From contig JAFGHO010000073.1 of NCBI GenBank assembly GCA_016930085.1, positions 1 through 33,961 on the forward strand: a stretch of 33,961 nt of DNA, given 5' to 3'. The translations under genes were made by a program, and so were the position numbers. This DNA comes from Spirochaetales bacterium (lineage in GTDB: Bacteria; Spirochaetota; Spirochaetia; SZUA-6; JAFGRV01). Position 1 is the first letter of the stretch, and each line of letters starts with the position of its first letter. Shown piece after piece: positions 1 to 33,961 of the stretch. The notes under the pieces are model-generated. The model was given only the letters and a program-made list of their open reading frames with translations, made no database searches and was not told the origin of the DNA.

Positions 1-84
1 AGATACTTTCCGTTGCCTGAAAGATACTTTCCGTTGCCTGAAAGATACTTTCCGTTGCCTGAAAGATACTTTCCGTTGCCTGAA
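1..84. repeat. 21-bp tandem repeat, four perfect copies
   Basis: Four head-to-tail identical 21-bp units, each beginning AGATACTTTCCG and ending TTGCCTGAA. The array is cut by the left edge of the window, so the true copy number may be larger. Each junction makes a small dyad, GAAAG-ATA-CTTTC. The period is a multiple of three, so the array reads through as a repeated PERYFPL peptide; I see no ribosome binding site or recognisable domain and do not call that a gene. After the fourth copy the similarity ends at AGACGG. Confidence 0.95.
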
Positions 85-357
85 AGACGGATAACGGGAC
101 CGGAAACGCAACGGCGAAAGCAAAATAAATCAGGGATTAAAGCAATTTTTTTAAGGCGGCCCGTCCCCTTACATACTATAATAGGTTCGAAAAAAAATCC
201 ATAACGCAATCTTTCTTTTCGGCAGAAAGGATAAGGACGGGGGAGAAGACCGGCAGGTATGGAAATTTTTTCCGGGGGTGTATGGATGTTGTATAATTAA
301 AGACAGTAAAAGACCGATTGATTATCCGTGATATGTTTCACTATAAAAGGGAAAAAA
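85..357 (+). other. non-coding leader before the GH16 gene
   Basis: No gene is supported here. A TATAAT hexamer at 292-297 is the only good promoter element; at 17-bp spacing the -35 position (269-274, TTTCCG) is poor. An AAGGG Shine-Dalgarno-like stretch at about 346-350 precedes the ATG at 358. Confidence 0.5.
269..297 (+). promoter_or_regulatory. candidate promoter of the GH16 gene
   Basis: Perfect -10 hexamer TATAAT at 292-297, about 60 bases before the start codon. The -35 region is weak (TTTCCG at 17-bp spacing), so an activator or an alternative sigma factor would be needed. This is inference from consensus only. Confidence 0.35.
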
Positions 358-2337
358 ATGAAAATAAAAAGTAAAAACAAAAACGGACGAATTTTTGCCG
401 CGGCCATATGGCTTGTTTTCCTGTTTTTCGGGACCCCCTGCGTCTCGGCGCAATCCGCCGGACTCGGTGATGTCAACGGCGACAATACCGTCAATATCGT
501 CGATGCATTGCTTGCCGCGCAATATTACGTGGGGCTCGGTCCGTCGGGATTCGATGCAAGCGCGGCCGATGTCGACGGAAACCTTACCATCAACATTGTC
601 GACGCCCTCCAGATCGCCCAATACTATGTGGGGCTGATCGACCGTTTTCCCGCGCAAACAGATACCCCGGTCCCGACACGGTATCAGACGGATGCCCCGA
701 CGCAGGCGCCCGCCGTGACGACAGCCCCCGGCGAATATGTCCTTGTCTGGTCCGACGAGTTCGAAAACGGCATCGGGGAGGATTGGGTTTTTGAAACCGG
801 TAACGGTTCCGGAGGATGGGGCAATAACGAGCTCGAGTATTACCGCCGGGAAAACGCCTATGTCTCGAACGGCAATCTCGTTATCGAGGCAAAACGTGAG
901 AATTACGGCGGATACGACTATACTTCCGCGAGAATGAAAACACAGGGACGGCGTTCGTGGTGTTACGGAAAGATAGAGGCGAGAATCCGGGTTCCGGTCG
1001 GACAGGGAATCTGGCCCGCTTTCTGGATGCTGGGGGACAATATATCATCCGTCAACTGGCCCGCCTGCGGGGAAATCGATATCATGGAGCATATCAACAA
1101 CGAATCGACGATTTACGGAACGATCCACTGGCAGGCGGACGACTATGCCTCCTATGGCGGTTCGACATCCGCCGGCGTCACCGATTATCACGTCTATTCG
1201 ATTGAATGGGATTCGTCGGCGATCAGGTGGTACCTTGACGGCAACCGGTATCACGAGGCGAATATCGCAGACAATATCAACGGTACGGAAGAGTTTCACA
1301 GGAATTTCTTTATTCTCCTGAATGTCGCCGTCGGCGGCAACTGGCCGGGTTCGCCGGACGGCAGTACCTCGTTCCCCGCTTATATGTATGTCGATTACGT
1401 ACGGGTATATCAGAAATCATCCGGGGGCCAGACATTCCCGCCTTCGGCAACACAGCCGCCGGCACAACAGGAGACACCCGCTTCGACACAGCCCCCCCAG
1501 GGGGGAGACTGGGCCGTTGTCTGGGAAGACGACTTTAGCGGGAACGGCCGGCCGGATTCCTCCAACTGGAACTTCAATGTGGGTAACGGATATAATTCCG
1601 GCTCGAACGCCTTCGACGGCTGGGGAAACGGCGAATGGGAATGGTACAGACCGCAGAACGCGTATCAGGAGGGCGGCAATCTCGTCATCAAGGCCGAATA
1701 TAATTCCTCTCCAACCTCGATTTCAGGGCGTGACTGGTATCAGTTTTCCGCGCGCCTGACCACACAGGGGAAACGGTCGTGGCTGTACGGCCGTATCGAG
1801 GCGCGAATCGCCATGCCGAATGCGCCGGGCACATGGCCCGCCTTCTGGATGATGGGGACGTCGTGCAATGCAAGCTATACAGGCGACTATAATCCCCCCA
1901 TGTCCGCCTATGATACCATGGCGACCAACTGGGCCAGCTGCGGCGAACTCGATATCGTCGAACACAGGAATACCGAACAGGTCGTCGTACAGAACCTCTT
2001 CTGGGATACACGGACCGGTGTTTACGACTGGGAAGACGGCCGTAACGCATCGAATCCGAGTGAAAACATTCACGTCGGGGATGTAGGGCTATTTCATCTT
2101 TATACCCTTGAATGGGACGCAAACGAGTTCAGATGGTACGTCGATCGTGAAAGCAATCCCAATCCCACCAAACGTGTCGATATTAAGGGAAGCGATCAGG
2201 AAGAGTTTCACAAGCCCTTCTTTCTCATGTTGAACCTAGCCGTTCAGGGGCGCTTTACCGGTCCCACGGACCCGAACAGAAACGATTTCCCGCTGTATAT
2301 GTATGTCGATTACGTAAGGGTATGGCAGCGACAGTAA
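358..2337 (+). CDS. secreted dockerin-GH16-GH16 beta-glucanase
   Basis: A 659-residue secreted endo-glycanase. Residues 1-31 form a signal peptide (basic start, hydrophobic core, cleavage near VSA-Q). Residues 37-93 hold two dockerin-type calcium-binding repeats, GDVNGDNTVNIVDA and ADVDGNLTINIVDA, each followed by an AQYYVGL helix end. A Thr/Pro linker leads to GH16 domain 1 (about 127-352) with the catalytic motif EIDIME at 239-244 (nucleophile E239, acid/base E244). A second Pro-rich linker leads to GH16 domain 2 (about 385-657) with ELDIVE at 530-535. Both domains keep their catalytic glutamates. GH16 enzymes cut beta-1,3, beta-1,4 or mixed-linkage glucans and some galactans; domain 2 has an insertion (about 501-525) and may differ in specificity. 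I chose the ATG at 358 rather than 328 because it follows an AAGGG site and begins the signal peptide. The dockerin implies docking to a cohesin that is not in this window. Confidence 0.95.
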   Translation: MKIKSKNKNGRIFAAAIWLVFLFFGTPCVSAQSAGLGDVNGDNTVNIVDALLAAQYYVGLGPSGFDASAADVDGNLTINIVDALQIAQYYVGLIDRFPAQTDTPVPTRYQTDAPTQAPAVTTAPGEYVLVWSDEFENGIGEDWVFETGNGSGGWGNNELEYYRRENAYVSNGNLVIEAKRENYGGYDYTSARMKTQGRRSWCYGKIEARIRVPVGQGIWPAFWMLGDNISSVNWPACGEIDIMEHINNESTIYGTIHWQADDYASYGGSTSAGVTDYHVYSIEWDSSAIRWYLDGNRYHEANIADNINGTEEFHRNFFILLNVAVGGNWPGSPDGSTSFPAYMYVDYVRVYQKSSGGQTFPPSATQPPAQQETPASTQPPQGGDWAVVWEDDFSGNGRPDSSNWNFNVGNGYNSGSNAFDGWGNGEWEWYRPQNAYQEGGNLVIKAEYNSSPTSISGRDWYQFSARLTTQGKRSWLYGRIEARIAMPNAPGTWPAFWMMGTSCNASYTGDYNPPMSAYDTMATNWASCGELDIVEHRNTEQVVVQNLFWDTRTGVYDWEDGRNASNPSENIHVGDVGLFHLYTLEWDANEFRWYVDRESNPNPTKRVDIKGSDQEEFHKPFFLMLNLAVQGRFTGPTDPNRNDFPLYMYVDYVRVWQRQ

Positions 2338-2367
2338 TACCGGAAGAGAAGGAGAGAAAACCATGTG

Positions 2368-2402
2368 AACCCCGATTGCCGTCAGGCGGGTCGGGGTTTT
2401 TT
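2368..2402 (+). terminator. Rho-independent terminator after the GH16 gene
   Basis: Perfect 8-bp stem AACCCCGA / TCGGGGTT (2368-2375 and 2391-2398) closed by a 15-nt loop and followed by further T residues to 2402. It sits 30 bases after the GH16 stop. It ends right at the stop of the convergent GH94 gene; in that direction no T run follows, so it serves mainly the plus strand. Confidence 0.85.
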
Positions 2403-2403
2403 C

Positions 2404-4818
2404 TCATTCTCCCAGGACAACGGTAACGGCGATCTCCTTTGCGTTTATGGAGACGGGAACAATATCGCCTTTGACGGATGTTCCGTTGACGGTAAGGGAG
2501 GAAACCCCCTTCGATACATGAAGCGGGTTCCGGACTTCAATCGAAAATTTCTTACTCCTGAAAACACGGTCCGCTTTATAGCCGTCCCAATGAGAAGGGA
2601 TACAGGGGTCGATACGAAGCCCTTCATATTCCGGCCGTATACCGAGAATGTATTTGATGCCGGCCTGATACATCCATGCCGCTGTCCCCGATAGCCAGCT
2701 GTTCCGTGCCAGCCCGAATTGCGGATGTTCGTTTCCCAGGATATTCTGCGGGTAGACGTATGGTTCGACCTCGAACTCGTCGATGCAATCGTTTTTTACG
2801 GCGGGATTGATCTGGCTGTAGTATTCGAAAGCCCGGTCCCCGTTGCCGAGGATCGTCTCTGCGATCATCGCCCACGGATTCGCGTGCATGAAAATGCCGC
2901 CGTTTTCCTTTGCCCCGGGAGGATAACTCGTGACGCCCCCTTTGGATAAATCGAATCGATTATAGCCGGGTGTACTGAGTTTTATACCCTTCGGGGTATT
3001 GAGCATGGTATAAACGGCATTCATCGATATTCTTGCCTTGTCTTCCGGTGCAAACCCGGAGATCACCGGCCATGTTTGCGCATTGGTGTATATACGTCCC
3101 GCATCATTCGTTTTTGAACCCAGGGGGTTCCCGTTATGATCCAGATAGCGGATGAACCACCCGCCGTCCCAGGCGTATGCATTGAACCGTTCTTTCATCG
3201 CTTCATAATAACCGGAATAGGCGTCCGCGGTTTCCCCGTCGTCGATATATCGTAAAAGACCGATCATTTCCCGGAGGGCTTTCCCGTATAAATTGGTCAC
3301 CAGGAGCGATTCGGAGCCCGTTTCGAGGTTGACGCTGTCGTTCCAATCGGCGAACCCCACAAGCGGTAATCCGTGGGAGCCGAGGTTGTTCCGTGTGAAA
3401 TCGATCGAACGTTTCAAATGATCGAGAATCGTCCCCGTCTCTATCGGTTTACCTTTCCTGTTTTTTTCATAATAGGGGATAACCTTGTCGAGAAAATCCC
3501 TGTTTCCCGTTTCTTTGATGTATTCGGAGACGGAAAGTATAATCCAGAGATTATCATCGCCGTAGTAACGGGGCCTGTCGTCCGATTCAGCCGCGTCACC
3601 CATATTCGCTTCCATGGACGACGGATAAAACTGGTGCATAGCCGAACCATCGGATTTCTGTACGTGGAGGAGTTTTTCAATGAGCTTCGAGGCTTCTTCC
3701 GGTATCCGGTCCATAATTCCCAGTACATCCTGCGAACTGTCCCTGAATCCGATCCCCCGCGCACCGAGTCCCAGCTGGTAAAGGGAAAGAAACCGCGACC
3801 AGTTGAAGGTGGTATGGCATTGATACGGATTGAAGAGACCGATCATATTGTTCATCGGGATATCGGGGGTTTTTATCACAACCTTTTCGAGCAGGGTAGT
3901 CCAGAAGCGACCGAGTTCTTCAAAAGCTTCGTCAACGGCTTTTTCCTTTCGGAATTTCTTAATTCCGGAAAGTGCTTTCTCCAGATCGCCGGCCTGTCCA
4001 AGCTGACAGACAAGCCGCTTCGTTTCGCCGGTTTCCATTTTCCCCATGTGGTGGAGAAGGGCGCCGATATTATCTCCCCGAAAGGCTTCATAGTTGTCGA
4101 GTTCTTCCTGCCGGAGAGAAAGAGGGAAGGACCACCTCCCGTATTCGTTATCACCCAAAAACCGTTTTCTGTCCGATTCAAAGGAGGATACCGGCCGGTT
4201 GGACGTGAAAAAGTTTTCCGTTATTCCTTTGTTGCAGAAGGCGTATTGCGTGAGGACTTTCATCCCCGAATCTTCATTATATATCTTGCTCTGCATCGTC
4301 TGCGGCACCCAATCGGCATTGTTGTACTGTTTGATCGCGATCGGATGACTGTATTCCACGACGGGGACCAGATCGCAGACAAGGGGGTGGTTCGCAATGT
4401 TGGTGACGGCGATATCGATGAGAACCCGTTCGCCGGCAAGGGGGACAAAAAAGGTTACCGATGTCCTGATGCCGTAATATTCGGTCGTTATACGGGAATA
4501 TCCGAGTCCGACACGGCATTCATAGGCGTCATAGGGATCGAGTGTCGGGACAAAAAGGGGAGAAAAGATCCTGAAGCCGTCTTTATGTTTCAAACGGATG
4601 TAAATGGTGAACCCTTTGAAATCGGATGAGGGCAGCTGCTGAATATACTTTGTTATACGGTTCAGCGCGGGATCGCCCTTACAGACGAGGAGGCCCCCCG
4701 TATGATCGACGAATCCCCCAAAAGACAATGTCCCGATATAGTTTATCCATTTTACCGGTGTTTTCGGATGTGTGATGACATATTCTCTCTTTTCATTATC
4801 AAAATAACCATACTTCAT
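2404..4818 (-). CDS. GH94 beta-disaccharide phosphorylase (cellobiose phosphorylase-like)
   Basis: An 804-residue cytosolic phosphorylase with no signal peptide. The family splits beta-linked disaccharides with phosphate, giving alpha-glucose 1-phosphate plus a monosaccharide. The N-terminus MKYGYFDNEKREYVIT is typical of cellobiose and chitobiose phosphorylases. GFRDSSQD (357-364), YGDDNLW (419-425) and ADWND (490-494, containing the catalytic Asp) are family signatures, and the length fits the usual 800-820. I start at 4818, where GGGAG lies 9 bases upstream; a longer frame from 4878 adds 20 residues without a comparable site. Cellobiose is the likeliest substrate given the GH9 gene upstream. 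Laminaribiose is a real alternative because of the GH16 protein, and substrate cannot be fixed from sequence alone. It lies about 200 bases downstream of GH9 on the same strand, with its own promoter. Confidence 0.9.
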   Translation of the reverse strand: MKYGYFDNEKREYVITHPKTPVKWINYIGTLSFGGFVDHTGGLLVCKGDPALNRITKYIQQLPSSDFKGFTIYIRLKHKDGFRIFSPLFVPTLDPYDAYECRVGLGYSRITTEYYGIRTSVTFFVPLAGERVLIDIAVTNIANHPLVCDLVPVVEYSHPIAIKQYNNADWVPQTMQSKIYNEDSGMKVLTQYAFCNKGITENFFTSNRPVSSFESDRKRFLGDNEYGRWSFPLSLRQEELDNYEAFRGDNIGALLHHMGKMETGETKRLVCQLGQAGDLEKALSGIKKFRKEKAVDEAFEELGRFWTTLLEKVVIKTPDIPMNNMIGLFNPYQCHTTFNWSRFLSLYQLGLGARGIGFRDSSQDVLGIMDRIPEEASKLIEKLLHVQKSDGSAMHQFYPSSMEANMGDAAESDDRPRYYGDDNLWIILSVSEYIKETGNRDFLDKVIPYYEKNRKGKPIETGTILDHLKRSIDFTRNNLGSHGLPLVGFADWNDSVNLETGSESLLVTNLYGKALREMIGLLRYIDDGETADAYSGYYEAMKERFNAYAWDGGWFIRYLDHNGNPLGSKTNDAGRIYTNAQTWPVISGFAPEDKARISMNAVYTMLNTPKGIKLSTPGYNRFDLSKGGVTSYPPGAKENGGIFMHANPWAMIAETILGNGDRAFEYYSQINPAVKNDCIDEFEVEPYVYPQNILGNEHPQFGLARNSWLSGTAAWMYQAGIKYILGIRPEYEGLRIDPCIPSHWDGYKADRVFRSKKFSIEVRNPLHVSKGVSSLTVNGTSVKGDIVPVSINAKEIAVTVVLGE

Positions 4819-4922
4819 CTGAATCGACTCCCGTGAAAAACGTAAATCCCGATGTAACCATAATTTCGACAATTGCAACCGGATCGAAAAGGCATATTTA
4901 TATTAAAACACCGAATAATCTT

Positions 4923-4952
4923 CTCATACACTTAATCGGGGCAGGCTGTCAA
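4923..4952 (-). promoter_or_regulatory. candidate promoter of the GH94 gene
   Basis: On the minus strand a perfect -35 TTGACA (plus coordinates 4947-4952) is followed after 18 bases by TATGAG (4923-4928), a 4/6 match to the -10. The predicted leader to the ATG at 4818 is about 100 bases. It shows that GH94 can be transcribed apart from GH9. Confidence 0.5.
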
Positions 4953-4975
4953 TAACGATAACGCGGTTTTCGTTA
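4953..4975. promoter_or_regulatory. 23-bp imperfect palindrome, likely operator of the GH94 gene
   Basis: Outer arms TAACGA / TCGTTA are perfect and inner AAC / GTT also pair, around a CG-rich centre; only positions 7 and 11 of each 11-base arm fail. It directly abuts the upstream side of the -35 of the GH94 promoter. Size and CG-centred dyad resemble LacI-family operators, but no regulator gene is present in the window. It could also form an RNA hairpin in a GH9 read-through transcript, but there is no T run to make it a terminator. Confidence 0.5.
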
Positions 4976-5018
4976 CCATGCACCGATTACAGCCATTCAT
5001 CACGCACCGATCTCCGTA

Positions 5019-7589
5019 TCATTCGAGAAGGCCTTTATCCTTGAGGCACATGAAGTAACCCGCAAGGAACACAAGCGGTGCGTTATAATCGATCGCGTAT
5101 TCATTGCATGAATAGGCGGCCCAGTTGTCCACATAACCGCGCGGTCCGAGGTCTTTGGGGTATTTCCCGTCCTGGGCTTCGTCATTTGGTCCACCCATCA
5201 TCAAGCCGGGGACAATCACTTTCGACGCCTGAACGATCCGGTGATGGGGATATTTCACCGGATCGTCCCCCATTCCGGTGATAAAGCATTTACTCAGGAC
5301 ATTGAAACCGAGTATGTAATCAAGCTGTCTCCGCGCCACTTCAAGATATTCTTTTTCGTAGAAGAAATCGTATGCGAGCAGCAGGTTGAGTGCGTAGGCG
5401 AGGGCGGTTTTATTGGAAGCCCACGAATACTCGCTGAAATAGAGGGCGGCCCTGTATCCGTTTAATTCGGATTTTTTGATAATGGAATCCGCTTCCTTGA
5501 CAAAAAGAATAAGCAGGTTCTCTTTCTGTTTTTGCGGAAGGTTCCCCGATTTGAGAAGGGTGTATATGCCGAGGGTGAGGGTGTTTTCCCACCCGATTGC
5601 CGGAACCCAGCTTTTCTTCATATGCCTGTTCGCCGCTTCCAGATATTTCCGGTCCGCGGTAAGCCTGAACAACTCGGCAAACGCCCAGTATTGTTCGTCA
5701 TCCGAATCCGATGAGAGATAGGCGCCGGTATAGTCATTCGAAGGGGTCACCGTTTGTGCTTCATGGGCGAGGAGAAACTCCCCCGCTTTCAACGCCGCCT
5801 TTTCGCATTTTTGCGCATAGGAGGGATATATGGATTTCAGGACCCTTGCCGCGGTCGCAACGGTGCCGCAGAATATACCGGTATCGTTCGTGCCGACTTC
5901 ATACACGAGCCGTTTGTCGGTATCCGCTTCCGGGAGTTTTGTCCCCGGAAATTTGTATGTGTTCACCTTATGATACACGCCCCCGTCGGGCGCCTGCATT
6001 TTCAGCATCCAGTCGAGTTCGTACATGAGTTCGTCGAGGATATCCGGTTTGTCGTTCCCGGATTCGGGAATATCGAGGTTGAAATGTTCGAAACGGTCGG
6101 GAAACTTTTCATAAAGGAGGAGGATCTGGGTAACGGTAACCCCCGCTGTCGGTATATATTTGCCGTAATCACCGGCATCGTGCCATCCGCCTTTGACGTC
6201 GATCTTTTTCCCGGTCTCTTTCAGGTACCCGTCGTCTTTATGACAGGGACCGTAGGTGATACCGCTTATCTTGTCTTCGATTTTGATCCCGCAGCGTTGA
6301 AGGTAATACGATCTGAATGTCGTGTAAAAAATATCGGCGAATACGTCATTTTTAATTTCAAAATCATATGAAGGTTCGATGCCCTCCATCCGGATGAAAA
6401 AGGTACCGGTCAGTCTGACCGGAGAGAAATCGCCGTACGCTATATTTTCTTTTGTCGGGTTATCGAATTTCGTGCCGGATATTTCACCCTTGAAAACCGG
6501 GCTGTTCGTGGCTTTGTTCACTACTTCAAAGCTTTTGGAGGTCAGCGTCAGGCCGTCTGTTTTTACGATGAAAATTTTCTTTTCCTTTGGATGGTACCCG
6601 ATCTGGTTTACCTTGATCCGTTTGACCGGCAATTGTACGAGAATCCGGGATCTGTCGACTTCCACGACAAACGGCTGCTTGATGAGTTTTCCTCCGATCG
6701 TCGCTTCGAGTTCCATGCGGGTTTCTTCATCGAACCTGAGCGAGGCCCCGCCCGATTCATCGGTCGTGTATTCATCGCCGTCGATGGTAAATGTTCCCTT
6801 CCACGGCTGCGCGTTATTGTATATGTAGAGGCGGTGATTTTTTTTCGGTTCGATTGTGGTTTTACTGATGAATGACGGTTTTTTGAATTCGGCCATGTTG
6901 TCGGTCAGATATGCTTTCCGCCATACGGAGGGGTCGGACCAGCCTTCGCCGTCGCCGTTCCAGACAAGCTGCTGCAGCCGCGCGGCACCGTCATCACTGT
7001 TGTTTACGGCAAAATCGATCCAAAGCGGTGTCGTTGCCGATACCGATGAAAGTCCGAAATTGGAAACCGGTATTTTTGCCTCCAGGGCGGCCCCCTTCTC
7101 CGTTTTGAGAACGACCGCTTCGAAATTTTTCATGGATACATCGATTCCGCCCCAAATCCATGTCTGCTGGTTGTCCGGGGTCAGGGCGATGCCGTACTGA
7201 AAGTCCCCGTCGCCGTATGAGTATGCCTCTTCTTCCCGAAAACCGATATACCCTTCGATACAATCACCCTGCCAGATATTGGTCCCCGTTTTTTTATTCA
7301 TAAGGGGATGTTTGTCATTAATTTCCGCACGGAGGTAGAGGTTTCCGGAATCAAGGAAACAGAAGATGACCGCATGGAAATCATCGTAATCCGCACGTTT
7401 ACCCCGTTTTAATTGCGTGTCGCTGTCGATAATGAACGGAAGTACACGCGGCCAGTCACCGAAACCGCCGTCGATCTTTATTTTCGCCTGTGATGTGAAA
7501 TAGACCGGGAACGGCTCCGGGTTAGCGAAGCAAAGACCGCAATAGAGTGTTAAAAGCAGAAAAGTGATAAAGAAAGATTTATTGTTCAT
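5019..7589 (-). CDS. secreted CBM9-like / GH9 endoglucanase
   Basis: An 856-residue secreted cellulase. A signal peptide (1-22, ending GLCFA) is followed by a CBM9-like carbohydrate-binding domain (about 25-235, starting around IKIDGGFGDWP), a linking region, and the Ig-like CelD-N domain (about 323-412, KVNQIGYHPKEKK). The GH9 (alpha/alpha)6 barrel runs from about 418 to 850. Catalytic elements are intact: DAGDYGKY at 471-478 with the base D471/D474, PHHR at 781-784, and the acid E830 in SCNEYAIDYNAP. The family hydrolyses beta-1,4-glucan with inversion. The start has AAGGAG just upstream. No dockerin is present here, unlike the GH16 protein. The product would feed disaccharides to the GH94 enzyme encoded next on the same strand. 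Confidence 0.95.
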   Translation of the reverse strand: MNNKSFFITFLLLTLYCGLCFANPEPFPVYFTSQAKIKIDGGFGDWPRVLPFIIDSDTQLKRGKRADYDDFHAVIFCFLDSGNLYLRAEINDKHPLMNKKTGTNIWQGDCIEGYIGFREEEAYSYGDGDFQYGIALTPDNQQTWIWGGIDVSMKNFEAVVLKTEKGAALEAKIPVSNFGLSSVSATTPLWIDFAVNNSDDGAARLQQLVWNGDGEGWSDPSVWRKAYLTDNMAEFKKPSFISKTTIEPKKNHRLYIYNNAQPWKGTFTIDGDEYTTDESGGASLRFDEETRMELEATIGGKLIKQPFVVEVDRSRILVQLPVKRIKVNQIGYHPKEKKIFIVKTDGLTLTSKSFEVVNKATNSPVFKGEISGTKFDNPTKENIAYGDFSPVRLTGTFFIRMEGIEPSYDFEIKNDVFADIFYTTFRSYYLQRCGIKIEDKISGITYGPCHKDDGYLKETGKKIDVKGGWHDAGDYGKYIPTAGVTVTQILLLYEKFPDRFEHFNLDIPESGNDKPDILDELMYELDWMLKMQAPDGGVYHKVNTYKFPGTKLPEADTDKRLVYEVGTNDTGIFCGTVATAARVLKSIYPSYAQKCEKAALKAGEFLLAHEAQTVTPSNDYTGAYLSSDSDDEQYWAFAELFRLTADRKYLEAANRHMKKSWVPAIGWENTLTLGIYTLLKSGNLPQKQKENLLILFVKEADSIIKKSELNGYRAALYFSEYSWASNKTALAYALNLLLAYDFFYEKEYLEVARRQLDYILGFNVLSKCFITGMGDDPVKYPHHRIVQASKVIVPGLMMGGPNDEAQDGKYPKDLGPRGYVDNWAAYSCNEYAIDYNAPLVFLAGYFMCLKDKGLLE

Positions 7590-7724
7590 TAATGTTCTCC
7601 TTATGAAAAACTAATATATCGTTATTCCCGTAAATAATATGATAATGCGTGACGGAAAAGAATATCCCCACCCATACAGGACCGATAGACCGGTAGCAAA
7701 AATAATTGAAATAATGCACCTATA

Positions 7725-7756
7725 ATATTACTTTTCATTTACCGTATTGTCAATAC
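7725..7756 (-). promoter_or_regulatory. promoter of the GH9 gene with a dyad over the -35
   Basis: On the minus strand, perfect -35 TTGACA (7748-7753), 17-base spacer, -10 TAATAT (7725-7730). The perfect inverted repeat GTATTG-T-CAATAC (7744-7756) lies over the -35, a classic repressor position. Confidence 0.65.
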
Positions 7757-7809
7757 AATCCGATTCATGAAATACGGGCAATCGAAAAAAGCACATCAGG
7801 GATGAGGCG

Positions 7810-7846
7810 CCGCCTGAAACAAACTCATGCTTGACAGGCGGTTTTT
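7810..7846 (+). terminator. terminator-like hairpin upstream of the CBM9-like gene (possible attenuator)
   Basis: Perfect 7-bp stem CCGCCTG / CAGGCGG (7810-7816 and 7835-7841), 18-nt loop, then five T residues (7842-7846). No plus-strand gene ends upstream within the intergenic region, so it either stops stray transcription or acts as a leader attenuator for the gene starting at 7898. Confidence 0.55.
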
Positions 7847-7897
7847 CAATATGCGATGCTTGCATCATCGATTTTTATCAATGAGGAGCATGCGCTG

Positions 7898-8548
7898 ATG
7901 GAGATGAACATCAACCGGGTGGACGATTTTATCATTACGGGGAAAGGCCGGTCGGGGGAATGGGAAATGACGGACTGGATGCCGCTGTTGACCGTGGGAA
8001 ACGGAAAAAGTTCATATGAAACAAAAGTGAAGGTATTATGGTCCGAATCCGGGATATATTTTCTTTTCTTCTGTGAGGACCGCATGATCAGTTGCGGAAA
8101 TCAGAAGAATTTCGGAGAACTCTACCTCGAAGATGTCGTTGAAGTTTTTCTCTGGCCCGATGAACGGCACCCCGTCTATTTTGAATACGAAATCTCGCCG
8201 CTTGGAGATGAACTTCCGCTTCTTGTCGCAAATAAAGACGGATTATTTCATGGATGGCTGCCGTTTCTTGCCGTCAATGAACGAAAAATACTATCGAGGA
8301 CTCATGTCGAAGGGGGGAGAAAGGAACCAGGTGCCGGTGTCGCCGCATGGTATGCCGAGTTCATCATCCCTTTTGAACTCCTCATCGGGATGACAAATTG
8401 TCCTCCGGCCCCCGGAACGCGATGGCGTGCGAACATGTGCAGACTCGATTACGATACGAGTCCGGTCACCCAGTGGAGCTGGTGCAGGGAAAAAATGGCC
8501 TGGAATTTTCATAATTACAGGGGGTTTGGCTCCTTTGTATTTCGGTGA
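7898..8548 (+). CDS. CBM9-like domain protein without signal peptide
   Basis: A 216-residue protein made almost wholly of one CBM9-like (family 9 carbohydrate-binding-like) beta-sandwich. Visible features are an opening beta-strand region around WEMTDWMPLLTVGNG, an internal LYLEDVVEVFLWP segment typical of the fold (acidic residues near a Trp/Pro turn), and the closing WRANMCRLDYDTSP...WSW motif. I start at 7898 because GAGGAG lies 9 bases before it; the frame is open to an ATG at 7856 without such a site. No signal peptide or lipobox is seen, so it is probably cytosolic. It is of the same broad family as the N-terminal domain of the GH9 protein next door. Ligand and role are unknown. Confidence 0.75.
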   Translation: MEMNINRVDDFIITGKGRSGEWEMTDWMPLLTVGNGKSSYETKVKVLWSESGIYFLFFCEDRMISCGNQKNFGELYLEDVVEVFLWPDERHPVYFEYEISPLGDELPLLVANKDGLFHGWLPFLAVNERKILSRTHVEGGRKEPGAGVAAWYAEFIIPFELLIGMTNCPPAPGTRWRANMCRLDYDTSPVTQWSWCREKMAWNFHNYRGFGSFVFR

Positions 8549-8576
8549 GTACGGTGTATCGTTTCCCTGCCGTAAC

Positions 8577-8616
8577 AAAAAAACAGATTCCACCGGCAGG
8601 TCTGTGGAATCTGTTT
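8577..8616 (-). terminator. strong Rho-independent terminator of the GT2 gene
   Basis: A perfect 13-bp inverted repeat, AAACAGATTCCAC (8581-8593) and GTGGAATCTGTTT (8604-8616), with a 10-nt loop. On the minus strand it ends in a run of seven T residues (plus-strand A run 8577-8583), so it terminates the GT2 transcript 46 bases after the stop; it may also act on the convergent CBM9-like gene. Confidence 0.9.
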
Positions 8617-8661
8617 CGATAGTCTTGATTTGCGTGCAGAGTATTACTCCCGCGAAATGCG

Positions 8662-9675
8662 TTACTCGAGGCGTGCCCAGTTCCCGAAGTTTCTCTCCGC
8701 AATGACTTTTTTGGTCAGGTCCTTGTCAAGAAGCGCCGCTTTTTCCACCTGTTTCTGTGCCAGATCGAGTTCGTTTTCCCTGTAAAGGGTTTCTCCGAGC
8801 TTAAGATAGAATTTGATAAGAAGATCGTCACGCCGGTCCAATGCCACCTTCCCGTTGGTCAGGGCGATTTCAAGGGCACGTGTGAAGCCGTCGGTATCGA
8901 CGCGGGCCTTCGCGATGTAGAAACCGTGTTTTCCTCCTTCACGCGTTCGGGATGAGGAACCCGCGGTATGCTGGGGAATCCGGTAAAGGGTTGGAATTTC
9001 TCCGGAATATACGAATTTACCCCCGCCTGCCGAATACCGCATCCAGGCATTTGAATCCTCCGATACCTTTTCCGGCGGAAAGGGATACTTGAAGGCAAGT
9101 TCCGTTTTTACCACGGTGGCCGATGTCAGGTTCGTATAGCCCTTTAAGGTTCCGATATCGATCCAGGCATTCATGCCTTGCGGGGGATTATGCTGATGGC
9201 CTTCGAGAATTTCCACGATCGATTGTGTGAGTTTTTCCATGGGGACGATCTTGCTTTCTTCGTCAATGACTTTGAATGTCGAATAAACGACACTGGCATC
9301 GGGATCGTCGGTAAAGATCTTTCGTGCCACCTCAAGCCGTCTGATATCCGAAATGTCGTCCGCGTCATTGAAGAGAACGATCGGCGAATTATGCTCGAAA
9401 GCCCATTTTATTCCCAGGTTGCGGCAGTAACCGGGGCCATTGTTCGTCTCTTTTTTTATTACCGTGATTTTATCCGGATGCTTTGCTTTGACGTCCTCAA
9501 GATATGCGATGGCTTCCCCGGATGGAGAAAGGTCGTCAATGATGACGAGATGCCAGTTGGGATCGGACTGTTTGAAAATATGCTCAAGGGTTTCATCCAG
9601 CCATTTTTTTGTGGTATTGTTTTCTTCCCGAAAATGGGGCATCACAAAGGTAGCGACACCGTTTTTAAAATCCAT
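8662..9675 (-). CDS. family 2 glycosyltransferase with C-terminal helical tail
   Basis: A 337-residue GT-A fold glycosyltransferase. The N-terminal half has the family pattern: VMPHFREEN at the first strand, LVIIDDLSPSGE (D47, D48), NNGPGYCRNLGI at 78-89 and the metal-binding DAD at 104-106. The C-terminal part (about 250-330) is helical and TPR-like (YLKLGETLYRENELDLAQKQVEKAALLDKD). There are no membrane segments, so it is a cytosolic or peripheral enzyme. The start has GGAGG 7 bases upstream. GT2 enzymes move a sugar from a nucleotide sugar to a lipid, protein or glycan; neither donor nor acceptor can be read here, though a UDP-sugar is plausible given the pyrophosphorylase gene at 11149. 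Confidence 0.85.
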   Translation of the reverse strand: MDFKNGVATFVMPHFREENNTTKKWLDETLEHIFKQSDPNWHLVIIDDLSPSGEAIAYLEDVKAKHPDKITVIKKETNNGPGYCRNLGIKWAFEHNSPIVLFNDADDISDIRRLEVARKIFTDDPDASVVYSTFKVIDEESKIVPMEKLTQSIVEILEGHQHNPPQGMNAWIDIGTLKGYTNLTSATVVKTELAFKYPFPPEKVSEDSNAWMRYSAGGGKFVYSGEIPTLYRIPQHTAGSSSRTREGGKHGFYIAKARVDTDGFTRALEIALTNGKVALDRRDDLLIKFYLKLGETLYRENELDLAQKQVEKAALLDKDLTKKVIAERNFGNWARLE

Positions 9676-9996
9676 AACATTCCTCCATACTTTGTTATTT
9701 TTTATTCAAATTCGTTAATGAATTGATCACTATATACAAATTAATTCCGTATAAACATAGGTATATTCCTTCACCATATGTTTTCTTTCAATTAACCTGT
9801 CTGTATTGGTTTCGTGTTTCCAGTACTACTTTGAGAGAACGTATTCTGGAGACTTTTACTATAACAGTATTTGAAATAAATGACAAGTAGGTGTGCGGCA
9901 GTTATTTATGGTAAATCACTCTCTTGATATTATCTTCGACATGATATATGCTGCAGACCTCAATGCAATAAACCAATAAAAACGAGGAGACTGTTT
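9676..9996. other. divergent intergenic region between the GT2 gene and glk
   Basis: 321 AT-rich bases without a gene. They hold the ribosome binding site of the GT2 gene and a plausible promoter for glucokinase (9924-9952). I found no convincing minus-strand promoter and no long dyad. Confidence 0.5.
9924..9952 (+). promoter_or_regulatory. candidate promoter of glucokinase
   Basis: TTGATA (9924-9929), 17-base spacer, TATGCT (9947-9952); predicted leader about 40 bases before the ATG at 9997. Confidence 0.45.
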
Positions 9997-11064
9997 ATGG
10001 AAGCGCAATGGTTATGTTCGCATCTTGATTTTAATTGCTTGATTCTGGCCGGAGACGTCGGAGGAACTAATACAACACTTGCCCTTGTCGGAGAAAAAGA
10101 AGGGAAATATACCATAATCGTCAAATTCAAGTACCAGTCGAATAAAATATCGAACCTGGTAGAGCCGGTTGAGGAAGTTATATCACTGATTAAAGAAAAG
10201 TTTCCTGAAGCGACGATCGATAAATGCTGTCTTAGTCCGGCCGGCCCGGTAGAAAACAATTACTGTAAATTGACGAATTGTGCCTGGGATGTTGACGGGA
10301 ACGAAATCCGGAAAACGATCCGGATCGATACCCTTATTATCAATGATTTTACCGCGATCGGGTACGGGATTCCCACCCTCGATGTGGACGATATCGCACA
10401 GATTACGAAACTCCCGGCAACCGACGGTAATTGTCCGGAGCGGACCGGAACGGTCAAGGCGGTTGTCGGCGCCGGTACGGGACTCGGGGTCGGGTTTCTC
10501 ACTCCGGATAAGGGAAAATACCATGCATATCCGTCCGAAGGCGGGCATTCGGGTTTCGCCGCTTTTGATGAGGAGACGAAAGCGCTGAAAGAATATGTGG
10601 CGGATAAAATCGGGACCACACCGGGAACGGAACCTTTTGTTTCCGGCCAGGGGATTGCAAATATATTCAATTACATGAAAGAAAAAAAGAACATGTCGTG
10701 TACCGGGGTTCTTTCCGAAATCGAAGCCGCAGACGATCCGGACAAACCCGCACTTATTTCCAAAAATGCGACAACCAACGGCGTCTGCAAGCAAATCATG
10801 CAGTTGTTTATCCGAATGTACGGGCGTTTCGCGGGAAGTATTGCCGTCCTCTTTATACCGACGGCCGGTTTATATCTCGCGGGCGGTATTGTCACAAAGA
10901 ATGAAGCCCTTTTTCTGGAAGATAATCTTTTTATGAGAAACTTCGAACAGAATTACAATCCCAATATACGGCCGCTTCTCAAAAAAATACCTGTTTACAT
11001 CATCAAGGATTATTCAATTTCCCTTTACGGGGCGGCAAACGCAGCGGTCATTTTGATGGAATAA
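9997..11064 (+). CDS. glk: glucokinase (Glk family)
   Basis: A 355-residue cytosolic kinase that makes glucose 6-phosphate from glucose and ATP. It has the ASKHA fold with the Glk-type order of motifs: phosphate loop AGDVGGTNTT (D20 to N25), INDF at 115-118 with catalytic D117, GAGTGLG at 158-164, and SEGGH at 180-184, followed by a C-terminal LYLAGGIV segment. It lacks the Cys-rich zinc motif of ROK kinases, so it belongs to the Glk (PF02685) type. GAGGAG sits 8 bases before the start. It fits the pathway: the GH94 phosphorylase releases one free glucose per disaccharide. It lies 84 bases before the UDPGP-family gene on the same strand, probably co-transcribed. Confidence 0.92.
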   Translation: MEAQWLCSHLDFNCLILAGDVGGTNTTLALVGEKEGKYTIIVKFKYQSNKISNLVEPVEEVISLIKEKFPEATIDKCCLSPAGPVENNYCKLTNCAWDVDGNEIRKTIRIDTLIINDFTAIGYGIPTLDVDDIAQITKLPATDGNCPERTGTVKAVVGAGTGLGVGFLTPDKGKYHAYPSEGGHSGFAAFDEETKALKEYVADKIGTTPGTEPFVSGQGIANIFNYMKEKKNMSCTGVLSEIEAADDPDKPALISKNATTNGVCKQIMQLFIRMYGRFAGSIAVLFIPTAGLYLAGGIVTKNEALFLEDNLFMRNFEQNYNPNIRPLLKKIPVYIIKDYSISLYGAANAAVILME

Positions 11065-11148
11065 GCGTGAAGACCGGGGCCGGATATTGTTCCGTTTTTT
11101 GCGGTCCGTCGCCGTCGATCGGAAAAAAATAGAAAAAGGGAGTGTAAG

Positions 11149-12717
11149 GTGCGGCTTTCATCGAAAGTGGAAAATGCAATGAAAGAAAAGGGAATCGACA
11201 TCGGGTTGAGCGCCGGCATACTCGAAAAGTATAACAGGGGGGAGTACGATCATTTTGTTCCCGTCCTTGTTGCGGGGATACCGGAAATTGACGGGCGTAC
11301 GATCATCGACGTTACCGGCGATATCGAAGAGACCATTACCCTCGATGCCGCGCAAAAACGAATCGATGAACTCGGGATATCGATCGATCTGGCGAAAATC
11401 GGGGAAGTGTCCGGGAAAGAGATCCGGTTTGATTGTAAGGCGCTTCGACGGCTCGGTGTGCTGCTTTATCCCCTGCTTTCCTATGGCATATTAAACGGCG
11501 GTTCGGCAAGCAGTTATGTCGATTACAAGAAAAATCATGACTTCAATGAAACCCTATTCGATATCTGCCGTGAAGAGTTTGAAGCGGTGGCGGAAGTTTC
11601 CCGGGAAAAGGCAAAGGGGATCACGCCGGCGTTTATCAATGAGAATAAGGAGCATGGTCCGAGTTTTCTTGAACTCAAGATGAGAATGCTTCTCATCGAG
11701 GCATTACGCTATCAGGAATATACGGGAAAAAAGGCCGCGGTACTCCGGCCCATGTTTCAGATGACCAGTGTCTACAATAACAGCCAGATCGAAGAGGCAT
11801 ACGGGACATATAAAAAAGGAGGCTATCTCGAGCCCCTTATACAGGAGACCGGTATCGATATAACGGATGTTGCGACCGGCATTCAGCCGATGCTTTCCGC
11901 TTTCTCCCACAGCAGCATGGGAAGGCCGAAAACCTTTTTCACCGGGGCAAACGGAAAACCTGACTCGCCGCTGCCCATGCCGGGCGGTCACGGACAGAAT
12001 TTCATCGTATTGAAAGATATCTACAAACGGCTCTACCGGGAAGGCAAAAGATTTGTCTGTCTGGGTAATGTGGACAATCTCGGTTTTACCGTCGATCCCC
12101 GATGTCTCGCCCTCCTCGCACTCAGAGACAAGTCGGCCGGTTTCGATTTCGCGTTCAAGACCAGGGTGGACAACAAGGGGGGGGTGTTGATCGTCGATCA
12201 AAACGGCAAACTGAACTGCGCGGATATCGGGGCCGCCGTTTCAAAAGAAGCGATTGAAAAAATCGAGCGGGAAGGAAAGAAAATTCTCTTCAATTGCGCG
12301 ACCGGCTTGTTCAACCTTTCATTTCTGGTTTCTCACCTCGATGATATTATCAAAAATCTCCCGGTCCGCTTTACGGATCAGGACAAGGACGCGGGCCGCT
12401 ATTCCCAGGCGGAACAGGTCACCTGGGAGGTTATCGGCCTTATCGACGATCTTTTGATTTTCGGCGTCGACAAGTATGAACGCTTTCTGGCCGCAAAACT
12501 TCTTCTTGAGGGGTTGATGACAAGCGGTGTCGGTATGGGGCATCCGGATTATCCCGAAGATGAGGAACCGTCAAAGGATCTGAAATCAATCGCCGGCCGC
12601 CTCAACCGCGGCCTGCATCGCTTACTCGAAAATGCTTACGGATTGAAAAAAGAAGGTATGAGGTGGGTTCCCGCTTCGATCGAGGAAATAAAATCGGGAA
12701 TGAGGCGATCCCCTTGA
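11149..12717 (+). CDS. UDPGP-family sugar-1-phosphate uridylyltransferase-like protein
   Basis: A 522-residue GT-A fold nucleotidyltransferase of the UDPGP group (UTP-glucose-1-phosphate uridylyltransferase / UDP-HexNAc pyrophosphorylase). The nucleotide-binding loop near 114-122 reads ILNGGSASS where the family usually has LxGGxGT; PMPGGHGQ at 276-283 and LGNVDNLGFTVDP (305-317) match the UTP/sugar-binding segments and the metal-binding VDN. The start is a GTG with GGGAG 6 bases upstream. Role: probably making UDP-glucose or UDP-HexNAc from the sugar 1-phosphate; glucose 1-phosphate is what the GH94 enzyme releases, and glk lies just upstream. The divergent loop means the substrate is uncertain. 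The -35 of the next promoter overlaps its stop codon. Confidence 0.75.
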   Translation: MRLSSKVENAMKEKGIDIGLSAGILEKYNRGEYDHFVPVLVAGIPEIDGRTIIDVTGDIEETITLDAAQKRIDELGISIDLAKIGEVSGKEIRFDCKALRRLGVLLYPLLSYGILNGGSASSYVDYKKNHDFNETLFDICREEFEAVAEVSREKAKGITPAFINENKEHGPSFLELKMRMLLIEALRYQEYTGKKAAVLRPMFQMTSVYNNSQIEEAYGTYKKGGYLEPLIQETGIDITDVATGIQPMLSAFSHSSMGRPKTFFTGANGKPDSPLPMPGGHGQNFIVLKDIYKRLYREGKRFVCLGNVDNLGFTVDPRCLALLALRDKSAGFDFAFKTRVDNKGGVLIVDQNGKLNCADIGAAVSKEAIEKIEREGKKILFNCATGLFNLSFLVSHLDDIIKNLPVRFTDQDKDAGRYSQAEQVTWEVIGLIDDLLIFGVDKYERFLAAKLLLEGLMTSGVGMGHPDYPEDEEPSKDLKSIAGRLNRGLHRLLENAYGLKKEGMRWVPASIEEIKSGMRRSP

Positions 12718-12742
12718 CAGTCGAAACCGGCTCATCTATACT
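12714..12742 (+). promoter_or_regulatory. strong sigma70-like promoter of the CDP-alcohol phosphatidyltransferase gene
   Basis: Perfect -35 TTGACA (12714-12719), exact 17-base spacer, -10 TATACT (12737-12742). The -35 overlaps the TGA stop of the upstream gene. The predicted 5' leader is about 120 bases. Confidence 0.75.
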
Positions 12743-12847
12743 GCCAGAAGCCGATGCGGGCGGGTTTCTTTTCTTCAGGGAGGCAACGGTATTTCCCCGA
12801 GGAATTATCCGGTTATTCGGATGATATAGGTAACATTACCAGAAATT

Positions 12848-12868
12848 AAGGAGTATCGATTTCTCCTG
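12848..12868 (+). promoter_or_regulatory. Shine-Dalgarno folded into a small hairpin
   Basis: AGGAG (12849-12853) lies 15 bases before the ATG at 12869, farther than usual, and can pair with CTCCT (12863-12867) around a 9-nt loop. Either the hairpin hides the ribosome site or folding tunes initiation. No closer in-frame ATG/GTG/TTG start is present. Confidence 0.4.
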
Positions 12869-13648
12869 ATGTATCGACGGACACCGCTTATTAACAATAT
12901 CGTTCTTACCTTTATTGTGTTGTACTGCATCCAGGCAATCCTTTTCATCGTTCCGGCCCTCATCTATTCATTTCCTTCTTTTATTATTGTCGCTTTTTTT
13001 TGCGCTTCCGCGCTTTTTCACGGAATTTTCACCGTATTACTGATCCTGATGAAACATGCTTTTGTCAACGAAGCAACGGGTGAAATCCTTACATCGGTAA
13101 ATATGGCAAATTTGATTACCCTTTCGCGATTAAGCGCAATTCCGACCATCGTATTCCTTTTTTTTGAATTCAGGCAGCCGGGCGTACAGTGCATAATATT
13201 TTTCTTTATCGCCTTTGTCTTTATTACCGATTTCGTCGACGGTGTCATAGCCCGGTATTGCAGACAGATAACCACGATAGGAAGGTACCTCGATTCCTCG
13301 AGCGATTATTTTCTGATCATTTTCACCTCGATTATCTATTTTTTATTCGGGCTTGTTCCCATCTGGCTTTTTATTCTTATCGTCGTGCGACTTTTAATTC
13401 TCGGCGCCGGGGCTATCCTTTATGCCATCATCGCAAAAAAAGTCGCCTATTCGGTTACTTTTCTCGGCAAGGCTTCGATATTTTCGATAATGACGCTTTT
13501 CGTCCTCAAACTGGTTCCCTTTATTGTATCCTGGGCTCCTTTTTCCATCATCCTGTCGGTTATCGAATATTGTGTGGCTGCGTTCCTCGTCGCTTCCTTT
13601 ATCGAGAAAATCGTCATTATTGTCAGAGAGAAAAAAAAGGTTATTTGA
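12869..13648 (+). CDS. CDP-alcohol phosphatidyltransferase family membrane protein
   Basis: A 259-residue integral membrane enzyme that would join a CDP-linked diacylglycerol or alcohol to a second alcohol in phospholipid synthesis. The complete family motif is present: D121, D124, G125, A128, R129, G138, D142 and D146 at the canonical spacing. It lies at the end of one hydrophobic segment (about 105-121) preceding another (147-165). About six to seven hydrophobic stretches span the chain, including an N-terminal pair (11-60) that extends the usual core. PgsA, PssA or another member cannot be told apart; the extra N-terminal helices argue against a minimal PgsA. It has its own promoter (12714-12742) and a spaced Shine-Dalgarno. 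Confidence 0.8.
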   Translation: MYRRTPLINNIVLTFIVLYCIQAILFIVPALIYSFPSFIIVAFFCASALFHGIFTVLLILMKHAFVNEATGEILTSVNMANLITLSRLSAIPTIVFLFFEFRQPGVQCIIFFFIAFVFITDFVDGVIARYCRQITTIGRYLDSSSDYFLIIFTSIIYFLFGLVPIWLFILIVVRLLILGAGAILYAIIAKKVAYSVTFLGKASIFSIMTLFVLKLVPFIVSWAPFSIILSVIEYCVAAFLVASFIEKIVIIVREKKKVI

Positions 13649-13677
13649 ACGTCTGTCTGGCGTAGCTGTTGTTATGT

Positions 13678-13731
13678 AAAAAAGATAATACGCCCGAAAG
13701 ACGCATAGCCCGGATATGCCGGTCGTATTAT
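13678..13731 (-). terminator. long hairpin terminator between convergent genes
   Basis: Outer stem ATAATACG / CGTATTAT (13685-13692, 13724-13731), continued by CCG/CGG after one mismatch and by an inner stem GCATA / TATGC. On the minus strand it is followed by six T residues (13678-13683), so it ends the WGR-gene transcript; it may also act on the plus strand after the gene ending at 13648. Confidence 0.75.
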
Positions 13732-13747
13732 TCCTTTGGAACGGCGG

Positions 13748-14041
13748 TCACGAAACCTGTTTTTCCGCAAGATGGATAAACATATCCTGATAATCATTCC
13801 GCGGAGGATAGGTGTAAAGAAGCTTGAATCCCTGCTTTAGTTTCGTTTTGAAAAGTTCGTGTATTCTCTTATCCATATCCGACTGTGTCGAAAAGGAAAA
13901 GGATTTTTCCTTGCCCATACTGAGGTTTTTACCCCAGATGGCGGTAAAGGTATAAGGAGAGAAGAGGTGGCCCTGATAGTCGTGGATATAATAATAGCTG
14001 ATCTCATCATGTGAGGTGATTTTGTATAAAGCGATAATCAT
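13748..14041 (-). CDS. small stand-alone WGR-like domain protein
   Basis: From the preferred start this is a 97-residue protein that is one WGR-like domain: strand-rich IIALYKITSHDEISYYYI, then IWGK (35-38) in the place of the WGR triplet, then a FSFST strand and a helix MDKRIHELFKTKLKQGFKLL ending in the family's K-x-K/GF-like turn. WGR domains occur in PARPs and in bacterial DNA-associated proteins and may bind nucleic acid. I prefer the ATG at 14041 because GGGGGAGGG lies just upstream; the frame is open to a GTG at 14170, which would add 43 residues without a clear ribosome site. Its terminator is at 13678-13731. The partner is unknown. Confidence 0.6.
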   Translation of the reverse strand: MIIALYKITSHDEISYYYIHDYQGHLFSPYTFTAIWGKNLSMGKEKSFSFSTQSDMDKRIHELFKTKLKQGFKLLYTYPPRNDYQDMFIHLAEKQVS

Positions 14042-14418
14042 GCTACGGCCCTCCCCCGATACCGGTAAAACGTTAAATTCCGGTTGCCGTATTCGGGAAG
14101 ATACCGCCGCTTTTTTTTCACTTCGCCGTATTCCATCTCTCTCATACAACCCTATTATCGTATCAAACACGGATTTAAAAAAGTTAAAAATAGGGGTAAA
14201 TTCCTTTCCTTAATTAATAACATACTCTATTTCGAGTAAATTTACTATATTAAAAACCTGCCGGTTCAAGGTGAAATCCACAGGAAGGCACAATGAAAAA
14301 CCGCATATGCGGGTAAAAGTGTTTTGGGATAGCGAACCTCACCGTCATCCGGCATGCGACGCTTTGTCTTGATTCCGATGTATGACGCCCCCGCTTTGTG
14401 CCACCATAAGCCGCATCG
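14042..14418. other. intergenic region with a small palindrome
   Basis: The part up to 14170 may encode an N-terminal extension of the WGR protein. The rest holds no gene. The palindrome CCGCATATGCGG (14301-14312) has five A residues before it on the plus strand, so on the minus strand it looks like a short terminator stem followed by T5, about 100 bases after the membrane-protein gene. A stretch around 14268-14290 has a superficial riboswitch-like look, but I could not build a known class from it. Confidence 0.4.
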
Positions 14419-15231
14419 TCAGTCATTCATGAGTATCACTTCGACCCCTCCGTCGTTTTGAACCCTGACCGAATACAGCCCCGATTCTTTTGCCTTTTTC
14501 TGTATCACGTCCGTCTGGACGCTTTTCAGGCCGGGAACGACCTCTTCGTAGGCTTCGAATAACGAGTAAAGCCTTTCCGATATTCCGTCCGGCCGGTCGA
14601 ACTCGTGAATCCCCGCCTGGACGGCGATTTCACCGCTTTTCACTTTTCTGTAGGAACTCATCCCGATAAAACGGTACCATGTTTTCGCTCCCAGAAAGAC
14701 GAGCAGATCGTCGAAAATGATAACCTTGACGACAGGGGCAAAAGAGGAACCTTCCATTTCAAGGAAGACCGGGTCATGGCCGTTCGGGATGACCTCCATT
14801 TTCATTATGTCGGTGTTGACCGCAAGCACATGTATCCGCGCGATTTCAACCTCTCCGGTAAAGGCGGTGATTGATTGTATGAAAAGGAGAATGACGATGC
14901 ATGATATCATGAAGAGTAAAAAAAACGGAATACCGAATGCGCGCTTGAAACGGAACGCGAAAAAAAAGACAATTGTCGTACCGACATACAGGATCAATAA
15001 ATTGAGGTTCTTGATTTTTTGCGGTCCCGGAACAAGAATCGCACAGAGTCCCATAATAATGGCGATCGAGAGATATATACAGATCATGACCCATTTTCTG
15101 TTCAGCGCGGCCTCGGGATTTTTCCGGTTTTTTATCGATATCGTCAGCCTGCTGAATGCCGCGCCCAGGAAAAAACCCGAGGCAACCAGCCAGAGAACAG
15201 GGGTTGCGAGAAACGGATTTTCAGCACCCAT
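14419..15231 (-). CDS. four-helix membrane protein with C-terminal soluble domain, function unknown
   Basis: A 270-residue protein I do not recognise. Four hydrophobic segments are visible at about 8-28, 46-67, 76-95 and 100-124, followed by a soluble alpha/beta part (about 125-270) with EMEGSSFAPVVKVIIFDDLLVFLGAKTWYRFIG in its centre. The start codon lies inside the end of the upstream M32 gene (11-base overlap), with GGGG in that gene's last codons as ribosome site; an ATG at 15252 is possible but lies deeper in the overlap. The overlap indicates translational coupling with the carboxypeptidase. Confidence 0.75.
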   Translation of the reverse strand: MGAENPFLATPVLWLVASGFFLGAAFSRLTISIKNRKNPEAALNRKWVMICIYLSIAIIMGLCAILVPGPQKIKNLNLLILYVGTTIVFFFAFRFKRAFGIPFFLLFMISCIVILLFIQSITAFTGEVEIARIHVLAVNTDIMKMEVIPNGHDPVFLEMEGSSFAPVVKVIIFDDLLVFLGAKTWYRFIGMSSYRKVKSGEIAVQAGIHEFDRPDGISERLYSLFEAYEEVVPGLKSVQTDVIQKKAKESGLYSVRVQNDGGVEVILMND

Positions 15232-16738
15232 ACAGCGCCCCGTATTTTTCATTAAGATAGGTGAGGAAATGTTCGTGGTCGAGCGGAGACCCGGTGACGA
15301 TACGGCAGAGTTCGTGCGCCGGGTGGACCCTCCCGTGTTGATGGATGCGGTTTTTCAGCCATTCACGGATAATGATAAGGTTGCCTTTTTTCACTTCCTC
15401 CTCCAGATTCGCCGTTTCCTTTTTCATCGTCATATAAAACTGTGAACTGTAGAGATTCCCGAGGGTGTAGGTGGGAAAGTAGCCGAATGCCCCGAACGAC
15501 CAGTGAATATCCTGCAGTACCCCTTCCGAGTCATTGCCGGGCGAAACCCCGAGAAGTTTTCTTGATTCACGGTTCCATGCATCGGGGAGATCCTCCACCG
15601 CAAGCTCCTCATTAATCAGTTTCCGCTCGAGTTCATAACGCAGGATAATATGAAGGTTATAGGTGACCTCATCGGCCTCCACTCTGATGAGTGAGGGTTC
15701 GACTGCATTGATACCCCGATAGAAGGCATCCGTATCCACATCAGCGAGGACATCCGGAAACAATTCATTGAGTTTCGGGTAAAATGCCTGCCAGAAAGGT
15801 AAACTTCTTCCGACGATGTTTTCCCACAACCGTGACTGCGATTCATGGATTCCCAGACTCGTGCCGTTTTCAAGAAGCGTGCCGGATAACGATTCGGAGA
15901 ATCCGAGATCGTAGAGGCCGTGGCCGCATTCATGGATGATACCGAAACAGCCGGTGCTGAAATGGCGGGGATTATACCGTGTGGTCAATCTGATATCCGA
16001 ACTTCCCAGGGCGGTGGTAAAAGGATGCGCCGATGTATCGAGTCTTCCCCGTTCGAATTCGAATCCCATTTTTTCCAAAATAAAGCGGCCGAATGCTTTC
16101 TGCTTTTCGACGGGAAATTCCCGTGAAAGAAAATTATTCGTTTTTGTTTTTCCCGTTGCCGTTATCCGGTTCAATAATGCGCCGAGTCTGGGTTTGAGTT
16201 TTTCGAGAATTTCATCAAGGACCTCGGGCTTAAGCCACGGTTCGTATTCGTCGAGAAGCGGTTCGTAGCGGTCTTTTCGAAATCCGAGACAATCGGCTTT
16301 TTCCCTGATCAGGGTGAGGAGGGTGGAAAGGTGCGGGGCGAACAATGAAAAATCCGATTCCCTTCGTGCGACGGCCCACCGTGCCTGAGCGAGGGACGCC
16401 TGCAGGGCGATCTCGGAAACAAGGGAGTCGGGAAGCCGGACGGCCTTGTCGTACCTGCGTGAGGTTTCACGGAGGAATGCCGCATCGATATCTGTATACA
16501 CCCCCGGCCCGGGCGCGTGTTCTTCATCCACCCCGAGTTTAGCGAGGAGTTCGCCGGTTTCCGGAGAGGTAATGCGTTCGTGAATAAGGCGTTCCAGGAG
16601 TGCGATCTGCCGCGCCCGTTCATCGATCGCCTTCTCCGGCATATATGTTTCCTGGTCCCAGTCCAGAAGCGAACGGCTTCGGATGAGCAGTGTGATTTCC
16701 CCGTCAATGTCTTTAAGTCTGTGAATCGATTCTTCCAT
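15221..16738 (-). CDS. M32 family metallocarboxypeptidase (carboxypeptidase Taq)
   Basis: A 505-residue zinc carboxypeptidase, the usual family length, with no signal peptide, so cytosolic. It removes residues from the C-terminus of peptides. Zinc motif HECGH is at 269-273 (catalytic E270) and the downstream HESQSRLWEN segment at 298-307 supplies the third ligand. Other M32 signatures are present: DWDQ (27-30), DIRLTTRY (248-255), RVEADEVTYNLHI (352-364) and FGYFPTYTLGNLY (418-430). AAGGAG lies 7 bases upstream. It starts 22 bases after the ATP-cone uridine kinase stop and overlaps the membrane-protein gene, forming a three-gene unit. Confidence 0.95.
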   Translation of the reverse strand: MEESIHRLKDIDGEITLLIRSRSLLDWDQETYMPEKAIDERARQIALLERLIHERITSPETGELLAKLGVDEEHAPGPGVYTDIDAAFLRETSRRYDKAVRLPDSLVSEIALQASLAQARWAVARRESDFSLFAPHLSTLLTLIREKADCLGFRKDRYEPLLDEYEPWLKPEVLDEILEKLKPRLGALLNRITATGKTKTNNFLSREFPVEKQKAFGRFILEKMGFEFERGRLDTSAHPFTTALGSSDIRLTTRYNPRHFSTGCFGIIHECGHGLYDLGFSESLSGTLLENGTSLGIHESQSRLWENIVGRSLPFWQAFYPKLNELFPDVLADVDTDAFYRGINAVEPSLIRVEADEVTYNLHIILRYELERKLINEELAVEDLPDAWNRESRKLLGVSPGNDSEGVLQDIHWSFGAFGYFPTYTLGNLYSSQFYMTMKKETANLEEEVKKGNLIIIREWLKNRIHQHGRVHPAHELCRIVTGSPLDHEHFLTYLNEKYGALYGC

Positions 16739-16760
16739 GTCTTTCTCCTTTTCGGAATTC

Positions 16761-18110
16761 TCAGTACCGGTACATACTTCCCCCGATAAACTCCCTGAGC
16801 AGGGAATCCCGGGGAATTACGTCGATATTCGTCCAGCCCGGAACCTGGCTGAGGAGATCGTGGACGCGCGAAGCGCGTTCGAATGCATCCTCATGTTCGC
16901 TTTTTCCCCTGAACTCGTCGATAAAGCGGGAAAACTCGTGAAAAAGAAACGATTTTAGCACGGGGAGTTCATAGGCAAGATAACTGTTTACGATCACATG
17001 GGCTGTTTTCAGTTTCGAGATGATATACCTGAGTTCAGAACGGCGGACATACCGCCAATGGGCGATCGTCTGTCTTGGATTATAGTTTCTGAACTGTTTG
17101 TCACGCACCATCCTCCGCAGCATTCTGATGTCGGACCATCGGATAAAGGCGCCCCGTTCGTCCTTTGTTTGTGAAAGCGACTCGACATATACCTTGAGTT
17201 TTTTCTCGTCGTCGATACTTTCGGTCATTTCCTCATACAACCCGTGCAGGGAATCGATGAGGAGTATATCGTTATCGTCGAGCCGTAATGTCCCCGAATG
17301 GCCTTCCTGGATGCCCTTTTTAAAATCATACCGGGGTATCGTGACCTCCCTGCCTTTGAGAAGCTCCCGAATATGCCTGTTGATAAGACCGATATCGAGT
17401 GCCTGCGGGGTTTCAAAATCATAATCGCCCGTCGAGTCCTTCGGATGCCGGTTGAGGTCGAAAAAGTAGTTGTCGATGGTAAGCGGGACGAGGGAAAATC
17501 CCCTGTCTTTCAGGATTTCCCGTATCTTGATTGTCGTCGTTGTTTTGCCCGAAGAGGAAGGTCCGGCGATAATGATTATTTTGAGTTTGTCTTTGCGTTT
17601 CTCGATTTCGCCCACGGCATACTCGATTTCGGACCCATAAAAGAGTTCCGATTTTCGTATGAGGCTTTCGAATCGGTTTGCTTTGACATAATCATGAAGC
17701 TGGGACAATCTCACGCAATCTCCGTCCACGGCCCAGGAGAGTGTCTGCCACAGTTTTTTGTAAGGTATATTTTCCGAAGAATAGGTGAGGCTTTGTTTTC
17801 CCATCCGCTTGAGGGCGTGTTCGTAACGGTAGAGGATGTATGCCTTTGCTGTTTTTGCGTGGCCCCGTTCGATAAGGCTTTTTTCGACAATATCCTGTAC
17901 TTCCTCGACGGCGGGATATGTCCCTTTGAATGTCCGTTGTTGAAGCAGTCCGATGACATCGTCGGTAATCCGCTCCGCGATATCACGGTCCCTGCCGCCT
18001 ACCGCGACCGCCGCCTGCAGGATGGCAAAAGTTATTTTTCTCCTGTCAAAATCGACGATCTTTCCGTCCCGTTTGATAATTTTCGTCAACGCTTCTTTCT
18101 TTTCCGCCAT
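16761..18110 (-). CDS. ATP-cone / uridine kinase-like fusion
   Basis: A 449-residue protein. Residues 8-105 form an ATP-cone domain (IIKRDGKIVDFD start, EEVQDIVEKSLIERGH, YILYRYEHAL end), the nucleotide-sensing module best known from ribonucleotide reductases and NrdR. After a helical linker (about 110-170) comes a P-loop kinase domain of the uridine kinase/phosphoribulokinase superfamily with Walker A GPSSSGKT at 183-190, TIDNYFFDL at 211-219, DFETPQALD, PRYDF (259-263) and DILLIDSLHG (281-290). Known uridine kinases phosphorylate uridine and cytidine; the ATP-cone suggests allosteric control by ATP/dATP. Which nucleoside (or other substrate) is used here is inference. It is first of a three-gene unit with M32 and the membrane protein. 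Confidence 0.85.
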   Translation of the reverse strand: MAEKKEALTKIIKRDGKIVDFDRRKITFAILQAAVAVGGRDRDIAERITDDVIGLLQQRTFKGTYPAVEEVQDIVEKSLIERGHAKTAKAYILYRYEHALKRMGKQSLTYSSENIPYKKLWQTLSWAVDGDCVRLSQLHDYVKANRFESLIRKSELFYGSEIEYAVGEIEKRKDKLKIIIIAGPSSSGKTTTTIKIREILKDRGFSLVPLTIDNYFFDLNRHPKDSTGDYDFETPQALDIGLINRHIRELLKGREVTIPRYDFKKGIQEGHSGTLRLDDNDILLIDSLHGLYEEMTESIDDEKKLKVYVESLSQTKDERGAFIRWSDIRMLRRMVRDKQFRNYNPRQTIAHWRYVRRSELRYIISKLKTAHVIVNSYLAYELPVLKSFLFHEFSRFIDEFRGKSEHEDAFERASRVHDLLSQVPGWTNIDVIPRDSLLREFIGGSMYRY

Positions 18111-18216
18111 GGATTATGACCCCGGATTTCCCGAAAGACCTTTGGTTTTTTATCATCGAGTTTTATCTTTAAATATATCACTTGATTGTTGTCATTGTAA
18201 AGCCGGGTTTCAGCGT

Positions 18217-19956
18217 TTATATGAGTTCTTTTCCTGCGATCTTTTCTTTTATAAATGACAGGAAGTCATCCACCGGCATAAGATTTTTTTGTTCGCCGGT
18301 CCTCAGCCTGACCGATACCGCCTCCGCGGATGCTTCCTTATCACCCAGAATGAGCATATAGGGAATTTTCTGCGTCTGGGCGTTTCTGATTTTCGCATTC
18401 ATTCTGTCGTCACCGAGATCCGTTATCACCCGAATATGTTCGGCGCCGAGTATTTTCTCGAGTTTTTCCGCGTATCCGTTGAAAGTAGCGGCAACGGGAA
18501 TAAGCGCCACCTGTACCGGCGACAGCCAGACCGGAAACGCCCCGCCGTAATGTTCGACAAGGACGCCGAAGAATCGTTCGAGCGATCCCAATAACGCGCG
18601 GTGAACCATGTACGGGCGTTTTTCTTTGCCGTCCGCGTCGACAAAGGTCATGTCGAAGCGTTCGGGTTCGTTGAAATCGAACTGGATCGTGGTCATCTGC
18701 CATTCCCTGCCGAGGGCGTCATTCACCTTGAGGTCTATCTTTGGTCCGTAGAAAGCACCGCCCCCTTCGTCGAATGAATAGGGCAGCTTTTCCTTTTCGA
18801 TCGCCTTTTTCAGGGATTCGATCGCCTTGTCCCATCGTTCTTCTTCGCCCACGGATTTTTCGGGTTTGGTCGCGAGGTAGGCGTTTATGTCCTTGAAACC
18901 GAATGCTTTCCATATCCGGAGTGAAAAGCGGAGCACCTCGAGGATCTCGTTTTCGATCTGATCCGGCGTGCAGAAGATATGGGCGTCATCCTGGGTAAAT
19001 CCCCGGACTCGAAGCAGGCCGTGAAGTACCCCGGAGCGTTCGAAGCGGTAAACGGTTCCGAGTTCCGCCCACCGCATGGGCAGGTCCCGGTAGGACCGCG
19101 TTTGCGTTTTATAGACGAGAATATGAAACGGACAGTTCATTGGTTTTATATAGTAGTCCTGCTCGTCGATACTCATCGGCGCATACATGTTTTCCGAATA
19201 GAAGCCGAGGTGGCCGGATGTCTCCCAAAGCCAGGATTTTCCGATATGCGGGGTATAGAGAATTTCATAGCCGTTTTCAAAATGTTCCTGCCGCCAGAAC
19301 TCCTCGATCGTCGCCCTTATTCTCCCCCCTTTGGGGTGCCAGTAGATGAGTCCGGCTCCCGCCGATTCATGGGTGGAAAAAAGATCGAGTTCCTTTCCCA
19401 GTTTTCTGTGATCGCGTTTTTCGACCTCGGCCAGCCAGTTCAGATGGCCGCGGAGGTCCTTCGGGGTTTCCCATGCCGTACCGTATATACGCTGAAGCAT
19501 GGAATTTTTTTCATCCCCCCTCCAGTAAGCACCGGCCGTTGAAAGGAGTTTGAATGCGCCGGGATGAAGCTGCGAGGTGTTCTCGACATGCGGCCCGCGG
19601 CATAGATCGGTGAAGGAGTTCTGGGTGTATATCGAAATGTCCTCGTTATCGGGAAGAGCTTCGATCAATTCGATCTTATATGGCTGCCGGCTGAAAAACT
19701 CAAGCGCTTCTTTCTTGGAGATGACCTTTTTTTCAAACGTATGGTTTCCGGCGATGATCTTTTTCATCCTTTCTTCGATCACCGTGAGGTCCTCCGGCGT
19801 GAGCGGGCGGGGGAGGTCGAAGTCATAGTAAAATCCATGTTCGATTGCCGGGCCTATCGCGAACTTTGCGTCGGGAAAGATTTCGAGGACCGCTTCCGCC
19901 ATGACATGGGAGAAGGAATGCCGTAATGCGAGCAATTTATCGTTTTTTTCTTTCAT
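18217..19956 (-). CDS. thrS: threonyl-tRNA synthetase lacking the TGS domain
   Basis: A 579-residue class II aminoacyl-tRNA synthetase charging tRNA-Thr. It begins directly with the editing domain: HSFSH at 13-17 and CRGPH at 119-123, the two halves of the Ser-Thr proofreading zinc-like site. The catalytic core has MNCPFH (273-278; C275 is a zinc ligand), motif 2 around RFERSGVLHGLLRVRGF (304-320) and an anticodon-binding domain at the C-terminus. Usual bacterial ThrRS is about 640 residues with an N-terminal TGS domain, which is missing here, as in some spirochaete enzymes. The start follows GAGG and no in-frame extension with a TGS motif was seen. It has a clear promoter at 20065-20093. Confidence 0.97.
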   Translation of the reverse strand: MKEKNDKLLALRHSFSHVMAEAVLEIFPDAKFAIGPAIEHGFYYDFDLPRPLTPEDLTVIEERMKKIIAGNHTFEKKVISKKEALEFFSRQPYKIELIEALPDNEDISIYTQNSFTDLCRGPHVENTSQLHPGAFKLLSTAGAYWRGDEKNSMLQRIYGTAWETPKDLRGHLNWLAEVEKRDHRKLGKELDLFSTHESAGAGLIYWHPKGGRIRATIEEFWRQEHFENGYEILYTPHIGKSWLWETSGHLGFYSENMYAPMSIDEQDYYIKPMNCPFHILVYKTQTRSYRDLPMRWAELGTVYRFERSGVLHGLLRVRGFTQDDAHIFCTPDQIENEILEVLRFSLRIWKAFGFKDINAYLATKPEKSVGEEERWDKAIESLKKAIEKEKLPYSFDEGGGAFYGPKIDLKVNDALGREWQMTTIQFDFNEPERFDMTFVDADGKEKRPYMVHRALLGSLERFFGVLVEHYGGAFPVWLSPVQVALIPVAATFNGYAEKLEKILGAEHIRVITDLGDDRMNAKIRNAQTQKIPYMLILGDKEASAEAVSVRLRTGEQKNLMPVDDFLSFIKEKIAGKELI

Positions 19957-20064
19957 AGTAACCTCTTTCGCAAAAAAATGACATTTGGGGTTGCCGGAAA
20001 CATTGATCGGATAAAAAACAACCTGATGTTACGAAAACACTTTATGTATAAAGCTCTTTAAAAA

Positions 20065-20093
20065 AATATACCAGATACCGACCGGGTGGTCAA
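20065..20093 (-). promoter_or_regulatory. promoter of thrS
   Basis: Minus strand: -35 TTGACC (20088-20093), exact 17-base spacer, -10 TATATT (20065-20070). The transcript would have a leader of about 100 bases. Confidence 0.7.
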
Positions 20094-20293
20094 GTCAGGG
20101 GTTTTTTCATGTAAGGCTCCTTGCGTTATTATTATCATACATTGTATAACGTCCGGAAAATGTGTGATGCCTTTATTTTTTCGTAGAAGGATGTAAAAAT
20201 GTTCGACAAACTCTTAACTTTTTTCGAACAACGACATTCTGATAATCACTGATTGTGAAAAAACCGCATGGGCCCGGCGCGGTCCGGTGAAGC

Positions 20294-20322
20294 TTGACTA
20301 AACAGGCATGATAAGGTATATT
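20294..20322 (+). promoter_or_regulatory. promoter of the citrate-synthase-like gene row
   Basis: -35 TTGACT (20294-20299), exact 17-base spacer, -10 TATATT (20317-20322). The predicted start of transcription is near 20329, about 80 bases before the ATG at 20411. Confidence 0.7.
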
Positions 20323-20342
20323 GATTGACATTACCTGTCGAA

Positions 20343-20364
20343 CATGTGACGAATCGGTCACATG
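20343..20364. promoter_or_regulatory. perfect dyad, likely operator
   Basis: CATGTGAC (20343-20350), 6 bases, GTCACATG (20357-20364). It lies about 15 bases after the predicted transcription start. It resembles a CRP site (TGTGA...TCACA) but the inner spacing is 8 instead of 6, so the binding protein is unknown; as RNA it forms an 8-bp hairpin. Confidence 0.55.
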
Positions 20365-20410
20365 AAGGTACCGCAGAAAAAAGGGGAGGCTTACATAGAA
20401 AGGGAATCTT

Positions 20411-22195
20411 ATGTTACATGAAGGTAGCGTCAAAAAATACAGAAAGCGTCTGCTGAATATAGCACTCATGCCGAATCTCTACAGGGACATTTTCCCTTAT
20501 GACGAGCCGCCCCGGCTTGAATACGATAATGTTATCGTTCCACTCCGCATCCCCGACTCCATCTGGATTACGGACACGACATTCCGTGACGGTCAGCAGT
20601 CCCAGCCTCCTTTTTCCGTCAATGAAATCGCCACAATTTACGATTATTTTCATAAATTGGGGGGAAAGGCGGGGATCATCCGCCAGTGCGAATTCTTTCT
20701 CTACAGCGACAAGGACAGAAAAGCGGTCGAGGAATGCCTCGAGCTGGGATACATGTACCCGGAAATTACCGGCTGGATAAGGGCGGTGAAGGCGGATTTC
20801 CAGCTTGTGAAACAGATGGGTCTCAAGGAAACAGGAATCCTCACCTCCGCATCGGATTACCATATCTACCTGAAATTGAAAAGCAGCCGCGGTGAAATAA
20901 TGGAACAGTACCTCGATGTCGTCAGGGAAGCCCTGAACGAAGGGATTGTTCCGCGCTGTCATTTCGAAGATATTACGAGGGCGGATATCTACGGCTTTGT
21001 CATCCCGTTCGCCCAGGAACTCATGAAGTTACGCGAGGAAAGCGGGATCAATATAAAGATACGGCTTTGCGATACCCTCGGGTTCGCCGATCCGAATCCC
21101 GCCTGCGTTTTACCCCGGTCCGTTCCGAAACTCGTCCATGCGATGATCTCGGAGGCGGGTGTGCCCTCCGAATGCCTCGAATGGCACGGCCACAACGATT
21201 TTCACAAGGTTCACGCGAACTCCACGGCCGCGTGGCTTTACGGGTGTTCGGCGGTCAATTCGGCGATATTCGGTATCGGCGAGCGGACGGGTAACTCCCC
21301 CCTCGAAGCCCTCATTATCGAATATATTTCCATCAAGGGGCCCGATCCCCGCATCGACGTTTCCATGATTACCGAGCTTGCCCGTTATTTTGAAAAGCAC
21401 CTGCACAAGGATATTCCGGATAATTACCCCTTTGTGGGAAAGGATTTCAATGTCACGCGGGCGGGGATTCACGCAGACGGTATGATAAAGAACGAGGAGA
21501 TATACAATATATTCGACACGGAAAAGCTTCTGAACCGGCCGATCGGTGTGCTTATCACTGACAAATCCGGAATAGCGGGTATTGCCTGGTGGCTCAACGC
21601 CCAGCTTCAGCTTCCGCCCGAAGGGCGTATCGACAAACATCATCCCGGTGTCAAGAAAATCTACGACTGGGTCGTCGGACAGTATAACGACGGGAGGTCG
21701 GTCGGTATATCCGACGAGGAGATGATGTGGCTTGCCAGAAAATTCCTCCCCGACTACTTTGAAAGCGATTTCGACCGCCTCAAGGAAAAGGTGAGAAGCG
21801 TCGCGGCCGATGTCATTCAGCCGCTCAGAAAACATCCGGATCTGATTGCGCGTGATGAAACACGGATCGAACTGCTTCTCCAGAAAATCATCGAGGAAAA
21901 TCCCTTTATCCAGCTCATTCTTTTCACAGACCCCAAAGGCCACCGGATGATCCATAATATCACCCAGGTAACGGACAAGGACAAATATCTCAATTTTACC
22001 AATGACGATTTTGCCGCCAGCGACTGGTTTATCAAGCCCAATGAAGACGGGAAGATCCATGTCACGGACCTCTATGTATCACGATTCACGGGAAGACTCT
22101 GCATTACCGTTTCAACACCGGTATTCGATGAAGAGGAAAACATGATCGGTATTATCGCCTTCGATATCAAGTTTGAAGAAGCGGTGAAGCTGTAG
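20411..22195 (+). CDS. Re-citrate synthase-like HMGL enzyme fused to a C-terminal Cache/PDC sensor-like domain
   Basis: A 594-residue cytosolic protein. Residues about 48-345 form the HMGL-type TIM barrel of the isopropylmalate/homocitrate/Re-citrate synthase group: DTTFRDGQQ (55-63, metal and substrate D60), HGHND (259-263) and GERTGNSPLE (290-299). FVGKDFNVTRAGIHADG (341-357) follows. From memory these match best the Re-citrate synthase type described in Clostridium kluyveri, which makes citrate from acetyl-CoA and oxaloacetate. Residues about 475-594 are different: an IQLILFTDPKG strand, DWFIKPNEDGKIHVTDLYVS, GRLCITVSTPVFDEEENMIG and IIAFDIKFEE, the hallmarks of one PDC/Cache sensor domain, usually extracytoplasmic in chemoreceptors and kinases. 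No membrane segment exists, so here it would be an intracellular allosteric domain. GGGA lies 6-7 bases before the ATG. First gene of a three-gene row. Confidence 0.8.
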   Translation: MLHEGSVKKYRKRLLNIALMPNLYRDIFPYDEPPRLEYDNVIVPLRIPDSIWITDTTFRDGQQSQPPFSVNEIATIYDYFHKLGGKAGIIRQCEFFLYSDKDRKAVEECLELGYMYPEITGWIRAVKADFQLVKQMGLKETGILTSASDYHIYLKLKSSRGEIMEQYLDVVREALNEGIVPRCHFEDITRADIYGFVIPFAQELMKLREESGINIKIRLCDTLGFADPNPACVLPRSVPKLVHAMISEAGVPSECLEWHGHNDFHKVHANSTAAWLYGCSAVNSAIFGIGERTGNSPLEALIIEYISIKGPDPRIDVSMITELARYFEKHLHKDIPDNYPFVGKDFNVTRAGIHADGMIKNEEIYNIFDTEKLLNRPIGVLITDKSGIAGIAWWLNAQLQLPPEGRIDKHHPGVKKIYDWVVGQYNDGRSVGISDEEMMWLARKFLPDYFESDFDRLKEKVRSVAADVIQPLRKHPDLIARDETRIELLLQKIIEENPFIQLILFTDPKGHRMIHNITQVTDKDKYLNFTNDDFAASDWFIKPNEDGKIHVTDLYVSRFTGRLCITVSTPVFDEEENMIGIIAFDIKFEEAVKL

Positions 22196-22250
22196 CCGGC
22201 CGGCGGTACGCGATCCATTCTTCCAATCAAACGCGGCAAGGAGAAAACAC

Positions 22251-23822
22251 ATGCGTTTTTTATACGGTGATAAACCGTTTATTCATTATCCATTGACGTT
22301 ATTCGCAATAACGGCCGCCGCCGTCCTTGTCGGTCTCACCGGCTGCCTTTCTGTAAAAAGCGGAAACATCATCACGCAGAATATCTCGCCCGCCTCCCTG
22401 TTCAGCAACAATATGGTCGTGCAGGCGGGGAAACCGGTTCCTGTCTGGGGTACCGCTCAGGCGGGAAAGACCGTTCTCGTCACGTTCGCGGGGCAGGAAA
22501 AAAAAGCGCTAGCGGATGAGAACGGGAAGTGGCGTGTGACCCTCGATCCCATCGACGTTTCTTTTGATCCGGGGGAAATGACCGTCGACTATCTTCCTGC
22601 GGAAGGAGACTCCATCGAAGGAAACGGGGAGCTGGGCAGAAGGTTCGGGAATGTCCTCGTGGGAGAGATCTGGTTTTGTTCCGGGCAGTCCAATATGGCC
22701 ATGGGAATGTCCGGTATCGCGGACCGGAGAAACGAACTCAGGGATACCGACTACCCGGCGGTCAGACTTTTCCTGATTCCGGAGAACGCAAGTCCATTTC
22801 CCCGGGAAACTGTTTCCTCCATCTGGGTGGAAAGCAATCGTGACAATGTCGTTTCCCTGGGCTGGAAGGGGTTTTCCGCAGTGGCATATACCTTCGGGAG
22901 GAAACTGTATAACGAGCTTCGGATCCCCGTCGGGCTTATCGTTTCGGCGTATTCGGGAAGCGCCATTGAACCATGGATTCCCGAAGAAGCGTTGAAGTCA
23001 ACACCCGCGCTTTCCCGTTATTTCGACGAGCTTGTCGCGGCTGACAAAGCGTACGACGAAGAAAAGAAAAAAAACGGCGATGCAAAGCATCCTTTTGAAG
23101 GTATTTATGAATATGCCCGCCTCAAACCGGAAACACTCTACAATGCCATGATCGCGCCCGTCGTTCCGCTCGCCCTGAGGGGGTTTCTCTGGTACCAGGG
23201 TGAATCGAATGTCGGTGACGGGATGATCTATTCGGACAAGCTGAAAGCACTCATTGCCGGCTGGCGAAGCGTCTTCGGCCAGGGAAACGTTCCGTTCTAC
23301 TATGTCCAGCTTCCTCCCTATGATTACGGGAATGAGGGAATCCTCCCCCGGATGTGGGAGGCACAGGAAGCGTGTCTTGCGGTCGAGAATACGGCAATGG
23401 CGGTAACGGTCGATGTGGGGGAACTGAAAGACATTCACCCCTCGAGAAAGCGGGAAGTGGGAGAACGCCTTGCCCTTCTTGCGATGAAGCATCTCTACGG
23501 GAAAACCGGATTGGTGAGTTCCGGACCGGTCTTCAGGGAAATGACGATATCGGGCGGTACCGCGGTGATTCATTTCGATCATACGGGGAGCGGCCTCGTT
23601 TCCGTGGACGGGAAGCCCCTTTCGGCGTTTACCATCGCGGGACCGGACATGTCGTTCGTGCCCGCGGAAGCGGTCATCGAGGGGGATACGGTCATCGTGA
23701 GAGGCGTCGGGGTTGAACATCCGGCAGCGGTCCGTTATGCGTGGAGCGGTACGGCGTCCCCCGGCCTTTTCAACAGGGAAGGGCTTCCCGCAAGACCCTT
23801 TCGAACGGATAAAGGGGAATGA
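22251..23822 (+). CDS. SASA-family carbohydrate esterase, predicted lipoprotein
   Basis: A 523-residue sialate O-acetylesterase-like (SASA, SGNH-type) enzyme that would remove acetyl groups from sugars outside the cytoplasm. An N-terminal hydrophobic stretch ends in the lipobox LTGC with Cys32, so it is probably membrane-anchored. A beta-sandwich part (about 45-135, SPASLFSNNMVVQ start typical of the family) precedes the catalytic domain: GQSNM at 145-149 (nucleophile S147), FLWYQGESNVG (312-322) and DIHP (394-397, catalytic D394/H396). AAGGAG lies 8 bases upstream. It follows the citrate-synthase-like gene by 55 bases. Substrate may be sialic acid, acetyl-xylan or another acetylated glycan; plant glycan fits the rest of the window. 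Confidence 0.87.
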   Translation: MRFLYGDKPFIHYPLTLFAITAAAVLVGLTGCLSVKSGNIITQNISPASLFSNNMVVQAGKPVPVWGTAQAGKTVLVTFAGQEKKALADENGKWRVTLDPIDVSFDPGEMTVDYLPAEGDSIEGNGELGRRFGNVLVGEIWFCSGQSNMAMGMSGIADRRNELRDTDYPAVRLFLIPENASPFPRETVSSIWVESNRDNVVSLGWKGFSAVAYTFGRKLYNELRIPVGLIVSAYSGSAIEPWIPEEALKSTPALSRYFDELVAADKAYDEEKKKNGDAKHPFEGIYEYARLKPETLYNAMIAPVVPLALRGFLWYQGESNVGDGMIYSDKLKALIAGWRSVFGQGNVPFYYVQLPPYDYGNEGILPRMWEAQEACLAVENTAMAVTVDVGELKDIHPSRKREVGERLALLAMKHLYGKTGLVSSGPVFREMTISGGTAVIHFDHTGSGLVSVDGKPLSAFTIAGPDMSFVPAEAVIEGDTVIVRGVGVEHPAAVRYAWSGTASPGLFNREGLPARPFRTDKGE

Positions 23823-23884
23823 GCCGGCCTCGATGCTTGTCGGGGCGGTATCGAATGCACTTCGAAGAGTAACGGGAGAAAAAA

Positions 23885-25474
23885 ATGTCTCTTATCGACC
23901 ATCGACGGGAACACATAGCGGAATATCTGCGAGATGAATCGAGGCTGCACGGAGAGGCGTCCTCCATTTCCTTTCCCGAGACCGGAGAAGAGATCGCCGC
24001 TGTACTCGAGACGATGAAAAAAGAGGGGACGCCCGTCACGGTCCAGGGGGCGCGTACCGGCATTGCGGGGGGAGCGGTTCCGCAAGGCGGCCATATCATG
24101 AACCTTTCCGGAATGAAAAGGATATACTCGCTTCGATTCGATGAAAACAACCGGAATTACCTCCTCGGTGTCGAACCGGGCCTCACCCTTGCCGAACTCA
24201 GGGAAACGATACTCACCAAAAGCTTTTCAACAGCGTCATGGGACAAAGAATCGCACGAAGCGCTCGAACGTCTGAAAAATGATGTCCCTTACTTTTTCCC
24301 GCCCGACCCGACGGAACCCTCGGCCTCACTCGGCGGGATGGTCGCCTGCGATGCGAAAGGCGCCTGTTCGTTTTTCTACGGGGGAACGAGGCGGTATGTC
24401 GAAGGATTGACGGTGGTCCTCCCGGACGGTTCGACCGCGAGTCTCCGGCGCGGTGACGGCCTGGTGCTGGGGCGCCGGTTTTCCTTTTCATGCGACAACG
24501 GCCTGGTGGTATCGGGGGAACTCCCTTCTTATACCATGCCCGCAATAAAAAACGCGGCCGGTTATTACACCGGCCGTGACATGGATCTCATCGATCTCAT
24601 TATCGGTTCCGAAGGAACCCTCTGCGTTGTCGCTGGGATGTTCATCCGGCTCGTGCCCAGACCGCCCCATGTGTGGGGGCTTACCGTTTTTCTTCCGGAT
24701 GAAGCCGCCGCACTCGATGTCGTGCGGTCGGTCAGGGGCGACACACACCGGGAAGGGGAGGGCCGGATGCAAGGGATGAAACCTCAGGCGATAGAGTTTT
24801 TCGACGGCAACGCCCTGCGTCTTCTTATGGAACAGAAATCATGCAATCCCGCTTTTTCATCCATCCGGACGGTTCCGGAAGGGTCGGGAAGCGCGGTGTA
24901 TATCGAATACCAAGGCCGGACGGAAGACGAGGTCGGCGAGGCGGTCATGGCATTGTCGGAAACCATCACCGCGCACGGCGGAAGCGAAGACGAGACGTGG
25001 ATCGCGACAAACGCCCGTGAGATGGAACCCCTCGTTGCTTTCAGGCATGCGGTGCCTGAAGCGGTCAACCTCCATATCGACGGCCTGAGAAAAGCGGATC
25101 CTTCCATAACGAAACTCGGTACCGATATGGCGGTTCCGGACGAACGGCTTGACGAAGTATACTCCCTCTATCGAACCGATCTCCTGAGAGAATCCCTCGA
25201 TTACGTCATATTCGGGCATATCGGCAACAACCATTTTCACGTCAATATCCTTCCCCGCGGCAAAGCGGAATACGATAAAGGCAGGATGCTTTACAGAACA
25301 TGGGCGGAACGCGTATGCCGTATGGGCGGGACGATCGCCGCCGAACACGGAACCGGAAAGTTGAAACGGGACCTTCTGCTTCTGATGTACGGAGTGAAGG
25401 GAATCGATGAAATGAAGGAAGTAAAACGCGCCTTCGACCCCGGATTCATGCTCAACCGGGGGAATCTCTTTTAG
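23885..25474 (+). CDS. FAD-binding oxidoreductase, GlcD / D-lactate dehydrogenase-like
   Basis: A 529-residue flavoprotein of the vanillyl-alcohol-oxidase fold group. The FAD-binding domain shows VQGARTGIAGGAV (53-65), GVEPGLTLAEL (95-105), PDPTEPSASLGG (140-151) and IIGSEGTL (239-246). The C-terminal cap has GHIGNNHFHVN (444-454) and AEHGTGKLKRD (about 486-496), the substrate/metal-binding His-rich motifs of GlcD and D-lactate dehydrogenase. It oxidises a 2-hydroxy acid (glycolate, D-lactate or related) and passes electrons to a quinone or partner. There is no fused Cys-rich iron-sulphur domain. A segment of about 25 residues (110-135) between GlcD-like elements seems inserted. GGGAG lies just upstream of the ATG. 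It is third in the row, 62 bases after the esterase. Confidence 0.85.
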   Translation: MSLIDHRREHIAEYLRDESRLHGEASSISFPETGEEIAAVLETMKKEGTPVTVQGARTGIAGGAVPQGGHIMNLSGMKRIYSLRFDENNRNYLLGVEPGLTLAELRETILTKSFSTASWDKESHEALERLKNDVPYFFPPDPTEPSASLGGMVACDAKGACSFFYGGTRRYVEGLTVVLPDGSTASLRRGDGLVLGRRFSFSCDNGLVVSGELPSYTMPAIKNAAGYYTGRDMDLIDLIIGSEGTLCVVAGMFIRLVPRPPHVWGLTVFLPDEAAALDVVRSVRGDTHREGEGRMQGMKPQAIEFFDGNALRLLMEQKSCNPAFSSIRTVPEGSGSAVYIEYQGRTEDEVGEAVMALSETITAHGGSEDETWIATNAREMEPLVAFRHAVPEAVNLHIDGLRKADPSITKLGTDMAVPDERLDEVYSLYRTDLLRESLDYVIFGHIGNNHFHVNILPRGKAEYDKGRMLYRTWAERVCRMGGTIAAEHGTGKLKRDLLLLMYGVKGIDEMKEVKRAFDPGFMLNRGNLF

Positions 25475-25484
25475 AAGAAACGGG

Positions 25485-25925
25485 CTAAATCGTGACGATC
25501 TTGTCGTCGGATAATTCCTTGATGAAAATCTGTTCGTACCTTCCCGAATCTTCGGCCTTCATTTTGTGTGGAAAATACGTTTGTGCGAAAAAGAAGAGGA
25601 TATCCGCCATATCGGATGAGGATTCGAGCATGGTGTAACGATAGTAACAGGGATAGGTGTTGAGAATGTTCTTTCTGTAAGGGTCGTCTTCGAGTTCGGG
25701 ATCGGTCTGTTTCCTGATCTGGTTTCTGAGCCCACCGAACCATGCCTTTGAAACGAAAAAGAGGTTGAGTTTCTTTTTTACATCCTCATAGTAGAGTTCG
25801 AAAATGCCGCCGACCGCGGGCACGGCGGAGGCGATCGTGTATTTGTCGACTTTCGTCAACCTGGACCACCGGATTGTGTAATAGACCGATTCGTCCCGCT
25901 CCCTTTTTTCGACGACAGGTTGCAT
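25485..25925 (-). CDS. conserved-looking small protein paired with the PP2C phosphatase, function unknown
   Basis: A 146-residue soluble protein I do not recognise. It starts 8 bases after the stop of the receiver-PP2C gene, with AGGAT as ribosome site; the frame extends upstream to 25973 but that would overlap the phosphatase gene. Visible features are a beta-rich N-terminal half (YYTIRWSRLTKVDKY, AVGGIFELYYED) and a basic middle segment (FGGLRNQIRKQTDP). A C-terminal SSSDMADILFFFAQTYFPHK follows, with no membrane segment or signal peptide. Tight spacing suggests a function tied to the phosphatase, but this is inference. It converges with the FAD oxidase gene, only 10 bases apart. Confidence 0.75.
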   Translation of the reverse strand: MQPVVEKRERDESVYYTIRWSRLTKVDKYTIASAVPAVGGIFELYYEDVKKKLNLFFVSKAWFGGLRNQIRKQTDPELEDDPYRKNILNTYPCYYRYTMLESSSDMADILFFFAQTYFPHKMKAEDSGRYEQIFIKELSDDKIVTI

Positions 25926-25933
25926 GGCGGATC

Positions 25934-27112
25934 CTATAATTCCGCAACGATGAGGATGGCATCGTCGATGCAATCCGAATAATCGCCGATTATCTCTCCT
26001 TCGACGGATTCCTTGTTTTTAATTATTTTTTGTTTCAATGCTTCGGGTTTCAATGCCATATGTTCCCTCAATATCCCGACAAGACTCTGTTCGCAAAAAC
26101 GTTCGCCGCAGTCATCCAGCCATGCATAGATGCCGTCGGTAAAGAGGACGAGTTTGTCCCCCTTTTCAATGGAAACTGACGAAACTTCATATTCGGTATT
26201 GAGGTTGATGCAGAGGGGAATACCGTCGTTCTTGAGTCTGAAGATTTTATCCCGTTTGGGTGAAAGGAGGTACTGCGCGGGATGTCCCGCCGTCGAGTAG
26301 ACGAGTCTGTTCGATTGTTCGTCGACCCAGGCGGCAAAGGAGGTAAAGAACATATTCTCGAGAAAATAGGGCTGCAGTTCTGTGTTGATGCCTTCGATGA
26401 GTTCCGCCGGCCCCTTCGATGAAAACACCTGGTGGCGCAACGACAGCTTGAACATAATGGAGAGAAAAGCCGCGTGCACGTTGTGCCCGCTGCCGTCCGC
26501 GATAACAAAGGCGGTTGTCAGGTCATTGATCGGAATTATATCGAAGAGGTCTCCGCCGATCTTTTTGGCAAAGGCATAATACACGCTCGTTCTCTTCGCC
26601 CATTTATCCGGTATATTCTGCTGAATGATCCGCCGCTGAATGTTCGCCGAAATTTCAAGCTCTTCATCGATTTCAAGCAGGGCCCGCTGGAGTTCGTCCC
26701 TCAAAGCGCCGATCCTGATGCGCGCCTGGTTTCTTTCGAGTGCGTAGAGAATGACCCTCTCCAGTACACGGCTGTCCGCCTGGCCTTTGACGAGGTAATC
26801 CTGCGCGCCTTCCTGGACGGCCTTTATCGCCAGTTCTTCGTCGGTGAGTCCGGAGAGGACAACGATCGGTGTTTCAGGGGCGAGCGAATTCGTCCGGCGG
26901 ACCGTTTCGAGCCCCGTTGCATCCGGAAGCGTCAGATCGAGGATAATAAGATCGAAGGTACGCTCTTTGAACCGGTCGATCAGTTCGCTCATGCGGACGA
27001 CGTGTTCGATGGTGGCGCCGATTTTTTCGCTTTCGGAAAGAGCTTCCTTGATTAGGCGCGCATCGCCCGGATTGTCTTCAACCAAAATGATATTGATGTC
27101 GTGAGTTTTCAC
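25934..27112 (-). CDS. response regulator with SpoIIE-type PP2C phosphatase output
   Basis: A 392-residue two-domain signalling protein. The receiver domain (6-125) has the acidic pair E12/D13, phospho-acceptor D59 in LIILDLTLP, VVLSG with the conserved Ser/Thr position, and K110 in DYLVKG. A coiled-coil linker (about 130-165, DELQRALLEIDEELEISANIQRR) leads to the PP2C/SpoIIE domain with metal-binding GGDLFD (187-192), ADGSGH (206-211), AGHPAQYLL and a terminal DDAILIV. It would dephosphorylate a Ser/Thr-phosphoprotein, such as an anti-anti-sigma factor, when the receiver is phosphorylated. Neither sensor kinase nor STAS protein is in this window. The start is GTG with AGGAAG upstream, and a TGTTACC/GGTAACA dyad sits just before it. 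Confidence 0.92.
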   Translation of the reverse strand: MKTHDINIILVEDNPGDARLIKEALSESEKIGATIEHVVRMSELIDRFKERTFDLIILDLTLPDATGLETVRRTNSLAPETPIVVLSGLTDEELAIKAVQEGAQDYLVKGQADSRVLERVILYALERNQARIRIGALRDELQRALLEIDEELEISANIQRRIIQQNIPDKWAKRTSVYYAFAKKIGGDLFDIIPINDLTTAFVIADGSGHNVHAAFLSIMFKLSLRHQVFSSKGPAELIEGINTELQPYFLENMFFTSFAAWVDEQSNRLVYSTAGHPAQYLLSPKRDKIFRLKNDGIPLCINLNTEYEVSSVSIEKGDKLVLFTDGIYAWLDDCGERFCEQSLVGILREHMALKPEALKQKIIKNKESVEGEIIGDYSDCIDDAILIVAEL

Positions 27113-27507
27113 AATATCTTCTTCCTGTTACCTGCGACTAAGCCACATATCCCGGTAACACATCATTTGGGGGGAATTTTCACGCAGAAAAAATCCCCTC
27201 CTGCCCGGATGCTTTACCGATACGGCTCTTTTTCCGAAATCGGTGAACCGGTTTTTTGTTTTTCGGCACGGTCATGTAAAGCAACGCGTAAATATGTAAA
27301 AAGGATATAGAATTGCACAAACTGAGTCAATATGTTATGGGACACCTTTATTCCGTTTTTATCGAGATTCCGGTTTTTTATTTCCCACTGTCGCAGCGGT
27401 ATTTCCCCGGCCGTACCGGAAACCGTTCAAGGAAGGATCCCGGTTTGCCGTTGCTTGCATTCTTGAGTATTTTTCTGTACCATGTGTATTGCATACGGGA
27501 GGTCGAT
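27113..27507. other. divergent intergenic region before the TPR lipoprotein
   Basis: 395 bases. Next to the phosphatase start there is an inverted repeat (27126-27160), and a second imperfect hairpin with arms GGGGAATTTT (27171-27180) and AAAAATCCCC (27189-27198). The plus frame of the lipoprotein is open back to about 27313, but no ribosome site supports a longer protein. No good promoter was found. Confidence 0.45.
27126..27160. promoter_or_regulatory. inverted repeat before the PP2C response-regulator gene
   Basis: Perfect 7-bp arms TGTTACC (27126-27132) and GGTAACA (27154-27160), 21 bases apart. On the minus strand the right arm of the RNA hairpin ends just before the AGGAAG ribosome site. 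Operator or leader hairpin; low certainty. Confidence 0.35.
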
Positions 27508-28755
27508 GTGATAAAGACAAACGCCGGGACGATCCTTCGGATACTCATACCGTCATTCATCCTTGTATTCACGATTACCTCATGCCTTTCGGTCGGGAAA
27601 GGGGGATCGAACGAAACAATCGAGGACGTACTCGGGGAAACGGGTATCACGGTTCCCCGCGGTTTTTCCGATATGGCCGTATCGGCCTCGGACAGCGGAC
27701 TTTCGGCCGGAAACGATATCATCCCCCTTCTCTACCTCGAATCGACGTTCGTGGAAGCATCGGATATAAAGGAAACCTGTTCGATTTTAGGCGGACTCGT
27801 CAAGGCCGCCCGAACGTTGTCCGGGACCGCGGACGACCCCCGGGCGGCCCTTGCGCAGACGCTTCGAATGCTCGATGACGACTTCGGGCTGCGATACAGG
27901 GAGGAGAAATCGATAAACCTCGTCTCGCTTTCGCTTCCCGGCCACCGGTACGACCACGATACGGGAATGTTTGTTTTTCTCGCCGTCGCCGAAGAACTCT
28001 CGTGGCCCCTTTATCCGGTGCGGATACCCAACCGCTTTATTCTCCGCTGGAAGGACGGGCGGAATGCATTCGACTTCGATATTACCACCGGGGAAGTGCT
28101 TTCGGATGACGATATCAGAAAGCGCTACAGCGGGGGCGGGAAGAAGTTTCCGGGCGGGATGTATTTTAAAGCGATGGGGGCACGGGAGATTGCCGGTGTG
28201 TATTATAATGCGCTCGGGCTTTTTGCCTTCCACACATTCGATTATCAGGCCGCGTTGGGCTATTTCGACAGGGCCGCATCGTATGCGCCGGGGCTGGCCG
28301 TCATCTATAACAACAGGGGAAATACCTTTGCCTCGCTGCACCGCTATGAAGATGCTTTCAGCGATCACGCCGAGGCGATTTCCCTGAATCCCTTTTGCGC
28401 GACATGTTATAAAAACAGGGGCGAGTTGAACCTCCTGCTCGAACGATATGATAAAGCGGTTCGGGATTTTACGGCCGCAATCGGTCTCGAACCGGATAAT
28501 GCGGAGTTCCCGTATCTTCGCGGCGCGGTTTTTTTTGCGATGAATGAATACGAAAGGGCCGAAGAGGATTTTACCGGAGTGCTTCTGCTCGACGGGAATC
28601 ACGTGATGGCGCTCATCTATCGGGGGATGACCTTTTTCCAGCGGAATCAGACGGGGAAGGCGGTCGATGATTTCAGGCGGGCGTATGCGATCGAACCGAA
28701 AAGCATCATGTACGTGCCCGATACCCTGAAAGGAAGCGTAAGGAAGGGAAAGTAA
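27508..28755 (+). CDS. SirB1-like (Transglut_core2) / TPR lipoprotein
   Basis: A 415-residue predicted lipoprotein. I take the GTG at 27508 as start because GGGAGG lies 5 bases upstream and it places a normal signal sequence (10-25) before the lipobox ITSC, Cys26. Residues about 100-240 resemble the SirB1/transglutaminase-core-2 domain: LAVAEELSWPLYPVRIPNRFILRW and the AFDFDITTGEVL strand, equivalent to the 'GLPGHFLVR ... DPF.G' pattern. The usual catalytic Cys region is not conserved, so it may be inactive. Residues about 245-400 contain at least four TPR repeats (YYNALGLFAF, VIYNNRGNTFASLHRYEDA, ATCYKNRGELNLLLERYDKA, ALIYRGMTFFQRNQTGKA). Probably a surface-facing scaffold; partner unknown. 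Confidence 0.75.
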   Translation: MIKTNAGTILRILIPSFILVFTITSCLSVGKGGSNETIEDVLGETGITVPRGFSDMAVSASDSGLSAGNDIIPLLYLESTFVEASDIKETCSILGGLVKAARTLSGTADDPRAALAQTLRMLDDDFGLRYREEKSINLVSLSLPGHRYDHDTGMFVFLAVAEELSWPLYPVRIPNRFILRWKDGRNAFDFDITTGEVLSDDDIRKRYSGGGKKFPGGMYFKAMGAREIAGVYYNALGLFAFHTFDYQAALGYFDRAASYAPGLAVIYNNRGNTFASLHRYEDAFSDHAEAISLNPFCATCYKNRGELNLLLERYDKAVRDFTAAIGLEPDNAEFPYLRGAVFFAMNEYERAEEDFTGVLLLDGNHVMALIYRGMTFFQRNQTGKAVDDFRRAYAIEPKSIMYVPDTLKGSVRKGK

Positions 28756-28786
28756 TCTGACGACGCTGTACAGGCGGCCGGGTAAA

Positions 28787-28792
28787 TATAAT
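28787..28792 (+). promoter_or_regulatory. -10 element of the OB-fold lipoprotein gene
   Basis: Perfect TATAAT at 28787-28792. The -35 region is weak. The predicted transcription start (about 28799) falls inside the palindrome that follows. Confidence 0.5.
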
Positions 28793-28795
28793 TTA

Positions 28796-28821
28796 CGACA
28801 TATGTCGTACGACATATGTCG
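28796..28821. promoter_or_regulatory. perfect 26-bp palindrome over the transcription start
   Basis: Two copies of the self-complementary CGACATATGTCG separated by TA, so each half and the whole are perfect palindromes. It lies 3 bases after a TATAAT box, over the expected transcription start, and ends where the Shine-Dalgarno (GGGGGAGG, 28821-28828) begins. Placement is that of a repressor operator; as RNA it would be a very stable hairpin beside the ribosome site. Confidence 0.8.
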
Positions 28822-28832
28822 GGGGAGGTTTC

Positions 28833-29291
28833 ATGAAAGGAAGAACGATGTTCATCTCAACCGGGGTTTTTGTCGTTCTCGTTCTGGCGGGCGGATGCAG
28901 TACGGCCATCGGGGCGATCAGAGATAATCCGGAAGATTTCGCGGGCAGGGAGGTGACCGTTGCGGGAAATGTCGTGAACGTGATCACTGTCCCGTTTGCC
29001 GGACTCTCGATAATCAGTCTTGAAGACCGGACGGGAAATGCCGTCGTCTTTTCGGACAAGCAATACGGGACGGGACAGGCGGTTGTCGTCACGGGCACTG
29101 TCGTGGCATTGCCTTCCACGGACGAAGCCGAAGACGCCTCTGAAAAGGCGGTAAACTGGCTGCGTGATTACCTCATCGAAAACGATATCGTCGATAAAGC
29201 CTTTGCCGGAGGACTCGCCGGGGGGATCGTCAAGGCGATAGAGGGAATAGCAGGCGGACTTCACACGATATTTTTCATTGTCGAATCCTGA
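28833..29291 (+). CDS. small OB-fold-like lipoprotein
   Basis: A 152-residue predicted lipoprotein with an N-terminal hydrophobic stretch (7-20) and lipobox LAGGC (Cys22). The mature part begins AIRDNPEDFAGREVTVAGNVVNVI, then ISLEDRTGNAVVF and GTGQAVVVTGTVVALP. This is the 'pathway of strands' layout of small periplasmic OB-fold proteins (tRNA_anti-like/NirD-like). The C-terminal third (about 105-150) is helical and Gly/Ala-rich (AFAGGLAGGIVKAIEGIAGG). The ATG at 28833 has GGGGGAGG 4 bases upstream. It is controlled by the 26-bp palindrome. No specific function can be given. Confidence 0.8.
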   Translation: MKGRTMFISTGVFVVLVLAGGCSTAIGAIRDNPEDFAGREVTVAGNVVNVITVPFAGLSIISLEDRTGNAVVFSDKQYGTGQAVVVTGTVVALPSTDEAEDASEKAVNWLRDYLIENDIVDKAFAGGLAGGIVKAIEGIAGGLHTIFFIVES

Positions 29292-29496
29292 TGTTTTTTC
29301 TCCGCTGAAATTATCGGTTTTCACCGGATGAATTCCGGATAATCTATTGATTCAGGGAGAAAAACCAATTACATTATTTTCATAACAAGAGTGAACGTGT
29401 CCGTTTATTCCGGCGGCAGGTTTCTTTTTTACGGAAATTATCGTCCGGCAATTATCCCGGTTTGATGATATAGTTAAAAAAAGGGGGAACAGGTTA

Positions 29497-30264
29497 ATGA
29501 AACAGGTAATCCTTGTGCGGCACGCCCTGGCGGTGGAAAGGGAAGAAGGGCTTCCGGATTTCGTCCGGTCGCTTCAAAAAAAGGGGAGGCGGCAGGCGGA
29601 AAAAATGAGTAAAAAACTGAGAAAGCGGGAAATTCCGGTGCCCGATCTCTTTATATCGAGTCCCGCGAACCGGGCCCTGGAGACCGCGCAGGTGTACGCG
29701 AAGGAATTCGGGTATCCGGTCAAAAAGATCATGCTCAAAGATGAACTTTACAACGACATTTCCTCACAGTCGTTTCTCGATATGATCAAAAGCCTCGATA
29801 ACAAGACCGGTTCGGTGATCGTCTTTGGTCACGATCCTTCCATTACCGGGTTCGCGCACGTTCTCGCAAAGGGCTTCACGGAAAAACTGCCCAAATGCGC
29901 CACGCTGGTCGTCACGTTCAATATAAATGAGTGGAAAAAATGTGCGAACGGAACCGGTAAGGTGTCGTTTTTCGAATATCCGAAACGTCTCGCGAGATAT
30001 TACCGCGCCCGGACAAAGGAAGTCGCGGAAAAACTCGAGGAACGGATCGCGGACCTGCTGAAATCCTATGACACGGATGTTGCAATAAAGAAAACGCCCT
30101 CTATCAGGATGTGGGCCTACGAGATCGCCCGCGGCTTTATCAAATCCGTAAGAAAAGCCGGGGCTAAGAAAAACAAATCCGCGCAGCATGAGAAGCCCGG
30201 ACCAAAAGAAGAGACGAGAATCGATATCGCCGCATCGGAAAACCCGGTTCAGAGAAAGGATTAG
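29497..30264 (+). CDS. SixA-type histidine phosphatase
   Basis: A 255-residue histidine-acid-phosphatase superfamily enzyme of the SixA (phosphohistidine phosphatase) group. The N-terminal RHA motif (8-10, H9 nucleophile), SSPANRALETA (54-64, R59) and GHDPS (111-115, H112) make the phosphate pocket. SixA in E. coli is about 160 residues; here about 90 extra C-terminal residues follow (from about 165), basic and charged (SVRKAGAKKNKSAQHEKPG), with no domain I recognise. A G-rich ribosome site (GGGGG) lies 9 bases upstream. It is followed by ppk1, whose catalysis passes through phosphohistidine; a link is inferred from position only. Confidence 0.85.
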   Translation: MKQVILVRHALAVEREEGLPDFVRSLQKKGRRQAEKMSKKLRKREIPVPDLFISSPANRALETAQVYAKEFGYPVKKIMLKDELYNDISSQSFLDMIKSLDNKTGSVIVFGHDPSITGFAHVLAKGFTEKLPKCATLVVTFNINEWKKCANGTGKVSFFEYPKRLARYYRARTKEVAEKLEERIADLLKSYDTDVAIKKTPSIRMWAYEIARGFIKSVRKAGAKKNKSAQHEKPGPKEETRIDIAASENPVQRKD

Positions 30265-30300
30265 ACGCCCGCAGGACTTTTCTTTTTACATACCGCATAG

Positions 30301-30306
30301 TATAAT
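30301..30306 (+). promoter_or_regulatory. -10 element before ppk1
   Basis: Perfect TATAAT between the sixA stop and the ppk1 start, without a clear -35. It may allow ppk1 to be transcribed on its own. Confidence 0.4.
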
Positions 30307-30355
30307 CGGGACGTACCGGATATGCACGAAGGAGGAAAGTCCGGCCGGCGGGACA

Positions 30356-32422
30356 ATGAATATGGAAAACGAACGTTTCGTACCCAAAGAAATAAGCTGG
30401 CTGTCGTTCAATGAACGGGTGTTGCAGGAAGCGGCAAATCCGGAGGTTCCCCTCATCGAACGGATCAAATTTCTGGGCATTTTTTCGTCCAATCTCGACG
30501 AGTTTTTCAGGATACGGGTGGCCACCCTCAAACGTCTTTCCAATCTGGGGAAAAAGGCAAAAAAAATTTTCGGCCGTAATCCCAGGGCCATTCTCGAGAA
30601 GATAGAGCGTATCGTCCTGAACCAGCAGGAGGCATTCAACCGTACCTATAACCTGATTCTCGATGAACTCGCGGAAGAAAAAATATATATCATCAACGAA
30701 GGGGAACTCACCCGCGAACAGGGAACGTATGTGCGGGATTATTTCCGGAAAATCGTCCGGCCGAAACTGATCCCGATCATGATCGACCAGGTCGAACGCT
30801 TTCCCGATTTGAAAGACAAATCCATCTACCTGGCCGTCCGTCTTTCCCGGAAAGACGGCTTGAAAAAACCCAAATACGCCCTCATCGAAGTTCCCTCGGA
30901 CAATATTTCCCGTTTTCTTCTCCTTCCCCAGAAAAATGGCAACCGGTACATTATCCTCCTCGACGATGTCATACGGTTCGGGCTGGAAGAGATTTTTTCC
31001 ATATTCAGGTTCGACACGATCGAGGCCTACACGATAAAACTCACCCGCGACGCCGAACTCGACATCGAGGACGATCTGTCCCAGAGTATCATCAAGAAAG
31101 TCGTCAAAAGCCTCAAACAGCGGCGCGAGGGAAATCCGGTCCGGTTTATCTACGACGCGTCCATTTCCGAAGATCTCCTTCAGTTTTTGATGAAGAAACT
31201 TCATCTGACGAAAAACGACACCCTCATCGCGGGCGCCCGGTATCATAATTTCAAGGATTTTATCGAGTTTCCCGATTTCAATGAGGAACGGTTCAAATAC
31301 GCCTCGTTTCCCGTCCTCATGCAAAAGGACGTAGTGCAGAATAAAATACTCCTCGATACGATTCACCAGCGGGATATCCTCCTTCACTTTCCCTATCACT
31401 CGTTTCACTACATCATCGATCTGCTCAGGGAGGCGTCGATCGACCCGGGCGTCCGCTCGATCAAGATCACGCTGTACCGGGTCGCGCGGAACTCGAGCGT
31501 GATCAACGCACTCATCAACGCGGTGAAAAACGGGAAATCCGTCATGGTCGTTCTGGAGCTTCAGGCGCGGTTCGACGAGGAAGCGAACGTCAACTGGGCG
31601 AACAAACTCCAGAGTGAGGGGGCGAAGGTGCTGTACGGCATCCCCGGCCTCAAGGTGCATTCGAAAATATGCCTCATCACGCGGGCCGTCAGGCAGCGGC
31701 TGACGCGGTACGCAATCATCGGGACGGGCAATTTCAATGAGGACACGGCCCGCATCTATTCCGATCATTGCCTCTTTACCGTGGACAAGCGGCTTACCGG
31801 TGAAGTCGACAGCATATTCGAGTTTTTCGAACACACCTACAAGGTCACCGAATACAGCCACCTCATCGTCTCGCCTTTTTCAACGAGAAAGAAGATCCTC
31901 AAACTCATCGCGAAGGAGACGAAAAACGCGCAAAAGGGCGAGGAGGCATCGATCTTTTTCAAGCTGAACAACCTGGTGGACACGGAAATTATCCGGGCGC
32001 TCTATGACGCCTCCGGGGCGGGGGTGAAGATAAAGATCATCGTCCGGAGCATGGTTTCACTCGTTCCCGGCGTTCCGGGGGTGAGCGACAACATCGAGGC
32101 GATCAGCATCGTCGACAAGTTTCTCGAACATTCCCGGATATTCATTTTCCACAACGGCGGGGACGAGAAATATTTCATCTCCTCCGCGGACCTCATGGCG
32201 CGGAACCTCGACGGACGGGTCGAGGTGACCTGCCCTATCTACGACAAATCGATCCAGTACGAATTGAGGAAATATCTCGACATCCAGTGGTCGGACAACA
32301 CAAAGGCGAGGATACTGAACAGCCATTTCGAAAACAGGATACGGGAAAACACGGCGGGACGAAAGATCCGCGCGCAGGAAGTCATCTTCACCATGCTTAA
32401 GGACATGGGGCCGGCCGGGTAG
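30356..32422 (+). CDS. ppk1: polyphosphate kinase 1
   Basis: A 688-residue polyphosphate kinase that reversibly makes polyphosphate from ATP, the usual PPK1 length. All four domains are recognisable: N domain (FVPKEISWLSFNERVLQEA; FSSNLDEFFRIRVA), head, C1 and C2. The catalytic histidine is H435 in GLKVHSKICLITR, and H592 lies in FLEHSRIFIFHNGGDEKYF; both fall at the E. coli numbering. GTGNFNEDTARIYSD (456-470) and SSADLMARNLDGRVEV (609-624) are further signatures. The ATG at 30356 (or 30362) starts the conserved N-terminus; a frame open to 30188 overlaps sixA and is not conserved in type. AAGGAGG lies about 20 bases upstream, separated by a GTCC/GGAC stem, so spacing may be shortened by folding. 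Confidence 0.96.
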   Translation: MNMENERFVPKEISWLSFNERVLQEAANPEVPLIERIKFLGIFSSNLDEFFRIRVATLKRLSNLGKKAKKIFGRNPRAILEKIERIVLNQQEAFNRTYNLILDELAEEKIYIINEGELTREQGTYVRDYFRKIVRPKLIPIMIDQVERFPDLKDKSIYLAVRLSRKDGLKKPKYALIEVPSDNISRFLLLPQKNGNRYIILLDDVIRFGLEEIFSIFRFDTIEAYTIKLTRDAELDIEDDLSQSIIKKVVKSLKQRREGNPVRFIYDASISEDLLQFLMKKLHLTKNDTLIAGARYHNFKDFIEFPDFNEERFKYASFPVLMQKDVVQNKILLDTIHQRDILLHFPYHSFHYIIDLLREASIDPGVRSIKITLYRVARNSSVINALINAVKNGKSVMVVLELQARFDEEANVNWANKLQSEGAKVLYGIPGLKVHSKICLITRAVRQRLTRYAIIGTGNFNEDTARIYSDHCLFTVDKRLTGEVDSIFEFFEHTYKVTEYSHLIVSPFSTRKKILKLIAKETKNAQKGEEASIFFKLNNLVDTEIIRALYDASGAGVKIKIIVRSMVSLVPGVPGVSDNIEAISIVDKFLEHSRIFIFHNGGDEKYFISSADLMARNLDGRVEVTCPIYDKSIQYELRKYLDIQWSDNTKARILNSHFENRIRENTAGRKIRAQEVIFTMLKDMGPAG

Positions 32423-32481
32423 AGGGAGTGAGAGGGGGGGGTGGTAACTAATTTAAGTTTTTTATTTGAGTTAACCCAAAA

Positions 32482-32949
32482 TCAAGGATACAATTTAGTT
32501 TTTTTAAAATATCCAACAATTGATGTAAATATTGAATGATAATATAGACCAATCATCATTTCGACTTTTAGATCATTCATTCCACAATATTCAGAGAAAG
32601 CTCGTCCAAGATGTATATAAATTTCAGTGGGCCTTTCTAAATATTTTTTTATCACCTTAGTATATTTATTTATTCTATTCTCGAGGAATTTAGAGCTAAA
32701 ATTAGGATATAATTTTTCTATATTATCAAAAAAGCATTCACTAAAGCCATCACGTAATAATGATATAACTTTTTGTTCTAAATTAAGCCTAAAAATGCTA
32801 ATATCAATACAAAAATATCTGAAACAAATTAATTCAAGTGCGATGGTAGTAATATCTAATTTAGATGCATTAGAGATACCATCAATTAAAGTCTTTGGTG
32901 TTTCACATAATCCTAATAAATCTTTTCCGATATTATAATATTTATTCAT
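32482..32949 (-). CDS. AT-rich island protein of unknown function
   Basis: A 155-residue all-helical-looking protein I do not recognise. It has no signal peptide; there is an alternation of hydrophobic and charged helices (TTIALELICFRYFCIDISIF; LEQKVISLLRDGFSEC; FLENRINKYTKVIKKYLERP) and several Cys residues, but no motif I can name. The frame is open upstream to a TAG near 33027, which would add about 25 residues (ending GYEQNLNSWKDDVD) but offers no ATG; the protein could therefore be a truncated remnant. Composition is unlike the genes to the left. Confidence 0.5.
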   Translation of the reverse strand: MNKYYNIGKDLLGLCETPKTLIDGISNASKLDITTIALELICFRYFCIDISIFRLNLEQKVISLLRDGFSECFFDNIEKLYPNFSSKFLENRINKYTKVIKKYLERPTEIYIHLGRAFSEYCGMNDLKVEMMIGLYYHSIFTSIVGYFKKTKLYP

Positions 32950-33291
32950 ATCAACATCATCTTTCCATGAATTAAGATTTTGTTCATAACCCCGCGAATA
33001 TAAAAGCCGGCTGAAGGCTACTATTAGCTAAAAAAAGCGAAGAGACATATTACTCGTTATAGGCAGAAAATTTTCTATTATCTTTCAATTCCGTTAATGG
33101 AAGGTAATTAATGGAATTAATGAAAAATCTCCTCATCAATACCTGAAATAGGTTTATCACATATCAATTTAATTTAATCGGTACCATATTTTTCCTGCCT
33201 GGTTTCATATTTTACTTCTTTGCTTCCTTTCATACAACATCCAAATATTCTATTACAAAACTCTAGTGAAAGCATAAGGTTATGCAACATT
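32950..33291. other. non-coding gap in the AT-rich island
   Basis: 342 bases. The left end (to about 33027) extends the frame of the neighbouring gene without a start. At 33087-33118 there is an inverted repeat AATTCC / GGAATT, with a direct repeat TTAATGGAA inside it. No promoter or gene could be supported. Confidence 0.4.
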
Positions 33292-33813
33292 TTAATTTTC
33301 ATATAAAACAAAAAGATCATGATATTTCTGCAATTTTGAATAATCTATCTTTGTTAAATATTTTAAATATGCAAGTCGTTTGTGACCTTCAAAAATAGAA
33401 TATGAATTATCATCTATTTTCTTTACAATTATTTCCGTTGGCCATGTTCCATTATCTAACATATATTTCATCAACCCTGTTTTGAGATTATCGTGTGTTT
33501 TTATAATTTTAGAACCAATTGAATCAATCCATTCTCCATTATTGAAAGATATTGTTTTATATATTCTTTCTGATGATAATTGAATTTCAGTGAAATGAAA
33601 ATCATTTGGGTTTTTGCCTTTTAAAATTTCAGGTGCTTGTCTAAAATGCCTATAAATTAATTGTTCAATCGCTGATTCTGGCCAATTGTGTAAAAAATTT
33701 CTTTTTTTAGCTATATAAGAGTCAAATGTCTCCATATTAATAGTTTCATTATTTCTTGGTTTTAACTTTTTCCATATACTATGATATTTCATATTTTTTA
33801 TTTCGATAAACAT
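33292..33813 (-). CDS. ParB/Srx-like domain protein in the AT-rich island
   Basis: A 173-residue protein. The C-terminal part contains WPTEIIVKKIDDNSYSIFEG followed by HKRLAYLKYL, the 'strand, then GHxRL, then helix' signature of the ParB/Srx (ParB N-terminal) fold, in which the GHxR loop binds nucleotide. The N-terminal half (1-90) is basic and helical (KYHSIWKKLKPRNNE; AKKRNFLHNWPESAIEQLIYRHFRQAP) with no named domain. No helix-turn-helix follows the ParB part, so it is not a chromosome-partition ParB; such single-domain proteins are common in phage and genomic islands. The start lacks a Shine-Dalgarno; ATG at 33792 is an alternative. Confidence 0.6.
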   Translation of the reverse strand: MFIEIKNMKYHSIWKKLKPRNNETINMETFDSYIAKKRNFLHNWPESAIEQLIYRHFRQAPEILKGKNPNDFHFTEIQLSSERIYKTISFNNGEWIDSIGSKIIKTHDNLKTGLMKYMLDNGTWPTEIIVKKIDDNSYSIFEGHKRLAYLKYLTKIDYSKLQKYHDLFVLYEN

Positions 33814-33961
33814 ATGATTATTATTATCTGTTTTCTTATTTATTTAAAAATTATTTCATTAAATACATATAATATTAATAACTCAACTTTCGCACCAATA
33901 AATGCTTATAATATAGAAAAATAAAAGACAAGAATACTCACAAATGATAAAATATGAGTGA

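What the first reader, a model, noticed from the sequence alone, without database searches (positions are those of the whole stretch)
20411..22195. Re-citrate-synthase-like enzyme fused to an intracellular Cache/PDC sensor domain
The N-terminal 450 residues carry an intact HMGL-type condensing enzyme most like Re-citrate synthase. The last 120 residues read as one PDC/Cache domain (DWFIKP, GKIHVTDLYVS, ITVSTPVFDEE, GIIAFDIKFEE), a ligand-sensing fold normally placed outside the membrane in receptors. There is no membrane segment. This suggests an allosteric carbon- or amino-acid-sensing metabolic enzyme in which a chemoreceptor-type pocket replaces the LeuA-dimer regulatory domain.
Basis: partly seen in the sequence, partly recalled or inferred. 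Interest (0 to 1): 0.85.

Follow-up and report, generated by a model that had tools for sequence, protein, structure and literature searches.

The report
Citrate synthase fused to sensor domain
This gene encodes the unusual Re-type citrate synthase of anaerobic bacteria, carrying inside the cell a sensor domain that is normally found on the outside of chemoreceptors; the fusion is widespread, appears undescribed, and suggests that a chemoreceptor-like pocket regulates the entry of carbon into glutamate synthesis.

Summary
In detail: ORF 20411-22195 (+) encodes 594 aa, an HMGL-type barrel (PF00682, E 2e-31) plus one C-terminal PDC/Cache domain (PF22673, E 1.5e-13). AlphaFold models both confidently (pLDDT 91-93). 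There is no membrane segment and no LeuA-dimer domain. The fusion is not a one-off: at least 80 full-length homologues occur in Desulfobacterota, Nitrospirota, Spirochaetota, Omnitrophota, Lentisphaerota and Elusimicrobiota, and barrel-only forms of about 450 aa also exist. The barrel forms its own clade apart from isopropylmalate, citramalate and homocitrate synthases. Three lines identify it as the citrate synthase. Across 197 Desulfobacterota genomes it and the ordinary Si-citrate synthase nearly exclude each other (82 homologue only, 84 Si only, 15 both). In several lineages it sits beside aconitase and isocitrate dehydrogenase. The window's genome has aconitase and isocitrate dehydrogenase but no Si-citrate synthase and no nitrogenase. 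In 70 of 82 Cache domains the positions that bind amino acids in chemoreceptors (Arg-x-Trp-aromatic, Tyr, Asp) are kept; the window's own clade has Ser for the Arg. Best reading: a Re-citrate synthase under allosteric control by a cytoplasmic Cache domain. Ligand and allostery are inferred, not shown. New variant of a known kind.

The parts
20411..22195 (+). Re-citrate-synthase-type enzyme with a C-terminal Cache domain, 594 aa (stop codon included)
20468..21766 (+). Enzyme part, residues 20-452: HMGL-type TIM barrel plus helical linker region. Family signature D55-TTFRDGQQ-63, metal/catalytic H259-GHND and GER-x-GN
   Evidence: PF00682 at 52-325; AlphaFold secondary structure and pLDDT; invariant columns; motif comparison with HCS, IPMS and CMS
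21767..21832 (+). Long helix, residues 453-474, joining the enzyme to the Cache domain
   Evidence: AlphaFold/DSSP helix 453-474
21842..22192 (+). Single PDC/Cache domain, residues 478-594
   Evidence: PF22673; model pLDDT 92.7; Foldseek to KinD, Mlp24, Tlp3, YkuI; profile hits to Tlp3, KinD, PctA
22019..22030 (+). Pocket segment S537-D538-W539-F540 (Arg at 537 in 71 of 82 relatives; aligns with R126-x-W128-Y129 of PctA)
22067..22081 (+). Pocket segment D553-L-Y555-V-S557 (Y555 aligns with Y144 of PctA; S557 invariant)
22163..22165 (+). D585, invariant in 82 of 82; aligns with the ligand-binding D173 of PctA
20294..20322 (+). Promoter-like site (TTGACT-17-TATATT) upstream of the gene; consensus match only

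Best explanation
The gene encodes the organism's citrate synthase, of the Re type that evolved from the homocitrate/isopropylmalate synthase family. It condenses acetyl-CoA with oxaloacetate, feeding aconitase and isocitrate dehydrogenase to make 2-oxoglutarate and glutamate in an anaerobe (reaction inferred from context and kinship). A cytoplasmic Cache domain at its C-terminus is joined by a long helix to the helical linker region of the enzyme. It most likely binds a small metabolite, in most family members probably an alpha-amino acid or similar compound of the glutamate branch, and passes the bound state through that helix to the active sites of the dimer. This would be feedback control comparable to leucine on LeuA, built from a chemoreceptor-type pocket. 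Shown here: domain architecture, fold, family-wide conservation, near-exclusion with Si-citrate synthase, pathway context. Inferred: stereochemistry, ligand, allostery.
For: Domains and fold. Own clade apart from IPMS, CMS and HCS, branch 96*, with signature DGQQ instead of DGEQ plus E94 and H184. No NCBIfam IPMS, HCS or CMS cut-off is reached; best is 147 bits against 463. The own genome has separate LeuA and citramalate-synthase-type genes, aconitase- and isocitrate-dehydrogenase-family genes, no Si-citrate synthase and no nifD. In 197 Desulfobacterota genomes of at least 90% completeness, 82 have the homologue only, 84 Si-citrate synthase only, 15 both, 16 neither, Fisher p 2e-23. In other genomes with the homologue only 13 of 50 have Si-citrate synthase. 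Fusion followed by aconitase-family and isocitrate dehydrogenase genes in L041, and by one or both in L058, L047, L059, L070 and others. Barrel-only Brocadiaceae relative L083 is 61% identical to this barrel; the Kuenenia candidate is 55.1% identical to C. kluyveri Re-citrate synthase, and 13C data show oxidative synthesis of 2-oxoglutarate there (PMC8027424). Thermodesulfatator indicus has a Re-CS homologue and makes 2-oxoglutarate oxidatively (PMC12743299); Thermodesulfatator sp. L010 carries the fusion. Pocket positions R-x-W-F/Y, Y, D kept in 70 of 82, aligned with amino-acid chemoreceptors PctA and Tlp3.
Against: No activity or binding data. The window's own pocket has Ser at the Arg position, as do its four nearest relatives; another spirochaete clade has His. 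Siblings G001, G002 and G003 have both the fusion and Si-citrate synthase, and the window genome is 96% complete, so the absence of Si-citrate synthase there could be a gap. Standalone barrels exist without the domain in many genomes, so it is probably dispensable to catalysis. pTM of 0.75 leaves the domain arrangement uncertain. In this window the gene is not next to aconitase or isocitrate dehydrogenase. The counts across Desulfobacterota are not corrected for kinship.
Confidence: 0.7

Rival explanations
1. The enzyme is a Re-citrate synthase, but the Cache domain binds a carboxylate or keto acid (pyruvate, 2-oxoglutarate, citrate, malate) and not an amino acid.
For: The nearest fold is the sensor of KinD, solved with pyruvate; CitA with citrate and DctB with malonate also match. 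The window's clade lacks the Arg of the amino-acid motif.
Against: D585, which contacts the amine side of ligands in amino-acid and amine receptors, is invariant in 82 of 82; KinD has no Asp there in the alignments. The full pattern is kept in 70 of 82.
Confidence: 0.3
2. The Cache domain is a purely structural or oligomerisation module with no ligand.
For: Standalone forms exist, and the domain has been lost or gained several times (7 changes, at least 3 forced). Cache and PAS domains often dimerise (general knowledge).
Against: The invariant residues of the domain include those that align with the ligand pocket of chemoreceptors (W539, D585). Purifying selection acts on both halves.
Confidence: 0.2
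3. The barrel is a homocitrate, citramalate or isopropylmalate synthase and not a citrate synthase.
For: It belongs to the same HMGL superfamily; best NCBIfam match is nifV, best fold match a homocitrate synthase.
Against: All curated cut-offs are missed by far. The clade is separate. LeuA- and CimA-type paralogues are already in the genome. No nifD. Near-exclusion with Si-citrate synthase and neighbouring aconitase and isocitrate dehydrogenase.
Confidence: 0.06
4. The fusion is an assembly or frame artefact.
For: None beyond the draft state of the genome.
Against: Continuous frame without stops, and the same junction in more than 80 independent genomes of several phyla.
Confidence: 0.01

Closest known systems
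Re-citrate synthase of the Clostridium kluyveri / Syntrophus aciditrophicus type (Li 2007; Kim 2013; originals not held, cited through PMC12016533)
   Same: HMGL barrel related to homocitrate and isopropylmalate synthases, takes the place of Si-citrate synthase in anaerobes; the barrel-only Brocadiaceae member L083 is 61% identical
   Different: A Cache domain is added at the C-terminus; it is not mentioned in the papers that could be searched. Whether the S. aciditrophicus enzyme itself carries it could not be checked; from memory its reported subunit mass of about 72 kDa would fit, which is a lead only.
LeuA-type 2-isopropylmalate synthase with its LeuA_dimer regulatory domain
   Same: Condensing barrel followed by a C-terminal domain that controls activity by binding an end product
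   Different: Barrel only about 28% identical; the C-terminal domain is a Cache fold, not LeuA_dimer
YkuI (EAL protein with C-terminal YkuI_C domain)
   Same: Cytoplasmic TIM-barrel enzyme with a C-terminal Cache-like domain; matched by fold (2bas), profile and weakly by Pfam. PMC4822843 names YkuI_C and Diacid_rec as the two mainly intracellular Cache families.
   Different: A c-di-GMP signalling protein, not a primary metabolic enzyme; different barrel family
dCache_1AA amino-acid chemoreceptor sensors (PctA, Tlp3, Mlp24)
   Same: Pocket positions R-x-W-aromatic, Tyr, Asp align in most family members; 11 of 82, mostly Desulfovibrio, also keep the aromatic five residues before the Arg
   Different: One Cache module, not two; cytoplasmic; fused to an enzyme; the window's own copy lacks the Arg

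Membership tests
Re-citrate synthase (C. kluyveri type) | HMGL-type barrel in a clade separate from IPMS, CMS and HCS | tested here: met
   96* branch, quick tree with some long outgroup branches
Re-citrate synthase (C. kluyveri type) | Close sequence kinship to a biochemically proven Re-citrate synthase | tested here: inconclusive
   Proven sequences could not be fetched. Indirect: L083 (Brocadiaceae) 61% identical; the Kuenenia candidate is 55.1% identical to C. kluyveri Re-CS (PMC8027424)
Re-citrate synthase (C. kluyveri type) | Stands in for Si-citrate synthase in genomes with aconitase and isocitrate dehydrogenase | tested here: met
   Fisher p 2e-23 in 197 genomes; own genome; operons. 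PMC8542988 reports either type but never both in Omnitrophota MAGs
Re-citrate synthase (C. kluyveri type) | Re-face citrate formation from acetyl-CoA and oxaloacetate | not testable with these tools
   needs an enzyme assay
2-isopropylmalate synthase (LeuA) | C-terminal LeuA_dimer domain | tested here: not met
   no Pfam hit; Cache domain instead
2-isopropylmalate synthase (LeuA) | Curated NCBIfam cut-off reached | tested here: not met
   136 bits or less against 517 or more; a true LeuA is elsewhere in the genome (L003)
NifV / homocitrate synthase | TIGR02660 or TIGR02146 cut-off; nitrogenase in the genome (NifV) | tested here: not met
   147 against 462.9 and 106 against 413.6 bits; no nifD in G000
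Cache/PDC sensor superfamily | PDC fold and profile match over cut-off | tested here: met
   PF22673 51.6 against 27 bits; Foldseek
Cache/PDC sensor superfamily | Extracytoplasmic location (typical, not universal) | tested here: not met
   no membrane segment; fused to a metabolic enzyme
dCache_1AA amino-acid sensor | AA motif (PctA Y121, R126, W128, Y144, D173) | tested here: not met
   Window: D, S, W, Y, D. Family: R/K-W-F/Y-Y/F-D in 70 of 82, with the first aromatic in 11

The most novel reading that the evidence does not exclude
A chemoreceptor-type amino-acid pocket, moved into the cytoplasm, is the feedback sensor of citrate synthesis across many anaerobic phyla: free glutamate, glutamine or a related amino acid would bind the Cache domain and set flux into the oxidative branch, with clade-specific ligand changes (Arg to Ser in the window's clade, Arg to His in another).
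Probability: 0.35. Interest if true: 0.8.

Novelty: new variant of a known kind. Interest (0 to 1): 0.64.

Why it matters
Cache domains are known as the main extracellular sensors of prokaryotes; mainly intracellular Cache families are rare exceptions (PMC4822843). A conserved fusion to a central-metabolism enzyme would show that the same pocket serves as an allosteric regulator of primary metabolism. It also gives a ready test of how anaerobes that use Re-citrate synthase regulate the entry of carbon into 2-oxoglutarate and glutamate synthesis. The two domains can be assayed apart, and natural versions with and without the Cache domain exist for comparison.

Tried and rejected
Artefact or frame-fusion reading: rejected by recurrence in many phyla. 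LeuA, NifV and citramalate readings: rejected by profile cut-offs, tree and genome content. Membrane location: rejected. Riboswitch or known RNA in the leader: none. Papers joining Re-citrate synthase or homocitrate synthase with Cache domains: none found in the held library; the original Re-citrate synthase papers are not held. Simple mutual exclusion does not hold in the window's own family, where siblings have both enzymes.

Full report
Observation. The ORF at 20411-22195 (+) encodes 594 aa. Residues 52-325 match HMGL-like (PF00682, E 1.9e-31). Residues 487-589 match MCP-like_PDC_1 (PF22673, E 1.5e-13, over its cut-off); dCache_1 matches below its cut-off. There is no LeuA_dimer match and no membrane segment. 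AlphaFold, with 85 homologues, gives pLDDT 91 for the whole protein and 92.7 for the C-terminal part alone. Foldseek puts the enzyme part with homocitrate and isopropylmalate synthases and the C-terminal part with Cache sensors: KinD first, then Mlp24, Tlp3, Mlp37, YkuI and CitA. A helix at 453-474 connects the two, in the place where the long N-terminal helix of Cache domains lies.

Distribution. The best 80 loci in bacterial and archaeal genomes are mostly full-length fusions at 49-80% identity, from Desulfobacterota, Nitrospirota, Omnitrophota, Spirochaetota, Lentisphaerota, Elusimicrobiota, Fibrobacterota and others. 82 of 85 aligned members have the PDC domain by Pfam. Of 97 Desulfobacterota genomes with a homologue, 94 have the fusion. 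Planctomycetota and part of the Spirochaetota have barrel-only forms of about 450-490 aa. In the tree fused and barrel-only members are mixed: 7 changes, at least 3 forced by starred branches. The fusion is therefore old and was lost or gained several times; direction cannot be told.

Which enzyme. The family is one clade apart from characterised citramalate, isopropylmalate and homocitrate synthases (96*; quick tree, some long outgroup branches). It has its own signature (TTFRDGQQ instead of TLRDGEQ, E94, H184) and keeps the H-G-H-N-D and GER-x-GN residues. No curated NCBIfam model reaches its cut-off. In the window's genome, LeuA- and citramalate-synthase-type genes lie elsewhere, aconitase-family and isocitrate-dehydrogenase-family genes are present, and Si-citrate synthase and nifD are not found.

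In 197 Desulfobacterota genomes (at least 90% complete) the homologue and Si-citrate synthase nearly exclude each other: 82 homologue only, 84 Si only, 15 both, 16 neither; Fisher p 2e-23, not corrected for kinship. Of 50 genomes behind the named loci only 13 have Si-citrate synthase. PMC8542988 reports the same either-or pattern for Omnitrophota MAGs. In relatives the next genes are often aconitase-family (13 loci) and isocitrate-dehydrogenase-family (11 loci) genes, always on the same strand. NCBIfam names NADP isocitrate dehydrogenase in L041 and aconitase in L047 and L058 over their cut-offs.

The link to proven enzymes is indirect. The Kuenenia candidate is 55.1% identical to C. kluyveri Re-citrate synthase, and labelling shows oxidative 2-oxoglutarate synthesis there, though the authors ask for biochemical proof and saw Si-type labelling from acetate, which they ascribe to another organism (PMC8027424). 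A Brocadiaceae relative is 61% identical to this barrel. Thermodesulfatator indicus has a Re-CS homologue and oxidative 2-oxoglutarate synthesis (PMC12743299), and a Thermodesulfatator MAG (L010) has the fusion.

What the Cache domain may do. Over 82 fusions W539, S557, L563 and D585 are invariant and F540 and T566 nearly so; R537 is present in 87%, D553 and Y555 in about 83%. A profile of the domain finds amino-acid chemoreceptors in the PDB (Tlp3 1e-10, PctA 5e-7, PctC, PctB, Mlp24) besides KinD (4e-10). The alignment places R537-x-W539-F540 on R126-x-W128-Y129 and D585 on D173 of PctA (residue roles from PMC10104139). 70 of 82 keep R/K, W, F/Y, Y/F and D at these positions; 11, mostly Desulfovibrio, also keep the first aromatic residue. 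The window and its four closest relatives have Ser at the Arg position, other spirochaetes His, so the ligand may differ between clades. Amino-acid binding is therefore a fair prediction for the family and a weaker one for this protein.

Mechanism. In this enzyme class helical linker regions cover the active site of the partner protomer, and end products act through C-terminal domains (general knowledge of LeuA). A Cache domain on a rigid helix at this place could act in the same way. This is inference.

Novelty. No paper in the held library joins these terms, but the library lacks the original Re-citrate synthase papers, and domain databases necessarily show the two Pfam domains together. The enzyme is a known kind; the regulatory architecture is a variant that seems undescribed. 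YkuI is the nearest precedent for a cytoplasmic enzyme with a C-terminal Cache-like domain (PMC4822843).

Noticed in passing
L122:409-1905 (genome G030, same class): A soluble-looking methyl-accepting (MCPsignal) protein whose C-terminal ~130 residues are the closest non-enzyme match to this Cache domain (E 1e-18); possibly another cytoplasmic C-terminal Cache domain.
   Followed up: partly
L006, L007, L009, L011, L015, L020 and others, upstream of the fusion: A gene read by eye as aspartyl-tRNA synthetase lies upstream of the fusion on the same strand in 35 of 76 loci, with a hisS-like gene before it in 23.
   Followed up: no
L171 (Deinococcus wulumuqiensis plasmid pDrdI) 2694-5272: A 39% identical barrel-only homologue stands divergently next to a citrate/2-methylcitrate synthase gene.
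   Followed up: no
L149/L155 genomes (G469, G434): Both a fused and a barrel-only copy occur in the same genome, useful for comparing the two forms.
   Followed up: no
window 1-87: Four perfect copies of a 21-base tandem repeat at the very start of the contig.
   Followed up: no
window 25934-27112 (-): Response-regulator receiver fused to a SpoIIE-type phosphatase.
   Followed up: no
window 16761-18110 (-): ATP-cone domain fused to a uridine-kinase/phosphoribulokinase-type domain.
   Followed up: no

Follow-up and report, generated by a model that had tools for sequence, protein, structure and literature searches.

A perfect palindrome of 26 bp lies between a gene for a TPR protein and a gene for a small lipoprotein-like protein in the genome of a Spirochaetales bacterium, and it raises the question of whether such an element was built to control the gene that follows it or belongs to something wider. 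The original prediction proposed that it binds two cooperating repressor dimers or forms a very stable RNA hairpin next to the ribosome-binding site. The reading that we favor, at about even chances, is that the element is a tandem-duplicated member of a palindrome family whose members serve as sites for a candidate dimeric DNA-binding protein. We refer to the whole 33,961-nucleotide stretch of DNA analyzed as the window; it comes from contig C73 of a 5.36-Mb assembly in 135 contigs (the source genome, G000).

The palindrome is an exact tandem duplication

Positions 28796-28821 form one perfect 26-bp palindrome, CGACATATGTCGTACGACATATGTCG, just where it had been predicted, with two exact copies of the 12-mer CGACATATGTCG (28796-28807 and 28810-28821) joined by TA. 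About 0.0005 palindromes of 26 bp or longer are expected in the window, and the longest found in 100 third-order Markov shuffles was 22 bp. The nested symmetry is present as described, but it is not an independent observation, being equal to an exact 14-bp tandem duplication (Table 1). Since the 12-mer and its TA linker are each self-palindromic, duplication yields the nesting automatically, and a cooperating pair of dimers therefore gains no further support from it. The 26-mer was found nowhere else at two or fewer mismatches in the 61 genomes searched, and its W-degenerate core was absent from the genome_contigs and viral_contigs collections, from which the source genome itself had possibly been left out. 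The lipoprotein locus is not the only place where the unit has been duplicated, since a further tandem array of related 13-14-bp units lies at G000:C16:14160-14217.

Table 1. Features at and around the palindrome, in window coordinates.
Feature	Position	Strand	Remark
P0002, TPR protein with transglutaminase-like stretch	27313..28755	+	upstream neighbor
TATAAT, -10-like	28787..28792	+	without acceptable -35 hexamer at 16-18 bp
14-bp unit TACGACATATGTCG, copy 1	28794..28807	.	exact match
14-bp unit, copy 2	28808..28821	.	100% identical to copy 1; completes the 26-bp palindrome
GGGGGAGG, Shine-Dalgarno-like	about 28821..28828	+	adjoins palindrome; first G common to both
P0001, small lipoprotein-like ORF, 152 aa	28833..29291	+	ATG at 28833

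The TATAAT, the Shine-Dalgarno-like GGGGGAGG and the ATG flank the palindrome in the predicted arrangement, with the palindrome beginning 40 bp past the stop codon of P0002 and stopping 11 bp short of the P0001 start. For P0001, described as an OB-fold-like lipoprotein, the translation shows a lipobox-like LAGGC; the OB-fold is unproven, with Pfam matches (DUF5818 and DUF4131) only below threshold and a single-sequence structure model that has several strands and a mean pLDDT of 42, too poor for a fold search.

A genome-wide family of palindromes

A genome-wide search placed the unit, as the degenerate pattern CGACAWWTGTCG, at 40 places in G000 against 1-3 expected, both intergenic and coding. 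With many of these places inside genes, the unit was not built for the lipoprotein gene. The reversed pattern, used as a control, occurred 0 times in G000, 0 in G004, 0 in G002, 2 in G001 and 4 in G003. The family spans 12-16 bp with the consensus TACGACA-WW-TGTCGTA, its center mostly AATT and less often ATAT, as at the lipoprotein locus. In a scan of G000 for ACGACA-N0..9-TGTCGT, 16 of the 23 matches had a spacer of 2.

The AATT-centered members are strongly over-represented: CGACAATTGTCG occurs 31 times in G000 against 0.3-1.8 expected under Markov models of orders 1-4 (trained on 211 kb of DNA with the motif masked), and the corresponding 14-mer, ACGACAATTGTCGT, occurs 15 times. In an additional 400-kb sample of G000, consisting of large contigs and the window, CGACAATTGTCG was found 0 times against about 2.3 expected. 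Over all 31 AATT sites conservation covers exactly 16 bp, TACGACAATTGTCGTA, with information near zero outside it, so that G000 has no conserved sequence beyond the palindrome core of the kind sought for REP- or MITE-type elements. This sharp and symmetric 16-bp conservation resembles the site of a dimer, unlike a longer dispersed repeat.

Mechanical ORF calling put 12 of the 31 AATT sites between genes (P 1.4e-4 at 12% intergenic DNA, 8e-3 at 19%), and the number rose to 15 of 31 (P 7e-7) when L053, L063 and L075, which lie upstream of credible starts, were reassigned by hand. The remaining 16 coding copies compare with about 0.3 expected from codon usage, and their reading-frame bias matches the codon-usage prediction. 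Both coding copies checked against PDB homologues, in ornithine carbamoyltransferase (G000) and adenosine deaminase (G100), align without gaps and thus arose in place rather than through insertion. The sites cluster locally, with 7 pairs within 10 kb against 1.7 expected (P 0.003 on the 135-contig assembly). No common function was seen by eye among the neighbors of the 15 intergenic sites. At one family site, in L080, a long inverted repeat around CTACCATAGTAG (about 1995-2043) directly adjoins the palindrome and is presumably flanked by a divergent TrmB-like regulator and an efflux adaptor-like gene. Elsewhere in G000, L266:16720-16753 (C61) holds a 34-bp perfect palindrome, TCCGTACAAGGCAATTATAATTGCCTTGTACGGA, unrelated in sequence to the family.

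The ATAT-centered members are the weakest link for the window, because their enrichment in G000 is modest: CGACATATGTCG has 7 matches at 6 places, against about 1 expected (P 7e-4). We assign the lipoprotein-locus element to the family on the basis of its shared arms and of G004, a genome of the same family as G000 that was examined separately and carries the exact ATAT 14-mer 4 times, alongside 7 copies of the AATT form.

Sporadic distribution among spirochaetes

Among the relatives of G000, CGACAWWTGTCG occurs 63 times in G004, 7 times in G002 and 0 times in G001 and G003. The count in G002 is low although it is a congener of G004, an odd finding if the motif served an architectural role that is essential. 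Of 296 genomes sampled from the phylum, 59 had any match and only four had more than 3 copies: G106 (125), G000 (40), G168 (23) and G154 (5). We took G106, G168 and G154 to be G100, G101 and G098, and matched them to the MAGs ADurb.Bin133, Go_SlDig_bin_318 and Zod_Metabat.719, respectively, as counts and listed coordinates agree. The family is thus absent or nearly absent across most of the sample, and high counts of one and the same 12-mer fall in two groups that stand apart, family f1 and genus g93.

In G100 (ADurb.Bin133), many of the motifs lie inside a longer mosaic intergenic repeat of AT-centered palindromes; they may stem from a repeat in that genome, where the history of the motif may differ. 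For this mosaic (L232-L251), we counted in 384 kb of DNA CGGGAATTCCCG 16 times, ACGCATATGCGT 14 times, CGACAATTGTCG 37 times and a recurring 12-mer, TTGACACATATG, 66 times. In G004, three intergenic copies of TACGACAATTGTCGTA, 115 and 97 bp apart, occupy L186:3284-3511 (C33), upstream of what we take to be a carB-like gene.

Candidate binding proteins

The same 16-mer occurs outside the phylum. Pairs of TACGACAATTGTCGTA spaced 30-31 bp apart were found at five Saprospiraceae/Bacteroidota loci, and in all three of the Saprospiraceae/Bacteroidota genomes searched TACGACAATTGTCGTA stands upstream of one PF03965 (BlaI-type) gene, where the pair is likely an autoregulatory operator. Paired copies upstream of a PF03965 repressor gene are seen in L223, L225 and L229, and pairs are also present in L133, L165, L167, L177 and L198. 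Despite this precedent a BlaI operator was rejected for G000 because PF03965 is absent there (0 matches, 14 candidates scored). Nor was a PF03965 gene found in G002, G100 or G101, and where G004 and G098 have such a gene, the flanks examined lacked the motif.

A Noc-like second ParB was sought with HTH_ParB in G000 and G004. None was found beside the one chromosomal ParB, and the candidate was rejected, the second weak match in both genomes being a different protein. L285 (G000:C88) and L286 (G004:C592) encode homologous proteins with weak HTH_ParB matches, absent from G001-G003, which we take to combine a DUF1016-like N-terminus with an SNase-like C-terminus.

The idea of a dimer's site draws support from the symmetric 16-bp conservation together with two precedents, the BlaI-type arrangement in Saprospiraceae and the operator of mycobacteriophage BPs described below. 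On sequence grounds, a dimeric and sequence-specific protein would read the family at tens of chromosomal sites, binding TACGACAATTGTCGTA or TACGACATATGTCGTA DNA. Such a protein might organize the chromosome or time division, in the manner of SlmA, Noc or MatP, or might be a very broad regulator. On the duplicated copy, two dimers could sit next to each other, with centers 14 bp apart, across the 5' leader, and any effect on the lipoprotein gene would be local and recently gained. The palindrome is best seen as a putative generic protein-binding site, which is more likely than a switch made for the lipoprotein gene; an operator of this one gene, or a hairpin at the 5' end of its mRNA, is less likely but possible.

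Alternative explanations

The alternative that survives best, though an unlikely one, is a double operator specific to this gene, at which cooperative binding of two repressor dimers or a tetramer would keep the lipoprotein gene from being transcribed. The position of the palindrome between the TATAAT and the Shine-Dalgarno sequence suits such a role, as do two known systems: in the cited parts of the work on mycobacteriophage BPs, exactly CGACATATGTCG serves as half-site, two of which make up a full operator (PMC4557955), and operators of the CopY/BlaI type likewise come in pairs, the published CopY operator being given as RNYKACANNYGTMRNY in the passages cited (PMC7253601). Placement exactly over the expected transcription start, as had been claimed, was not borne out, since a promoter scan of 28400-29400 returned 0 sigma-70-like sites. 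The comparison of homologous genes also went against a conserved operator. The P0001 gene is present in 12 of 98 genomes (the source genome and relatives), and between -300 and +30 of the match start a CGACAWWTGTCG-type palindrome is missing at all 11 non-self homologues, among which 3 are of the same family; two of the 11 carry unrelated 10-12-bp palindromes there. The lack of a usable -35 and the absence of the motif at the homologues leave a conserved operator of this gene without support, and we rejected it. Of the proposed pair of repressor dimers, then, the dimeric site finds support and the conserved operator does not. The occurrence of the unit at 40 places, some inside genes, the lack of a PF03965 protein in G000 and the BPs spacers, named as 5 and 8 bp in the cited passages as opposed to 2 here (PMC4557955), weigh against this alternative as well.

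A second alternative, less probable still, is that a methyltransferase together with a repair bias creates and keeps the copies, as for the highly iterated palindromes (HIPs), and that no protein uses them as operators. The parts of Elhai 2015 cited here (PMC4390886) describe short, GC-rich HIPs, the main one of 8 bp and alternates among them, that occur 1000-2000 times per Mb and are tied to methyltransferases. HIP1 and the alternate HIPs resemble the spirochaete family in being over-represented palindromes that arose in place within genes and are sporadic among relatives. They are shorter, GC-rich and hundreds of times denser: the spirochaete palindrome measures 12-16 bp and reaches about 6 per Mb when the 31 AATT copies are counted (40 CGACAWWTGTCG places in 5.36 Mb), far below the hundreds or thousands per Mb expected of a HIP.

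We give little credence to a hairpin in the 5' leader that would stabilize the mRNA or tune translation of the lipoprotein. Folding predicts an 11-bp stem of -16.9 kcal/mol (z -3.0) that adjoins the Shine-Dalgarno sequence, so the very stable hairpin of the original prediction is thermodynamically possible, but the hairpin lacks conservation at homologues, and in this fold it makes no pairs with the Shine-Dalgarno sequence. The 101-nt leader counted from the predicted transcript start at 28799 is of ordinary stability (z -0.3), the leader at the palindrome has no Rfam match, and the other family members, in coding and intergenic DNA, are single palindromes that would form a weak stem at most.

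Equally improbable is that the element is functionless, a chance palindrome duplicated in tandem by slippage, as the exactness of the 14-bp duplication, the lack of conservation at homologues and the weak enrichment of the ATAT monomer in G000 would allow, against the strong enrichment of the AATT palindromes that share its arms and the four exact ATAT 14-mers of G004.

Comparison with known systems

If the favored reading is right and the family marks sites for a chromosome-wide protein, it would offer a handle on chromosome organization and timing in uncultured spirochaetes and an example of a protein-binding motif spreading in place through coding DNA. The locus also carries a caution, that nested palindromes can be mere tandem duplications. 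A more specific proposal, which we put forward tentatively and regard as rather unlikely, is that TACGACAWWTGTCGTA would be a chromosome-organizing site of Spirochaetota not described before, acting in nucleoid occlusion or in a macrodomain and under selection in place within genes and between them. At least two lineages (family f1 and genus g93) would each have acquired it when its binding protein was transferred to them, and the lipoprotein-locus copy would be a duplicated, high-occupancy site.

Of the three open PMC articles that contained the exact 12- to 16-mers, the BPs paper alone looked relevant, the other two dealing, by their listed entries, with glioblastoma cells and rapeseed markers. 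Among listed titles and abstracts on palindromic repeats of spirochaetes, whether short or over-represented, nothing matched. Compared by site sequence, the 12-mer is identical to the half-site of the BPs gp33 operator, which the cited passages place in five phage regulatory regions, usually with one half-site degenerate, and with spacers that are variable and wider than in the spirochaete palindrome (PMC4557955). Set against the TACA/TGTA-like dyad of BlaI, MecI and CopY operators, the palindrome has the ACANNTGT core and differs in its flanks; paired TACGACAATTGTCGTA occurs in that setting too, whereas G000 is without a PF03965 gene.

Closest in length and copy number are the sites of SlmA, Noc and MatP. 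As summarized in parts of two reviews (PMC3116907, PMC4726725), SlmA sites of Escherichia coli measure 12 bp and number 50 (24-52 in the other review), Noc sites of Bacillus subtilis measure 14 bp and number about 70, and the matS sites of MatP measure 13 bp and number 23. The spirochaete family differs from all three in sequence and is sporadic among congeners; like them, as far as these summaries describe them, it consists of palindromes, here 12-16 bp long, of which each chromosome carries tens, inside genes and between them, and which follow no single regulon.
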